A stretch of 64,000 bases of DNA, from the NCBI RefSeq assembly GCF_011320225.1, contig NZ_JAAOEN010000015.1, positions 1 to 64,000 of the forward strand, read 5' to 3'. How positions within the stretch are numbered: the first letter of the stretch is position 1; each line of letters opens with the position of its first letter. A model generated the notes under the pieces. The model was not told where the DNA came from and ran no database searches. It was given only the letters and a program-made list of their open reading frames with translations. The position numbers and the translations under genes were made by a program. Shown here piece after piece: positions 1 through 64,000 of this stretch. The DNA comes from Phytoactinopolyspora limicola (GTDB lineage Bacteria > Actinomycetota > Actinomycetes > Jiangellales > Jiangellaceae).

Positions 1-75
1 CCAACGCCGCGGCCATCCTGATATCCATCGCTGCCACTCTCCCCGTCATGAACACACAGTCCACAACAATTCAGG

Positions 76-118
76 TGTCAGCGATGTCCCGAGACATCAA
101 CTGTCAGCGATGTCCCGA
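76..118. repeat. 17-bp direct repeat, possible insertion-sequence end
   Basis: TGTCAGCGATGTCCCGA occurs at 76-92 and again at 102-118, 26 bp apart. The motif resembles sequences I associate with the ends of IS481-type elements in actinobacteria, but no transposase is visible here. The IS reading is from memory and weak. The repeat itself is directly visible. Confidence 0.3.
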
Positions 119-200
119 AACAGGACAGCGCCTTGCGGAACGGGTCGTGCATCTGATCGTCGGCTGCGTCCCCGGGGCGATACCCCTCGGTGCTGGGCAC

Positions 201-370
201 AATAAGCTTCCTTACGGCGCGCGGGTGGGTGCAGTAAGCCTCCTTGTGGTCGCTCTGGCGACAGTAAGCGTCCTTGTGGTCGCTCTGGCGACAGTAAGCG
301 TCCTTGTGGTCGCTCTGGCGACAGTAAGCGTCCTTGTGTCGGGGCGGAGGCCGCAGTAAGCCTCCTTGTG
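201..370. repeat. Iteron-like array of a 16-bp core, 30-32 bp period
   Basis: The core AGTAAGC(C/G)TCCTTGTG occurs at 233, 263, 293, 323 and 355, with a degenerate copy at 201. Start-to-start spacing is 32, 30, 30, 30 and 32 bp. Three spacers are identical, containing GTCGC-TCTG-GCGAC, which can form a small hairpin; the outer spacers differ. The spacing, close to three helical turns, would place cores on one DNA face, as in iterons or multi-operator sites. It is not a CRISPR array, because the repeat is short and spacers repeat. Confidence 0.75.
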
Positions 371-400
371 GCCGTCCTGGCAATCAACACGGTTCCCTTG

Positions 401-480
401 TGGTCAAGACCGTGCCGCTGTGGTCAAGACCGTGCCGCTGTGGTCAAGACCGTGCCGCTGTGGTCAAGACCGTGCCGCCC
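401..480. repeat. Four tandem 20-bp repeats
   Basis: The unit TGGTCAAGACCGTGCCGCTG is repeated head to tail at 401, 421, 441 and 461; the last copy ends CCC instead of CTG. Each unit contains GGTC-AA-GACC, a small inverted repeat. The array follows directly after the 16-bp-core array and shares the CCTTGTGG lead-in. Confidence 0.85.
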
Positions 481-488
481 TGTCCCGG

Positions 489-556
489 ACTTCGCTACCG
501 CCAGATGGCGTTAACGCCCGAATCCGGCGCTTAACACCATCTGGCGGTAGCGAAGT
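489..556. repeat. 20-bp perfect inverted repeat upstream of the first gene
   Basis: The arms at 489-508 and 537-556 are exact reverse complements, starting ACTTCGCTACC. The 28-nt spacer contains the palindrome GGCGTTAACGCC across its edge (507-518). It lies about 60 bp before the first gene and could be a terminator, an operator or a dispersed palindrome; the sequence alone does not decide. Confidence 0.7.
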
Positions 557-617
557 GCGCTAGGTCGCACAGGGATCGGGCGCCCCCGGGCGCCTGCGGC
601 TGGAAACCCAGTCGCAT

Positions 618-1478
618 GTGGTGATCCCGGCGAGTAGCGTCGCACATGTGATCGATGTGGAAACGTGGCGAGCGCTGACGCGTTCGTCGCCGTGGTTGTG
701 GTCGTCGGTTCGGCTGACCCGCACCATGGTCGGCGGTGATGACGACGCGCAAGTCCGCGCGTGGATCCGGCGGCCCGGTCTTATGCGGGTGGAGCAGCCC
801 GGGCACGAGCCGTATTTCGTGGACGAAACATCGGAGGTTGGCCGCGGCCGGGGCTACATAACGGTGGTAGAGGAGTCAGGTCCACGTCGCGCCGTCAACC
901 GGCTTTTGGGCCGTAACCCAAAGCAGCCGCCGCAACCGGTGTTCCGGACACCGCGGGATCCCCTCGCGCCACAGCCGGATTGGCGGCCGGACGGGCTCGT
1001 AGCGCGTCGACCCGATGACTTCACAGTGGTGTTCGACGATCCGATGTACGAGAACTACGTCTGGGTGGCCATGCTGGATCCCGTCGAACTCGCTGACGGC
1101 ATGGAGCCGGATGGGCCGGTGGAAACCGGCGCGGAGCAGCCGGCCGGAGTCGACATCCTGGACCTGGCCGAGACCCAGCGGCGCGGCCGGCCGACACTCG
1201 TAGCCACCGTTCGGTCCGCGCGGACCTACAACCCGCGTTGCACCTGTTGTGCGCTTCTGTTCAGCGACGTAACCATCGCGTTGCTCAGAGAGGAAGGAGG
1301 CCCGTTGCCGGAACCGTTGCCGGCGCCGGCCGACGCACACCGGGTGATGGTCGACCGCACTACCGGCATCTGCGTGAGCCTGCGAGACATCGGCGGAGAT
1401 CACGACGGCGCCGGGTTCGACGTCGATATTGAAGAGGTTGACGTCGACTACCCGGACCTGATGTTCCGTCGGCGGTAG
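618..1478 (+). CDS. Conserved hypothetical actinobacterial protein
   Basis: 286 residues from a GTG start; no convincing Shine-Dalgarno lies upstream, so the GTG ten codons downstream (648) is also possible. I do not recognise a named family. Visible features are a tryptophan-rich N-terminal part (WRALTRSSPWLW), WIRRPGLMRVEQ, a cysteine cluster NPRCTCCALL near residue 210, and the C-terminal DRTTGICVSLRDIGGDH. There is no signal peptide or membrane segment. Proteins with a similar PRCxCC...TGICV pattern recur in actinobacteria as hypotheticals, as far as I recall. It converges on the siderophore-interacting protein gene. Confidence 0.7.
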   Translation: MVIPASSVAHVIDVETWRALTRSSPWLWSSVRLTRTMVGGDDDAQVRAWIRRPGLMRVEQPGHEPYFVDETSEVGRGRGYITVVEESGPRRAVNRLLGRNPKQPPQPVFRTPRDPLAPQPDWRPDGLVARRPDDFTVVFDDPMYENYVWVAMLDPVELADGMEPDGPVETGAEQPAGVDILDLAETQRRGRPTLVATVRSARTYNPRCTCCALLFSDVTIALLREEGGPLPEPLPAPADAHRVMVDRTTGICVSLRDIGGDHDGAGFDVDIEEVDVDYPDLMFRRR

Positions 1479-1537
1479 GTGTACGGCAGTGACGTGACCC
1501 CGTGGGGTGTGTCGCGGTCACCGCGTCCGTGGCGGCG

Positions 1538-2518
1538 TCAGTCGAGGGCGCGGCCGAGCCGCCAGTACCCCATGAACGTGACGGCGGACTTGTCGATGCC
1601 GCGTTCGCTGACCAGGTGGCGCCGGATCGCCTTAACCGCGCCGGCCTCACCGGCCACCCACGCGTAGACGGGGCTGGTTGCACTGGCGGCCACCTCCCAG
1701 AGGATCTCCAGGTCGATGTCGACGGTGTCCACCGTGGAGAGATCGGCACCGCTGGAGGGAGCCGGGTGGAGATCGGTGTTCCGCACCGCATCGACCAGGA
1801 GGTGCCCGTGAGGAGCGACCATGCCGTCGGGGCGGCGGCGAGGCAGCCACGTCACGGTGGCGTGCTCCGGCGCCGGCAGCGGCAGAACGTCGTCGGGCCC
1901 GGGCACCTCCAGTAGGACCCGGACGCGTGAGGTGGAGCCGGCGTCGCGGAGTTGGTGAAGAATACCGGCGATAGCGGGCACGGCGGTCTCGTCTCCGGCG
2001 ATCAGGACGTCGCGGACGCTGAACGGCGGGTGCCACTCGTGTCCCCGGCAGTCTCCCGGGAAGACGCGGTTGGGACCGATCACCGCGAGTTCGTCGCCGA
2101 CGTTCGCGTTGGCCGCCCACGACGCGGCTGGGCCGGAGTGATCGTTGCCGGCGTCATGCAGGACGAAGTCGACGTCGAGTTCCCTGAGCTGCGTCCGGAC
2201 CGCCCGGATGGTGTAGGTGCGGATGAAACCGCGCTGGGCCGGGTCGGTCGCACGATACTGGGTATACCAGTCGGTTGGGGAAAGGTCCGGGACGGTGTGG
2301 CCAGCGCGTGGAATGTAGAGCTTGATGCGTTGGTCCGGGCCGTCGTGGCCGAACTCGTCGAGGTCGTCGCCGGTGAAGGTGATGCGCAGGAACGACGGGC
2401 TGAGCTGCTGTCGCCGGGCGACGACCACCCGGAACGGGCGCCACGGTGGCGCGGTCGGGTCGGAGCGGGTGGTGCGGCCCGGTACGCGCGTGTCCGCAGG
2501 TGCGGCGGTGATCGTCAT
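1538..2518 (-). CDS. Siderophore-interacting protein (FAD/NAD(P)H ferric reductase)
   Basis: 326-residue cytoplasmic flavoprotein of the ViuB/SIP family, expected to release iron from ferric siderophores by reduction. The N-terminal FAD-binding domain includes SFLRITFTGDDL and GFIRTYTIR (flavin-binding RxYT). The C-terminal NAD(P)H-binding part has LIAGDETAVPAI and the family-typical end YAWVAGEAGAVKAIR ... GYWRLG. The ATG start is preceded by GGGGACC. A near-consensus IdeR/DtxR box lies about 50 bp upstream, so expression should rise under iron limitation. Length is somewhat above the usual 250-290 residues because of N-terminal and interdomain extensions. Confidence 0.92.
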   Translation of the reverse strand: MTITAAPADTRVPGRTTRSDPTAPPWRPFRVVVARRQQLSPSFLRITFTGDDLDEFGHDGPDQRIKLYIPRAGHTVPDLSPTDWYTQYRATDPAQRGFIRTYTIRAVRTQLRELDVDFVLHDAGNDHSGPAASWAANANVGDELAVIGPNRVFPGDCRGHEWHPPFSVRDVLIAGDETAVPAIAGILHQLRDAGSTSRVRVLLEVPGPDDVLPLPAPEHATVTWLPRRRPDGMVAPHGHLLVDAVRNTDLHPAPSSGADLSTVDTVDIDLEILWEVAASATSPVYAWVAGEAGAVKAIRRHLVSERGIDKSAVTFMGYWRLGRALD

Positions 2519-2568
2519 GAGGTCCCCGTTGATGCTCTATGGCACTGCTCAGTATAGGCGACGCTAAC

Positions 2569-2587
2569 TTAGGGGAGCCTAACCGTA
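2569..2587 (-). promoter_or_regulatory. IdeR/DtxR-type iron box
   Basis: TTAGGGGAGCCTAACCGTA matches about 14-15 of 19 positions of the IdeR/DtxR consensus TTAGGTTAGSCTAACCTAA. It lies about 50 bp upstream of the siderophore-interacting protein start, where it could block transcription when iron is plentiful. Confidence 0.75.
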
Positions 2588-2664
2588 TGTGTGGCCCTGT
2601 GCAAGCTACTTGGCGCGAGCAGCGCCCGCGCCGACGTTGTCAGGTCCCACGAGCCGGCATCCGA

Positions 2665-3777
2665 TCATTGATCGACGCCGGCACCTGCCGATGGCACGGC
2701 GGTGAAGGCCTGTGGTGCGGTGAAGCCCCGGGCGGCAAATTCGGCCCGGATCCGATCGGTCACCGGTGCCGTCCGCTCGGCGTCGACCAGCGCGATGATC
2801 GAACCGCCGAACCCGCCGCCGGTCATCCGCGCACCCAGCGCACCGGCCGCGAGTGCCGCGTCGACGGCGACGTCCAACTGCGCCACGGTGACCTCGTAGT
2901 CGTCGCGGAGCGATACGTGTGACGCGGTCAGCAACGCCCCAATGTCGCGGATCCGCCCGGCGCGAAGCAGCCGGACGGTATCGAGCACCCGGTTGTTCTC
3001 CGTGAGCACGTGCCGGACCCGGCGCTGGGTGATCTCGTCTTCGAGCTGGGTGAGCACCCCCTCGACTGGATCGGCCTGCACGGCGCGCAGTGACGACACA
3101 CCCAGCGTGCGTGCTGCGGCCTCACAGCTGTGTCGCCGTGCTCCGTATTCACCGTCGGCATGCCGGTGGGGTGCTTTCGTGTCGACGACCAACAGGGCCA
3201 ACCCGGCCGCCGGGAGGTCGCACGGGATGGGGTCGGCGCTGACCTGATCGGCGTCGAAAAGAATGGCGCACCCCTCCTGCCCATACATAGCCGCCATCTG
3301 GTCCATCAACCCCGTGGGTGCGCCTACGTAGCCGTTCTCGGCGCGTTGGGCGAGCCTGGCGATATCGGTGCGGTCGAGGCCGAGGTCGGCCTGGCGGTCC
3401 AGCGCTACCAGCAGCGCACATTCCAGGGCATGTGACGACGAGAGGCCGGCCCCAACGGGAACGTCGCTCTTGATCTCGACGTCGGCGCCGGGCACGACCC
3501 GACCGGCCGTACGCAACGCCCAGAACACGCCGGCCACGTGCACGGCCCAACCGTCGACCTGGCCCGGTTCGGAGTCGACCGGGAACTCGGCGGGCGACAT
3601 CCCCGGGGCCGCCGACGTGACCCCCACGATACGGTCCCGACGTGGGCGCAGCGTGACCGTGACCCGCTGGGCGATGGCCATCGGCAGGGCCAGCCCGCCG
3701 TTGTAGTCGGTGTGCTCGCCGATCAGGTTGACGCGTCCCGGCGCCGACGCCACCACAGTGTCCGGATGGGAACTCAC
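2665..3777 (-). CDS. galK: Galactokinase
   Basis: 370 residues; phosphorylates alpha-D-galactose to galactose 1-phosphate, the first committed Leloir step. GHMP kinase family motifs are all present: the galactokinase signature GRVNLIGEHTDYNGG (residues ~14-28), the ATP loop PVGAGLSSSHALE (~115-130) and GARMTGGGFGGS near the C-terminus. I chose the GTG at 3777 because its GTGA overlaps the galE stop codon, a common coupling arrangement in this window; upstream in-frame sequence is the antisense-like tail of galE. It is the last gene of galT-galE-galK. Confidence 0.95.
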   Translation of the reverse strand: MSSHPDTVVASAPGRVNLIGEHTDYNGGLALPMAIAQRVTVTLRPRRDRIVGVTSAAPGMSPAEFPVDSEPGQVDGWAVHVAGVFWALRTAGRVVPGADVEIKSDVPVGAGLSSSHALECALLVALDRQADLGLDRTDIARLAQRAENGYVGAPTGLMDQMAAMYGQEGCAILFDADQVSADPIPCDLPAAGLALLVVDTKAPHRHADGEYGARRHSCEAAARTLGVSSLRAVQADPVEGVLTQLEDEITQRRVRHVLTENNRVLDTVRLLRAGRIRDIGALLTASHVSLRDDYEVTVAQLDVAVDAALAAGALGARMTGGGFGGSIIALVDAERTAPVTDRIRAEFAARGFTAPQAFTAVPSAGAGVDQ

Positions 3778-4739
3778 GGCCGAGCTCCGCTCACGAACGC
3801 CCAGGCATCGGCGACGATACGATCGAGATCGTGTTCGGCCCGCCAGCCGAGTTCGGCCTCGATCCGGTCCGCGGCGGCGACGAGCACCGCGGGGTCGCCT
3901 GGCCGGCGGTCGCGGTCGACGGCCGGCACGGCGTGGCCGGTAGTGCGCCGGACCGCGTCGATCACCTCGCGCACCGTGTAGCCGGTGCCGGTGCCGAGGT
4001 TGTAGATCCGATGGGTGCCCGCGGCGGAGCGCTGCCCGGTCCAATCCAGGGCCAGCAGGTGTGCTCTCCCTAAGTCCTCGACATGCAGGTAGTCACGGAC
4101 CGCTGTGCCGTCGCGGGTGGGGTAGTCGGTGCCAAAGACATCGACGGCGGCACGATGACCGGCCGGAACGGCGAGGACGTTGGGGATGAGGTGGGTCTCC
4201 GGGGCGTGCCGTTCGCCGAACCGCGCGAGGGCGCCGCCCACGTTGAAATACCGCAGGCTGACCGCGTTCAACCCATGGGCAACGGCCTCGCCGGCGATGG
4301 CATGGTCGATGGCCAGCTTGCTCTGCCCATAGGGGTTGATGGGCACCGCGGGTGTGTCCTCGCGGATCGGTGTGACGCTGGGTTCGCCGTAGGTGGCCGC
4401 CGTCGACGAGAACACCAATCGTCGTACGTCGTGGCGGCGCATCGCCTCCAACAGATCCAGCGTGCGGACGACGTTGTTCCGCCAGTACAGCTCAGGTCGC
4501 GTGACTGATTCGCCGACCAACGACTTCGCCGCGAAATGGAGCACACCGTCGAAACCCCCGCCGAGAAGGTCGCCGGCCCGCCGGAGGTCGCCCTCGACGA
4601 AGGTGGCTGCGCTGGGGACCGCGTCGGCGTGGCCGGTGGAGAGATCGTCAAGCACGACGACATCGTGTCCGTTGGCCAGCAGCTGGGCGCTGACCACCGA
4701 GCCGATGTATCCGGCTCCGCCGGTGACGAGTAATCTCAC
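3774..4739 (-). CDS. galE: UDP-glucose 4-epimerase
   Basis: 321 residues from a GTG start overlapping the galT stop by 4 bp. It interconverts UDP-galactose and UDP-glucose with bound NAD. It is an extended short-chain dehydrogenase: Rossmann motif TGGAGYIG at residues 6-13, catalytic tyrosine/lysine in NPYGQSK, and the epimerase-typical VRDYLHVEDL. Its position between galT and galK shows it serves galactose catabolism. A second galE-like gene at 38493 lies in the polysaccharide cluster and probably serves synthesis. Confidence 0.95.
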   Translation of the reverse strand: MRLLVTGGAGYIGSVVSAQLLANGHDVVVLDDLSTGHADAVPSAATFVEGDLRRAGDLLGGGFDGVLHFAAKSLVGESVTRPELYWRNNVVRTLDLLEAMRRHDVRRLVFSSTAATYGEPSVTPIREDTPAVPINPYGQSKLAIDHAIAGEAVAHGLNAVSLRYFNVGGALARFGERHAPETHLIPNVLAVPAGHRAAVDVFGTDYPTRDGTAVRDYLHVEDLGRAHLLALDWTGQRSAAGTHRIYNLGTGTGYTVREVIDAVRRTTGHAVPAVDRDRRPGDPAVLVAAADRIEAELGWRAEHDLDRIVADAWAFVSGARP

Positions 4740-5836
4740 CGTTCTCCTTCCGGTAGGGCCGACGACGGCTCGGCCCGTCGCAACCGCTCGGCGACCTCCT
4801 CCGGGAGGACGTCGGTGATGAATGCTCCCATAGCTGATTCGGAGCCGGCGAGGTACTTCAACTTGTCCGCGGCCCGCCGGATCGAGAAGAGCTGGAGGTG
4901 GAGGTAGGCCTGATCGCGGCCGACACGCACTGGGGCCTGCTGCCAGGCCGCGATGTAGGGCAGCGGCGCGGAGTACAACGCGTCGAACCGGCGGAGTACG
5001 TCGAGATAGACGTGGACGAAATCGTCGCGTTCGGCATCGCTCAAGGCGGGGATGTCCGGCACTTGGCGGTGCGGGAACATGTGGACCTCAACCGGCCACC
5101 GCGCCGCCGCTGGGACGAAGGCGGTCCAGTGCTCGGACTCGACCACCACCCTCGGACCGGCGCGTTCCTCGGCGAGGACGTCGGCGAACAGATCGCCGCG
5201 CTGGTTGCTGGTGTGCCGGCCGGCCACCGCCAGCATGCGGCTGGTCCGCGGAGTGACGAATGGGTAGGCGTAGATCTGGCCGTGTGGGTGGGAGAGTGTC
5301 ACGCCGATCTCCTCTCCGCGGTTCTCGAAGCAGAAGACCTGTTCGACGCCAGGTAGGCCGGACAGCTCACGGGTGCGGTCGGCCCATGCGTCGACCACCA
5401 GCCGGGCTTGCGCCGGCGCCAGCGTGGCGAATGAGGCGTCGTGTCGGCTGCTGAAGCAGACCACCTCGCAGCGGCCGGTCGCGGGCCGGGCGGGGACGAG
5501 TGGGCTGCCGGCGGGCGTGGTGGTGGCCATGGTCGAGAGGCTGGGGAAGCGGTTCTCGAACACCACGACGTCGTAGTCGGCACTGGGGATTTCGGTCTGT
5601 TTGCCGTCGCGGGACGGGCACAGCGGGCAGCGGTCAGCCGGCGGCAGGTGGGTGCGTTGCTGTCGATGCGAAGCCATGACGACCCATTCGTCGAGGAGCG
5701 GATCATGGCGCATCTGCGAGGTGGTGCTGACCGAAGGCAACGGCCGGGGGTCGGTCAGCGTTCGGACTGGGCGGTCGTTGTGGTCGAAGTAGAAGAGTTC
5801 CCGGCCGTCCGCCAGCTGGGTGCGGGTCCGTTTCAC
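4736..5836 (-). CDS. galT: Galactose-1-phosphate uridylyltransferase
   Basis: 366 residues; exchanges UMP between UDP-glucose and galactose 1-phosphate. The active-site histidine motif HPHGQ is at residues 183-187 and zinc-ligand cysteines CPLC at 70-73. The C-terminal half retains conserved HMFPHR and the tyrosine-rich YIAAWQQAP region. The start is GTG. It is the first gene of the gal operon (galT-galE-galK, minus strand), each junction overlapping by 4 bp. The 236-bp upstream region holds an AT-rich patch, probably containing the promoter. Confidence 0.95.
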   Translation of the reverse strand: MKRTRTQLADGRELFYFDHNDRPVRTLTDPRPLPSVSTTSQMRHDPLLDEWVVMASHRQQRTHLPPADRCPLCPSRDGKQTEIPSADYDVVVFENRFPSLSTMATTTPAGSPLVPARPATGRCEVVCFSSRHDASFATLAPAQARLVVDAWADRTRELSGLPGVEQVFCFENRGEEIGVTLSHPHGQIYAYPFVTPRTSRMLAVAGRHTSNQRGDLFADVLAEERAGPRVVVESEHWTAFVPAAARWPVEVHMFPHRQVPDIPALSDAERDDFVHVYLDVLRRFDALYSAPLPYIAAWQQAPVRVGRDQAYLHLQLFSIRRAADKLKYLAGSESAMGAFITDVLPEEVAERLRRAEPSSALPEGER

Positions 5837-5926
5837 CGTAGGTCGTCCATGCCCGTAGCTCCCGATATATGTCGCGTCGTGGTGGTGGGAGATGCAGATC
5901 GGCTACCTCTCCCAGGATCGAACAAT

Positions 5927-5942
5927 TCAAATCATAATCAAA
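5927..5942 (-). promoter_or_regulatory. Candidate DeoR-type direct-repeat operator before galT
   Basis: TCAAA occurs at 5927 and 5938, an 11-bp direct repeat in the only AT-rich stretch (5921-5950) of the 236-bp gap upstream of galT. DeoR-family repressors of sugar operons often bind about one-turn-spaced direct repeats. Suggestive only. Confidence 0.3.
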
Positions 5943-6072
5943 CAATATCTGACAGGGGTAGAGGCTTCACATGGCGGGTGGTTTTCGAGCGAGCGACCGC
6001 AGTTAGGGCCGAGGTAGCCAGGTCGGCGTCGCTGTACCGACGACCATCAATCAGGCGCGGAACTCCGGTGCA

Positions 6073-8843
<2,771 letters not shown>

Positions 8844-8847
8844 GACG

Positions 8848-9549
8848 GTGACCATCGAAGGGGAGAATCACTGCCGCACCATCGGCGTTGCTCTGCCCAT
8901 TCCGGAGCCATACGGCAGCGAGTTGCAAGACTGGCGGCGCTCGTTTGGTGACCCACTGGCCGACGCTATCCCGTCACATATCACGCTCGTACCACCTACC
9001 GAGATCAAAGACGGATCGGATCACCATTACGTCCAGGTCCAGGAACATCTGGCCGCGGTGGCTGCGAGCTTCCCACGTTTCCGAGTGCACCTGCGGGGCA
9101 CGGCGACCTTCATGCCGGTATCGCCGGTGGTGTTCGTCGCGCTGGCGGAAGGAATCTCCGCGTGTGAACGGCTGTCTATGGCCATCCGCACCGGCCCGTT
9201 ACCCGTCGAACTCTCTTTTCCCTACCACCCGCACGTCACGGTGGCGCATTACCTGCCCGACGAGGCGATGAGAAACGCGTTCAAGACCCTTGCCGGGTAC
9301 GAGGCCGTCTTCGACGCCATAGCCTTCAGCCTGTACGAACACGGCGCTGACGGGTTCTGGCGGCGGGAACGAGACTTTCATCTGGCGCCCGATGGGGACG
9401 TTCTCGCCGAACGCAGGGGCGGGGAGCGCCGGCTGGAGGCCGCTCGTCGGCTGACCAGTGGGCATCCTGGGGTGGGGGCGCGGCCCGACGCCCCGAGCGG
9501 TGGTGACGGAGGTGGAGACAGGCCGGGGGCGAGGAGCCGGCCGGAGTGA
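8848..9549 (+). CDS. 2H phosphoesterase / 2'-5' RNA ligase family protein
   Basis: 233 residues from a GTG four bases after the trpS stop. Two HxT motifs define the 2H fold: HITLV (residues 44-48) and HVTVAHY (from ~129). The substrate is unknown; bacterial members act on 2',5'-RNA or cyclic phosphates in vitro. The last 40 residues are Gly/Arg/Pro-rich and look unstructured, and they overlap the next gene by 4 bp. Being between trpS and a YihY-type membrane protein is common in actinobacteria. Confidence 0.85.
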   Translation: MTIEGENHCRTIGVALPIPEPYGSELQDWRRSFGDPLADAIPSHITLVPPTEIKDGSDHHYVQVQEHLAAVAASFPRFRVHLRGTATFMPVSPVVFVALAEGISACERLSMAIRTGPLPVELSFPYHPHVTVAHYLPDEAMRNAFKTLAGYEAVFDAIAFSLYEHGADGFWRRERDFHLAPDGDVLAERRGGERRLEAARRLTSGHPGVGARPDAPSGGDGGGDRPGARSRPE

Positions 9550-10667
9550 AGGCGCTGCTGCAGTCGGCGCGGCACTGGGGCGAAGCTCTGTGGCACCGAC
9601 TGCAACCCACTCTCCCGGTGCGGGCCTGGAAACGTTACGGCGACCTTCGGGGAGACCGGCTGGCTGGCGCGGCGAGCTTCTACGGGTTCAGCTCGTTGTT
9701 TCCGCTGATCCTGCTCGCGGCGTCGGTAGCCAGCCGGGTCTCCGGCACCCAAGGCATCGCGACGGTGCAGGAGCTGGTGAACGACAACTTCCCCGATCTC
9801 GGTCTCAACGTCGGTCGGTTCTATCAGAACGCGGGCGCGATCGGTGCCATCAGTGCGGTGTTCCTCATCTTCGCGGGCTTGCGCTGGGTGGATTCCGTCC
9901 GGGCTGCCGTTCGGTCGATGTGGGGGATGGACGACCAGCCGGGCAACGTCGTCGTCCGTAAACTCCTTGACCTGGCGGCCCTCGTCGGGCTCGGTCTGCT
10001 GTTGGCCGCCTCATGGGCGACGAGCGTCGTGGTCCGGCGGATGGCCGAGACCGTGCTCGATTGGCTCGGCATCGACGGCGGCGGCGCCGCCGGGCTGCTC
10101 GAGGTGTTCAGCTGGGTGGTGTCGGTGGGGGTGAACGCCGTGTTGTTCGCCTACTTGTTGGCCGGGTTGCCCAGGATCGCGGTGCCGATGCGACAGCAGG
10201 CCCTGACCGCGCTGTTCGGTGCATTGGTCTTCGAGGTCCTCAAAACCTTCCTGGTCGAGTACGTGGTGGGTGCTGGCATGGCGAACGCCTACGGCGCGTT
10301 CGCTACGCCGGTGGTGATCATCCTCTGGATCTACGTCGTCACCCGGCTGCTCATGGTGTTGGCCGCGCTCACCGCCGAGAGCGCCATCGATCATCTGGAG
10401 GCGGATGAGCGTTCTGCCGGCACCGGTGACGACGTTTCCGATGGGTCCAGGTCCGGCGATGGTGGTCCTCTGGTGGGTGGTGCTCGGCACAGCGGTGGGC
10501 GTGGTGCGGCCGGTGGGGTGGAGTTGAGCCCATCGGCCGGGCAGGCCCGGGCGGTGGGAGTGGCGGCCGGTGCGCTGCTGGGTGTCGTCGGAGTCGGGGT
10601 GATAGTGGTCGGCCGTCGAGCGGTGCGCACAGTCCGCGCCGTGATGGGGGGAGACCCGGACGCCTGA
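9546..10667 (+). CDS. YihY/virulence factor BrkB family membrane protein
   Basis: 373 residues starting with GTG in a GTGA overlap with the preceding gene. About six hydrophobic segments lie between residues 40 and 280. Family-typical motifs are GAASFYGFSSLFPLILLAAS near residue 40, the GLRWVDSVRAAVRSMW stretch and YGAFATPVVIILWIYV near 260. The cytoplasmic C-terminal tail is Gly/Ser-rich, then a further hydrophobic stretch (ALLGVVGVGVIVVGRRAV) near the end. The function of the family is unproven; the old RNase BN name is incorrect. It is transcribed with trpS and the 2H gene. Confidence 0.85.
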   Translation: MKALLQSARHWGEALWHRLQPTLPVRAWKRYGDLRGDRLAGAASFYGFSSLFPLILLAASVASRVSGTQGIATVQELVNDNFPDLGLNVGRFYQNAGAIGAISAVFLIFAGLRWVDSVRAAVRSMWGMDDQPGNVVVRKLLDLAALVGLGLLLAASWATSVVVRRMAETVLDWLGIDGGGAAGLLEVFSWVVSVGVNAVLFAYLLAGLPRIAVPMRQQALTALFGALVFEVLKTFLVEYVVGAGMANAYGAFATPVVIILWIYVVTRLLMVLAALTAESAIDHLEADERSAGTGDDVSDGSRSGDGGPLVGGARHSGGRGAAGGVELSPSAGQARAVGVAAGALLGVVGVGVIVVGRRAVRTVRAVMGGDPDA

Positions 10668-10685
10668 TTAGGCTCCAGCTGGTGC

Positions 10686-11198
10686 TTAGTGCTCCTCGAA
10701 CGGCAGGACGACGGCGCGTAGCAGGGCGGCCAAGGCGGCTCTGTCCTGGTGGGGGAGGCCGGCCAAGATGTCTCGCTCATGCGCGAGTAGTCCCTCGAGT
10801 GCGGCGTCCACAGCCGTCCGCCCCTGTGTGGTGAGTGCAACCTGGACGGCCCGGCGATCGTGGTCGTCGCGCCGGCGGGTGACCAGCCCGCGGGCGGTGA
10901 GTTTGTCGACCCGGGCCGTCATGGTGCCGCTGGTGACCAGGGTTTGTGCGAGCAGTGTTCCGGGTGACAGCTCGTATGGAGGGCCGGATCGGCGCAGCGC
11001 CGCGAGTACGTCGAACTCCCATGGCTCCAGCCCATGGGCGGCGAATGCGGCCCGGCGAGCCCGGTCCATGTAACGCGCCAGACGGGTGACGCGCGAGAGT
11101 ACCTCCATCGGGCTGACGTCGAGGTCAGGGCGCTCGCGACGCCAGGCCTCGACGAGCCTATCCACCTCGTCGGTCGTCACAGCGGCAACTGTACGCAT
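10686..11198 (-). CDS. MarR family transcriptional regulator
   Basis: 170-residue winged-helix repressor. The DNA-binding part includes LVTSGTMTARVDKLTARG and the wing RRRDDHDRRAVQVALT, both typical of MarR proteins. The ATG at 11198 was chosen because the family N-terminus starts there and upstream codons run through operator-like sequence. Two inverted repeats of CTTGA half-sites lie in the upstream region, indicating autoregulation. It diverges from a Tam-like methyltransferase, a plausible target. It converges with the YihY gene. Confidence 0.9.
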   Translation of the reverse strand: MRTVAAVTTDEVDRLVEAWRRERPDLDVSPMEVLSRVTRLARYMDRARRAAFAAHGLEPWEFDVLAALRRSGPPYELSPGTLLAQTLVTSGTMTARVDKLTARGLVTRRRDDHDRRAVQVALTTQGRTAVDAALEGLLAHERDILAGLPHQDRAALAALLRAVVLPFEEH

Positions 11199-11205
11199 CA
11201 AGAAT

Positions 11206-11254
11206 CTTGACTTCAAGGGAATAGCTTGAAAGTATATATCTTGACGCCAAGATA
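11206..11254. promoter_or_regulatory. Two MarR-type operators
   Basis: TATCTTG-ACGC-CAAGATA (11237-11254) is an 18-bp inverted repeat of classic MarR shape. CTTGA-CT-TCAAG (11206-11217) is a second one, 8 bp upstream of the marR start codon. The spacing and position suggest repressor autoregulation, with possible control of the divergent methyltransferase. Confidence 0.7.
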
Positions 11255-11409
11255 AAAGTCTTGCGCACGACACTGCGTCACCTGCCGCTCCCATGCACAA
11301 GCTCTACGCGGAGTGCCCGTCAGCGTTCGTGCGGGAGGGCACGTCGACCCAGGACCGACGGCGTCATGGAGCTTGCACCCTGCGATAAAGGGTGAGAGAG
11401 GGCGTCGTG

Positions 11410-12159
11410 ATGTGGGACCCGCAGCAGTATCTGATCTACGGCGACCAGCGCGGTCGCCCGTTTCGCGATCTTGTGGCGCAGGTGGGTGCGGTGGAGCCCC
11501 GCGAGGTCGTGGACCTCGGCTGCGGGCCAGGTGAATTGACCGCCGGGTTGGCCCAGCGCTGGCCGCAGGCGCATATCGTCGGTGTCGACTCGTCGCCGGA
11601 AATGATCGAACGGGCCCGGCAACACACGGGCGTGGAGTTCGTCGAAGCCGACCTCCGGACGTGGGAACCTGGCCGGCCGCTCGACGTGTTGATGAGCAAC
11701 GCCACACTCCAATGGGTGCCTGGCCACCTCGAGTTGCTGTCGCGCCTAGTCTCATTCCTCTCTCCGACCGGCTGGCTGGCCTTCCAGTTGCCGGCGAACT
11801 TCGACGAGCCGAGCCATGTCGAACTGCGTGACCTCGCCGGCACGGCGCGGTGGTCGGGGCTGCTCGAGGTGACCTGGCCAGCCGCCCACCCGCCCCTGGC
11901 CTACCTGGCAGCGCTGTTGGACCTCGGCCTGGACGCCGAGGTGTGGGAGAGCACGTACTACCACCAACTCGATGGGCCGGACGACGTCCTCGAATGGTTG
12001 CGCGGCTCGGCCCTACGGCCGGTGTTGGCCCAACTCGACGACACGGCGCGCGATGAGTTCATCGAGCAGTTCCGTGCTCGACTGCACGGCGCCTACCCAA
12101 AGGGCCAGCACGGGACCGTGCTGCCTTATCGCCGAATCTTCGCCGTCGCTCGCCGATGA
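11410..12159 (+). CDS. tam: Trans-aconitate 2-methyltransferase-like SAM methyltransferase
   Basis: 249 residues. It resembles Tam, which methylates trans-aconitate, an inhibitor of aconitase. Features: MWDPQQYLIYGDQRGRPF at the N-terminus, the SAM loop VDLGCGPGELT (~residues 35-45), VDSSPEMI, and the Tam-typical ATLQWVPGH and TYYHQLDGPDDVLEWLRGS. The ATG at 11410 has GAGAGAGGG about seven bases upstream; GTG at 11392 or 11407 is possible. It is divergent from a marR gene. Substrate assignment rests on family resemblance. Confidence 0.88.
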   Translation: MWDPQQYLIYGDQRGRPFRDLVAQVGAVEPREVVDLGCGPGELTAGLAQRWPQAHIVGVDSSPEMIERARQHTGVEFVEADLRTWEPGRPLDVLMSNATLQWVPGHLELLSRLVSFLSPTGWLAFQLPANFDEPSHVELRDLAGTARWSGLLEVTWPAAHPPLAYLAALLDLGLDAEVWESTYYHQLDGPDDVLEWLRGSALRPVLAQLDDTARDEFIEQFRARLHGAYPKGQHGTVLPYRRIFAVARR

Positions 12160-12207
12160 GCGGCATGAACCGCATGCATGGCCCGAGATCATCCCGGTGC
12201 CCGCTTC

Positions 12208-12903
12208 TCACTCATCGGCTGGTAGTGCCGGAACATCCCTGGGCCCGCCGAGGCGCTCGAGGCCGTTGAGGCCGGGCGCGGGCTCGAGTCCGGCAAACCC
12301 GTTCCACGCCAAGTTGACCAGGTGCGCCGCCACCTCGGACTTGTCGGGGCTGCGGACGTCCAGCCACCATTGGCCGGTCAACGCCACCATACCCACCAGC
12401 ATCTGGGCATACATCGGTGCATGCTCGGTGTCGAGCCCACGTGCGGCGAACTCCGCGGCCAGGAGATACTCCACCTGGCTCGCAGCGTCGGAGATGAGGC
12501 TGGAGAAGCCCCCGATCGGCTGCGTCACGGGCGAGTCGCGGACGAGGATCCGGAAGCCGTCGGTGGAGGCCTCGATGTAGTCGAGCAACGCGAGAGCCGC
12601 ACGTTCGAGTAGCACCCGGGGGTGACTCGCCGATTCCAGGGCGGTGGTGATGCTGTTCAGCAAGCGTTCCATCTCGCGGTCGACCACCACCGCGTAGATA
12701 CCCTCCTTGCCGCCGAAGTGTTCATAGACCACCGGCTTCGATACCCGGGCCCGGGCTGCGATCTCCTCGATGGAGGTACCGTCGAAGCCTCGCTCCGCGA
12801 ACAACGACCGGCTGATGTCGAGTAGTTGTTCGCGGCGTTGCTTGCCGGTCATCCGTATCCGAGAGCCCGTCCCTCGTGGCTTCTGGCCATCCTCAGTCTC
12901 CAC
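12208..12903 (-). CDS. TetR/AcrR family transcriptional regulator
   Basis: 231 residues from a GTG start; an internal ATG 17 codons later (12852) is an alternative. The helix-turn-helix is EQLLDISRSLFAERGF followed by TSIEEIAARARVSKPVVYEHF, a textbook TetR DNA-binding domain. The C-terminal ligand domain has no recognisable specificity, but AAHLVNLAWNGFAGLEP is seen in many actinobacterial members. It converges with the Tam-like gene. No obvious operator was seen in the long upstream gap. Confidence 0.9.
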   Translation of the reverse strand: METEDGQKPRGTGSRIRMTGKQRREQLLDISRSLFAERGFDGTSIEEIAARARVSKPVVYEHFGGKEGIYAVVVDREMERLLNSITTALESASHPRVLLERAALALLDYIEASTDGFRILVRDSPVTQPIGGFSSLISDAASQVEYLLAAEFAARGLDTEHAPMYAQMLVGMVALTGQWWLDVRSPDKSEVAAHLVNLAWNGFAGLEPAPGLNGLERLGGPRDVPALPADE

Positions 12904-13580
12904 AGCCCCATCATGCCCGGTGGGGTGCTCCGCCGGCAGGATGATGGCTGGTCGGGTACTTTGACCGGGTCGCCCGCTGGCCGGTACCCTGGGCAAGGTT
13001 GACTGCCCGGACGTTGGGCGCCGAATCTCCCACCATGTGAGACGCGGCCTCGGACGCTGCGGCCGGTATGAGGATTCCCGCGGCCGAGCGCAAGGGCGTC
13101 GCCGAGCTGTTCGCCGGATCGGAGAGGAGGTGGGGGCGATGCGAAGCCGATCACCATTGGCCGATGCGGATCCCGACCATAGTCGCCGCACCGGCTGCGC
13201 CCCCGGCCTCAGCACCTGCCGCACTCCCGCTGCGGCCTAGTGCCGCTGCGTGGGAGGTCTTCGTCACCGTCTCTGCCGCCAAGGCGGCGCCTCGCTGCGT
13301 TGTCGTCGTCGACCGATGTGCCGACATCGACGTCTTCCGCCGCCATGCGAGCCACCACCTGGACAACAGATCCGGCAACAGGCATCCCGCGCAGGGTGCT
13401 AGACCGACATCGGGCCAGTTGGCTCTCGCGGGGCCGGCGCGGACCGAGGCCGGATGACACTCCCCATTCACCTACCCGCCCGCCGTGGCGGGCCGCTATC
13501 CGGGCGCGGTTGCGGAAGAGTGGTGTGCTGGCGGTATCTCGTGCGTCACGGAATCACGAATCAAGACGAGGCGGTGAATT
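12904..13580. other. 677-bp gap without a supportable gene
   Basis: Lies between the divergent tetR and mgtE genes. Several open frames run through it on both strands (for example 13068-13457 plus, 13209-13460 minus), but none matches a family I know, none has a good ribosome site and they overlap each other. No M-box magnesium riboswitch was recognised before mgtE. It presumably holds both promoters, and may be a decayed gene. Confidence 0.5.
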
Positions 13581-14909
13581 GTGAGCGACGAGCTCATCGA
13601 CATGCTGAAGCAGCAGGACCTGCCCTATCTGAAGGAATGGTTGAGCGCTCAGCAGCCGCACGCCATCGCGGACGAGTTGGCGCGGGTGGATTCCGCCGGT
13701 ATGGCGCTGGTCTTCCGGCTGCTCGACAAGGGCAAGGCGTTGGCGGTATTCGAGGAACTCGACCCCGCCGACCAGCAGGAGATCCTGGCCGGCCTCCGTG
13801 ACCGTGCGTTCCGCGAACTGGTCGAAGGTATGGACCCAGACGACCGCGCACGGCTGATCGACGAGGTCCCGGCGAAGGTGGCCAAGCGAGTGCTGGCCGG
13901 GCTCAGCCCGCACGAGCGGCAGATGACCGCGGCACTCCTCGGCTATCCCGAGGACTCCGTCGGCCGGCGAATGACCCCTCAGGTTGTCGCGCTGCACCGG
14001 ACCCTCACCGTCGCCGACGCCCTGGACGTGGTCCGTACGAAGGGTGCCGCGGCCGAGACGGTCTATACGCTGGCCGTCGTCGACGACGGCCGCCGCCTGA
14101 TCGGGGTCGCCTCCCTACGTGACCTGGTCACCGCACCCACCGATCACCTCATGGGAGACCTCGCCGAGACCGACTACGTGTCTGCTCGCGCCACCGACGA
14201 TGCCGAGTACGCCGCCCGGCTGATGCGGGATGCGAACCTGCTGGACCTGCCCATCGTCGACAGCGAAGATCGCCTACTTGGCCTCCTGACCATCGACGAC
14301 GCCGTTGAGCTGATCGAGGCCGCCGATACCGAGGACGCCTACCGCCAGTCCGGGTCGGAGCCGTTGGCCGGGCTCTACCTGCTGGCCACGATCCGCATAC
14401 TGGCCACCAGGCGGGCGCCCTGGCTGATGCTGCTCTTCATCGCCGCGATCATGACCATCAACGTGTTGGACTTCTTCGAGGACAACCTCGCTGAGGTGAC
14501 GGCACTGGCATTGTTCATTCCTATGATCACCGGCACGGGCGGAAACACCGGATCGCAGTCGGCGACGTCGGTTGTGCGTGCGCTGGCGCTCGGGGATATC
14601 CGGCCGCGTGATCTGCCGATCGTGTTGTGGCGGGAAGCTCGGGTCGGGGCACTGCTCGGAGTTCTGCTGGCGATCGTGGGCATCGGGATCGGCACCTTCT
14701 TCGCCGACTTCCAACTGGCGATGGTGGTAGCGGTGTCGCTGCTGATGGTCTGTACGTGGGCGGCCATCGTCGGCGGTTGTATGCCATTACTCGCGAAGAA
14801 GCTCGGCATCGACCCGGCTGTTGTGTCAGCGCCCATGGTGGCGACCCTCGTGGACGCTACCGGGCTGATCATCTACTTCTTGACCGCCCGCATCATCCTC
14901 GGCATCTGA
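13581..14909 (+). CDS. mgtE: Magnesium transporter MgtE
   Basis: 442 residues, normal family length. Mg2+ channel of the inner membrane, gated by cytoplasmic Mg2+. Order of domains: superhelical N domain (residues ~1-125; ADELARVDSAGMALVFRLLDK), two CBS domains (~130-250), then five membrane helices (~275-442) with the pore signature PMITGTGGNTGSQS and the last-helix motif SAPMVATLVDATGLI. GTG start. No riboswitch was recognised upstream. It converges with the desaturase gene across a shared hairpin terminator. Confidence 0.94.
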   Translation: MSDELIDMLKQQDLPYLKEWLSAQQPHAIADELARVDSAGMALVFRLLDKGKALAVFEELDPADQQEILAGLRDRAFRELVEGMDPDDRARLIDEVPAKVAKRVLAGLSPHERQMTAALLGYPEDSVGRRMTPQVVALHRTLTVADALDVVRTKGAAAETVYTLAVVDDGRRLIGVASLRDLVTAPTDHLMGDLAETDYVSARATDDAEYAARLMRDANLLDLPIVDSEDRLLGLLTIDDAVELIEAADTEDAYRQSGSEPLAGLYLLATIRILATRRAPWLMLLFIAAIMTINVLDFFEDNLAEVTALALFIPMITGTGGNTGSQSATSVVRALALGDIRPRDLPIVLWREARVGALLGVLLAIVGIGIGTFFADFQLAMVVAVSLLMVCTWAAIVGGCMPLLAKKLGIDPAVVSAPMVATLVDATGLIIYFLTARIILGI

Positions 14910-14926
14910 CGCAGCCGTGGCCCGGT

Positions 14927-14962
14927 GCTGACCGCCACCCCTGTCGTGCGGTGGAGGTCAGC
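14927..14962. terminator. Bidirectional hairpin between mgtE and desaturase
   Basis: GCTGACC-G-CCACC pairs with GGTGG-A-GGTCAGC, giving a 12-bp stem with one G/A mismatch and a 10-nt loop. It lies between two convergent genes. There is no T-run, as is common in actinobacteria. Confidence 0.65.
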
Positions 14963-14989
14963 GGTAGGTGCGTGTTGGGCGAGCGGGTG

Positions 14990-16021
14990 TCAGGGCGCGA
15001 TGAGTGTCTTCTCGCCGCCGTAGTCGTCTACCCGCTTGCCGTCGATCCGCTCCTTGCTTGGCCATCGCACATCCCACGCCCACCCGAACTTCTCGAAGAT
15101 CCAGATGATCCGCGCGGTGGAGTCGATCTGCCCCTTGAGGACACCATGCCTCGCGCTGGTGGGGTCGGCGTGATGCAGGTTGTGCCACGACTCACCCATC
15201 GACAGCACGGCCAGCCACCAGACGTTGCCGGACTTGTCGCGGCTCTCGAAAGGCCGTTCGCCGAGGGCATGGCAGATTGAGTTGATCGACCAAGTGACGT
15301 GGTGCAGCAGGGCGATGCGGACGAGCGTGGCCCAGAAGAACGCGGTGAGCGCGCCGTGCCATGACCACGTGACCAGTCCACCGATGACTGGCGGCAAGAG
15401 GATGGATACGGCGACCCACAGGGGGAACTGTTTGCTGACCCGGCGGATGTCCTTGTCGTTCAGAAGGTCCGGCACGTACTTGCGCTGGTCGGTCCGTTCG
15501 ACGTCGAACATCCAGCCCATGTGGGCGAAAAACATCCCCTTGATCAGCGCGGGAACGCTGGTTCCGTATCGCCAGGGCGAATGCGGGTCGCCTTCTTTGT
15601 CCGCGTATTTGTGGTGCCGCCGATGGTCGGCGACCCACCGCAGTACTGGCATCTCGATAGCCATGCTGCCGGAGATGGCCAGGGCGATCTTCAGGCCACG
15701 GTTCGCCTTGAACGAGCGGTGGGTGAAGTGCCGGTGGTAGCCGACGGTGATGCCATGGCCGGCGATCGCGTACATCACCACGGCGAGCACGATGTCGAGC
15801 CAGCCGAGGAATCCGCCCATCCAGGCCAGCGGAATGGCAGCGAGCAGAGCGAGGAACGGGACCCCGATGAACAGGGCCAGCACGACGCGTCGACCCGTGG
15901 AAGGTACGTCGTCGACGTGGGTGCCGAATGGGGTCAGCTCCCCCGCTGAAGCGGAGGAGGTTTCCGGCTGGTAGTTCACCGTAGGGTCGGCGGACTCGGA
16001 GACGGTCTCGGTGGGAGCCAT
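14990..16021 (-). CDS. Membrane fatty-acid (acyl-CoA) desaturase
   Basis: 343 residues. Di-iron integral-membrane desaturase, probably inserting a delta-9 double bond in acyl chains. All three histidine boxes are present: HRHFTH (96-101), HRRHH (133-137) and HNLHH (~275-279). Four hydrophobic helices flank them. The ATG is preceded by GGGAGGAA. An inverted repeat upstream looks like a TetR-type operator, consistent with regulation of membrane fluidity. The C-terminal KRVDDYGGEKTLIAP tail is polar. Confidence 0.93.
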   Translation of the reverse strand: MAPTETVSESADPTVNYQPETSSASAGELTPFGTHVDDVPSTGRRVVLALFIGVPFLALLAAIPLAWMGGFLGWLDIVLAVVMYAIAGHGITVGYHRHFTHRSFKANRGLKIALAISGSMAIEMPVLRWVADHRRHHKYADKEGDPHSPWRYGTSVPALIKGMFFAHMGWMFDVERTDQRKYVPDLLNDKDIRRVSKQFPLWVAVSILLPPVIGGLVTWSWHGALTAFFWATLVRIALLHHVTWSINSICHALGERPFESRDKSGNVWWLAVLSMGESWHNLHHADPTSARHGVLKGQIDSTARIIWIFEKFGWAWDVRWPSKERIDGKRVDDYGGEKTLIAP

Positions 16022-16053
16022 GGACGGTTCCTCCCGGTGTTAGGGATACCTTT

Positions 16054-16085
16054 CCTACGCAACCGTAACCTACGACTCCGTAGGT
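16054..16085 (-). promoter_or_regulatory. Candidate TetR-type operator upstream of the desaturase
   Basis: ACCTACG-ACTC-CGTAGGT (16068-16085) is a perfect inverted repeat with 7-bp arms; an extra half-site CCTACG lies at 16054. It is about 47 bp upstream of the desaturase start. TetR-family repressors of desaturase genes bind repeats of this type, but the regulator here is unknown. Confidence 0.5.
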
Positions 16086-16208
16086 CGGGAAGTTGTTCGT
16101 GTCTGGGGGGACGGTGTGGGTTCCTTGTTGGTGCATTCGCGTGTTCGTGTGATCACCCGGCGGCTCCCGGGTAGGGTTCGAGTGTCCAGGGCGTACTAGA
16201 ACATGTGT

Positions 16209-16246
16209 TTGTTTTTGATGTGTTGAGCTTGTATTATTTCTAGTCA
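16209..16246 (+). promoter_or_regulatory. AT-rich promoter of the HTH/LAGLIDADG-like gene
   Basis: TTGTTT (16209-16214) and TATTAT (16232-16237) are separated by 17 bp. The ATG begins 8 nt after the -10 box and no Shine-Dalgarno is present, so the transcript is probably leaderless. The stretch 16199-16245 is much richer in A/T than the rest of the window. Confidence 0.55.
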
Positions 16247-17112
16247 TGAGTCAGGGTTCCGTGGTTGGCGATTCCGACGTGGCGCGCAAGATCCGCTCAA
16301 TGCGTGCGGCCGGCGCCACCTATGCCCAGATCAGGGCCGAGCTTCGGGTCGGCGCCACCACTATCAGTCGAGCCCTTGGTGTGTACGGCTTGGGGCGCTC
16401 GCGTCCGAGGGTCTCCGACGACGTCCGGTCGCGAGCCATTGCGCTGCGGCGAGACGGACACTCCGTGCCGGAGATCGCCGCCGAGCTCGGTATCGCGCGA
16501 AGCACGGCCTGGTTGGTCACCAAGGAGGTGGCGTGGGAGCCGACGCCGGAGCGTCAAGAGCGTGCTAAACGTGCGGCGCGGGCCCGGTGGGACCGGTACA
16601 ACCAACGGCAAGCTGTCGAGCGCAAGCGGGTCGTCGATGGGATGGTGGCCGAGATCGGCAACATCAGCGAACGTGAGTTGCTGCTGGTAGGCGCCGCCCT
16701 CTATTGGGCAGAGGGAGAGAAAGCGAAGCCATGGCGGCAGACTGAACAGCTCGGGTTCATCAACAGTGACCCAGAGGTCATCCTCCTGCACCTGAAGTGG
16801 CTCCGTCTGTTGGGTGTGCGCACTGAGCGGTTGGTCTTCAGGGTCCACATCCACGAGTCGGCTGACGTGGCGGAGGCTGAGAAGTACTGGTCCGACGTCG
16901 TTGGTGTGCCGGTCGAGCGCTTTTCGCGGGCGACGTTGAAGAAGCACAATCCGAGGACGGTTCGCCGCAATACTGGTGAAAGCTATCGAGGATGTCTGGT
17001 TGTCCGAGTTCGGCGCAGCGCAGGGGAGTATCGCGCGATGGCTGGAATCTGGCGAGGGATATGCGCGACGCTCTCCGGCGGTACAGTAAACTCGGGGCGT
17101 GGTTCTTCGTGA
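16246..17112 (+). CDS. Two helix-turn-helix domains fused to a LAGLIDADG-like domain
   Basis: 288 residues. Two recombinase-like HTH units occupy roughly residues 10-45 (AGATYAQIRAELRVGATTI) and 57-95 (DGHSVPEIAAELGIARST). After a basic linker, residues ~150-275 contain LLLVGAALYWAEGEK, FINSDPEVILLHLKWLRLLG, RVHIHE and GCLVVRVRRSAGEYR. The LVGAALYWAEGE segment resembles a divergent LAGLIDADG helix with acidic residue, so a homing-endonuclease-derived fold is inferred. Active nuclease function is unknown. It ends 23 bp before tRNA-Gln and has an AT-rich, probably leaderless promoter, suggesting acquisition or insertion next to the tRNA. Confidence 0.65.
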   Translation: MSQGSVVGDSDVARKIRSMRAAGATYAQIRAELRVGATTISRALGVYGLGRSRPRVSDDVRSRAIALRRDGHSVPEIAAELGIARSTAWLVTKEVAWEPTPERQERAKRAARARWDRYNQRQAVERKRVVDGMVAEIGNISERELLLVGAALYWAEGEKAKPWRQTEQLGFINSDPEVILLHLKWLRLLGVRTERLVFRVHIHESADVAEAEKYWSDVVGVPVERFSRATLKKHNPRTVRRNTGESYRGCLVVRVRRSAGEYRAMAGIWRGICATLSGGTVNSGRGSS

Positions 17113-17135
17113 CTGTCACGACTTTGAAGCCACTA

Positions 17136-17207
17136 TCCCGGGTAGTGTAATGGCAGCACGCGGGCTTTTGGTGCCTGTAGGTAGGGGTTCGAATCCTCTC
17201 CCGGGAG
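17136..17207 (+). tRNA. tRNA-Gln (anticodon TTG)
   Basis: The cloverleaf folds completely: acceptor TCCCGGG/CCCGGGA, D stem GTGT/GCAC, anticodon stem CGGGC/GCCTG with loop TTTTGGT (anticodon TTG), T stem AGGGG/CCTCT with loop TTCGAAT, discriminator G. No encoded CCA. tRNA-Gln just upstream of glmU is a typical actinobacterial arrangement. Confidence 0.95.
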
Positions 17208-17314
17208 CTTGGTGTGCGAATCTCGATGAGACGTGACGTCGGGGTTCGTGCCGCGCGCAACGGGGGAGTATCGTCGTGCACGTCCCGCCCACCGATGCTC
17301 AGGAGCGCGCCCGC

Positions 17315-18775
17315 GTGACTACGCGTCCCGCTGCCGTGATTGTCCTCGCCGCTGGCGAGGGTACCCGGATGAAGTCGTCCACCCCGAAGGTCTTACACGA
17401 GCTCGCCGGACGTACCCTCATCGGGCACGCCGTCGCCGCCGCAGATGCTCTTGACCCCGATCACCTCATGGTTGTTGTCGGCCATGGGCGTGACGAGGTG
17501 GTCGCCCACCTCGCGGAGGTTGCGCCGCGAGCCGCAGCCGCGGTGCAAGAGCAACAGCTGGGCACCGGCCATGCTGTTGGCTGTGCGCTAGAGGTGTTGC
17601 CGCCGCTCGACGGGATCGTCGTCGTGACGTACGGCGACGTCCCACTGTTGACCGGCGACACGCTCGAAGAGCTCATCGGTCAGCACGCCGCCGAGGGTAA
17701 TGGCGTCACGGTTCTCACCGCGGAGGTTGACGATCCAGCCAGCTACGGCCGCATCGTGCGGGACTCGGACGGTGCTGTGGTCCGCATCGTCGAGTACAAA
17801 GATGCCGACCAGTCGACCCGGCTGATCCGGGAGATCAACTCCGGAATCTATGCTTTCGACGCCGACGTCCTACGGGCCGGGTTGAGCCGCCTCACCACAG
17901 ATAACGCCCAGGGTGAGCAGTACCTCACCGACGTCCTGGAATTGGCCCGCGCCGATGGTCGGCGGGTTGGTGCGCTCGTTACCGGCGATCCGTGGCAGAC
18001 CGAAGGTGTCAACGACCGCGTGCAACTCGCCACCCTGCATCGCGAGCTCAACCGTCGACTCGCCACGCGCTGGATGCGGGCCGGCGTTACCATCGTCGAT
18101 CCCGCCTCTACCTGGCTTGACGTCACGGTCACGCTGGAGCGCGACGTCGTGCTGCGCCCAGGTGTCCAGCTGCATGGGGCGACGGTGGTGCGTGAAGGCG
18201 CGGAGATCGGTCCCGACTGCACTCTGCGCGACACCGTCGTGGGTGCCGGCTCGGCCATAGTGCGTTCACATGCGGTTGGTGCGGAGATCGGCGAACTCGC
18301 CAGCGTCGGACCGTACTCCTATCTGCGGCCGGGCACCCGCCTAGGTAGCCAAGGCAAGATCGGCGGTTTCGTCGAGACGAAGAACACCGACATCGGTGAA
18401 GGTGCGAAAGTTCCGCACCTGACCTACGCCGGCGATGCCACCATTGGTGATGGCGTCAACATCGGCGCTGGCACCATCTTCGCCAACTACGACGGCGTGG
18501 ATAAACACCACACATCGGTCGGAGCTCATACGTTCGTTGGGAGCAACTCGGTGTTGGTAGCGCCCGTTGACCTGGCTGACGGTAGCTACGTGGCGGCCGG
18601 TTCCGCCGTGACGTCGGCGACGGAACCCGGCGATCTCGCCATCGCCCGGGGGCGTCAACGCAACGTCAAAGGTTGGGTAGATCGTAAGCGGTCCGGCACC
18701 GCCTCAGATGAGGCTGCTCGCCAGGCGCGAGCGAGGCAAACTGATAGTGACGTCGTCGAGGGGAGCGACCGGTGA
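17315..18775 (+). CDS. glmU: Bifunctional GlcNAc-1-P uridylyltransferase / GlcN-1-P acetyltransferase
   Basis: 486 residues. It makes UDP-GlcNAc for peptidoglycan and other glycans in two steps. The N-terminal pyrophosphorylase has LAAGEGTRMKS near residues 11-21 and TYGDVPLL; the C-terminal left-handed beta-helix begins near residue 250 with hexapeptide repeats and holds the acetyltransferase residues in GGFVETKN and NYDG. The GTG at 17315 has AGGAG nine bases upstream and matches the usual N-terminus; a GTG at 17276 with its own GGGGGAG is an alternative. It overlaps prs by 4 bp. Confidence 0.96.
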   Translation: MTTRPAAVIVLAAGEGTRMKSSTPKVLHELAGRTLIGHAVAAADALDPDHLMVVVGHGRDEVVAHLAEVAPRAAAAVQEQQLGTGHAVGCALEVLPPLDGIVVVTYGDVPLLTGDTLEELIGQHAAEGNGVTVLTAEVDDPASYGRIVRDSDGAVVRIVEYKDADQSTRLIREINSGIYAFDADVLRAGLSRLTTDNAQGEQYLTDVLELARADGRRVGALVTGDPWQTEGVNDRVQLATLHRELNRRLATRWMRAGVTIVDPASTWLDVTVTLERDVVLRPGVQLHGATVVREGAEIGPDCTLRDTVVGAGSAIVRSHAVGAEIGELASVGPYSYLRPGTRLGSQGKIGGFVETKNTDIGEGAKVPHLTYAGDATIGDGVNIGAGTIFANYDGVDKHHTSVGAHTFVGSNSVLVAPVDLADGSYVAAGSAVTSATEPGDLAIARGRQRNVKGWVDRKRSGTASDEAARQARARQTDSDVVEGSDR

Positions 18776-19749
18776 ACGGCCTACGCGCAAGTGGCACGAA
18801 GACGCTCATGCTGTTCGGGGGTCGTTCGCACCCTGAGCTCAACGACGAGGTGGCGGAGCGGCTTGGAGTCGACCTCACCCCGATGCGTGCACACGAGTTC
18901 GCCAATGGCGAGCTTTACGTCCGCTTCGACGAGAGCGTGCGTGGCTGCGATGCCTTCGTCATCCAAAGTCACACGGCGCCGATCAACGAGTGGATCATGG
19001 AGCAGTTGATCATGGTTGACGCGCTCAAGCGGGCGTCGGCCAAGCGGATCACCGTGGTGATGCCGTTCTATGGGTACGCCCGGCAGGACAAGAAGCATCA
19101 AGGTCGCGAGCCGATCTCAGCCCGGCTGGTGGCGGATATGTTCAAAACAGCTGGAGCACACCGCCTGATGGCGGTCGACCTGCACACCGCGCAGATCCAG
19201 GGGTTCTTCGACGGCCCGGTTGATCACCTGTGGGCACTGCCCATTCTCGCCGACCACGTCGCGTCGCAGTACGAGACGGCGAACATGACCGTTGTGTCGC
19301 CCGATGCGGGACGGGTGCGGGTGGCTGACGTCTGGGCCGACCGGCTGGGTACGCCCCTGGCCATCATTCACAAACGTCGCGATCCCAACGTCGCCAACCA
19401 GGTCAAGGTGCACGAGGTAGTCGGTGATGTCGAGGGGCGTACGTGCCTCCTCGTCGACGACATGATCGACACCGCCGGAACCATCACCCAGGCCGCCGAG
19501 GCGCTGATCGCCAACGGAGCGGCGAGGGTGATCGTGGCCGCGACGCATGCCGTGCTGTCCGGTCCGGCGGTGGACCGCCTGAAGAACTCCAGCATCCGCG
19601 AAGTTGTGGTCACCAACACGTTGCCGATCGCCGACGAGCGTCGCTTCGACACCCTCACCGTGTTGTCCATCGCGCCATTGTTGGCGCGGGCGATCCGTGA
19701 GGTCTTCGAGGACGGCTCGGTCACCAGTCTGTTCAACGGCAACGCCTAG
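18772..19749 (+). CDS. prs: Ribose-phosphate pyrophosphokinase
   Basis: 325 residues, GTG start in a GTGA overlap with glmU. It makes PRPP from ribose 5-phosphate and ATP for nucleotide, His and Trp synthesis. Motifs: FANGELYVRFDESVRG, the ATP-binding loop YGYARQDKKHQGREPIS, metal-binding VDLHTAQIQGFF, and the PRPP loop LLVDDMIDTAGTI. The order glmU-prs-rplY-pth is typical of actinobacteria. Confidence 0.96.
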   Translation: MNGLRASGTKTLMLFGGRSHPELNDEVAERLGVDLTPMRAHEFANGELYVRFDESVRGCDAFVIQSHTAPINEWIMEQLIMVDALKRASAKRITVVMPFYGYARQDKKHQGREPISARLVADMFKTAGAHRLMAVDLHTAQIQGFFDGPVDHLWALPILADHVASQYETANMTVVSPDAGRVRVADVWADRLGTPLAIIHKRRDPNVANQVKVHEVVGDVEGRTCLLVDDMIDTAGTITQAAEALIANGAARVIVAATHAVLSGPAVDRLKNSSIREVVVTNTLPIADERRFDTLTVLSIAPLLARAIREVFEDGSVTSLFNGNA

Positions 19750-19934
19750 TGTCGCGGCAATCCGGCCACCTGGTTCGCGTCCACCGTCGTAAGGCGAGTA
19801 CACTCGCGTAGTTGCCTCGGCGAGGGCGCCTTATGGCGGGCTCCGTGATCGACGCGGTGCGTTGTTGGCGCGCTCTCGTCGCCGTGACGCTATCTGTTGA
19901 CGCTCATCGCACGCTCGCCTGGAGGAGTTTCACC
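19750..19934 (+). promoter_or_regulatory. Promoter/leader region of rplY
   Basis: The 185-nt gap contains a possible -10 box TACACT (19799-19804) and several G/C-rich stem-forming segments such as GCCTCG-GCG-AGGGC. A perfect Shine-Dalgarno GGAGGAG at 19921-19927 fixes the rplY start. A ribosomal-protein leader is possible, but I could not match a known class. Confidence 0.45.
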
Positions 19935-20579
19935 GTGTCCGACGTCAAGATTGCAGCCGAACTGCGCACCGAGTTCGGTAAGGGCGCCGCGCGTCGGCTG
20001 CGTCGCGCTGACAAGGTGCCGGCGGTCCTTTACGGACACGGCACCGATCCGATCCACCTAGCGCTTCCAGGGCACGACACCATGCTGGCGCTGAAGAACC
20101 CCAACGCCCTCATCACCCTGGACATCGCCGGCGGCGGCAGCGAGATGGCGCTGCCGAAGCACATTCAGCGTGACCCGCTGAAGGGATTCATCGAGCACGT
20201 GGATTTGCTGCTCGTCAAGCGCGGCGAGAAGGTCACCGTCGACATTCCGGTGATTCTCGAAGGTGATGCGATTTCCGGCACCAGGGTGAGCCTGGACAGC
20301 CCGAGCATCTCCATCGAGGCCGAGGCGACGCACTTGCCGGAGAGTGTCACCGTGTCCATCGATGGGCTCGACATCGGTACCCAGATCCATGCCAGCGACC
20401 TTGTGCTGCCGGCGGGGACGAGCCTGGCGGCCGACCCCGACACTCTGGTTGTCAACATCATCGCGTCGCAGGACGTGGCGGCTGAGGATGACGCCGCCGC
20501 CGAGCAGGCCGCGGCAGACGAGGCTGCCGAGGCGTCGGCTACTCCCACTGAGGAGAACTCGGCCGCAGACGAGTCCTGA
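19935..20579 (+). CDS. rplY: 50S ribosomal protein L25/general stress protein Ctc
   Basis: 214 residues. The N-terminal L25 domain ([28 protein letters not shown]) binds 5S rRNA; the C-terminal TL5/Ctc domain (~100-190) follows, then an Ala/Glu/Asp-rich tail. This is the long CTC form usual in actinobacteria. The GTG at 19935 follows GGAGGAG by seven bases; the open frame upstream of it is the leader and is not coding. It sits between prs and pth. Confidence 0.95.
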
Positions 20580-20605
20580 GCCGGCTAGCCGGTCGGGGAG
20601 TAGAC

Positions 20606-21193
20606 GTGAGCTCCAGCGACGCTTGGCTGGTGGTGGGGCTCGGCAACCCAGGGCCGAAGTATGCCGGAACACGGCACAACATCGGCGCGATGGTGGTGAG
20701 CCACTTGGCGGCCCGTTCGGGTGCTGCCTTCAAGGCGGCTCGCCGCCGCCGCGCCGATGTCGCGGAGACGCACGTGGGCGGTCCGCCATCGGTGCGAGCG
20801 GTGCTGGCGGTTCCCCGGTCGTATATGAACGAGTCCGGGGGGCCGGTGGCTGCGCTCAGCGACTTCTACAAGACACCCGCGGAGCGGCTGGTTGTTGTTC
20901 ACGATGAACTCGACCTGCCGTTCGGTGCGCTGCGGATCAAACGTGGTGGGGGTGACAACGGCCACAACGGGTTGCGGTCTATCCGGGCCAGTCTGGGAAC
21001 CGGCGAGTACATCCGGGTCCGGGTCGGTATTGGCCGGCCGCCCGGTCGCATGGATGCCGCTGCGTATGTGCTTAAACCCTTTTCCGCAGGTGAACGCCGT
21101 GATCTGGAGTTCGAGGTGGACCGTGCGGCGGATGCCGTCGAAGCCGTCGTGGCCGATGGGCTGAGTTATGCGCAGAACCACTTCAATGCCTGA
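20606..21193 (+). CDS. pth: Peptidyl-tRNA hydrolase
   Basis: 195 residues. It cleaves peptidyl-tRNAs released prematurely from ribosomes. Conserved motifs: [19 protein letters not shown] with the catalytic histidine, [18 protein letters not shown] and [15 protein letters not shown] start with GGGGAG five bases upstream. It is the last gene of the housekeeping block before the polysaccharide region. Confidence 0.96.
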
Positions 21194-21359
21194 CCGCGAC
21201 CTCTAGGCATACGGCGAGTGGCCGGCAGATGACCGGTCGGCGACACGACTATGACCGGCGGACTAGCGTATATCGCCATCCCCCCGTATAGTTCCACCAA
21301 GCTGCACTGAACTTCGTTACGTGGAAGTTCTGGCGCTGACTTTCAGCCTTGGGGGGGCC

Positions 21360-22736
21360 ATGGCTACGGTCGGCTTATCGCCGATCGGTACTCGCGTGCG
21401 CGGGTACCGGCATGCAAGGACAGGGGACTACGGGAGGCCTAGAGCCGGGAGAAGCCCGGCTGGGTGGCCGTTCCCGTGGCATCAACGCATCATCAACGCC
21501 AACACGGTGGTGGCCAAGTCCGTCGCCGCGGGCGCGGTCTGGGCCGTGGGCGGCTACGTGCTGCTCGGGCTCATCAGCGGTCGTGGCGTCCCGATGACTA
21601 ACCACGTGTGGTTCGCCGCCTTTTCGGCTGCGGTTCTCGCCGTCGCGCTCACCGTCAGACAGGTGGTCCGTCGCCGGCTTAAGGCATTGCGACGCAGCGG
21701 CGAGGCCGTGTGTCGAACGCTTGCGGTCGGGCCCGGCGCGCAGGTCAGCGGCCTGGTCGATCGGCTGGCGACCGACACCGAGCATCCGTATGTGGTGGTT
21801 GGCGCGTGTGTCGAGGACGGAAACCCGCTGGTCGAAGATGTGCCACAGGTGGTGCGGTTGTCTGAGGCCGGTGCGGAACTGCATCCGGTCGATGACGACA
21901 CGCTGGTGGCGGCAGTGCTCGATGCGGCCCGGCAAGTTGGAGCTGACACGGTGTGTCTCGCTCCCGGGTCTCAGTTCAGCGGTCACCGGCTACGTGTCTT
22001 GAGCTGGGCGTTGAGCGAGCATTCTATTGGGCTCGTCAGCGAATTGGGCACCGTCGACGTCACCACCCGACGGTTGGCCATCCGTCGAGCCGGAGCGGCC
22101 ACAGTGCTGCACGTGCGGACGGGGCGCCCGAGCGGTCTGCCGAATGTCTTGAAGTCGCTGGTGGACCGCATGGCGGCAAGCGTGCTGCTGCTGATGCTGC
22201 TGCCGGTGCTGGTCGGTGTGGCGATCGCGGTGCGGCGTTCGGGCCCGGGCCCGGTCATCTTCCGCCAGTCGAGGGTGGGCCGCGGTGGGCACATGTTCAC
22301 CATGCTGAAGTTCCGGACCATGTATGCCGACGCTGAAACCCGGCGCCTGGAACTCATGGAGGACGCCGACGGCGACGGTCTGATGTTCAAGATACGTGAC
22401 GATCCACGGATCACCCCGGTGGGCCGCCTGCTGCGAAAGTACTCGTTGGACGAGCTTCCGCAATTGGTGAACGTCGTCCGCGGCGAGATGTCTCTGGTAG
22501 GGCCGCGACCGCCGTTGCCCGAGGAAGTGGCGCAGTACAACGCCACGGAAGCGCGCCGCCTGCTGGTGGTTCCGGGGATGACCGGATTGTGGCAGGTGAG
22601 TGGCCGGTCCGATCTCACGTGGGAGGAGACCGTCCGGCTGGATCTACGCTACGTCGACAATTGGTCGTTGGGGCTGGACGCCCACGTTTTGTGGCGCACC
22701 GGACGGGCCGTCGCCCGGGGCTCTGGCGCCTACTAA
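21360..22736 (+). CDS. Exopolysaccharide priming glycosyl-phosphotransferase
   Basis: 458 residues. Polyprenyl-phosphate hexose-1-phosphate transferase (WbaP/CpsE type), which starts repeat-unit assembly on undecaprenyl phosphate at the inner membrane. Two N-terminal membrane helices (~55-100) are seen where many relatives have four or five; a soluble middle domain follows. A single hydrophobic helix (SVLLLMLLPVLVGVAIAV) then anchors the catalytic part with FRQSRVGRGG, FRTMYADAE, KYSLDELPQLVNV, SLVGPRPP and GMTGLWQVSGRSD. The ATG at 21360 follows a G-run; GTG at 21321 is an alternative. It opens the polysaccharide region. Confidence 0.9.
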   Translation: MATVGLSPIGTRVRGYRHARTGDYGRPRAGRSPAGWPFPWHQRIINANTVVAKSVAAGAVWAVGGYVLLGLISGRGVPMTNHVWFAAFSAAVLAVALTVRQVVRRRLKALRRSGEAVCRTLAVGPGAQVSGLVDRLATDTEHPYVVVGACVEDGNPLVEDVPQVVRLSEAGAELHPVDDDTLVAAVLDAARQVGADTVCLAPGSQFSGHRLRVLSWALSEHSIGLVSELGTVDVTTRRLAIRRAGAATVLHVRTGRPSGLPNVLKSLVDRMAASVLLLMLLPVLVGVAIAVRRSGPGPVIFRQSRVGRGGHMFTMLKFRTMYADAETRRLELMEDADGDGLMFKIRDDPRITPVGRLLRKYSLDELPQLVNVVRGEMSLVGPRPPLPEEVAQYNATEARRLLVVPGMTGLWQVSGRSDLTWEETVRLDLRYVDNWSLGLDAHVLWRTGRAVARGSGAY

Positions 22737-22755
22737 CACCGACGTTGGGCCGTGA

Positions 22756-22782
22756 CGAGGCCGCGCCCTGGGCGCGGCCTCG
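22756..22782 (+). terminator. Hairpin terminator after the priming transferase
   Basis: CGAGGCCGCGCC-CTG-GGCGCGGCCTCG is a perfect 12-bp stem with a 3-nt loop, starting 20 bp after the stop codon and before the deoR-type gene. Confidence 0.75.
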
Positions 22783-22839
22783 AAGCCGTGTTCACCGCTG
22801 TGTCGTCCGCCGCGAGATCGTTCACTATTGTGAGGACGG

Positions 22840-23628
22840 ATGCTCGCGGCTGAACGGCACACGAAGATCCTGGACGAGGTCCGCCGCAACGGCGCCGCCC
22901 GGGTAGTCGACCTTGCGCGCAGCCTGGATGTTTCCGAGATGACCGTCCGGCGCGATCTCGATGTGCTGGCCCGGGAAGGGCGCCTGGAAAAGGTACACGG
23001 TGGTGCCACTCGGCGGGTTGCCAGTGCCGAGGAGCCAGGTTTCGAGGTCAAGTCGCTGCGCCAGCCCGTCGAGAAGGAGGCGATCGCAGCCGCGGCGGCT
23101 GAGATGATCACGCCAGGCAGTGCGATCGGATTGTCGGCGGGTACCACCACGTGGAGTTTGGCGCGCCGGTTGCGGGGGGTTGGAGACCTGACCGTCGTCA
23201 CCAATTCGATGCGGGTGGCCGATGTCCTCCATGGCGCAGCCACCAGTAGCCAGAACGTGGTGCTCACCGGCGGGGTGCGCACACCGTCGGATGCGCTGGT
23301 CGGGCCACTGGCGGTGGCGGCGCTCGAACGACTCCACCTCGACGTGGTGTTCCTGGGTGTGCACGGCATGGACGATTCAGCCGGCTATACGACGCCGAAC
23401 CTTCTCGAAGCCGATGCCGACCGTGCGTTGGTGGCGGCCGGGCGACGGCTCGTGGTGCTGGCCGATCATACGAAGTGGGGCACGGTCGGCCTCAGTACCA
23501 TCGCGGCCTTGGATCAGGCCGACGTGGTGATCAGCGATGAGGCGCTACCGGACGAAGGGCGCCGGATCCTGGAGGAGCGGGTCGCAGAGGTCCGGTTGGT
23601 GCCGAGTGGTGCCAGCGAAAGACGGTAG
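22840..23628 (+). CDS. DeoR/GlpR family transcriptional regulator
   Basis: 262 residues. N-terminal DeoR helix-turn-helix (ERHTKILDEVRRNGAARV ... VSEMTVRRDLDVLAREG, residues ~5-57), then the sugar-phosphate-sensing ISOCOT domain with GLSAGTTTWSLARRL, VVTNSMRVADVL and DHTKWG. The ATG has TGAGGA close upstream. The regulated genes are not obvious; candidates are the flanking polysaccharide genes or a distant sugar operon. TTCACTATTGTGA immediately upstream could be part of an operator. Confidence 0.9.
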   Translation: MLAAERHTKILDEVRRNGAARVVDLARSLDVSEMTVRRDLDVLAREGRLEKVHGGATRRVASAEEPGFEVKSLRQPVEKEAIAAAAAEMITPGSAIGLSAGTTTWSLARRLRGVGDLTVVTNSMRVADVLHGAATSSQNVVLTGGVRTPSDALVGPLAVAALERLHLDVVFLGVHGMDDSAGYTTPNLLEADADRALVAAGRRLVVLADHTKWGTVGLSTIAALDQADVVISDEALPDEGRRILEERVAEVRLVPSGASERR

Positions 23629-23731
23629 CGTCCATATCGTGGACAATTCGTCCCAGATTGTGAACAGGGCCCGGATGTAGCGACCATTGCGCCTAACCTT
23701 GAGTGTTCAACGTGTGTAGCTGAGGAGATCC

Positions 23732-24523
23732 GTGACCGACACCGACGCGGCGCTGGCCGCCCGCCTCGCTCGTGAGGCGGGCGCACTCTTGCTCGCCTTA
23801 CGGGAGTCGCCGGAAACGGCCGGCGCCGGTGGCCTCGGTGCCGCTGGAGACCGGGCCGCGCACGAATTTCTCCTGGCTGAGCTCACCCGGCACCGTCCAG
23901 ATGACGACGTACTCAGTGAGGAAGGCGCCGACAACCAACGCCGGCTGCAGGCCGATCGGGTGTGGATCGTGGACCCGTTGGACGGCACCCGAGAGTTCGC
24001 CGAGAACCGGTCCGATTGGGCGGTTCACGTGGCGTTGTGGGAGCGGGACGACACCGGCGGGCGGCTCGTCGCTGGCGCGGTAGCCCTACCCGCCGACGGA
24101 ACCGTCCTGTCATCGGAGAATCCGCCTGCCGTGCCCGAGCAGGGCGAGCGCCCGCGGCGGATAGCCGTGAGCCGCACCCGTGCGCCGGAGTTCGCTCGAG
24201 CCGCGGCCAGCGAACTCTCCGCCGAGCTGGTGCCGATGGGATCCGCTGGTTACAAGGTTGCGTCGGTGGTGCTCGGGGCGACGGACGCCTACATACACGC
24301 GGGTGGTCAATACGAATGGGACTCCGCTGCTCCGGTGGCGGTAGCCCTGGCCGCCGGATTATCCGCCAGCCGGCTGGACGGCTCTCCATTACGCTACAAC
24401 AACGCCGACCCCTATCTGCCCGACCTGTTGGTAGCTCGGCCGGAGCTTGCCGACGTGCTGCTGGCGGCGTGTTCAGACGCCGCATCCGACCTGGTAACCG
24501 TCGACCCGAGGTCCCAAAGATGA
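23732..24523 (+). CDS. cysQ: 3'(2'),5'-bisphosphate nucleotidase (CysQ)
   Basis: 263 residues, inositol-monophosphatase superfamily. It hydrolyses PAP, the product left after PAPS donates sulfate, to AMP. Metal-binding motifs are EEGAD, WIVDPLDGTREFAENR and the C-terminal GGQYEWDSAAPVAVA. GTG start with GAGGAG four bases upstream. The stop overlaps the cysD start (ATGA). Leading an operon with cysD-cysN shows a role in sulfate activation. Confidence 0.93.
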   Translation: MTDTDAALAARLAREAGALLLALRESPETAGAGGLGAAGDRAAHEFLLAELTRHRPDDDVLSEEGADNQRRLQADRVWIVDPLDGTREFAENRSDWAVHVALWERDDTGGRLVAGAVALPADGTVLSSENPPAVPEQGERPRRIAVSRTRAPEFARAAASELSAELVPMGSAGYKVASVVLGATDAYIHAGGQYEWDSAAPVAVALAAGLSASRLDGSPLRYNNADPYLPDLLVARPELADVLLAACSDAASDLVTVDPRSQR

Positions 24524-25428
24524 CGTTTCACGACTACCAGCTCAGCCAGCTCGACATCCTCGAGGCCGAATCCATCCACATGATCCGAGAGGTGGCGGCC
24601 GAGCTCGAACGGCCAGCCCTCCTGTTCTCCGGCGGCAAAGACTCGATCGTGATGCTCCGGCTCGCCGAGAAAGCGTTCTGGCCGGCGCCGATCCCGTTCC
24701 CTGTCATGCACGTCGACACCGGGCACAATTTCCCGGAGGTGCTCGAGTTCCGCGACCGACGGGTCGCCGAACTCGGCGTCAATCTGGTGGTGGCGTCGGT
24801 ACAAGACGCCATCGACCGGGGATTGGTGGCGGAGGAGCCCAACGGTTCCCGCAACCGGATCCAGACGCCGGTGCTCCTCGAGGCGGTCGAGAAGAACCGG
24901 TTTACCGCGCTGTTCGGCGGTGCCCGCCGGGACGAGGAGAAGGCCCGGGCCAAGGAGCGGGTGTTTTCCTTCCGCGACGAATTCGGCCAGTGGGATCCGA
25001 AGAATCAGCGGCCCGAGCTGTGGAGTCTGTACAACGGCCGGATCCATCTGGGTGAGAGCATCCGGGTGTTCCCGTTGTCCAACTGGACCGAGCTGGACGT
25101 GTGGCAGTACATCGGCCGGGAGCGTATCGAGGTCCCGCCGATCTACCTGGCGCACGAACGTGAGGTGTTCGAGCGGGACGGAATGCTCTTCGCGGCCAAC
25201 GAATTCTGCCGGCCCCGCACCGACGAGCCGACGTCCGTGCAGAGGATCCGGTACCGGACGGTCGGCGACGCTTCGCTTACCGCGGCGGTGCGGTCCGATG
25301 CCGACACCATCGAGAAGATCATCGACGAGACGGCCGCCAGCCGGCTCACCGAACGTGGCGCCACCCGTGGTGACGACCGCGTCAGCGAGGCAGCGATGGA
25401 AGACCGGAAGAAGGAGGGGTACTTCTGA
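24520..25428 (+). CDS. cysD: Sulfate adenylyltransferase small subunit
   Basis: 302 residues. With CysN it makes adenosine 5'-phosphosulfate (APS) from sulfate and ATP. N-terminal nucleotide-binding motif LLFSGGKDSIVMLRLA, then MHVDTGHNFPEVLEFRD, and the C-terminal MEDRKKEGYF typical of CysD. The ATG overlaps the cysQ stop; a longer open frame upstream is cysQ read in another frame. The stop codon shares one base with the cysN start. Confidence 0.96.
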   Translation: MTFHDYQLSQLDILEAESIHMIREVAAELERPALLFSGGKDSIVMLRLAEKAFWPAPIPFPVMHVDTGHNFPEVLEFRDRRVAELGVNLVVASVQDAIDRGLVAEEPNGSRNRIQTPVLLEAVEKNRFTALFGGARRDEEKARAKERVFSFRDEFGQWDPKNQRPELWSLYNGRIHLGESIRVFPLSNWTELDVWQYIGRERIEVPPIYLAHEREVFERDGMLFAANEFCRPRTDEPTSVQRIRYRTVGDASLTAAVRSDADTIEKIIDETAASRLTERGATRGDDRVSEAAMEDRKKEGYF

Positions 25429-26717
25429 TGGAGACCGTGGCCACCAAGACGCCCGCGTCGTCCACCATGGGCCTGCTCCGGTTCGCCACCGCCGGGTCCG
25501 TGGACGATGGCAAGAGCACCCTGATCGGGCGGCTGCTGTATGACTCCAAGTCGATCTTCACCGACCAGTTGGAGAGCGTCGAACGGACCAGCCAGGAGCG
25601 GGGCGACGAGTACACCAACCTGGCGCTGCTGACCGACGGCTTGCGGGCGGAACGTGAACAGGGCATCACCATCGACGTCGCGTACCGCTACTTCGCGACC
25701 CCGCGCCGGAAATTCATCATCGCCGACACCCCGGGGCACATCCAGTACACCCGCAACATGGTCACCGGCGCCTCGACCGCTGATCTCGCGATCGTGCTGG
25801 TGGACGCCCGCAAGGGGCTGGTCGAGCAGAGCCGGCGGCATGCGTTCATCGTGTCGCTGCTGCGGGTGCCACACCTCGTCCTCGCCGTCAACAAGATGGA
25901 TCTGGTGGACTGGTCGGAAGAGGTCTTCGAGCAGATCGCACACGAGTTCACCTGCTTCGCGTCGAAACTGGATATCCCCGACCTCACGGTGGTGCCCATC
26001 TCCGCGCTGCACGGCGACAACATCGTGTCGCGTTCGGCGAACATGCCGTGGTACGAGGGCCCGTCGTTACTGCATCACTTGGAACACGTCCACATCGCCA
26101 GCGACCGCAACCTGGTCGACGTACGCTTCCCTGTCCAGTACGTGATCCGGCCGCAGTCGCTCCAGCACGCTGACTACCGGGGTTATGCCGGCCAGATCGC
26201 CGGTGGTGTGCTGAAGAAGGGCGACGAGGTGATGGTGCTGCCCAGCGGTCTGACGTCGCGGATCGCCGAGATCGAGACGGCCGACGGGCCGGTCGGTGAG
26301 GCGTTCTCGCCGATGTCGGTCACGGTCCGGCTAGAAGATGAGCTGGATGTGTCTCGTGGCGACATGATCTGCCGGCCGCACAACCAGCCGATGGTCGCGC
26401 AGGACATCGACGCGATGGTGTGCTGGATGACCGACACACCCCTGCAGCCAGGCCAGAAGCTGGCCATCAAACACACCACCCGATCAGCACGGGTGCTGGT
26501 GAAGGAGTTGCAGTACCGGCTCGACGTGAACAGCTTGCACCGGGACGAATCGGTGAGCCAGTTGGGGCTCAACGACATCGGCCGGGTGCGGTTGCGCACA
26601 ACCGTGCCGCTGCTTGCCGACGAGTACCGCCGTAACCGCACCACCGGCGGATTCATCCTCGTCGACGAGGCAACGAACCGGACGGCCGGCGCTGGGATGA
26701 TCACTAGCGCGACCTAG
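25428..26717 (+). CDS. cysN: Sulfate adenylyltransferase large subunit (GTPase)
   Basis: 429 residues. GTP-hydrolysing regulatory partner of CysD. GTPase motifs: G1 GSVDDGKSTLIGRLL (~24-38), G3 DTPGH, G4 NKMD, followed by two EF-Tu-like beta-barrels. It lacks the CysC (APS kinase) domain fused to some homologues; a separate CysC-like gene lies at 45021. It is the last gene of cysQ-cysD-cysN and is followed by a strong palindrome. Confidence 0.96.
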   Translation: METVATKTPASSTMGLLRFATAGSVDDGKSTLIGRLLYDSKSIFTDQLESVERTSQERGDEYTNLALLTDGLRAEREQGITIDVAYRYFATPRRKFIIADTPGHIQYTRNMVTGASTADLAIVLVDARKGLVEQSRRHAFIVSLLRVPHLVLAVNKMDLVDWSEEVFEQIAHEFTCFASKLDIPDLTVVPISALHGDNIVSRSANMPWYEGPSLLHHLEHVHIASDRNLVDVRFPVQYVIRPQSLQHADYRGYAGQIAGGVLKKGDEVMVLPSGLTSRIAEIETADGPVGEAFSPMSVTVRLEDELDVSRGDMICRPHNQPMVAQDIDAMVCWMTDTPLQPGQKLAIKHTTRSARVLVKELQYRLDVNSLHRDESVSQLGLNDIGRVRLRTTVPLLADEYRRNRTTGGFILVDEATNRTAGAGMITSAT

Positions 26718-26782
26718 AGCCCGCGCGACACATTAGCGCCTGCTTGTGCATTGCGGAGTGACGGTGGAGGGTTTTCCGCTCA

Positions 26783-26828
26783 ACGGTGGAAGGTAGTACC
26801 GGCTATAGCGGGTACTACCTTCCACCGT
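26783..26828 (+). terminator. 46-bp palindrome after cysN
   Basis: Arms starting ACGGTGGAAGGTAGTACC (26783-26800) and ending GGTACTACCTTCCACCGT (26811-26828) pair perfectly; the 10-nt centre is also palindromic apart from one G/G pair. Good factor-independent terminator or dispersed palindrome. Confidence 0.75.
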
Positions 26829-26880
26829 CACACCGAGAGTTTCGGATGATCCATGCTCTCGGGGCTACTGAGATCAGCCG

Positions 26881-27690
26881 GTGATCGTTAATCTTTATGC
26901 CGTGGGCCTACATCTGGAGGTGGCCGGGCCACCGGAGGGATATCCGGTGGTCTTCCTGCATGGGGCGGTAGCTGAAGGCGGGCAGAGCTGGCAATCCCAG
27001 GTGCGAGATCTCACCGAAGACCTGCGGTGTTACGTCGTAGATCTGCCCGGGCATGGCGGGAGTTCCGCAGTGCCGTGGGCGTCCATGGAAGACACGGCGG
27101 ATCAGGTGGCCGATGCGATCAAGCGTGAGACAGCCGGCGCGGTTGGTGTGGTCGGCATGTCTCTCGGCGGATGTGTCGCGGTACGACTCGTGATGCGCCA
27201 TCCCGAGTTGGTGGCGAGTGCGGTGGTCTCGGGAGTGAGCGTGTTGCCTGCCTCGTTCGGCACCCGGATGTGGCAGCGAGGTCAGCTGCTCGCTCGCTAC
27301 ACCAGCTTGGGTTCGTTGCTTCCCGCGGGCGATCGAGGTCCGGCCAACAACGGCGACCGAACCGGAGCCCGGGCGGCGCCTGCGGCGGTGGCCAGGCAGG
27401 CGCAGCGGAAGATCGCTGACGAGATCGTGAACTTCCGCCTCCCCGCGGGTGGTCAGAAGGTCGAATGTGCCTTGCTCGCGGTGGCGGGTGAACATGAGAG
27501 CCGGCAGATTCTTCTGTCGCTCCGGCCATTAGCTGCGCGTTTCACCGCGGGTATGGCGAAGTACGCGCCGGAATCCGGGGCGGCCTGGAACACGGAGCAT
27601 CCGGAGTTGTTCAACGCCATGGTGCGCAGTTGGGTGAGTGAGCAGCGGTTGCCGCCCAAATTGCGGGACCCCGAGCAATGGACCGGCTAG
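26881..27690 (+). CDS. Alpha/beta hydrolase
   Basis: 269 residues. Alpha/beta hydrolase core: oxyanion region FLHGAVAEGGQSW (~25-37), DLPGHGGSS, and nucleophile elbow GMSLGG with Ser near residue 97. A catalytic His is not certain; HESRQ or HPELF near the C-terminus are candidates. Substrate unknown. GTG start. It sits between cysN and the fucosyltransferase with its own upstream gap, so it is probably a separate unit. Confidence 0.8.
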   Translation: MIVNLYAVGLHLEVAGPPEGYPVVFLHGAVAEGGQSWQSQVRDLTEDLRCYVVDLPGHGGSSAVPWASMEDTADQVADAIKRETAGAVGVVGMSLGGCVAVRLVMRHPELVASAVVSGVSVLPASFGTRMWQRGQLLARYTSLGSLLPAGDRGPANNGDRTGARAAPAAVARQAQRKIADEIVNFRLPAGGQKVECALLAVAGEHESRQILLSLRPLAARFTAGMAKYAPESGAAWNTEHPELFNAMVRSWVSEQRLPPKLRDPEQWTG

Positions 27691-27707
27691 CGCTGCGAAC
27701 CGACTAC

Positions 27708-27846
27708 CCCCGGTGATCGTTGCCGGTTTTCAGCCCATCGGTCCCGTGATCATCATCATGATTGGGTCGCTATCACGACACGATTGCGGCAACGATCACC
27801 GGGGTGGAGGGCGGAAAACCGGCAACGATCACCGGGGTGGAGGGCG
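27708..27846. repeat. Inverted and direct repeats of ACGATCACCGGGG
   Basis: The 23-bp arm at 27708-27730 is the exact reverse complement of 27815-27837. The block GGCAACGATCACCGGGGTGG and six more bases occur as a direct repeat at 27788-27813 and 27821-27846. A further ACGATCACCGGGG copy is at about 41390 before fcl. Located between the hydrolase and the fucosyltransferase. Confidence 0.75.
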
Positions 27847-27913
27847 TTGGCGAGCGGCCGGCCTCGCATGCGGTTACAGTTCTCGGGTGTCTGGGGGTAG
27901 GAAAGCTAGAGCG

Positions 27914-28762
27914 GTGCTATCGCTACAGGGTGGGCTGGGTAATCAACTGTTCCAGTGGGCGTTCGCGATGTCCCTGCGTCGTCAGGGTGTCCGGATACGG
28001 CTGGACACGGTGCGCTGTCGCGGAGCGCGGCCCATGATGCTGGGTTCTCTGGTGTCCGATCTGCCGCGGGTGCCGCGCCTCGTCGGGTTGGCGATGGTGG
28101 CGGCACAACGAGCCAGCGTGCTGCGGGGAGGGCCGCTGCCGTTGCTGGTGGCCGAGCAGGGTTTTGGTTATGACTCCTCTGTTCGGGACCGCGTAGTGGC
28201 CGGTGGTCGCGCCGGTACGTACATTCTCGGGTACTTCCAGTCCTATCGGTATTTCGAGGACGTCGCTCCCGTGGTCCGGGAAACGGTTAACGCTTATCTG
28301 GCCGAGCAGCTGACACCTGCCGGCCAGCGCTTGCGCACTGATCTGGCCGCTGATTCCCGCACCGTGGCGGTGCATGTACGCCGCGGCGACTACGTCACCA
28401 ACCCGGTGGCAGCGGCCTATCATGGGGTCCTCGGCATCGATTTCTACCAGCGTGCACTGGACACGGTGGCTAAGTCGGGGCACACTCGACGAATCTGGTT
28501 TAGTGACGACCTCCCATGGGTCAGGCAGCACTTGGCCGGTCCGGACGACGAGTTCTGTCCGGCTGGCGTGGCCCGTTCCGCAGGTGGTGAGATCGCGTTG
28601 ATGGCGGCCTGTTCGGCGCGCATCATCGCGAACAGCTCGTTCAGCTGGTGGGCTGGATGGCTGGGACGTGAGGGGTCCAGGGTGGTCGCGCCGGACCAGT
28701 GGTTCGCCGGTTCCGGCACCGGAACTGAGGACCTGGTGCCGACGGAGTGGGTCAGGCAGTAG
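27914..28762 (+). CDS. Alpha-1,2-fucosyltransferase (GT11)
   Basis: 282 residues. It transfers L-fucose from GDP-fucose to a glycan. N-terminal GGLGNQLFQWAFA is the GT11 start motif; VAVHVRRGDYV (~150) is the GDP-fucose-binding HxRRxD motif; IANSSFSWWAGWLG (~245) is the third family motif. The GTG at 27914 has AGGAAAG eight bases upstream; the long open frame before it crosses repeats. GDP-fucose would come from gmd and fcl at 40-42.5 kb, so the genes make a consistent pathway. Confidence 0.9.
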   Translation: MLSLQGGLGNQLFQWAFAMSLRRQGVRIRLDTVRCRGARPMMLGSLVSDLPRVPRLVGLAMVAAQRASVLRGGPLPLLVAEQGFGYDSSVRDRVVAGGRAGTYILGYFQSYRYFEDVAPVVRETVNAYLAEQLTPAGQRLRTDLAADSRTVAVHVRRGDYVTNPVAAAYHGVLGIDFYQRALDTVAKSGHTRRIWFSDDLPWVRQHLAGPDDEFCPAGVARSAGGEIALMAACSARIIANSSFSWWAGWLGREGSRVVAPDQWFAGSGTGTEDLVPTEWVRQ

Positions 28763-28819
28763 GGCCGGCGAGCGTCAGCCCGACGGTGGAGAGCAGTTCG
28801 GGAGCAGGGGGCACAACGG

Positions 28820-29626
28820 ATGGCTGAGGACGTCCCGGCCGCCGACGCAGAGTCAGCGGGCGGCGCGGACACAAGGAAGCCGTGGTGGCGTGGACCACGC
28901 GGCGCTGCTTTGGCGTGCCTTGCGGCACTGTTGATCGTCGTTGGCGTGGTGTTGGCCGTTCGGGCCGGCGGCGACGACGACCCGAGGGCTGGTGACATCG
29001 ACCCAACGGCTGAGCCGGCGCCACGCGACACGCCAACACCTGACGTAGCCGACGGCACCATCGCACCGGATGCCACCGATGACCCACGCGGCGACGGAGA
29101 CGAGGATGACGAAGCCGACGGTGACGACGACCGCACGTCCGATGAGCCAGAGACCGATCCGGACACCACATCGCTGCCGGACGACGACACCGACCCGATC
29201 GATCCCGCCGACGCCGTCCGGGCCGCCGAGCAGGTGCTCGGTGAGTACCTGGCCGAGGCCGACGTCGTGTACCAGAACCCGCAGGCCGACCTGGGCCGGG
29301 TGGCCCGGGTGGCCGACGGCGTGGCGCTAAGCGAGGTACAGGCGGCTGTCACGGAGTTCGGCAACATCGAGTGGCGGCAACGTGGTGAGGTACGTATCGC
29401 CGAGGTCGAGCCCGGCGAGGTGGATGTGTCGACGGCTCCAGAGACGGTAGAGCTCGAAGCCTGCCTGGACACGTCCGCCATCGACATCGTGGACGATTCC
29501 GGTGAGTCTGTTCGCGGTCCGGCCGATTCCGGCTCCGACCGCACTCTGCACGTGTACCGAGTACAACGTGTCGAAGGTACGTGGCTGGTTGTCGACCACG
29601 GGTTACCGGACGACGCGGATTGTTAG
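28820..29626 (+). CDS. Membrane-anchored hypothetical protein with acidic linker
   Basis: 268 residues, family not recognised. A polar N-terminus is followed by one membrane helix (ALACLAALLIVVGVVLAV, ~30-48), then about 75 residues very rich in Asp, Glu, Thr and Pro. A folded extracytoplasmic domain (~130-268) with ADAVRAAEQVLGEYLAEADVVY and a final beta-rich part containing VYRVQRVEGTWLV follows. The end looks like an NTF2-type or lipoprotein-like module. It sits between the fucosyltransferase and the large secreted protein, so a surface role is likely. Confidence 0.7.
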   Translation: MAEDVPAADAESAGGADTRKPWWRGPRGAALACLAALLIVVGVVLAVRAGGDDDPRAGDIDPTAEPAPRDTPTPDVADGTIAPDATDDPRGDGDEDDEADGDDDRTSDEPETDPDTTSLPDDDTDPIDPADAVRAAEQVLGEYLAEADVVYQNPQADLGRVARVADGVALSEVQAAVTEFGNIEWRQRGEVRIAEVEPGEVDVSTAPETVELEACLDTSAIDIVDDSGESVRGPADSGSDRTLHVYRVQRVEGTWLVVDHGLPDDADC

Positions 29627-29689
29627 GCACGACGCGCAAGGACTGCTAGGCACGACGCGCAAGGACTGCTAGGCACGACGCGTAAAGAC
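29624..29689. repeat. 2.9 tandem copies of a 23-bp unit starting at a stop codon
   Basis: TAGGCACGACGCGCAAGGACTGC occurs at 29624 and 29647, with a partial third copy at 29670-29689 ending TAAAGAC. The first three bases are the stop codon of the preceding gene. An AT-rich stretch (ACAAAAATTTCATT) follows, probably the promoter region of the large secreted protein. Confidence 0.85.
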
Positions 29690-29785
29690 CACAAAAATTT
29701 CATTCCGGACACCGGATGCGGCGACAGAGCAACCCTTTATGGGATATCATCCGCCGCGAGGGTGTAAAGGCTTGGGGGGCAAGTC

Positions 29786-32700
29786 ATGGCAATCCGCCGG
29801 CAACGGCGGGCATTCGCGGGTGTAGCCCGCGTGCTCGCTGTTTCTACGCTGACCGCGTCCATGCTGGTCGCGGTGTCCGCTCAGTCGGGTGCGGCTGCCG
29901 CACCGGATGGGCAGACCCAGTTCACGGCCGCAGCGTCGTGCTGGGAGATCAAACAGAACACACCGTCCGCCCAGGACGGCGTGTACTGGCTGATCACACC
30001 CACGTTGAAGGCGCCCGAGCAGTTCTACTGCGACATGACCACCGATGGTGGTGGCTGGGTGCTGATCGGCCGTGGGCGGGAGGGCTGGCGCAACACGTAC
30101 GAGGGTCTCGGCACCACCGCGCAGGTGCGTTCCGTTGTTAATGGGCCGAACGCGTTCCAGGTGCGGCAGCTGTCGTCGAGGGTCATCGACGGGTTGCTGG
30201 ACGGCGGGCGAGTCGACCAGGTGCCCGACGGTATCCGGTTGCGCCGGGCCATGAACACCGGCGGCACCCAGTGGCAGGAAGCCCGGTTCAACTTCGCCAA
30301 CCGTGACCGTTGGGTGTGGACGTTCCCGGCGGAGCACCGGGTGGGTAGCTTCCGGTTCGGCACCTCTACCGGCTCCGGGGGGCAGACCAGCAGCTTCGGC
30401 ACCAACAACCAGTACAACCGGGTCATCACTACGAAGACGGCGGCTCAAGGTTGGACGGCCGGCTGGGCGTACGGCAACCAGGTGAGCGGGACCACCTCGT
30501 CGACGTCGTATTTGTGGTCCAACTCGATCGGAACCGGTCAGGCGCGGCCCTTCACGCAGATGTTCCTGCGGCCCCGGCTGAAGCTGGACGATCTGGACTT
30601 CCCCGACGTGCCGGACTCGGGCAGCCCGGCGGACGAACTGCCCGGCATCATCGAGAACGGCGTGTTGCCAACACCCTGGGGCGTGGTGGGACGCGCCAAT
30701 GGCAGCGGCAGCGAGCTGGCCACCGAGGTACAGGACTTCGCCCAGATTGGCGACTACGTCTACGTCGGCGGCAACTTCCGGTGGGTGCAACGGAACTCGT
30801 CCGGCGCTGGCCGGGTGGAGCAGTCCTATCTCGCTGCCTTCCATGTCGACACCGGCGAATGGATCTCTGGATTCCGCCCGACGTTCAACAATCAGGTCAA
30901 CACCCTGGCGGTGTTACCCGATGGACGGCTCGTCGCGGGCGGCGAGTTCAGCCAGGTCAACGGCCAGACGGCGCGAGGTATGGTGGCGCTTGACCCGATG
31001 ACCGGGGCTACCGATCCGTCGTGGCACGTCGATATGGAGAACCGGCTCACCTCGGGGTTCCTGAGCGTGCGCAGCCTGTCGGTCAAGGGTGACTGGCTCT
31101 ACGCCGGTGGTGCCTTCACCCACATGTCGGGGGGTAGCGTCACCAGCCCCATCTACGCCCGTTCAGGCGCGCGGTTCTCGGTGACGGACGGCTCGCCTGA
31201 CGTCAACTGGAACCCGAACTTCGACGGCACGGCGGTGGATGTCGATGCCAGTGCCGACGGCTCGCGGCTGTATGCGGCCGGCTACTTCGGCCATTCCAAC
31301 GGTCAACCCGCCCTCCGGGCCGCGGCGGTGCGCACGGTGTCGGGTGCGCCGCTGGCCGAGCCGGCCTGGACACCGACGTGGAGCCGCCCGGCTGACCGCA
31401 CCAACTACCAGCAGGCGATCCGCGAAGCGGGCGATCGGGTGTGGGTCGGTGGCGCGGAGCACTCGGTCTTCAGCTTCAGCACCGCCACCTTCGAGCGACT
31501 CTCGGGCAACATCACCAAAGCCGGTGGTGACTTCCAGGCGATGGCGGTGGTGGACGGGGTCGTCTACGCCGGTTGTCACTGTGACGACTGGAACTACTCG
31601 AACGCGTTCTTCTGGCCGGGCGTCGGCACGGACTGGACCCAGGCCGACAAGATCGGCTGGGTGTCCGCTTGGGATCAGGAGACCGGTGAGATCATCCCGG
31701 ACTTCAATCCGATCATGCGCACCGATCGTGGCCACGGCGCATGGGGAATCTTCGGCGACAGCAACGGTACGGTCTGGATCGGCGGAGACTTCACCACCGC
31801 GATCAACCAGAATGGTGGAAACCAATGGACCGGCGGGTTCGCCCGCTTCCCGGCGCGGGACACCACCGCACCGGCGGCGCCGAGCAGCCTGTCCGGGCAA
31901 CGTATCGACAACAACACGGTCCGGCTGACCTGGGGGGCCTCGTCGTCGAGTAACGCGCAGTACGAGCTGATGCGGGACGGGCAGGTCATCTTCGTCACCT
32001 CCGACACCACCATCGAGGTGCCGTCCGACCTCGGCGACGACGACCGCTTCTTCGTCCGGGCCGTCGACGCCACCGGTAACCGTTCGGCCAGCACGTCCGT
32101 GCTCGACCTCAGCGACCCGCTCCCGCCCGAGCCCGGCGTGCTCATCGAAGCGGGTTCGGACTGGTCGTGGCGGTACGAGTCGGCAGCGGTGAATGCCAAC
32201 TGGGCACAGCCAGGCTTCAACGCGTCGAGCTGGAACGTCGGCCCGGCGATCCTCGGCTGGGGGTCGGCCGCGGTGGAGACGAACATCGACGTGCCGTCGG
32301 GGACGACGCGGCCGTTGGCGGCGTACTTCCGGCACGAGTTCGACGTCGACGACGCCGACGAGATCAGCAGTGTCGAGCTGGAGACATGGGCCGACGACGG
32401 TGTGGTGGTGTACATGAACGGTGAGGAGGTCGGCCGGTGGAACATGCCGGACGGCACCATCACCGGCAACACCTTCGCCACCGCCGCGCCACGCACCAAC
32501 ACGGCTCGCGCCAACCCGGTCACCGTCACGATCCCGGGCGACCTGTTGGAGGACGGCGCCAACGTCGTCGCCGCCGAGGTGCATCTGAACTATCGCAGCA
32601 CCCCGGACGCGAGCTTCGATCTGACTCTGACCGAGTCGGAGTCGCAGATCTCGCCGCCGGCGGCGCCAACGGCCACCGCCATCGCGCAGGGCGAGAACGA

Positions 32701-33448
32701 GGTGCTGCTGGAGTGGGACGAGCCGAGCGACGAGAACGTCGTCGCCCATCGGATCACCCGAACGGGAGCGGACGACGTCGACGTCGACCTACCGGAGTTG
32801 TCCCACCTCGTCGAGGGGCTGGCGCCGGACACCGAATACACCTGGGAGGTGCGGGCCGTCGACACGTTCGGCCGGACGTCCGATCCGACGGTGGTGAGTG
32901 CCCGGACCGATGAGGGCGAGCCGCCACCACCAGAGCCGGTGGTGCTCGTCGAGAAGGGTTCGGACTGGTCGTGGCGGTACGAGTCCACGGCGGTGGACGC
33001 TGACTGGGCGCAACCTGGGTTCGACGCGTCCAGCTGGGCTGAAGGGCCGGCGGTCCTCGGCTGGGGGTCGGCGTCGGTGGAGACGAACATCGACGTGCCG
33101 TCGGGGACGACGCGGCCGTTGGCGGCGTACTTCCGGCACGAGTTCGACGTCGACGATCCCGATGACCTCACCGAGGTGGAGCTGTTGACCCGCGCCGACG
33201 ACGGTGTGGTGGTGTACATGAACGGTGAGGAGGTCGGGCGGTGGAACATGCCGGGCGGCACCATCACCGGCAACACCTACGCCACCGCGGCACCACGCAC
33301 CAACACCGCGGTGGCCAACGCGATTACCGTCACGGTCCCGACCGACCTCCTGGTCGAGGGGGCTAATGTCGTGGCCGCGGAAGTTCACCTGAACTATCGG
33401 AGCACGCCTGACGTCAGCTTCGACCTTGGACTCGTGGCAGAGCAGTGA
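29786..33448 (+). CDS. Large secreted protein: fibrinogen-like, beta-propeller, FN3 and duplicated beta domain
   Basis: 1220 residues, exported by a signal peptide (~1-38, ending SGAAAA). Residues ~50-265 resemble a fibrinogen-like domain: SCWEIKQ..., YCDMTTDGGGWVLIG. Residues ~300-690 form a beta-propeller with repeated YVGGNF/YAGGAF/WIGGDF strands. Fibronectin type III domains follow at ~695-775 and ~958-1043. Each precedes a copy of a ~165-residue domain (785-955, 1051-1220) starting GSDWSWRYES and containing DGVVVYMNGEEVGRWNMP. The copies are nearly identical in parts, so recently duplicated. No membrane anchor or sortase signal is visible. It overlaps the next gene by 4 bp. Probably a surface or matrix glycan-binding protein. 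Confidence 0.88.
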   Translation: MAIRRQRRAFAGVARVLAVSTLTASMLVAVSAQSGAAAAPDGQTQFTAAASCWEIKQNTPSAQDGVYWLITPTLKAPEQFYCDMTTDGGGWVLIGRGREGWRNTYEGLGTTAQVRSVVNGPNAFQVRQLSSRVIDGLLDGGRVDQVPDGIRLRRAMNTGGTQWQEARFNFANRDRWVWTFPAEHRVGSFRFGTSTGSGGQTSSFGTNNQYNRVITTKTAAQGWTAGWAYGNQVSGTTSSTSYLWSNSIGTGQARPFTQMFLRPRLKLDDLDFPDVPDSGSPADELPGIIENGVLPTPWGVVGRANGSGSELATEVQDFAQIGDYVYVGGNFRWVQRNSSGAGRVEQSYLAAFHVDTGEWISGFRPTFNNQVNTLAVLPDGRLVAGGEFSQVNGQTARGMVALDPMTGATDPSWHVDMENRLTSGFLSVRSLSVKGDWLYAGGAFTHMSGGSVTSPIYARSGARFSVTDGSPDVNWNPNFDGTAVDVDASADGSRLYAAGYFGHSNGQPALRAAAVRTVSGAPLAEPAWTPTWSRPADRTNYQQAIREAGDRVWVGGAEHSVFSFSTATFERLSGNITKAGGDFQAMAVVDGVVYAGCHCDDWNYSNAFFWPGVGTDWTQADKIGWVSAWDQETGEIIPDFNPIMRTDRGHGAWGIFGDSNGTVWIGGDFTTAINQNGGNQWTGGFARFPARDTTAPAAPSSLSGQRIDNNTVRLTWGASSSSNAQYELMRDGQVIFVTSDTTIEVPSDLGDDDRFFVRAVDATGNRSASTSVLDLSDPLPPEPGVLIEAGSDWSWRYESAAVNANWAQPGFNASSWNVGPAILGWGSAAVETNIDVPSGTTRPLAAYFRHEFDVDDADEISSVELETWADDGVVVYMNGEEVGRWNMPDGTITGNTFATAAPRTNTARANPVTVTIPGDLLEDGANVVAAEVHLNYRSTPDASFDLTLTESESQISPPAAPTATAIAQGENEVLLEWDEPSDENVVAHRITRTGADDVDVDLPELSHLVEGLAPDTEYTWEVRAVDTFGRTSDPTVVSARTDEGEPPPPEPVVLVEKGSDWSWRYESTAVDADWAQPGFDASSWAEGPAVLGWGSASVETNIDVPSGTTRPLAAYFRHEFDVDDPDDLTEVELLTRADDGVVVYMNGEEVGRWNMPGGTITGNTYATAAPRTNTAVANAITVTVPTDLLVEGANVVAAEVHLNYRSTPDVSFDLGLVAEQ

Positions 33449-34260
33449 CGGTAGGCAAGCACACCGCACCACCTGCGGTACCGACCGGCCGGCAGCGGAG
33501 CACCTTCGGTGCTGCGCTGTCCCGGCTGGCCGGGGCGCAGAAGAGCCAGGCCGGTGTGCCGATGTACACGCGGTATGTCAACCGGCGGCTCGGCCGGTAT
33601 GCCGCCGCGGCGGCCTACCGGGCAGGTTTGACGCCCAACCAGGTGACCGTCCTCAGCGCACTGTGTACCGCGGTGGCATTGGCGCTGGTGGTGACCGTCA
33701 GCCCGACACCCGCGTTGGCGGCCGTTGTAACGGTCCTGCTGGTCGCCGGTTATGCGCTCGATTCCGCCGACGGCCAGTTGGCCCGGCTGACCGGCACCGG
33801 CGGGCCGGGCGGCGAATGGCTCGACCATGTCGTCGACGCCGTGCGCAACCCAGCATTGCACCTGGCGATCCTGGTGTCGCTGTACCGCTTCACCGATCTG
33901 CCCGGGTGGGTGTTGGTGTTGCCGATGCTCTTCCTGCTGACCACCACGGTCCGGTTCTTCGGCCAAATGCTCGCCGAACAATTGCGGCACCGAGATGGCC
34001 CACGCGCCGGCCTGGTTCCGGTGACCGATGCCGACGGCGGTCAACGCGGCCGGTCGCTGATCCAGCTACCGTCCGACCCTGGTGTGATCAACCTGGTTTT
34101 CGTCCTGCTGGCCTGGCCCTGGGTGTTCACGTGGGCCTACGTGGGCCTGCTGGGGATGAACATGCTGCTTGCCTTCGCCTCACTGGTGCGGCGGTTCCGC
34201 GAGATGGGGCGGTTGCAGGCAGCTCTGCACGAAGCAACAAGCACAAGGGGGGTCTCGTGA
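33445..34260 (+). CDS. CDP-alcohol phosphatidyltransferase family protein
   Basis: 271 residues with about six membrane helices. It transfers a phospho-alcohol from a CDP-alcohol to an acceptor at the inner membrane. The catalytic signature is complete: DSADGQLAR followed by GEWLDHVVDAVRN (DxxDGxxAR...GxxxDxxxD). GTG start in a GTGA overlap with the large secreted protein gene; the stop overlaps the cytidylyltransferase start. The neighbouring cytidylyltransferase would supply the CDP-alcohol. The substrate could be a phospholipid head group or a phospho-alcohol decoration on a polysaccharide. Confidence 0.9.
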   Translation: MTVGKHTAPPAVPTGRQRSTFGAALSRLAGAQKSQAGVPMYTRYVNRRLGRYAAAAAYRAGLTPNQVTVLSALCTAVALALVVTVSPTPALAAVVTVLLVAGYALDSADGQLARLTGTGGPGGEWLDHVVDAVRNPALHLAILVSLYRFTDLPGWVLVLPMLFLLTTTVRFFGQMLAEQLRHRDGPRAGLVPVTDADGGQRGRSLIQLPSDPGVINLVFVLLAWPWVFTWAYVGLLGMNMLLAFASLVRRFREMGRLQAALHEATSTRGVS

Positions 34261-34703
34261 CCGACGAGACGGTGACGCCGCGCGTGGGGTACGTTCCGGG
34301 CGTCTTCGACATGTTCCACATCGGCCATCTCAACATCCTGCGACAAGCCAAGGCACGCTGCGACTATCTGGTGGCCGGGGTGGTCACTGACGAGGTCGTG
34401 GAGGAGGTCAAGAACCACAGCCCGGTAGTGCCGTACGACGAACGGGTGCAGATCGTCAGCAGCATCCGGTACGTCGACGAGGTGGTGCCGGACACCTCGT
34501 CGGACAAAACCATCGCGTGGCGAGCGCGGCAGTTCGACCTGATCTTCAAGGGGGATGACTGGCGCGGCACCGCCAAGGGTGAACGGCTGGAACGGGCCAT
34601 GGCCGAGCTGGGGGTGGAAGTGGTGTACTTCCCGTACACCCTGCGTACCTCCAGCACGCTGCTGCGGACTTACCTGGCCACGGTGACCGGTGGCGGCTCG
34701 TGA
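34257..34703 (+). CDS. Cytidylyltransferase, TagD/ethanolamine-phosphate type
   Basis: 148 residues. Activates a phospho-alcohol with CTP to a CDP-alcohol. Signature motifs GVFDMFHIGHLNIL (HxGH), FKGDDWRGT, and RTSSTLL (the RTxGxSTT equivalent) are present. GTG start with AAGGGGGG upstream; it is translationally coupled on both sides. Similarity to TagD suggests glycerol phosphate, but an ethanolamine-like substrate fits equally. With the preceding CDP-alcohol phosphotransferase it forms a complete two-step module. Confidence 0.9.
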   Translation: MTDETVTPRVGYVPGVFDMFHIGHLNILRQAKARCDYLVAGVVTDEVVEEVKNHSPVVPYDERVQIVSSIRYVDEVVPDTSSDKTIAWRARQFDLIFKGDDWRGTAKGERLERAMAELGVEVVYFPYTLRTSSTLLRTYLATVTGGGS

Positions 34704-35632
34704 CCGCCGACGCCACCACCCGGTGGCCACCAATCAGTGTGGTGATCGCCACCGTCGACCGGCCGGTGTTGCTCCGGCGGGCCGTCAGCGCCGTGCTCGA
34801 CCAAGACTATCCAGGCCCCATTCAGTGTGTCGTCGTGTTCGACCGTGGTGAGCCGAAGCCAGTGGACGTCGAAGCGGACGGCACGCACAGAGAACTGAAG
34901 CTCATCCGCAATACCCGCACGCCCGGCCTCGCCGGAGCACGTAACGCCGGCATCGACGCGGCCGTGGGGGAACTGGTGGCGTTCTGCGATGACGACGACG
35001 TCTGGCTGCCCGGCAAGCTGGTCCGGCAGGTCCGGCTATGGTCCGAGGATCCGGCCGCCAGCTGTGTGGCCACCAGCATCGTCATCGACGGCGGCGAGAC
35101 GCAACACGAGCGGCTGGCGCCGGCGCGGACCACGTTCCAGGACTTCCTGCGCTCCCGGGTCACCGCCATCCATCCGTCGTCGTTGCTGTTCCGGCGGGCC
35201 GATCTACTCGGCGGCATCGGCTTCGTGGACGAGGCACTACCCGGTTCGTACGGCGAGGACTACGAGTTGTTGCTGCGCGCGGCCCGGACCGGTGATGTCA
35301 TCGCGGTCCCGGAGCCGCTGGTGCGCGTCGACTGGGCACGGCCGTCGTACTTCGCCGGCAAATGGGACATGATCAGCGACGGGTTGACGTACATCCTGGA
35401 CCGAGTGCCGGAGTTCGCCGGTGAGCGCCGTGGCCGGGCCCGGATCGAGGGCCAGATCGCCTTTGCCCACGCTGCGCGGTCGCGGCGCCGGCCCGCGCTC
35501 CGATGGGCCGGCCGGGCTCTGGCACACAACCCCGCACAGCTGCGCGCGTACGGCGCGCTGGCGGTCGCCACCGGCGTGGTGCCGGCGCAGTGGCTGCTGG
35601 ACAAGGTGCAGGAGCGCGGGCGGGGCCTGTAG
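34700..35632 (+). CDS. Family 2 glycosyltransferase
   Basis: 310 residues, GT-A fold. N-terminal ISVVIATVDRPVLLRRAVSAV, GLAGARNAGIDAA, the metal-binding FCDDDDVW and later SYGEDYELLLRAA are all family-typical. The sugar and acceptor cannot be read off. GTG start in a GTGA overlap with the cytidylyltransferase gene; the next gene starts directly after its stop codon. It would extend the repeat unit on the cytoplasmic face. Confidence 0.92.
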   Translation: MTADATTRWPPISVVIATVDRPVLLRRAVSAVLDQDYPGPIQCVVVFDRGEPKPVDVEADGTHRELKLIRNTRTPGLAGARNAGIDAAVGELVAFCDDDDVWLPGKLVRQVRLWSEDPAASCVATSIVIDGGETQHERLAPARTTFQDFLRSRVTAIHPSSLLFRRADLLGGIGFVDEALPGSYGEDYELLLRAARTGDVIAVPEPLVRVDWARPSYFAGKWDMISDGLTYILDRVPEFAGERRGRARIEGQIAFAHAARSRRRPALRWAGRALAHNPAQLRAYGALAVATGVVPAQWLLDKVQERGRGL

Positions 35633-36961
35633 ATGTCCACGCCCTTCGTGCTGCCCAGGGTCGCGTACCCGTCGCGGCGGGCACGCCCGGCGCCGAGTCG
35701 GCCACGGGTCGCCCAGCCACCGGCGGACCTGAGGCGGCCATTGCCGGCCTGGCCGGTCGAGGCCCTGCTGTGGGGGTTCCCGGTGTACTGGGCCCTGGGT
35801 CTGTCGCCGTTCGCCCCCATCGGACTGGCCGTGATCATGTCCGGGCTGTTGATCGTGCGGCGCGGGGAGACACTCGTCCCGGGTATGTTGCCGTGGCTGG
35901 CGTTCGTGCTGTGGGTGGTTCCCGCGGCTCTGATGCTCGACTCGCCCCTGCGGCTGCTGGGGTACGGGCTGCGGTTCGCGAACCTGGTGGCGATCGCCGT
36001 CGTCCTTATCTACGTCGTCAGCGCCCGCGAACAGTTGACCACACGGCGTGTGCTGGCCGGTCTGGTAGCCGTGTGGTGCACGGTGGTGGTCGGCGGTTAT
36101 CTAGGGATGCTCTGGCCGGAGGTCCGGCTCACCACACCGGTCGGCATGTTGCTGCCCGGTGTGCTCGCCGGGAACGAATACGTACAAGACCTCGTGTTTC
36201 CGCCGTTCGCAGAGGTGCAACGGCCCTGGGGGGCGCCGGAGCCGTTCAACCGGCCGGCCGCGCCGTTCCCCTATGCGAACAGCTGGGGCACTGCGCTGGT
36301 GCTGTTGACCCCGCTGGCTATCGCCGGCCTGCGCTTCTTCCGGTCCCGGGGTGCCCGGCGGCTGGTCGTGGTCGCATTGGTCGCCGCGATCGTGCCGGCG
36401 CTGGCGTCGTCGAACCGGGGGATGTTCCTGGGCCTCGGGGTGGCGGTCGGGTACGTCGTGGTGCGGCTCGCGGGGCGCGGGCAGCTCAAGGCCATGTTCG
36501 CGGTGGTCGCCGGCGGTGGTCTAGTGGTCGGCGTACTCCTCTATGCCGGGCTGCTGGACTCGATCGCCACCCGGCAGGAATACAGCGATACCACGAGCGG
36601 GCGGGCCTCGCTTTATACCGAGACGTTCACCCGGACCCTGGAGTCACCCCTGCTCGGCTGGGGTGCACCGCGGCCGTCGCTGGTGCATGGCATCTCCGTT
36701 GGCACCCAGGGACACGTCTGGATGGTGATGTTCTCCTACGGGTTCGTCGGCCTGGCCCTGTTCCTGATCTTCCTGTGGGGAGCCACCCTGCGTACTTGGT
36801 CGGTGCCGGACACGGCGCGGCTGTGGATGCACAGCTGCCTGGTGACCGCCTCGGTACTGATCTTCTTCTACGGACTCGACACCATGCAGATGCTGGCCGT
36901 GGTGTTGGTGGCGGGTTTGCTGTTGCGGGAGCGGTATAGCGGCGCCCGGGGGTCGACATGA
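35633..36961 (+). CDS. O-antigen ligase/polymerase-like (Wzy) membrane protein
   Basis: 442 residues with about ten hydrophobic segments. The large periplasmic loop and the motif SSNRGMFLGLGVAVGYVVV, plus DTTSGRASLYTETF ... PLLGWGAPRP near residues 320-345, are typical of Wzy_C/O-antigen ligase proteins. In this context it is the probable polymerase joining repeat units. ATG starts directly after the GT2 stop. The stop overlaps the flippase start. Confidence 0.88.
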   Translation: MSTPFVLPRVAYPSRRARPAPSRPRVAQPPADLRRPLPAWPVEALLWGFPVYWALGLSPFAPIGLAVIMSGLLIVRRGETLVPGMLPWLAFVLWVVPAALMLDSPLRLLGYGLRFANLVAIAVVLIYVVSAREQLTTRRVLAGLVAVWCTVVVGGYLGMLWPEVRLTTPVGMLLPGVLAGNEYVQDLVFPPFAEVQRPWGAPEPFNRPAAPFPYANSWGTALVLLTPLAIAGLRFFRSRGARRLVVVALVAAIVPALASSNRGMFLGLGVAVGYVVVRLAGRGQLKAMFAVVAGGGLVVGVLLYAGLLDSIATRQEYSDTTSGRASLYTETFTRTLESPLLGWGAPRPSLVHGISVGTQGHVWMVMFSYGFVGLALFLIFLWGATLRTWSVPDTARLWMHSCLVTASVLIFFYGLDTMQMLAVVLVAGLLLRERYSGARGST

Positions 36962-38472
36962 GTGGCGGCCTGGCCCGTGCGGGCGCGATCAGCCTCGTGG
37001 GTGCGGTCACCGGCGCCGGGGTCAACTTCGGTATCGGAGTGATCGTTGGGCGTGGTCTGGGTGCCGACGGCACCGGCACCTTCTTTCAGATCGTCGCCAT
37101 CTTCATCATTCTGTCCAACATTCTGGAGTTGGGGGCGGACACCGGCTTGGTGCGGTTCTGTTCCAGCGCGGTGGCCACTGGCCGGAACGGCGAACTGCGG
37201 CCACTGGTCCGCATCGCGATCGTGCCCGTCGTCGGGGTGGGGGTGGTGCTCACAGTCCTGGCATGGATGCTCGCTCCGCGGCTGGCCGGCCTGCTCACGG
37301 CGTCGCCGGACGTGCCGATGGTGGAGATCGTCCGCACCCTGATCCCGTTCGTAGTGTTGGCGTCGCTACTAGCGGTGGTGTTGGGTGCTACCCGGGGACT
37401 GGGCAGCGTGGCGACGTTCACCGTGTTGCAGAACGTCGCCCTGCCGGCCGGCCGGTTCATGCTGATCGGCGGCGCCCTGCTGGCCGGCGCGGGCCTCGTG
37501 GACGTGCTTCGCGCGTGGATCGCACCGCTCCCCATCGTCGTCGTGATCGCGGTCGCCCTGCTGGCGCGTCAACTCGCCCGCCGGACCCGGGAACAGATCG
37601 ACACCGACGTCGAGCCGACACCTGTGCTGCGGCGCCGTTTTTGGGGGTTCAGCAGTGCCCGGGCCGTCTCCGCAGCGGTGGAGATCCTTCTCGAATGGGT
37701 GGACGTGATCATCGTCGCCGCGTTCCTCTCGCCCGCCGAGGCCGGCATCTATGCCGTCGTCAGCCGCAGCGTCCGGGCCGGTCAGGTGGTGCAGCAGGCG
37801 GCGCGGGTGGCGGTGGCGCCAATGGTCAGCGCAGCACTGGCCCGGCGTGACGTACTCGAGGCTCGACGGCTGTACATCGTCGTCACCCGGGCGATGGTGC
37901 TTGTGTCGTGGCCTTTCTACCTGATGCTGGCCTGCTTCGCGCCCGGCGTGCTGGCCATCTTCGGTCCGGGCTTCGCCGCCGGCGGGAACGCGCTCACCAT
38001 CATGAGCCTGACCATGGCGTTGGCGGCCGCGGCGGGGATGGTCCAGACCGTGCTGCTGATGGGTGGCAAAAGCAGTTGGCAGCTGGCCGACAAATCCACG
38101 GCACTGGCCGTCAACATCGGCCTGAACCTGCTGCTGGTTCCGATGTGGGGAGTGGTCGGCGCGGCCGTGGCGTGGGCGGTAACCGTCGCCGTCGACACGT
38201 CGCTGGCCGCATGGCAGGTGCACAAGGGGATGGGTGTCCACGTGCCACCGGCCAGTCTGATGTTGCCTGCCCTGCTGCCGGTGTTGGTTTTCGGCGGCGG
38301 CGGGCTGGTCCTGCGCGTCCTGCTGGACGACGGATGGGCCGGCCTTGCGGCGATGGCCGTAGGTGGTGGCCTCGTCTATTTCGGGCTGTGCTGGGCGCTG
38401 CGTCGCCGGCTCGGCCTCGACACGGTTGTGTCATCGATTCGAAACCGGCGCGGGGGTGCGCTGGTCAGCTGA
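36958..38472 (+). CDS. Polysaccharide flippase (Wzx/MATE-like)
   Basis: 504 residues with about 14 membrane helices. Member of the MOP superfamily; expected to flip lipid-linked repeat units. Family features include the N-terminal GAGVNFGIGVIVGRGLGADGTG..., AAFLSPAEAGIYAVVSR near residue 260, and the C-terminal NIGLNLLLVPMWGVVGAAVA. ATG in ATGA overlap with the wzy-like gene. Flippase and polymerase together support Wzx/Wzy-dependent assembly. Confidence 0.88.
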   Translation: MSGGLARAGAISLVGAVTGAGVNFGIGVIVGRGLGADGTGTFFQIVAIFIILSNILELGADTGLVRFCSSAVATGRNGELRPLVRIAIVPVVGVGVVLTVLAWMLAPRLAGLLTASPDVPMVEIVRTLIPFVVLASLLAVVLGATRGLGSVATFTVLQNVALPAGRFMLIGGALLAGAGLVDVLRAWIAPLPIVVVIAVALLARQLARRTREQIDTDVEPTPVLRRRFWGFSSARAVSAAVEILLEWVDVIIVAAFLSPAEAGIYAVVSRSVRAGQVVQQAARVAVAPMVSAALARRDVLEARRLYIVVTRAMVLVSWPFYLMLACFAPGVLAIFGPGFAAGGNALTIMSLTMALAAAAGMVQTVLLMGGKSSWQLADKSTALAVNIGLNLLLVPMWGVVGAAVAWAVTVAVDTSLAAWQVHKGMGVHVPPASLMLPALLPVLVFGGGGLVLRVLLDDGWAGLAAMAVGGGLVYFGLCWALRRRLGLDTVVSSIRNRRGGALVS

Positions 38473-38492
38473 AACAACAGGGGGCAAAGACC

Positions 38493-39476
38493 ATGAGTTG
38501 GCTCGTGACGGGTGGCGCCGGGTATATCGGCGCCCATGTCATCAACAGTTTGATCACCGCAGACGAGGAGGTCGTCGCCGTTGACGACCTCTCCACCGGC
38601 AACGCCACGCGGGTCCCGCCGGGCGTCCGGCTGGTGGCCGCGAACCTCCTGGACCAGGGGAGCGTGCGACGCCTCTTCACCGAGCATCACGTCACCGGCG
38701 TGGTGCATCTGGCAGCGAAGAAGCGGGTCGACGAATCGCTGCGGCAACCGTCGCGGTACTTCCGCGAGAACGTCGAGGCGCTGCGTGTCTTGCTCGACGA
38801 GTGCGTCGCCGCCGACGTGCAGAGTTTCGTGTTCTCGTCGAGCGCCGCGGTCTACGGCGAACCGGACACGACTACCGTCGACGAAGACGTGGCATGCCGA
38901 CCGACAACACCATACGGGCAGACCAAGCTGGCCGGCGAGTGGCTCGTACGTGGCGTCGGAGCCGCGACCGGAATGCGCACCCTCGCTCTGCGCTACTTCA
39001 ACGTGGCCGGCTCCGCGTCGGCGGCCCTTGCTGACACCTACCTGGCCAACCTGGTGCCGTTGGTACTCGACGCACTCCAGCGCGGGCAGGCGCCGAAGAT
39101 CTTCGGCGCCGACTACGCCACGCCCGATGGCACATGCGTGCGGGACTACATTCACGTCGCCGACGTCGCGGACGCCCACGTAGCGGCTGCTCGTGCTCTG
39201 GAGCGTGGCGACATCACCTCCGGCCAAGCGCTGAATATCGGCACCGGGTCCGGTGTGTCGGTTCGGGAGGTGGTCGACCTGGCGATCGCCATCACCGGTC
39301 GAGACGTCCAGCCCGTCGTCGAGCCGCGTCGTCCGGGAGACTCCCCCGCCGTGGTGGCCGCGGTTGAGCGTGCGCGCCAGGAATTGCACTGGACGGCGGT
39401 GCGCTCCCTGAGCGACATGATCGTGTCAGCGTGGCAGGCCGTACAGCACGGCATGAGGGTAGCTAGTCCCCTTTGA
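38493..39476 (+). CDS. UDP-glucose 4-epimerase-like NAD-dependent epimerase
   Basis: 327 residues. Extended short-chain dehydrogenase: TGGAGYIGAHV (residues 6-16), SSSAAVYGEPD, catalytic TPYGQTK, LRYFNVAGS, and CVRDYIHVADVADAHV. It is a paralogue of the galE at 3774. Its position at the end of the flippase-containing operon suggests it supplies UDP-galactose or a related sugar for the exopolysaccharide. The ATG follows AGGGGGC with suitable spacing; open frame upstream is flippase in another frame. Confidence 0.9.
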   Translation: MSWLVTGGAGYIGAHVINSLITADEEVVAVDDLSTGNATRVPPGVRLVAANLLDQGSVRRLFTEHHVTGVVHLAAKKRVDESLRQPSRYFRENVEALRVLLDECVAADVQSFVFSSSAAVYGEPDTTTVDEDVACRPTTPYGQTKLAGEWLVRGVGAATGMRTLALRYFNVAGSASAALADTYLANLVPLVLDALQRGQAPKIFGADYATPDGTCVRDYIHVADVADAHVAAARALERGDITSGQALNIGTGSGVSVREVVDLAIAITGRDVQPVVEPRRPGDSPAVVAAVERARQELHWTAVRSLSDMIVSAWQAVQHGMRVASPL

Positions 39477-39562
39477 CGCCGTTGACCGACGGGGGTGGTT
39501 GTTACCGTGTGCTGCGCCCTCGCCGTCCGCTCACCCCGCAGTTGAGCGTCTGAACCGGCTTC

Positions 39563-40223
39563 CCCGCCACTTGCACCTGATCTCCGTTTTGACGCCTGAT
39601 CGTTTTCGTGGCGACGATCAGATGCACGGTGGTGACGACGGCCAGCGCCGACGTCCGGTAGCCGCACCTGATCGTCTCCACGATGTGGGACGGTTGGTGA
39701 TCAGATGCGTGAACCGTCGTATGGCGTCCGGTAGCGCATCTGATCGTGTCGAGATGGACGTCGACAGGCCTTGCTGGGCTTGCTGGGTTCGCGTCGCTGC
39801 GTTGCGGACCAGCGCAGCACCGTCAGCCGAGGCATGGCACGCTCAGCACTCGTTCCCATGGGCGAAATGCCCGAAACGTGGAGTCCGTCAACGTGCCACC
39901 CCACTCGCGCCCCACAGCACACTGCCACCCCGACGACGCCCATCACGGTCAACGACCTCATCGGCGCACCTCGAAGAACCCGACCGCGCCGACAGCCACC
40001 GACCACGCCGCATCCGATCAACACAGTGCCGCGGCGACACGATCAGATGCGCTACCGGACGCCATACGACGGTTCACGCATCTGATCACCAACCGTCCCA
40101 CATCGTGGAGACGATCAGGCGCGGCTACCGCGCGCCGACCCTGGCTGTCGTCACCACCGTGCATCTGATCGTCGCCACGAAAACGATCAGGCGTCAAAAC
40201 GGAGATCAGGTGCAAGTGGCGGG
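39563..40223. repeat. 661-bp foldback element with 189-bp arms
   Basis: The left arm (39563-39751) and right arm (40035-40223) are reverse complements over the same length, 189 bp, with about seven mismatches clustered in the middle. The 283-bp loop between them is unique within the element. Each arm carries six GATC sites, most within GCAYCTGATC or its complement. It fills the gap between the convergent epimerase and gmd genes, and its right end is one base from the gmd stop codon. No transposase is present. A homologous copy lies at 51779-52310. Confidence 0.92.
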
Positions 40224-41237
40224 TTAGCGGTCGATGCGGACGTTGCGACCGTTGAGTTCGTCGTCCAGCGCCGCGATGTCAGCCTCGGTCATGATCCGGG
40301 CCAACTCGTCGAACATCACCGTCGGCTTCCAGTCGAGCGCACGTTCGGCCTTCGACGCGTCGCCGATCAGGGCATCCACCTCGGCCGGCCGCTCGTACCG
40401 GGCGTCGTAGGCGACGTAGTCACGCCAGTCGAGCCCGACGGTGGAGAACGCGGCTTCGCAGAAGTCGCGGACGGAGTTGGCTTGACCGGTGGCGACGACG
40501 TAATCGTCGGGCTCGTCCTGCTGGAGCATCCGCCACATCGCCTCGACGTACTCGGGTGCGTAACCCCAGTCGCGGATCGCGTCGAGGTTGCCCAGGTACA
40601 GCTTGTCCTGTAGCCCCGCTTTGATCCGGGCTACCGCACGGGTGATTTTGCGGGTGACGAACGTTTCGCCGCGCCGAGGGCTCTCGTGGTTGAACAGGAT
40701 GCCGTTGACCGCGTACATGCCGTAGGCCTCGCGGTAGTTGACCGTCGTCCAATACCCGAACACCTTGGCGCAGCCGTAGGGGCTGCGCGGGTGGAACCGG
40801 GTGTCTTCGTTCTGCGGTGGCGGCGCCGAGCCGAACATCTCCGACGACGACGCTTGGTAGATGCGGGTGGCTACACCACTGGCGCGGACTGCCTCTAGAA
40901 GCCGCAGCGGCCCGGCGCCTGTGATGTCTGCCGTGTACAGCGGCGTGTCGAAGGAGACTCGCACATGTGACTGCGCGCCCAGGTTGTAGATCTCGTCCGG
41001 CTGGATGTCGCGTAGTAGGTTGACCAGTGCTACCCCGTCGGACAAGTCGGCATGGTGCAGGATCAACCGGCGGTCTGCGTCGTGAGGATCCTCGTAGATG
41101 TGGTCGATCCGGTCGGTGTTGAAGCTGGACGATCGCCGGATCAGGCCGTGGACCTCGTAGTCCTTGGCGACCAGCAGCTCAGCTAGGTATGAGCCGTCTT
41201 GTCCGGTGATGCCAGTGATGACAGCGGTCTTCGCCAT
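40224..41237 (-). CDS. gmd: GDP-mannose 4,6-dehydratase
   Basis: 337 residues. Converts GDP-mannose to GDP-4-keto-6-deoxymannose, the first step to GDP-L-fucose. [16 protein letters not shown] at the N-terminus, [12 protein letters not shown], the catalytic SPYGCAK, and [17 protein letters not shown] are diagnostic. The ATG has AAGGGGGG eight bases upstream; that site lies in a small hairpin present twice. It diverges from fcl, giving a two-gene GDP-fucose module. GDP-mannose supply genes are not in the window. Confidence 0.96.
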
Positions 41238-41280
41238 CGCGCAAGCCCCCCTTGCGTTCGGCGCGCAAGCCCCCCTTGCG
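41238..41280 (-). promoter_or_regulatory. Duplicated hairpin covering the gmd ribosome-binding site
   Basis: The 19-bp block CGCGCAAGCCCCCCTTGCG is present at 41238-41256 and 41262-41280. On the gmd strand it reads CGCAAG-GGGGG-CTTGCG, a 6-bp stem whose stem and loop include the AAGGGGGG Shine-Dalgarno. The copy next to the ATG could mask the ribosome site, and the second could be an alternative or decoy. Confidence 0.65.
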
Positions 41281-41475
41281 CCCCACCGTGCGTACTTTAT
41301 GTCCTTTGCGGCGAGGCGTAAAGCTCAAATGGCCGCTCCTCCGGCTCCGACCTCCCAGCGTGCCGCCTAAACCTCCCGCATCTCCGGCGACGATCACCGG
41401 GGATTGCGGGCAGGCCGGGGGTTGCTTCAGCCGAGCTTGAGCGGCAATGTCCGAGGCGTGCGAGAATGTGGGGCC

Positions 41476-42447
41476 ATGGGGGTTCTGTTGCCATCCGGCG
41501 CGCGCGTGTTCATCGCCGGTCACCGCGGACTGGTGGGGTCCGCCATTGCCCGCCGCCTCGGTGCGGAGGGGTACGACGTCGTCGTCCGTAGCCGGCAGGA
41601 ACTCGACCTGCGGGACGGCCCGGCCACCCATGCGTTCCTCCGCGAGTGCTCACCCGATGCCGTGGTCCTGGCCGCCGCCACCGTCGGTGGCATCATGGCC
41701 AATGCCACCTACCCGGTTGATTTCCTCGAGGACAACCTGCGCATCCAGCTCAGCGTCATCACCGGAAGCCATCGCGCCGGTGTGCGCCGGTTGTTGTTCC
41801 TGGGCTCCAGTTGTATCTACCCGAAACTCGCCGAGCAGCCGATCCGGGAGGACTCGCTGCTGACCGGCCCGTTGGAGCCGACCAATCAGCCCTACGCGAT
41901 CGCCAAGATCGCCGGCATCGAACAGGTCAACGCGTACCGGCGCCAGCATGGCCGGTCCTACGTCTCGGCGATGCCCACCAATCTCTACGGGCCGGGCGAC
42001 AACTTCGATCTTGAGAGTTCACACGTTCTGCCGGCCCTCATCCGGCGGTTCCACGAGGCGCGGATAGCTGACGCACCCGAGGTGGTGCTGTGGGGGACGG
42101 GGACACCGCGGCGTGAGTTCCTCCACGTGGACGACCTCGCCGCCGCCTGCCTGACGGTGCTGCGCCACTATGACGCCGACGGCCCCATCAACGTCGGCTC
42201 GGGCACCGATCTCACCATCCGCGAGCTGGCCGGGACGGTCGCCGCCGTCATCGGTTACAACGGCCAGATCTCGTTCGATCCGGCCCGTCCGGATGGCACT
42301 CCCCGCAAGCTGATGGATGGTAGCCGGATCCGGGAACTGGGGTGGGAGCCGCGGATCAGCCTGCGCGACGGTGTCGCGGCCACTTATCAGTGGTGGCTGG
42401 ACGCTGGTTCCCCTACCGGGAGGACCGTAGCCGCCGCCACGCGATGA
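41476..42447 (+). CDS. fcl: GDP-L-fucose synthase
   Basis: 323 residues. Epimerase-reductase converting the Gmd product to GDP-L-fucose. Motifs: IAGHRGLVGSAIARRL, VLAAATVGGIMAN, SSCIYPKLAEQPI, catalytic NQPYAIAK, and MPTNLYGPGDNFD. The ATG at 41476 was chosen because the family N-terminus starts there; earlier in-frame codons cross intergenic sequence. Its 3' end overlaps the Alg13-like gene tail to tail by 35 bp. With gmd it supplies the fucosyltransferase at 27914. Confidence 0.94.
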   Translation: MGVLLPSGARVFIAGHRGLVGSAIARRLGAEGYDVVVRSRQELDLRDGPATHAFLRECSPDAVVLAAATVGGIMANATYPVDFLEDNLRIQLSVITGSHRAGVRRLLFLGSSCIYPKLAEQPIREDSLLTGPLEPTNQPYAIAKIAGIEQVNAYRRQHGRSYVSAMPTNLYGPGDNFDLESSHVLPALIRRFHEARIADAPEVVLWGTGTPRREFLHVDDLAAACLTVLRHYDADGPINVGSGTDLTIRELAGTVAAVIGYNGQISFDPARPDGTPRKLMDGSRIRELGWEPRISLRDGVAATYQWWLDAGSPTGRTVAAATR

Positions 42448-42970
42448 ACCCTGGACGGCGGCTGACCACCTGCTCGACCACCTCGGCCAGCCGAGCGGCC
42501 GTTTCTGGGGCGGGTGACGGGTCTGCCGGGCGACGCACCGTCGCCGGATCGGCGAAGGCCGCGTCCAGCGCGGCGTGGAGGTGCTCTTGTGACTCGGCCA
42601 GGATGACCTGTCCCTCGGCGGCGAGCCGGCGGCAGAACGCCACCTGGTGGTCGTCGACCACCTCGTCGAGGGCGGCCAGGCGGGGCACCACCACGGGGAC
42701 GAACCCGCGGCCCCGGGCGTCCAGGATGGAACCGGGGCCACCCTGCGCCAGCACCACCGTGGCCGCATCGAGGTGCTCGAGCAGCTCGTCGCGGCTGACG
42801 ATGCCCAGCGGCTCCGCCTGCGACGGCGCGCGCGACGCCCCGTGTTGATAGACGCAGCGCACCTGACCGTCGCGGTGGTCCAGCCACGGCTGCACCCATT
42901 CGGCTAGCCGGTCGAACCGGTGGTGGTCGGTGCCCACGGTGACGAAGAGCATGGGCAGCGCGGCGTTCAC
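42413..42970 (-). CDS. Alg13/PssE-like glycosyltransferase subunit
   Basis: 185 residues. Corresponds to the C-terminal, nucleotide-sugar-binding half of a GT28-type enzyme: LFVTVGTDHHRFDRL at the start and AQGGPGSILDARGRG plus VVPRLAALDEVVDDHQ in the donor-binding part. The HHRFDRL motif is typical of Alg13/EpsE/PssE. GTG start in a GTGA overlap with the Alg14-like gene. The two should form one split enzyme, with the partner as membrane anchor and acceptor domain. Confidence 0.87.
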   Translation of the reverse strand: MNAALPMLFVTVGTDHHRFDRLAEWVQPWLDHRDGQVRCVYQHGASRAPSQAEPLGIVSRDELLEHLDAATVVLAQGGPGSILDARGRGFVPVVVPRLAALDEVVDDHQVAFCRRLAAEGQVILAESQEHLHAALDAAFADPATVRRPADPSPAPETAARLAEVVEQVVSRRPGFIAWRRLRSSR

Positions 42971-43416
42971 AACGTCCGTCCTATGACCACACCATCGGGG
43001 TACATGGCGCGCTGGTCCTCCCATTGCAGGCCGAAGGCGTCAGATAGTGGATAGCAGAGCCGCCCCGTCAGGGTGGATTGCTCGATGCGGTCGAAGACCT
43101 CGATGTAGACGGTGCGGATCCGCAACAGGCGGGCGATGACGAAGAACGGTAACGCCACTCCCGCGCCGGTGGACACGATGACGTCGGGACGGTGCCGGAC
43201 AAGAGTGACGACGGCGAGTCCGAGATTGCGGATCGCGTTGCCCACGTTCCGGGTGGTGGGGTGGTACGCCCAGGTGACGTGCTCGCCGGCCAGGGCCCCG
43301 ACGGCGTCGGCCTTGCGGAAGGTGACCCAACGCCGTTGATGCTGGCTCCACCAGTCGCTCAGGGCGAGCAGTTGAGTGAGGTGGCCGCCGGTGGAGGCGA
43401 TCAGGAGCAACTTCAC
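42967..43416 (-). CDS. Alg14/PssD-like glycosyltransferase subunit
   Basis: 149 residues. N-terminal half of the split GT28 enzyme: KLLLIASTGGHLTQLLAL (GGHL motif), a hydrophobic helix around AVVTLVRHRPDVIVSTGAGVALP, and IYIEVFDRIE equivalent YIEVFDRIEQSTLTGRL. GTG at 43416 overlaps the stop of the Wzz-like gene (GTGA), which decides the start. Alg14 homologues anchor their Alg13 partner to the membrane and bind the lipid-linked acceptor. Confidence 0.88.
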   Translation of the reverse strand: MKLLLIASTGGHLTQLLALSDWWSQHQRRWVTFRKADAVGALAGEHVTWAYHPTTRNVGNAIRNLGLAVVTLVRHRPDVIVSTGAGVALPFFVIARLLRIRTVYIEVFDRIEQSTLTGRLCYPLSDAFGLQWEDQRAMYPDGVVIGRTL

Positions 43417-44834
43417 CGGTCGGAGCCTAGCTGTCCGGTTGAGAGCGGCCAACCGGTGGGTTCGTCCGCTCCGGTAGCGGCCGAGTCTCGACCCTTCGAG
43501 CGGCGGGTGTGCCTGCGGTCATCGTCGTTGTCGGCGGTGAACTCGGTCGGCGTGGGCTTGCGGCTTCCGGAGCGTTCCGGAAGGAGCAAGCCCAGGTCGA
43601 TGCCGCGGTCGGTGGCGGTGAGCTGCTCGACGAACTCCTGGATGGGCCGGTGACGGCTGCGCTTGGTGGTAGCGACGATGATCGTGTCGCAGCGTAAGGC
43701 GATGGCCACCCGTCTGGTCCGGCTGGTGATCATGGTCAGGTCGAGGACGACGAGGTCGTCATCCGGCCAGTCGGTGGCGACGTCGGATCGCGCCGGCCAG
43801 CCGCCGTCGACCGCCGACATGTCCATCCGGTCGGAGTCGATCAGCCGGGCCCGCATGCGGTGGCTGTGGGCGACGTCCACGAGGCTGGTGGCGGCCTCGT
43901 AGATCCGGCCGTCGGCCGGTCCGACGATCGCGGTGAGCACCGGCCCGTCCGAGGAGGTCAGTGGATGGGCGCGGGTGAGTTCGAGAAGGGCATGCCGGTA
44001 TGGCTCGTCTGGATCGGGTTCGGCCGTGCCGTCGATGACGGGACACCCGCCGAGGAGTTCGCGTAGCCGAGCGGCGTGGGTGACCCGGCGGTCGTTGCGG
44101 TCGCGGAGCAGCGCGAGCGCGATGCCGACGAGCAAGCCGCCGACGAGTCCGCCGGCGATGGCGACGGGCAGCCCCGGTGACGATGGCGAGCCGGGGGCTC
44201 GGGCCGCCTCGATGATCCGGCCGGGGTTGAGAGTGACCGTGACGAGGCTGCTCTGCTGTTGGCGGAGCTCGACGATCTGTTGCTGGGCGGCGGCGTCCAC
44301 CAGCGCGTCGTCGGCGTCTTCGACCTGCTCGACGAGCTCGTTGATCCGCGTCTCCAGGGCGTCGATGATACGTTCGGCGAGTTGATCGGCGCTGGTGACG
44401 CGGGACTCGAGGTAGGCCTCGGCGAAGGCGTTGGCACCCCGGGCGGCCTGTGTCGGGGTGCTGGCCGTGTAGGCGATCTGCAGGATCTGGGAGTCGGACG
44501 GAGAGGTAACGGAGACGTTGCCGACCAAGGTTCGCGGATCGAACCGGACCAGCTCCATCCGCTCGGCCGCGGCCCGGGCGATTTCGGTTGAGCGGACCAC
44601 CTGTTGCTCGGTGGTCATGTTGATGCCGGCCGACGACGTTCCGGTGCCGAAAGGGTCCGGGGTAATCGGAGACACCGACACCACCGCCGTGGCGGTGTAC
44701 CGCTCGGGCCACATCATGCCGAGGCCGCCCGCGGCGAGCACGGCGAGCACCACGGCCGCGGTGACCACCCGCCATCGGCGGCGGATGCTGTCTCCCACGT
44801 CCGACAGCCGCATAGCCGGTTGATTAGGCGCCAT
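43413..44834 (-). CDS. Wzz-type chain-length protein with degenerate kinase-like domain
   Basis: 473 residues. N-terminal membrane helix (~23-41), periplasmic Wzz domain with coiled coil (~40-215, ALETRINELVEQVEDADDAL), second helix (~222-243, VAIAGGLVGGLLVGIALALL), then a cytoplasmic part (~290-415). That part resembles a bacterial tyrosine kinase fold (TAIVGPADGRIYEAATSLV, DDLVVLDLTMI) but has no Walker A GKT/S and no Tyr cluster, so catalysis is unlikely. The Arg/Asp-rich tail is polar. It heads the minus-strand operon with the Alg14- and Alg13-like genes and should control polymer length. Confidence 0.85.
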   Translation of the reverse strand: MAPNQPAMRLSDVGDSIRRRWRVVTAAVVLAVLAAGGLGMMWPERYTATAVVSVSPITPDPFGTGTSSAGINMTTEQQVVRSTEIARAAAERMELVRFDPRTLVGNVSVTSPSDSQILQIAYTASTPTQAARGANAFAEAYLESRVTSADQLAERIIDALETRINELVEQVEDADDALVDAAAQQQIVELRQQQSSLVTVTLNPGRIIEAARAPGSPSSPGLPVAIAGGLVGGLLVGIALALLRDRNDRRVTHAARLRELLGGCPVIDGTAEPDPDEPYRHALLELTRAHPLTSSDGPVLTAIVGPADGRIYEAATSLVDVAHSHRMRARLIDSDRMDMSAVDGGWPARSDVATDWPDDDLVVLDLTMITSRTRRVAIALRCDTIIVATTKRSRHRPIQEFVEQLTATDRGIDLGLLLPERSGSRKPTPTEFTADNDDDRRHTRRSKGRDSAATGADEPTGWPLSTGQLGSDR

Positions 44835-45020
44835 TGGCCTCCGGGCCCCCTGGTGAGTTCCTCTGCACCCATGGATGTGCTGCCTGCAAGCTTAGATGAC
44901 GGGCGAGAGCAAAACGCAATGAGCGCGTGATCGCCCAGGTCTGGGCCGGCCCCGACGGGGCGCCATCTCGGTGGCGTGGAGGGGCGACCCGACGTCGCAC
45001 CGGACCGGATCAGGAGGGTG

Positions 45021-46331
45021 TCATGACGTCACCCAGCGGCCAGCCGCCAACAGATGAAGAACCGCATCGCGGGCCTCCTCGATGGTGGTGTGAGTGGTGT
45101 CCAGCACGAGGTCGGCGGTGGTCGGCGCCTCGTATGGACTTGACACGCCGGTGAACTCGGGGATCTCGCCAGCCCGGGCCCGGGCATAGAGGCCTTTGCG
45201 GTCACGACGCTCACACTCTTCGACCGGCGTGGCCACGTGCACGAGCAGGAAGTCGCCATGCGCCTCGGCCATCTGCCGCATCCGGTCCCGGGTAGCCGCG
45301 AACGGAGCGATCGGAGCACACACCGCGATCCCGCCGTGCCGGGCGATCTCGGCCGCGACGAAGCCGATACGTTCGATGTTTCGGTCCCGGTCGGCGCGGG
45401 AGAAGCCGAGACCGGCGGACAGATGGCGGCGCACGAGATCGCCGTCGAGCAGGGTGATGGTCCGCTCGCCGGACTCGGTCAGGTGGTCGACCACAGCGCG
45501 AGCGACGGTGGACTTGCCAGATCCGGACAGGCCGGTGAACAGCAGGACGAGGCCCCGATCGGGCCGTGGCGGGAGCCAGCGCTGCCATGCTCGCAGGCTT
45601 TCCGGTGGCCAATCGTCCTCCGGCAGGGCGGCCGCGCCGTCGAGCCCGGCCCGCAGCGCCGTCAGGTCCGGACGCTGATCGGGCCGCACCAGGTCGGCGC
45701 CATACGCCTCGGCCACGTGGGCGGCTAGCTCGGCGTCGCGGTGGTCACCGTAGTGTGGAGCTGGGACCGTGACGACCTCGACGGTTCGACCCTCGTGGCG
45801 GAGCCGATCACGGAGCTCGACGGCGGCCCGGGTGGTTTGAGCCCCGGTAGGGCCAGGGATGTGGCGTGGGCCGTCCATGACCACCACCAGCAACGGCCGC
45901 TCGTGGGCCGCAGCGAGAGCGTGCGCGTCCACCGGGTGATGCCCGACGACGGCACTCCAACCGCCGAAGCGGATCTCGGCCGGACCGCGGCGCAACGCGG
46001 CATACGGTCCGGTCGGCCGCTCGTCGTCGTGCGACAGGGCCCGCACGCTGCCGGCGATGGTGACCACACCAGCCGGCTGCTCGCCCGCTGCCGCGGGGGC
46101 GGCGTCCGCACGATCGGTGGTGGTTGGTGCGGCGACGTCATGGAGCAGAGCGACCGGCGCTCCCTCCAGGTCGGTCACGATCAGTTCGCCGCCCGTGGTG
46201 ACGTGTTCGCGGAGGGACTGCGGTACCGGGACCGATGCGATGGCCGGTCCGATGCCAAGAAGGGTTAACTCGATCCGCGCCAGCGTCACCGGATCCGGCG
46301 TGACGGTCGGTGGTGTGGGATCGGCCATCAT
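45021..46331 (-). CDS. cysC: APS kinase fused to a degenerate ATP-sulfurylase-like N-terminus
   Basis: 436 residues. The C-terminal ~200 residues are adenylylsulfate kinase, making PAPS from APS: Walker A LFTGLSGSGKSTVARAV, LLDGDLVRRHLSAGLGFSRADRDRNIERI, and KGLYARARAGEIPEFTGVSSPYEAP. The N-terminal half follows the layout of an ATP sulfurylase (PUA-like TDLEGAPVALLHD, then VVGHHPVDAHALAAAHERPLLVVV), but the catalytic QxRNPxHxxH motif is absent. CysD/CysN at 24.5-26.7 kb can supply the missing APS. Stand-alone gene between the Wzz operon and a palindrome. Confidence 0.9.
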   Translation of the reverse strand: MMADPTPPTVTPDPVTLARIELTLLGIGPAIASVPVPQSLREHVTTGGELIVTDLEGAPVALLHDVAAPTTTDRADAAPAAAGEQPAGVVTIAGSVRALSHDDERPTGPYAALRRGPAEIRFGGWSAVVGHHPVDAHALAAAHERPLLVVVMDGPRHIPGPTGAQTTRAAVELRDRLRHEGRTVEVVTVPAPHYGDHRDAELAAHVAEAYGADLVRPDQRPDLTALRAGLDGAAALPEDDWPPESLRAWQRWLPPRPDRGLVLLFTGLSGSGKSTVARAVVDHLTESGERTITLLDGDLVRRHLSAGLGFSRADRDRNIERIGFVAAEIARHGGIAVCAPIAPFAATRDRMRQMAEAHGDFLLVHVATPVEECERRDRKGLYARARAGEIPEFTGVSSPYEAPTTADLVLDTTHTTIEEARDAVLHLLAAGRWVTS

Positions 46332-46362
46332 GACCTCAGCCTAGCTATTGTCGTGTGCCGGA

Positions 46363-46438
46363 ACTCCCCTCCCCATGATCATTGGCTTTTGACTACCGGA
46401 TCCGGTAGTCAAAAGCCAATGATCATGGGGAGGGGAGT
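46363..46438. repeat. 76-bp perfect palindrome (CCATGATCAT family)
   Basis: Bases 46363-46438 equal their own reverse complement, centred on GGATCC at 46400/46401. The core begins CCATGATCATTGGCTTTT. It is between two minus-strand genes, touching the stop codon of the upstream one, so it can act as a terminator. A close relative is at 53390-53445. Confidence 0.92.
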
Positions 46439-47091
46439 CACGCGAAGCGGGCGATGGCGTCGGCGACGGGGGTGTCGCCGCTGACCAGTTCAAGAGTGGT
46501 GCCAGCTGTGGCCGGCTCGTGGAGCAGTCCCAGCACGACGGCCGCTACGTCGTCGCGAGGCACCGAGCCGGGTTCGACGGAGGTCTGCAAATTCACCAGC
46601 CCCGTACCGACGTCGTTGGTGAGTCGTCCGGGCCGGAGAATGGTCCAGGCGAGATCACGGGTACTGAGATCGTCTTCGCTGGCGCGTTTGGCCCGAAGAT
46701 AAGCGGCGAAGACCTCGTCGGTGTCAGGCGGCGGGTCGAAGCTTGCCCCCATCGACGAGATCAGCACATACCGCCGCACCGCCTGCCGTTCGGCGGCCTC
46801 GGCCAGCGAGGCGGCGGCCGCGCGGTCGACGGTGTCTTTGCGCGGAATGCCGCTGCCCGGCCCGGCGCCGGCCGCGAAGACCACAGCGTCGACACCACTG
46901 AGCTCCGCGGTGAGTTCGGCGACCGTGGCCTGTTCGAGATCGAGGACGACGGCGGTAGCGCCGACGTCGGCGAGGTCGGCGGCGTGGTCCGGGTTGCGCA
47001 CCAATCCGATCGCCTCGTGTCCTTGCAGCGTCAACAGACGCTCCAGTCGCAGCGCTATCTGGCCGTGTCCGCCGGCAATCACAACCCGCAT
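46438..47091 (-). CDS. NAD(P)-binding SDR-like protein
   Basis: 217 residues. Atypical short-chain dehydrogenase (NAD(P)H-binding type, YwnB/NmrA-like): VVIAGGHGQIALRLERLL glycine-rich loop, VVLDLEQATVAELTAEL, VVFAAGAGPG and YVLISSMGA. It lacks the YxxxK pair of the classical enzymes. Substrate unknown; relatives act as NADPH sensors or flavin reductases. The ATG at 47091 starts the Rossmann fold. It is divergent from an SDR gene. Confidence 0.82.
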   Translation of the reverse strand: MRVVIAGGHGQIALRLERLLTLQGHEAIGLVRNPDHAADLADVGATAVVLDLEQATVAELTAELSGVDAVVFAAGAGPGSGIPRKDTVDRAAAASLAEAAERQAVRRYVLISSMGASFDPPPDTDEVFAAYLRAKRASEDDLSTRDLAWTILRPGRLTNDVGTGLVNLQTSVEPGSVPRDDVAAVVLGLLHEPATAGTTLELVSGDTPVADAIARFA

Positions 47092-47206
47092 GCGGAACAC
47101 CGTATGACATGATCGCGATCGGCGTGCCATTCGGTGGTGATCGACGTTGGACGGCATCGCGTCCTCGTCCCCCTCCGCCAGTGGCGTGCAGGAGGGCAGG
47201 CTTGTC

Positions 47207-47989
47207 ATGCAGCGGTTCAGAGACCGGGTCGTTTTTGTCACCGGTGGTGCCCGGGGGATTGGCCGGGCGATCGCCCGTCGCCTGATCGAGGAGGGGGCAC
47301 ACGTCGTCATCGCCGACGTCGACGGTGCCGTGGCCGAGGAGACCGCGGGTGCGCTGGGCGACACCGCCGCCGCCGTGTCGTGCGACGTCCGCGACGTGGA
47401 GTCGGTGAACGCCGCCATCGCCACGACGATGGACCGTTTCGGCCGGCTCGACACCCTGGTCAACAACGTCGGCATCAATGGCGGGCCGCCGTTCGAGGAG
47501 TTGACCGATGCGGACTGGGACGAGCAGGTCGACCCGACCCTGTATGGAGCCGTTCGCTGTATCAAAGCGGCCCTGCCCGCCCTCGTCGCGGCGCCCCATG
47601 GCGGCGCGGTCGTGTCGGTTGGCTCCGTCAACGGGTTGGCGGCCTTCGGCAGCATTCCCTATTCCGCGGCGAAGGCGGGACTAGTCAACCTGACGCAGAA
47701 CCTGGCCATCCGCTACGGACCGCAGGGAGTGCGGTTCAACCTGGTGGCGCCGGGAACGGTGCGCACCCGGGCATGGGAAGGATGGCTGCGAGACAGCCCT
47801 GGGCTACAGGCCCGCCTCGACCAGCTGTACCCACTCGGGCGCATCGGTGAACCGGCCGACATCGCCGCGGCTGTCGCCTACCTCGCCTCGGACGACGCCT
47901 CATGGGTCACCGGCACGGTGCTTCGCGTCGACGGCGGACTCCTCGCCGGCGTCCCCGGCTTCCTGGCCGCGCTCGACGAGCCCGAGTAG
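47207..47989 (+). CDS. Classical short-chain dehydrogenase/reductase
   Basis: 260 residues. NAD(P)-dependent oxidoreductase: TGGARGIGRAIARRL (cofactor loop), CDVRDVESV, NNVGING, SVGSVNGLAAFG with catalytic Ser, YSAAK catalytic pair, and the C-terminal DDASWVTGTVLRVDGG. ATG with GGAGGG ten bases upstream. Substrate not identifiable. Lies between the divergent NAD(P)-binding gene and mfd. Confidence 0.9.
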   Translation: MQRFRDRVVFVTGGARGIGRAIARRLIEEGAHVVIADVDGAVAEETAGALGDTAAAVSCDVRDVESVNAAIATTMDRFGRLDTLVNNVGINGGPPFEELTDADWDEQVDPTLYGAVRCIKAALPALVAAPHGGAVVSVGSVNGLAAFGSIPYSAAKAGLVNLTQNLAIRYGPQGVRFNLVAPGTVRTRAWEGWLRDSPGLQARLDQLYPLGRIGEPADIAAAVAYLASDDASWVTGTVLRVDGGLLAGVPGFLAALDEPE

Positions 47990-48163
47990 TCAGTGGCGCC
48001 GCCCGACAGGCACGGGCACCATCCACGGTGAACGACGTAAGATGAGCCGGGTACCCCAGCCGCGCGGCATTCGGGGCCACCTCAGCGCGCCCGGTGCCCG
48101 CCGCAGCCCGCGCCCAGAAGCCGGCGTCAACCGCATCCACCACCCCCACGGACATCGAGGACC

Positions 48164-51775
<3,612 letters not shown>

Positions 51776-51778
51776 CGT

Positions 51779-52310
51779 TGTGCACCTGATCTCCGTTTTG
51801 ACGCCTGATCGTTCTTGTGGCGACGATCAGGTGCACGGTGGGCGGCGACGGCCAGTGTCGACGTGCGGTAGCGGCGTCTGATCGTCTCCACGATGTGAGA
51901 CGCTCGGCGATCAGATGCGCAAACCGTCGTATGACGTCCGGTAGTGCATCTGATCGGGTCGGGGCAGCACCGTGCTATTCGGATGCGGCGTTGCAATCGG
52001 ATGCGGCGTTCGTCTGCGGGGCGGACGCGGCGGTGGGGTGCGGGGCGCCGGGGCCGCCGACTCGCCCAGGGTGCTGTCCGGGGCTCACCCGGGGGTAGCC
52101 GAATGCCAGGGCCCGGGGTGGTGCGTTGACGGCCTCCACAATTGCGACATTTCATCCACCACAACAAGCGGTCAGCGCACCAAGCCTTCGGCCGAGGGTC
52201 CTGCCCTCGTTCACAACGGGCACCCGCGAGCCCTGCACATCCGCCTAGCGCCCACCGCGACACGATCAGATGCACTACCGGACGCCAGGCGACGGTTCAC
52301 GCATCTGATC
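51779..52310. repeat. Second, partly truncated foldback element
   Basis: The left arm (51779-51961) is clearly homologous to the arms of the element at 39563. The ~295-bp loop is homologous to the loop of that element in the reverse orientation: GCACYGTGYT...CGGATGCGGCG, and CGTTGACGG-CTCCAC, are shared. The right arm survives only for ~53 bp (52258-52310). Both arms carry GTAGTGCATCTG where the first element has GTAGCGCATCTG in both arms. The rest of the gap to 52383 shows nothing else. Confidence 0.88.
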
Positions 52311-52383
52311 ATGTCGGCGGAAGCCGGGCAGGCGTGCCGTATTCGCGCCGGTGATCGGCGGGCCGCCAATACCCACGCGAGCC

Positions 52384-53364
52384 CTAACCGGCCAGGGCAT
52401 CCCCCAGCGCGGTACGCATATAGAGCACGACCCGACCCACTCGGTGGGACACCACCAGTCCGGCGTCCCGCATGACGGTGAGGTGTTGGGAGACGCCGCC
52501 AGGGGTGAGAGCGGTACGTCGAGCGAGATCGGCGGTCGACGCCGGCGCACTCAGCTCGACGAGGAGCCGAGCTCGTGACCGGCCGACGACGGCTCGTAGG
52601 GCCTCCGGTGCCGGTGTGCCCTGCTCCCAAAGGGTGGCGACGCCCCGCGCCGGATAACGTAGGACTGGCTGCCAGGGCTGGCTCGTCTTCGACGCCACTC
52701 GCGGCCAGACGAACACCGACGGCACCAGCACTAGTCCGCGTCCCTCCAGCCGTCGAGCGTCGGACACCAATGGATGTGCGACCGTCAGCACGTCATCTTC
52801 CCAGCGGATAGCCGGATCGAGTTCGTTGAGCAGCCGTTGTGCCCCGCCGTCGGCCATCGCGCGAGCTCGATAGAGCACGTCGCCTTCGAGCAGGCTGCTG
52901 ATCCGGGTCCAGTCCGGTTCGATGGCCAGCGTCCAGTAGGTCTCGATCGCCGAGCTGAGGGTGGCCAGGCCGGTCGCTGGATGATCGGTGAGCTGGTCGG
53001 CGAGCGGTATGTTGTGCGGCTCCGGGTGGACCCGGCGTAGGGCCTCGATCGACGACCGGACCTTAGCCGCCGGCGTGTCGCGGAGTGCGGCCAACTCGCT
53101 GGCGAGGTCGGGTGTGGGGGTTGTGGGGGTGGGGGCCAGGAAACCCGGCAGGTGGTGTGGGTGCGGCGGGACGAGGCTGGTGAACGGTTGGACGTCGGTG
53201 AGCGAGGTCGCCAATCGTCGTTGGGTCCGGGTGACCCAGGGAAGGTGCAACGCGTGTGCCGCCGGCCTCTGTAAGGTGCGGACGCTGGCGACCGCCTCCC
53301 ATAACGGTGAGAAGGCCAGCCGGGTCGCCGCCAGGTCCTGTGGTGTGAAGGCGAGCTCGAGCAT
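52384..53364 (-). CDS. ArsR-type winged-helix regulator with DUF5937-like N-terminus
   Basis: 326 residues. The C-terminal ~80 residues are an ArsR-like winged helix (LVELSAPASTADLARRTAL, GGVSQHLTVMRDAGLV, GRVVLYMRT). The ~240-residue N-terminal domain, starting LELAFTPQDLAATRLAFSPLWE, matches my recollection of the actinobacterial DUF5937 regulators. It is divergent from an MFS transporter gene, its likely target. An inverted repeat (53465-53484) lies in the shared promoter. Confidence 0.87.
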   Translation of the reverse strand: MLELAFTPQDLAATRLAFSPLWEAVASVRTLQRPAAHALHLPWVTRTQRRLATSLTDVQPFTSLVPPHPHHLPGFLAPTPTTPTPDLASELAALRDTPAAKVRSSIEALRRVHPEPHNIPLADQLTDHPATGLATLSSAIETYWTLAIEPDWTRISSLLEGDVLYRARAMADGGAQRLLNELDPAIRWEDDVLTVAHPLVSDARRLEGRGLVLVPSVFVWPRVASKTSQPWQPVLRYPARGVATLWEQGTPAPEALRAVVGRSRARLLVELSAPASTADLARRTALTPGGVSQHLTVMRDAGLVVSHRVGRVVLYMRTALGDALAG

Positions 53365-53389
53365 GACAGATCCCCAAGGGTGTCCCCTC

Positions 53390-53445
53390 CCATGATCATT
53401 GGCTTCTGGCTACCGGATCCGGTAGCCAAAAGCCAATGATCATGG
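53390..53445. repeat. 56-bp palindrome (CCATGATCAT family) in a divergent promoter region
   Basis: Arms pair with a single mismatch around a GGATCC centre (53417/53418). It is the sister of the palindrome at 46363-46438. Where that one has GAC/GTC in the stem, this has GGC/GCC, a compensatory A-T to G-C change. Unlike a terminator it sits between two gene starts, so a dispersed element is more likely. Confidence 0.9.
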
Positions 53446-53464
53446 AGGGAGGCGGTTGCTAGAT

Positions 53465-53484
53465 GATTTAGTTGAGTCTAAATC
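53465..53484 (+). promoter_or_regulatory. Candidate operator of the MFS transporter
   Basis: GATTTAG-TTGAGT-CTAAATC is a perfect 7-bp-arm inverted repeat 40 bp before the MFS start, followed by TATATC, a possible -10 box. Placement fits an ArsR-type repressor site. Confidence 0.55.
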
Positions 53485-53523
53485 TATATCGCACGGCGGC
53501 GCGGGGATCGATGGTTGAGAACC

Positions 53524-54780
53524 ATGGTGACCACCGAGGCCGCGCCAGCCCGTACGCTGTTCGGCGATCCCGCATTCCGGCTGCTGTTCGCCGCCGCCGC
53601 GAGCCGGCTCGGCGTCCAGGTGGGCTACCTCGCCGTTCCGCTGGTGGCCGTGTCGGCGCTGGACGCTTCGCCTGGCCAGGTCGGGTTGCTGGCGACGCTG
53701 AGCACTGCCGCGTTCCTGCTCATCGGACTTCCGGCGGGTGCATGGGTCGACCGAGTCCGACGTCGCGGCGTGATGATCGTCGCCGACGTCGTGCGGGCCG
53801 TACTGTTGGGATCGGTCCCCGTCGCCTGGACGATGGACACGTTGACCCTCCCTCATCTATACGTGGTGGTGTTCGTCGCCGGGATCGGCACCGTCTTCTT
53901 CGACGTAGCCGCCCAGAGCTATCTCCCCCACGTCGTCGGCCGCGATCGGCTCGTCAGCGCCAACTCCGCCCTCCACAGTTTCGACGCGGTCGCCAATATC
54001 GCCGGGCGCGGCGGCGCCGGCTACCTCGTCCAATGGGCTACCGCACCGATCGCACTGGTGGTCACCGCCGTTGGATACGTGGCGTCCGGGCTGCTCTTGG
54101 CCGGTATCGGCAAACGCGAGCCAGCGCCCCGGCCGGACCGTGAGCACGGACTCTGGCGCCAGGTCGGTGAAGGACTCGGATTCGTGCTCCGCCACCCCAT
54201 CCTGCGGCCGGCAGCGATGGCCGGTGCGGCGACCAACTTCGGCATGCAGATGTGTCTGACGATGCTTCCGGTCGTCATCGTCAGCGACCTCGGACTGGCC
54301 GAAGGAAGGTTCGGTCTGTTCCTCGCGATGGGTGGCGTCGGTGCACTGCTCGGTGCCCTGACCGCACGAAGGCTTGGTGCTGTGCTCGGCCTGGGACGGA
54401 TGTTGTGGCTGCTGGGTGCAGCCGTCGCGCCGGCGGCGGCGTTCGTGCCCATGCTGGATCACGGCTCCGCTTTCTGGGTGGCGGCGGCCGGATGGTCGGT
54501 GCTGGCCTACAAGGTGGGTGTCGACAACGTCGTACTCGTCAGTTTCCGACAACGCGTCACCCCCGATGGCCTGCTCGGCCGCCAGAACGCGACCATGCGG
54601 TTCCTGCTGACCGGAGCGCTCGCGTTGGGCGCCGCTGCCTCAGGTGCCATCGGCGAAGTGGTCAGCGCGCGGGCGGCGCTGTGGGCCGGAGTGGTGGTCC
54701 TTGCCTTCGCCTGGGCGCCGCTGTTCTTCTCGCCGGTCCGCAGGCTCCGCGAGCTGCCCGAGTCGGCCGAGAAGGTCTAG
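53524..54780 (+). CDS. MFS transporter
   Basis: 418 residues with twelve hydrophobic segments. MFS efflux-type permease of the actinobacterial MFS_3 (enterobactin exporter-like) kind: LFGDPAFRLLFAAAASRLG at the N-terminus, the loop motif GAWVDRVRRRGVMIVAD between helices 2 and 3, and FRQRVTPDGLLGRQNATMRF in the second half. ATG at 53524; a TTG three codons earlier is possible. Divergent from the ArsR-type regulator, so regulated efflux is the best guess. Confidence 0.9.
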   Translation: MVTTEAAPARTLFGDPAFRLLFAAAASRLGVQVGYLAVPLVAVSALDASPGQVGLLATLSTAAFLLIGLPAGAWVDRVRRRGVMIVADVVRAVLLGSVPVAWTMDTLTLPHLYVVVFVAGIGTVFFDVAAQSYLPHVVGRDRLVSANSALHSFDAVANIAGRGGAGYLVQWATAPIALVVTAVGYVASGLLLAGIGKREPAPRPDREHGLWRQVGEGLGFVLRHPILRPAAMAGAATNFGMQMCLTMLPVVIVSDLGLAEGRFGLFLAMGGVGALLGALTARRLGAVLGLGRMLWLLGAAVAPAAAFVPMLDHGSAFWVAAAGWSVLAYKVGVDNVVLVSFRQRVTPDGLLGRQNATMRFLLTGALALGAAASGAIGEVVSARAALWAGVVVLAFAWAPLFFSPVRRLRELPESAEKV

Positions 54781-54920
54781 AACCGTGGGCGGGCTGGATG
54801 GTGGACCTAGGCTCGGCGCCGAGGCCGCGAAGGGTGGTTCGCATGACCTCTGAGCGGAGTTCGCCGGCCTGGTGAGTAGGATGCCCAGTGGCCCGTTTCG
54901 ACGTTTGAGAAGGAACAGCT

Positions 54921-55559
54921 GTGTCGACCTTTCGTCGCGTCCTGACCGTGTCCGCCGCCGCGGCCGTCGTCGCCGTGCTGCCGGCCTGTGACCCGGACCA
55001 GGTCGGTATGGCCGTGTCGGTGGGTGACTCCCGCTTGAGTGTGTCCGACCTGCAGGACCGGGTCACCGAGATCGTCGAGTCGCGTAACACCGCCATCGAT
55101 GAACTCGAACTGCCGCTGCCGGCGCTCGACCCCGGGGGCGACCTCGCCGAGCTGCAACGTCAGGAGCTGAGCCGCTGGATCAACCGGGAGGTCTACCAGG
55201 CGGCCGGTCGTGAGCAAGACGTCACCATCCATGAGTCCGAAGTTGACGCTTTCCTCGACGAATTCGCTGCCGGGTTCCCCGATAGCGACATCACTCCCTT
55301 CCTCGCCGAGCAGGGCTACACCGAAGACTCGGTCCGGGACGACGTACAGGTGGCGCTCATCGCCGAGCGGCTCACCCAGGTGTTAGGCAGCCAGGCCGAG
55401 GTCCAGCTGTTGCTGCAGGACACCGTCGAGCGAATCGGCGTCGACGTTAGCCCTCGGTACGGCACGTGGGGGATCGATGGCCTCGAGCCCGGCACCGGGT
55501 CGGTGTCGGTACCGGTTGACGAGGACCACCTGGATGATGGTGGACTCCACGACCACTGA
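54921..55559 (+). CDS. SurA-like lipoprotein
   Basis: 212 residues. Exported lipoprotein: signal peptide followed by lipobox VLPAC (Cys ~23). The remainder is a SurA/PrsA N-terminal-type chaperone domain (AVSVGDSRLSVSDLQDRVTEIVE, INREVYQAAGREQDVTIHESEVDAFLDEFA). No PpiC isomerase domain is present. GTG start with AAGGAA upstream. A gene of this type between mfd and mazG is standard in actinobacteria. Overlaps mazG by about 26 bp. Confidence 0.88.
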   Translation: MSTFRRVLTVSAAAAVVAVLPACDPDQVGMAVSVGDSRLSVSDLQDRVTEIVESRNTAIDELELPLPALDPGGDLAELQRQELSRWINREVYQAAGREQDVTIHESEVDAFLDEFAAGFPDSDITPFLAEQGYTEDSVRDDVQVALIAERLTQVLGSQAEVQLLLQDTVERIGVDVSPRYGTWGIDGLEPGTGSVSVPVDEDHLDDGGLHDH

Positions 55560-56229
55560 CCAGCCCGTCCCTGACCAGTCGGCCCCGGGTCACCGGCTGT
55601 TGGAGTTGGTCGCGGTCATGGACCGGCTGCGATCCCCCGGCGGTTGCCCGTGGGATGCCGAACAGACTCACCGCAGCCTCGCCACGTATCTGCTCGAGGA
55701 GACGTACGAGACGCTCGAGGCGATCGAGGCAGGTGACGACACCGACCTCCGCGAGGAACTTGGCGACCTGTTACTGCAGGTCATCTTCCACGCACGGATC
55801 GCGGAGGAGCGCGATGCCGAAGCGTGGTCGATCGACGACGTGGCTGGTGGCATCGCGGCGAAACTGATCCGTCGGCACCCGCATGTGTTCGGCGACGTCG
55901 AGGCGCCGACCGCGGCCCACGTCGAGGGCCGCTGGGAAGCGATGAAGCGTGTCGAGAAGCAACGCACGTCAGCCGTCGACGGCGTTCCGTTGGCGCAGCC
56001 TGCGTTGTCGTTGGCGACCAAGCTCATGCATCGGGTGGAGCGCTCCGATGTCGAGGTGAGCCTGCCGGACGCGGATGTGCCGGAGCTGGCCGACGCCGAT
56101 GACGTCGGTAACCATCTCATGGCTGTGGTGGCGGCCGCCCGGTCGGTGGGTGTGGACCCCGAGCAGGCGCTGCGGGACGCCACCCGTCGCTACGTCGCCG
56201 CGGTTCACGAAGCCGAGTCCGCTCTCTAG
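55534..56229 (+). CDS. mazG: Nucleoside triphosphate pyrophosphohydrolase MazG
   Basis: 231 residues. It hydrolyses canonical and damaged NTPs to NMP and pyrophosphate. The MazG domain shows RLRSPGGCPWDAEQTHRSL, LLEETYETLEAIE and LREELGDLLLQVIFHARIAEE (EExxE...EExxD metal ligands), followed by a degenerate second half (ATKLMHRVER). The start is uncertain between ATG 55534, ATG 55537 and GTG 55540; GAGGA precedes 55534. Follows the lipoprotein gene with overlap. Confidence 0.92.
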   Translation: MMVDSTTTDQPVPDQSAPGHRLLELVAVMDRLRSPGGCPWDAEQTHRSLATYLLEETYETLEAIEAGDDTDLREELGDLLLQVIFHARIAEERDAEAWSIDDVAGGIAAKLIRRHPHVFGDVEAPTAAHVEGRWEAMKRVEKQRTSAVDGVPLAQPALSLATKLMHRVERSDVEVSLPDADVPELADADDVGNHLMAVVAAARSVGVDPEQALRDATRRYVAAVHEAESAL

Positions 56230-56255
56230 TCGGCCCGCTCGGAGATCTTTTCGTG

Positions 56256-57215
56256 TCAATCCGTCAGGGCGGCTCTCACCAGGTCGCGGAGATCGTCGTC
56301 CGGCACTGCCATGGCGTTGTCGGCGCGTAGCTGGATGGTGCCCTTGCTGGTCACGAGGTCCGGGTGGCGGGTTGTGAACCCGCCGTCGGTGCCCTGGCCC
56401 CAGCCGTAGACCGACACGCCGTGACGCCACACCCCGACATGAAGCCGGCGGCGACCAACCTTGTACGTGGGCATCTTGTACGACAGCGCAACCGTGGCGT
56501 CGGGGTGTGTCTGAAGGATCAGCCGGTGGACCCGGTCGAACAGCGGCCGCTGCTCGGCACCGATGGCATCGATGTATTCACGGACCGCGTCGTCGATCGC
56601 GCCGTAGAAGAATCGTTCGAGTGCGGGAGCGAGCGCCTTCGGGTCGACCATGTGCGTCTGTCCGGCTATGACCTGGCGTTCCGCTCGTGGGAGGCTGGCT
56701 GTGATAGCATCCGCGGCGCGGTCGAAGAAGTCGCCGCCACCGCCGACGAACGACTCCGAGCTTGCGCCTCCGGTGGCCACCAGCGTCGGCCTAGTGATGG
56801 TCGCCAGACGGGTAGCGGGCGGGTGGCCGTCTCCCAGACACGCCGCGTCGTCGGCGAGGTTGTACGGCACCTCATATACGGCGAGCCGGTCGACCGAGAC
56901 CCCGGCCGCCGCGGCCTCGAGCACCAGCGCACCCCCGGAAGAGATGCCATAGAGGTGCGCCCAGCCGCCAGCCTCGACGATCAGCTCCTGGATGTCCTCG
57001 ATCTCGCGGTCCACCGCGTAGGGAAGGGTGTCGTCGCTTTCGCCCCTGCCGCGCCGGTCGTAGTTGTACACCGTGAAGCTCTTGGCCAGCTCGGTGGCCA
57101 GCGGCGCGTTCTCCGACCGATCGACGAACGCACCACCCACGAGAACGATGGGCGGCCCGCTTCCTACTTGGTTGTAGGCAATCGACGTACCGTCGCTAGA
57201 CGTGATCCTGCCCAT
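56256..57215 (-). CDS. Alpha/beta hydrolase fused to a DUF1801 domain
   Basis: 319 residues. Residues ~1-200 are an alpha/beta hydrolase: SGPPIVLVGGAFVDRSE, YDRRGRGES, nucleophile elbow GISSGG (~residue 92), acid region TRPTLVATGG and catalytic-His candidate GQTHMVDP. The segment between LADDAACLGDGHPP and the acid strand is short, so the usual cap is missing. Residues ~205-319 match DUF1801 (EYIDAIGAEQRPLFDRVHRL ... YKMPTYKVG...GVWRHGVSVYG). The ATG at 57215 follows GAGGAGG. Joining these two domains is unusual; biological role unknown. Confidence 0.85.
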   Translation of the reverse strand: MGRITSSDGTSIAYNQVGSGPPIVLVGGAFVDRSENAPLATELAKSFTVYNYDRRGRGESDDTLPYAVDREIEDIQELIVEAGGWAHLYGISSGGALVLEAAAAGVSVDRLAVYEVPYNLADDAACLGDGHPPATRLATITRPTLVATGGASSESFVGGGGDFFDRAADAITASLPRAERQVIAGQTHMVDPKALAPALERFFYGAIDDAVREYIDAIGAEQRPLFDRVHRLILQTHPDATVALSYKMPTYKVGRRRLHVGVWRHGVSVYGWGQGTDGGFTTRHPDLVTSKGTIQLRADNAMAVPDDDLRDLVRAALTD

Positions 57216-57341
57216 CACTCGCCTCCTCGGGTTCCGTGGCGGGATCTGTCTCCATGGAAGGAGGACAACCACGGCGGTGGGAACTCATCGGTCGTCGGGT
57301 GCGAGCATCGTCCGTGCCAACAGCACCGCCGGCTGGTAGAG

Positions 57342-57603
57342 GATCAGATGTCGACGCTGGGCTATTTGCCGCTGGTGGCTACGGACACGCAGCATCTGAT
57401 CGCGTCGTCACAGCATATGGACACCTTTCGATCAGGTGCACGAGTCGACGTGTAGAGCCGCGTTGTGCATCTGATCGTTCTGGGTCCGGATCGCGAGATG
57501 GCGTCGGACGACGTTTCGGTTCGCCGACCAGCGACGTCGTCATCTCTTCCGCACCTGATCGTCGCCATGAGAACGATCAGGTGCGGAAACGGAGATCAGG
57601 TGA
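57342..57603. repeat. GATC-hairpin repeat element
   Basis: Contains eight GATC sites, seven inside GCAYCTGATC-like 10-mers or their complement. One hairpin is perfect: 57547-57562 pairs with 57573-57588 (16-bp stem, arm TTCCGCACCTGATCGT). It shares the end GGAGATCAGGTG with the foldback element at 39563 but lacks a homologous long loop. Fills most of the gap between the hydrolase promoter and the ABC exporter end. Confidence 0.82.
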
Positions 57604-57659
57604 CAAAGCGGGGTGGGCGACGTGTTGGGTGGTCTAGTGTTGCGGTCCGGCAGCCGACA

Positions 57660-59423
57660 CTACGGGCCGGGGTCGTGCTGGGCCGGGCGCCCGTGCCAAG
57701 ACTCCCACAGCGCGGCGTAGGCCTCGCCGTGCTTCACAAGCTCGTCGTGGCTACCCAACTCCGCGATCCGGCCAGCCTCGACGACGGCCACCCGGTCGGC
57801 GTCATGTGCGGTGTGCAGCCGGTGCGCGATGGCGATCACCGTGCGGTCTTTGAGAACTGCGGACAGCGAACGTTCCAGATGCCGGGCGGCGCGTGGATCG
57901 AGCAGAGACGTGGCCTCGTCGAGTACCAGTGTGTGTGGGTCGGCGAGCACGATGCGGGCGAGCGCGATCTGCTGAGCATGCGCCGGGCCGACGGGGTGCC
58001 CGCCGGAGCCCACCACCGTGTCGAGGCCATGGGGAAGGGTGTCTACCCATCCCAGGGCGTCGACGGCGTCCAGCGCACGCAGGAGTTCGTCGTCCGGTGC
58101 GGCCGGGGCCGCAAGCGCGAGGTTGTCACGCAACGTTCCGACGAACACGTGGTGCTCCTGGGTCACTAAGACCACCTCGCGGCGCAGCTGGTCGAGTTCG
58201 AGATCGACCAGCGGGACCCCACCCACCACGACTCGTCCGGTGCGGGGCGGGTGGATACCTGCGAGCAGCCGGCCGAGAGTGGACTTGCCGGCACCCGACG
58301 GGCCGACCATGGCCAGGCGTTCGCCGTGTGCCAGCCGCAGCGAGACGCCGTGTAGGACATCAAGGTCGTCGACGTAGGCGTAGCGGATGTCAGAGGCTGA
58401 GATGTCTTCGCCGTCGGGCTGCTGGCCGGTGGGGGTGCGGTCGTCCGGGATCTTGGCGATGCCGAAGACCCGGGCCAGCGACGATGTGCCGACCTGGAGT
58501 TCGTCGAGCCAGGAGACGAGCCGGTCAACCGGGTCGACGATCTGCACCATATACAGCACGACGGCAGTCAGCTGACCGACCGTGGCGTGGCCTTGGCCGA
58601 CGAGCCAGGCGCCCCAGGCCAGCGTGGTGGCTACCGGCAGCACATAAGACATCTCCGCGGTGGGAAACCACACGCTGCGCAGGAAGAGCGTGCGTCGCTC
58701 CGCGGCGTAGGCATCGGACAGGTCGAGTTCGGTCCGGCGGACGCGGACGTCGGCCAGGCTCAGCGTGTCGATGGTGCGGGCCCCATCGACGGTCTCGGTG
58801 ACCGCTCCGTTCAGCGTGGCATACGCGGCTCGCTCCCATAGGTAGGCGTCCCGGGCTCGCTTGAGATACCAGCGGGTGCCCACGTAGAGGAGCGGGACGC
58901 CGACGATGGCGCCGGCCGCGATCGCCGGCCCGGCGATGACCGCGGCAGCCAGCGTCAACACGGTGGTGACCAGAGCGACCAGGATCTCGGGTACGGCGAA
59001 TCTCACCGTGCGTGACAAGGCGTCGATGTCGCCGGTGGTCCGAGCGACGAGATCGCCCGTGCCGGCCCGCTCGACCGTGGACAGCGGCAACCCCAGCACA
59101 CGGCGGATGAAGGTCTCGCGTAGCTGGGCGAACACCTTTTCCCCGAGGATCAGCGACCGGCGGATGGCCGCGCGGGTGATGAGCGCTTGAGCAAGGATGA
59201 ATCCGGCCAGCATCAGGGCGAGCAGGTTCAGCCGGGCCGCGGTGGTTCCCTCGAGGACGGCGTCCACCATCCGCCCGAGAAGGAACGGGCCGGCCAGGCC
59301 GAGCGCCGCGGCCAGCACGTGTAGTGCCAGGGTGGCGCTGAGCGGGCGGCGGTGTTCGCGGAACAGCTGCCCCGCCTGTGATCTGACCTCGCCGGCGGTG
59401 GCGACGGGTAGTTGGGTGCTCAT
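57660..59423 (-). CDS. ABC exporter subunit with intact Walker A but degenerate signature
   Basis: 587 residues: six-helix membrane domain (~30-330) and ATPase domain. Walker A GPSGAGKST and Walker B LVLDEAT with the catalytic Glu are intact, and the switch histidine region AHRLHT is present. The signature loop LSGGQ is replaced by VGPAHAQQ. ATG overlaps the stop of the partner gene (ATGA). The partner has the reverse defects, so they should form a heterodimer with one competent ATP site. Substrate unknown. Confidence 0.92.
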   Translation of the reverse strand: MSTQLPVATAGEVRSQAGQLFREHRRPLSATLALHVLAAALGLAGPFLLGRMVDAVLEGTTAARLNLLALMLAGFILAQALITRAAIRRSLILGEKVFAQLRETFIRRVLGLPLSTVERAGTGDLVARTTGDIDALSRTVRFAVPEILVALVTTVLTLAAAVIAGPAIAAGAIVGVPLLYVGTRWYLKRARDAYLWERAAYATLNGAVTETVDGARTIDTLSLADVRVRRTELDLSDAYAAERRTLFLRSVWFPTAEMSYVLPVATTLAWGAWLVGQGHATVGQLTAVVLYMVQIVDPVDRLVSWLDELQVGTSSLARVFGIAKIPDDRTPTGQQPDGEDISASDIRYAYVDDLDVLHGVSLRLAHGERLAMVGPSGAGKSTLGRLLAGIHPPRTGRVVVGGVPLVDLELDQLRREVVLVTQEHHVFVGTLRDNLALAAPAAPDDELLRALDAVDALGWVDTLPHGLDTVVGSGGHPVGPAHAQQIALARIVLADPHTLVLDEATSLLDPRAARHLERSLSAVLKDRTVIAIAHRLHTAHDADRVAVVEAGRIAELGSHDELVKHGEAYAALWESWHGRPAQHDPGP

Positions 59424-61153
59424 ACCAGCTCGTCCGCTCGGGTGACGGTGCGCCGGTATTCGGGCACGGTGCGTAGCAACTCGGCATGGGTGCCGGTAGC
59501 GCTGACTCGGCCGCCGGAGAACCAGACGACGGTGTCGGCGCGGCTGAGCATCAACGGGCTGCCGGTGACGGCGACCGTGGTGCGGCCGTGCCGGGCATCT
59601 CGCAGCCGGGCGGCGATGGCGGCCTCGGTGTGCGCATCGACGGCGCTTGTGGGCTCGACCAGGATGAGGACCTCCGGGTCGGTGAGCAGAGCCCGGGCGA
59701 GTGCCACTCGTTGCCGCTGGCCACCCGACAGCGACCGGCCGCGTTCCTCGACCGTGGCGTCGAAGCCGTCGCGGAGGGTCTCGAGAATGTCGTCACCGGC
59801 GGCGACGGCCATGGCCCGCGCCAGGGTGGCGTCGTCGTGTTGGCCGTCGGGATCCAGTCCGGCGCGCAATGTGCCGGTGAACAGGCTCGGCTCGGGGTCG
59901 CTGACAACGATGCGGCGGCGGACCTCGGACAAGGGCAGCCGATCCAGCGGCTGGCCATCCAGACTCACCCCGTTGCCGGGGACGAGCCGCCCGAGGCGGT
60001 CGGCGAGAGACGTGGTGAAGGCGGGGTCGTCGGCGACGAGCATGGTGAAGGTGCCGGGCGAGATGTGTAGTTCGGTTACCGAGTCGGTTAAGCCGGGTTG
60101 GGCGCTGACCGGTAGATGCTCGGAGCTGGTCGCCCCGGAGTTGTCGGCGACGGGCTCGGGTACCGCGCGCTCGACGGCGAGGAGCGCGAGCACCCGACGG
60201 GCCGCGACCAGCGCCCGCGCCGCCACGAAGGCCATTTCGCCGGCTGTGCGCACGGGAATGACCAGGAAGAAGGCGAAACCATACATGGCGACGAGCGCAC
60301 CGGGCTGGATGGTTCCGTCGAGCACCATCCGAGCCCCCACCCAGGTCAACACGACGAGGAACACGCCGGGCAGCAGAACCATGAGTGCGTCGAGAAGCGA
60401 GTGGGTGGTGGCTAGCCGGTTGCCGGCCCCGCGGACCTTGGCCGATCGTTCGGTGTAACGGGCCAGGAAGACGTGCTCGCCACCGATGCCGCGCAGCACT
60501 CGGAGCCCGGCGACGGTGTCGGCGCCCAGGGCGGTGAGATTGCCGAGTGCCTCACGTTGTGCCCGCTGACGCCGTTGGAGGGGGCGCAGGATGGGGGAGA
60601 TGACCGCGAAGAGCACGGGGACGCCGATGAGCACGATCAAGCCGAGCGGCACGGACGTGGACAGCACGATGATCGCCACGACCACGTAAGACGCGATGGC
60701 ACCGGCGAACCGGGAGATCACTTCGAAGGCGTGGCCGATGTGCGGGGCATCGGCGGATGCGGTAGCCGCGACCTCGCCGGTGGGCATGGTGGCCGTGACG
60801 GCGGTGCCGGTTCGCGCTGTGTGCCGGGTGACCACCTGGATGGTGCGGAAGGCAGCGTAGAGCCAGTTGGCTACGGCTGCTCGGTGTCGTGCGATCCCGA
60901 CGAGCGCCTGGAAGGCGCCGAGGGCACACACGGCGCCTGCCCAGCGCATCGCGGTGTTGGTGTCACCGTCGGCGACACCGTCGATGCCCTGTCCGATGGC
61001 CCACGGCATGATGGCCTGCGCGACCATCCACAAGGTACCGAGAATGGCCGCGAGTGTGATGACGCCGGCCTGGCGTCGAGCCACCCAGAGTAGATAACGG
61101 ACGGGGGAGCGGGTGTCTGGGGTACCGGGGTGGGGGTAGGGCAATGTGCGCAC
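59420..61153 (-). CDS. ABC exporter subunit lacking Walker A but with intact signature
   Basis: 577 residues: membrane domain (~25-320) and ATPase-like domain. The P-loop position reads FTMLVADDPAFTTSLADRL with no GxxGxGKS/T. The signature RSLSGGQRQRVALARALL is intact and Walker B reads ILVEPTSAVD. GTG start. First gene of a two-gene operon. The missing P-loop is more extreme than the usual degenerate site, in which only the catalytic Glu is lost. Confidence 0.92.
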   Translation of the reverse strand: MRTLPYPHPGTPDTRSPVRYLLWVARRQAGVITLAAILGTLWMVAQAIMPWAIGQGIDGVADGDTNTAMRWAGAVCALGAFQALVGIARHRAAVANWLYAAFRTIQVVTRHTARTGTAVTATMPTGEVAATASADAPHIGHAFEVISRFAGAIASYVVVAIIVLSTSVPLGLIVLIGVPVLFAVISPILRPLQRRQRAQREALGNLTALGADTVAGLRVLRGIGGEHVFLARYTERSAKVRGAGNRLATTHSLLDALMVLLPGVFLVVLTWVGARMVLDGTIQPGALVAMYGFAFFLVIPVRTAGEMAFVAARALVAARRVLALLAVERAVPEPVADNSGATSSEHLPVSAQPGLTDSVTELHISPGTFTMLVADDPAFTTSLADRLGRLVPGNGVSLDGQPLDRLPLSEVRRRIVVSDPEPSLFTGTLRAGLDPDGQHDDATLARAMAVAAGDDILETLRDGFDATVEERGRSLSGGQRQRVALARALLTDPEVLILVEPTSAVDAHTEAAIAARLRDARHGRTTVAVTGSPLMLSRADTVVWFSGGRVSATGTHAELLRTVPEYRRTVTRADELV

Positions 61154-61208
61154 CAGTTCACGTTACGGAGAGCCACTGACATCCGCACGCCATTTTCGCC
61201 GCCCCGTC

Positions 61209-61390
61209 GTGCACCTGATCGTCGATATGTCACCTGATCGTCAAGGTGAAAACGATCAGGTGTGCTAATCGGGCATGGGGTCCATGACTACTGCATCTGA
61301 TCGCCTCCACCATTCGGACACCAGTCGGGCACGTGGCGATCAGATGGCAAACCCGTGGCTGGCGGGACCGGGAGAGCATCTGATCGCCCA
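61209..61390. repeat. GATC-hairpin repeat element in a divergent promoter region
   Basis: Six GATC sites. Two hairpins: CACCTGATCGT (61231-61241) with 61252-61262, and CATCTGATCGCC (61294-61305) with 61335-61346. A single GCATCTGATC follows at about 61377. It lies between the divergent ABC exporter and M81 genes (342-bp gap), so it is not a terminator. Nothing else was seen in the gap besides the probable promoters. Confidence 0.82.
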
Positions 61391-61495
61391 CCGGGGATGG
61401 GCACAGGATGGGCGACGACACCCGGCCCGGAGGGCTACCATGGCCACGATCGACCAATCGTACGAACTTACTCCAGTATCGAAGAAGGTCTGCCC

Positions 61496-63085
61496 GTGAC
61501 GACGCCGCTTGCTTCCACCGTCTGGTCCCCGCCGCTGAGCCCCGTGCACGACGGCGGCCTGACTCGACCACGGATCGCGATCGCCGGTATCGCCATCGAA
61601 TCGTCGACGTTCTCCCCGCATATCAGCGGTTGGGACGCGTTCACGGTCCGGCGTGGCGACGAGTTGCTCGGCCGCTACGCGTTTCTCGGCCCCGGCACCG
61701 AGCGCGGTGACGCCGCCGAGTGGGTGCCGATCCTGCACGGCTTGGCACTGCCGGGTGGAGCCGTCGACCCGCAGGTCTACCGGTCGATGCGGGACGAGAT
61801 CGTCCACGGCCTGGCCGCACAAGGCCCATTCGACGGGGTGTTCCTCGACATTCACGGCGCCATGAGTGTGGTCGGCATCCGCGACGCCGAGGCAGATCTG
61901 GCCGGAGCGATCCGCACCGCGGTCGGCGACGACCCGCTCGTGTCCACGTCGATGGATCTCCACGGCAACGTGTCGGCCGAGTTCTCTCGAGCCGTCGACC
62001 TAATCACCTGTTACCGCATGGCCCCGCACGAGGACGCGTGGAACACGAAAGAGCGAGCCGTGCACAACCTGCTGGAGCGGCTACGCGGACCATACGGCCG
62101 TGACCCACACGCTCGCCGACCGTGGCAGGCATGGGTCCAAGTGCCCGTGTTGCTGCCGGGGGAGAAGACGAGTACCCGGCTCGAGCCGGCCCGGGGTCTG
62201 TATGACCGCGTCCCCGAGGTCGAAGCGCTCGACGGCGTGGTGGATGCGGCCATCTGGATCGGCTACGCATGGGCCGACGAGCCCCGCTGTCAGGCGGCGA
62301 TCGTCGTCACCGGGGATGACGCCGAACTGGCTCGTCGGGAAGCGGAGGGCCTGGCCAGGGATTTCTGGATGGCCCGTGGGGATTTCTCGTTCGTGGCGCC
62401 GACCGGGTCCCTGGCCGAATGCCTGGATCGGGCGTTGACCCGCGGACCGGGTGCCCCGACGCCGTTCGTCGTCTCCGACTCAGGCGACAATCCGACCGCG
62501 GGTGGTGCCGGCGACGTGTCGTGGACGCTGGGTGAGCTGCTAGCCCGCCCCGAGCTCGGCGATCCGGCTCGGACGGTGCTCCATGCTTCGATCTTCGACC
62601 CGGATGCCGTGGCCGCCGCGGTCCGGGCCGGGGTTGGTGGCCAGGTCGACGTCGAGGTGGGGGGCCGGGTGGATGCTGGTCCGCGGGGTCCAGTCCGGTT
62701 GACCGGTGAGGTTTTCTCGATCACCGATGATGATCCGGTAGCCGGCACTATCGCGGTGATCCGCAGCGGCGCTGTGCACGCGATCATCACCGAGCGGCGC
62801 AAACCGTTCCATCTCGTGGCCGACTTCACCGCGCTGGGCCTGGACCCGCATGGGGCGGACGTGGTGGTGGTGAAGATCGGGTATCTGGAGCCCGAGTTGT
62901 ACGACATGGCCGCCGACTGGTTGCTCGCGCTCACCCCGGGTGGTGTAGACCAGGACCTGTTGCGGCTGGGGCACCGGCACATCCAGCGGCCGATGTACCC
63001 GTTCGACCCCGACATGGCGGAACCAGATCTGCGGCCCGTCGTGCGTCGCCGAGGAGACACCGAACGCCGTCCACCAACCCCATGA
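61496..63085 (+). CDS. M81 family metallopeptidase (MlrC-like)
   Basis: 529 residues. Related to microcystinase C (MlrC), a metal-dependent amidohydrolase. N-terminal RIAIAGIAIESSTFSP, IHGAMSV, MDLHGNVS, YRMAPHEDAWNT, and the later VVSDSGDNPTAGGAGD (metal/catalytic DSGDNP) are family hallmarks. GTG at 61496 has AAGAAGG five bases upstream; the longer open frame before it crosses the repeat element. The true substrate in soil bacteria is not known. Its stop codon lies inside a palindrome shared with the convergent ROK gene. Confidence 0.9.
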   Translation: MTTPLASTVWSPPLSPVHDGGLTRPRIAIAGIAIESSTFSPHISGWDAFTVRRGDELLGRYAFLGPGTERGDAAEWVPILHGLALPGGAVDPQVYRSMRDEIVHGLAAQGPFDGVFLDIHGAMSVVGIRDAEADLAGAIRTAVGDDPLVSTSMDLHGNVSAEFSRAVDLITCYRMAPHEDAWNTKERAVHNLLERLRGPYGRDPHARRPWQAWVQVPVLLPGEKTSTRLEPARGLYDRVPEVEALDGVVDAAIWIGYAWADEPRCQAAIVVTGDDAELARREAEGLARDFWMARGDFSFVAPTGSLAECLDRALTRGPGAPTPFVVSDSGDNPTAGGAGDVSWTLGELLARPELGDPARTVLHASIFDPDAVAAAVRAGVGGQVDVEVGGRVDAGPRGPVRLTGEVFSITDDDPVAGTIAVIRSGAVHAIITERRKPFHLVADFTALGLDPHGADVVVVKIGYLEPELYDMAADWLLALTPGGVDQDLLRLGHRHIQRPMYPFDPDMAEPDLRPVVRRRGDTERRPPTP

Positions 63086-63136
63086 TCATGAACACTTTGC
63101 CGTGCCATAGCACGGCAAAGTGTTCATGATCATGGG
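63079..63136. terminator. Bidirectional palindromic terminator (CCATGATCAT family)
   Basis: Arms 63079-63105 and 63110-63136 are 27-bp perfect complements around the loop CATA. The M81 stop codon is inside the left arm and the ROK stop is 12 bp past the right arm. The outer ends share CCATGATCAT with the palindromes at 46363 and 53390; the inner arms differ. Confidence 0.85.
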
Positions 63137-63147
63137 AGGGAGGGGGG

Positions 63148-64000
63148 CTATGGGGTGGTCGCTCGTTCCGGGAGGACGTGCTGAAGGATCAGCCGCCCGG
63201 CACCCACGACCCCGGCCTCAGGCCCGGTTGTGGTGCGGGTGATGAGGAGTTGCTGAGTCACCAGCGGGTGGCACCCCTCGTAGAGTTGGCTGCGGACCAT
63301 GGCGACGAACGGCTCCAGCGTCGACAGCGCCCCGCCCAGGAAGACCGCATCCGGGTTGACGAAGTTCACCACCGTGCACAACACCTCGCCGAGATGCCGC
63401 CCGGCGTCCCGGACCATTGAGGTGACCTCGGGCTCGGCGTCTTGAGCCCGACGAACGATGTCCGCGGTGGTTCGGACGTCGAGGCCACGTTCGCGGAGCT
63501 GCCGGACGATGGCGGCGCCCGAGGCGATGGTCTCGAGGCAGCCCAGTTTGCCGCAGGAGCATGGTGTCGAGCCGGCCGCCGAGACTCGTGAATGGGTGAT
63601 GTCGCCGGCGGTGCCGGTAGCGCCGCGGTGCAACTGGCCGGAGGCGATCAGCCCGCAGCCGATTCCGGTGCCGGCCTTCACCGTCACGCTGTGCCGCAAG
63701 GCGGCGCCGTGGGCGAAGTGCTCGCCGAGCGCCATGAGGTTGACGTCGTTGTCGACGAGGACGGGGACGCCGAGCTGGTCGCGAACGTACTCGGCGACCC
63801 CGAACGAGTGCCATCCGGGCATACGTGCGGGCGACTCCACCCGTCCGGCCTCGATGTCGACCGGGCCGGGCAGTCCGATGGCGGCTCCATGAAGTGGTGA
63901 TGAGTCCGCCCATGGACCGGAAAGATCCGACCAATTTGCCATGATCGTGTCGAGTGAACGTTCGGGGCCTCCGGCCACATCGACGTCGATCTCCTGCACC
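63148..64000 (-). CDS. ROK family protein, truncated by the window end
   Basis: At least 283 residues; the N-terminus lies beyond 64000. ROK repressor or sugar kinase. Visible: IGLPGPVDIEAG, PVLVDNDVNLMALGEH, phosphate loop KAGTGIGCGLIASGQL, zinc motif CSCGKLGCLETIAS, and the C-terminal VFLGGALSTLEPFV. Whether an N-terminal DNA-binding domain is present cannot be seen, so repressor versus kinase is open. Convergent with the M81 gene. Confidence 0.9.
   Translation of the reverse strand, partial: VQEIDVDVAGGPERSLDTIMANWSDLSGPWADSSPLHGAAIGLPGPVDIEAGRVESPARMPGWHSFGVAEYVRDQLGVPVLVDNDVNLMALGEHFAHGAALRHSVTVKAGTGIGCGLIASGQLHRGATGTAGDITHSRVSAAGSTPCSCGKLGCLETIASGAAIVRQLRERGLDVRTTADIVRRAQDAEPEVTSMVRDAGRHLGEVLCTVVNFVNPDAVFLGGALSTLEPFVAMVRSQLYEGCHPLVTQQLLITRTTTGPEAGVVGAGRLILQHVLPERATTP

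Follow-up and report, generated by a model that had tools for sequence, protein, structure and literature searches.

A 661-bp foldback in Phytoactinopolyspora limicola is a paired copy of a dispersed repeat, with a resident AbiEi-DUF559-like gene as its probable partner

A long and almost perfect inverted repeat of 661 bp lies in a stretch of 64,000 nucleotides from Phytoactinopolyspora limicola, which we refer to as the window, and it raises the question of what such an element is and which protein might act on it. The initial annotation offered three guesses: a non-autonomous mobile element, a long double-stranded RNA, or an array of binding sites for an unknown protein.

The foldback and its repeat unit

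The arms of the foldback are 189 nt each, are 96.3% identical with 7 mismatches and enclose a loop of 283 nt, exactly as the first reading had it (189-bp arms, about seven mismatches, a 283-bp loop), and a weaker extension reaches out to 39558 and 40228 with 9 mismatches in 194 positions (Table 1). The estimate of about twelve GATC sites came close, as there are 13 inside the foldback, and these are indeed mostly found in GCAYCTGATC or its complement. No convincing gene was found inside the 661 bp, in line with the earlier view that none is supported there. The proposed fold check, run on single-stranded DNA, gave a very stable structure (-312.5 kcal/mol vs -137 +/- 5 for shuffles, z -32).

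When the genome was searched with the arm, as had been proposed, dozens more places were recovered, and the foldback is one of about 100 copies of a dispersed repeat in the 6.59-Mb P. limicola genome (G000). Judged by its mfd protein, the organism is close to Phytoactinopolyspora and Jiangella. The arm recurs on other contigs, many times as inverted pairs, which argues against the assembly artefact confined to this place that had been named as a possible refutation; as to the other one, a known IS end pair, we recognised no pair of IS ends to which the foldback would belong.

The foldback consists of two inverted copies of a unit of about 165 bp, and each such unit contains six CTGATC motifs (A, B, B', C, C' and D) in the fixed order + + - + - +. 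Units were searched with an A-B-B' pattern in which A-B is fixed at 19 bp and B-B' at 20 bp. Inverted CTGATC pairs of the B-B' kind in the DNA examined are all 28 bp long, none 27 or 29, while the remaining motif spacings form clusters at 29-32, 41-44 and 52-55 bp, are rarely 20 or 63 bp and never 45-51 bp. A step of about 11 bp fits these spacings best, closely followed by 10.5, and linker length varies in steps of about 10-11 bp. In units picked by A, B and B' alone, conservation amounts to 96-99% in the motifs C, C' and D vs 63-73% in the linkers, and tolerating two mismatches added only 7 units to 160. Motif conservation combined with phased spacing is what would be expected if a protein bound the array along one face of the DNA. 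With conserved motifs, spacing steps and a candidate protein (see below), the array of binding sites turned out to be the best of the three early guesses.

Table 1. Repeat features in the window (positions of the 64,000-nt stretch)
Feature	Position	Strand	Remarks
Left unit	39563..39751	+	CTGATC at 39577, 39596, (-)39616, 39668, (-)39699, 39740
Foldback loop, 283 nt	39752..40034	.	aligns with loops of several other paired copies
Right unit, inverted	40035..40223	-	outer end abuts stop codon of gmd-like gene 40224-41237
Perfect palindrome, 76 bp, ATGATCATTGGCTTTTGAC type	46363..46438	.	family flanking the C12 paralogue
Second pair, with incomplete right unit	51781..52311	.	between mfd and convergent gene; 4-bp gap in G001
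Palindrome, C12-type family	53383..53449	.	
Single or partial unit	57392..57602	-	
Single or partial unit	61210..61380	+	divergent gap
Palindrome, ATGATCATGAACACTTT type	63078..63136	.	family flanking the C10 paralogue; fills 62-bp convergent gap

The arms of a pair are on average 84% alike, vs 75% for units of different pairs, and in some paired copies the arms are merely 66-72% alike. The arms are each other's closest match in no more than 15 of 36 pairs, so that a pair is not in every case copied as a whole. A terminator hairpin built from the outer flanks of a unit was also considered and rejected, because a unit's own flanks show no stronger pairing than do flanks from other units. In two units of G000 (regions L074:3586 and L075:3150), the sequence after motif C has given way to a different palindrome (gcctgctggctcagaattgcggat...), which looks like a third repeat that was inserted into the unit.

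Distribution and genomic placement

The A-B-B' pattern matches 160 times in G000, 36 times in G004, 35 times in G011, 27 times in G014 and once each in G015, G020 and G021, and it was found neither in the congeners G001-G003 nor in 395 other actinobacterial genomes. Arrays with the geometry of the unit and a different motif were absent from 190 kb of G001 and G002. The C-C'-D pattern, which can count one unit twice, also matches in G021, G013, G010, G018 and G015. The foldback had been regarded as the basic element, but in the Jiangellaceae relatives G004, G011 and G014 the units are mostly single. Unit positions common to several genomes are essentially limited to one gene locus, described below. 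Near-identical unit and gene contexts occur on two contigs of G000 (L067 and L068; C36:324500-332324 and C18:33500-41500), possibly a duplicated segment or an assembly overlap.

Units are located outside genes, right after stop codons, mostly in convergent and rarely in divergent gaps. In G000, a gene end is found on the A side of the unit in 77 of 91 cases, often at most 40 bp away, and for some genes a TGA within a unit motif serves as the stop codon. An orientation of units fixed relative to genes could not be retained as a rule, as it is strong in G000, where it arises because pairs face outward, and does not exist in G014.

Gaps of 747 and 608 bp in the window correspond to 78 and 4 bp in the congener G001, and the 62-bp convergent gap with the palindrome at 63078-63136 corresponds to 0 bp. 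Judged from these near-gapless counterparts, the units and the palindrome were probably inserted in P. limicola, with loss in G001 as the alternative. The early guess of a non-autonomous mobile element thereby gains support from the high but patchy copy numbers and from sites that are empty in a congener. As to the marks of a MITE or other DNA transposon, inspection by eye of 49 single-unit flanks revealed no target-site duplication, and for fixed ends the empty sites are too diverged to give exact boundaries.

The unit-flanked gene

A comparison of unit-adjacent genes across genomes yielded a single shared locus, at which a gene lies between inverted units in G000, G011 and G014. In P. limicola this gene (C7:70450-71379) is situated on the contig of the window, just past its end, and it is the only one found with units, in inverted orientation, on both sides. 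It encodes a protein of 310 aa in which an AbiEi-type DNA-binding domain is fused to a DUF559-like putative nuclease. The N-terminal domain is recognised by PADLOC AbiEi models (E 9e-19 to 7e-28), which match the G000 protein, and several homologues also match PF13338. The family alignment has the invariant residues E208, D239 and E250, and its C-terminal third matches the endonuclease-like structure 3hrl_A (E 1.4e-4), while the DUF559 match is below Pfam's cut-off; we regard this domain as a putative DUF559-like or PD-(D/E)xK nuclease.

In G004, a glyoxalase-like gene lies between units at the corresponding place, and the homologue of the nuclease-like gene is found elsewhere, likewise between units. 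Close homologues (at least 57% identity) are present in 8 of 22 genomes of the family, and all 8 contain units, vs 1 of the 14 genomes that have no close homologue (p = 3e-5, relatedness uncorrected). That one is G021, which has many C-C'-D matches, and G010, G018 and G015 possess the gene and few units. With the C12 paralogue as query, no homologues were found on plasmids or viral contigs. Two further observations concern individual loci: in G014, a stop or frameshift disrupts the unit-flanked gene (L239, G014:C1:4789399-4790143), with 27 exact units still present in that genome, and in G009 a distant homologue (52%) is flanked by another TGATC-containing array with tandem copies of about 103 bp (L290).

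Further gene-repeat pairs

Two further gene-repeat pairs exist in G000, where the C12 and C10 paralogues are each flanked by their own dispersed palindrome, with 14 and 10 matches, respectively, in 0.80 Mb of this genome, flanks included. More generally, left and right flanks share a repeat at 40 bits or more in 26 of 45 homologues, compared with a single case among 314 control genes (p = 2e-26, relatedness uncorrected), and under a looser definition of the flanks (E<1e-4) in 36 of 46 homologues vs 1 of 40 controls. The flank on one side is matched better by its own partner than by that of a paralogue in the same genome in 24 of 33 cases. Outside Jiangellaceae, seven homologues share flank repeats at E < 1e-8, and for one palindrome from such a homologue, three more copies exist in the genome concerned; four congeners lack it. 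No repeat shared by both sides of the homologue was found in G010, G018, G015 and G013. The window also contains an inverted repeat with GTGATC motifs (27708-27837, 44-nt arms, 84%) between same-strand genes, which we assign to none of the three repeat families.

Discussion

We consider it likely, with considerable room for doubt, that the foldback represents a REPIN-like pair within a dispersed repeat family, and that the cognate protein of this family is encoded by the single resident gene C7:70450-71379. It is their association that suggests this pairing of gene and repeat, and binding, cleavage and copying are inferred. As AbiEi proteins are known to bind inverted repeats and to repress their own promoter (PMC3985639), the motif array is a plausible target. 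The AbiEi-type winged helix would bind the motif copies of a unit cooperatively and repress its own gene, and the DUF559-like domain would cleave DNA at, or close to, either the repeat or its target. Repair after cleavage could then copy the repeat to new sites, and copies would persist behind stop codons, where genes stay unharmed; if the gene were lost, the spread would stop and the copies would decay. The mode of spread is the weakest step of this scheme, and repair copying driven by the nuclease is only a proposal. Gene and flank repeats may also simply be inherited together.

The conserved motifs, diverging linkers and positions after stop codons or between convergent genes, with divergent gaps rarely occupied, would equally suit arrays that serve the host, for instance as a roadblock to transcription, an insulator or a chromosome-organising site, with their spread being incidental. 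We think that this is unlikely, though it deserves to be taken seriously, since units occupy a minority of gaps, are missing from the congeners, have no fixed orientation in G014 and share essentially no positions between genomes. It is more doubtful still that the unseen enzyme of another mobile element spreads the repeats, and that the AbiEi-DUF559 genes just happen to be where these often land, or bear them as regulatory sites. Many elements are tolerated at gene ends, and the locus of the unit-flanked gene (P0001) is positionally conserved in three genomes, as such an explanation would allow; yet each paralogue lies between two copies of a repeat variant of its own, an arrangement almost never seen in the control genes. 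A role of the foldback as a long RNA, structured or double-stranded, as had been suggested early on, found no support and appears very improbable. The predicted fold is very stable, the position is convergent and spacing steps of about 11 nt are also compatible with an A-form helix, but the mostly single units of the relatives form no long stem, the arms of some pairs are too dissimilar, and none of six related loci matched a known RNA family in Rfam.

The favoured reading, a repeat with a cognate AbiEi-nuclease gene, could be extended to a wider proposal that we put forward tentatively, at somewhat less than even chances: actinomycetes would harbour widespread, RAYT-independent systems of self-spreading repeats, in which an AbiEi-nuclease gene co-evolves with its own palindromic or multi-motif repeat and several such pairs reside in one genome. 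A search confined to openly accessible papers other than preprints turned up none that links AbiEi-DUF559 genes to dispersed repeats. If the proposal is true, orphan-antitoxin or DUF559 annotations across actinomycetes would gain a likely role, REP-like repeats would have a second, non-homologous origin, and the differing matched pairs within one genome would make the spread and upkeep of bacterial repeat families directly testable.

Among known systems, the closest parallel is provided by the REP/REPIN-RAYT 'REPtrons' (PMC3116915, PMC8266576, PMC3733652), which likewise comprise dispersed extragenic palindromic repeats, often as inverted pairs. Single-copy RAYT genes that differ from one another have different REPINs next to them (PMC3116915), and repeats flank the RAYT genes (PMC3733652). 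Here, too, a single-copy gene is found beside or between repeats of its own type, and several different gene-repeat pairs occur per genome. The gene family is a different one, however: RAYT is a Y1 (HUH) transposase, whereas the gene described here is AbiEi-DUF559-like, and in place of a REP hairpin of 20-40 bp there is a unit of about 165 bp with an array of six motifs. An actual RAYT system was considered and rejected, as a Y1/HUH tyrosine transposase (PF01797) was not found in G000 and the flanked gene is unrelated. TIRtrons resemble our case in that long inverted repeats flank a gene and also form a dispersed family, but their TIRYT genes are tyrosine transposases (PMC3733652). With the AbiE type IV toxin-antitoxin systems (PMC3985639), the protein shares the AbiEi-type N-terminal domain, and it differs from them by its C-terminal nuclease-like domain and by the dispersed repeats. 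Taken together, the many copies of the repeat and the gene that they flank suggest a bacterial system of a selfish repeat plus helper gene that is unrelated to REP/RAYT.
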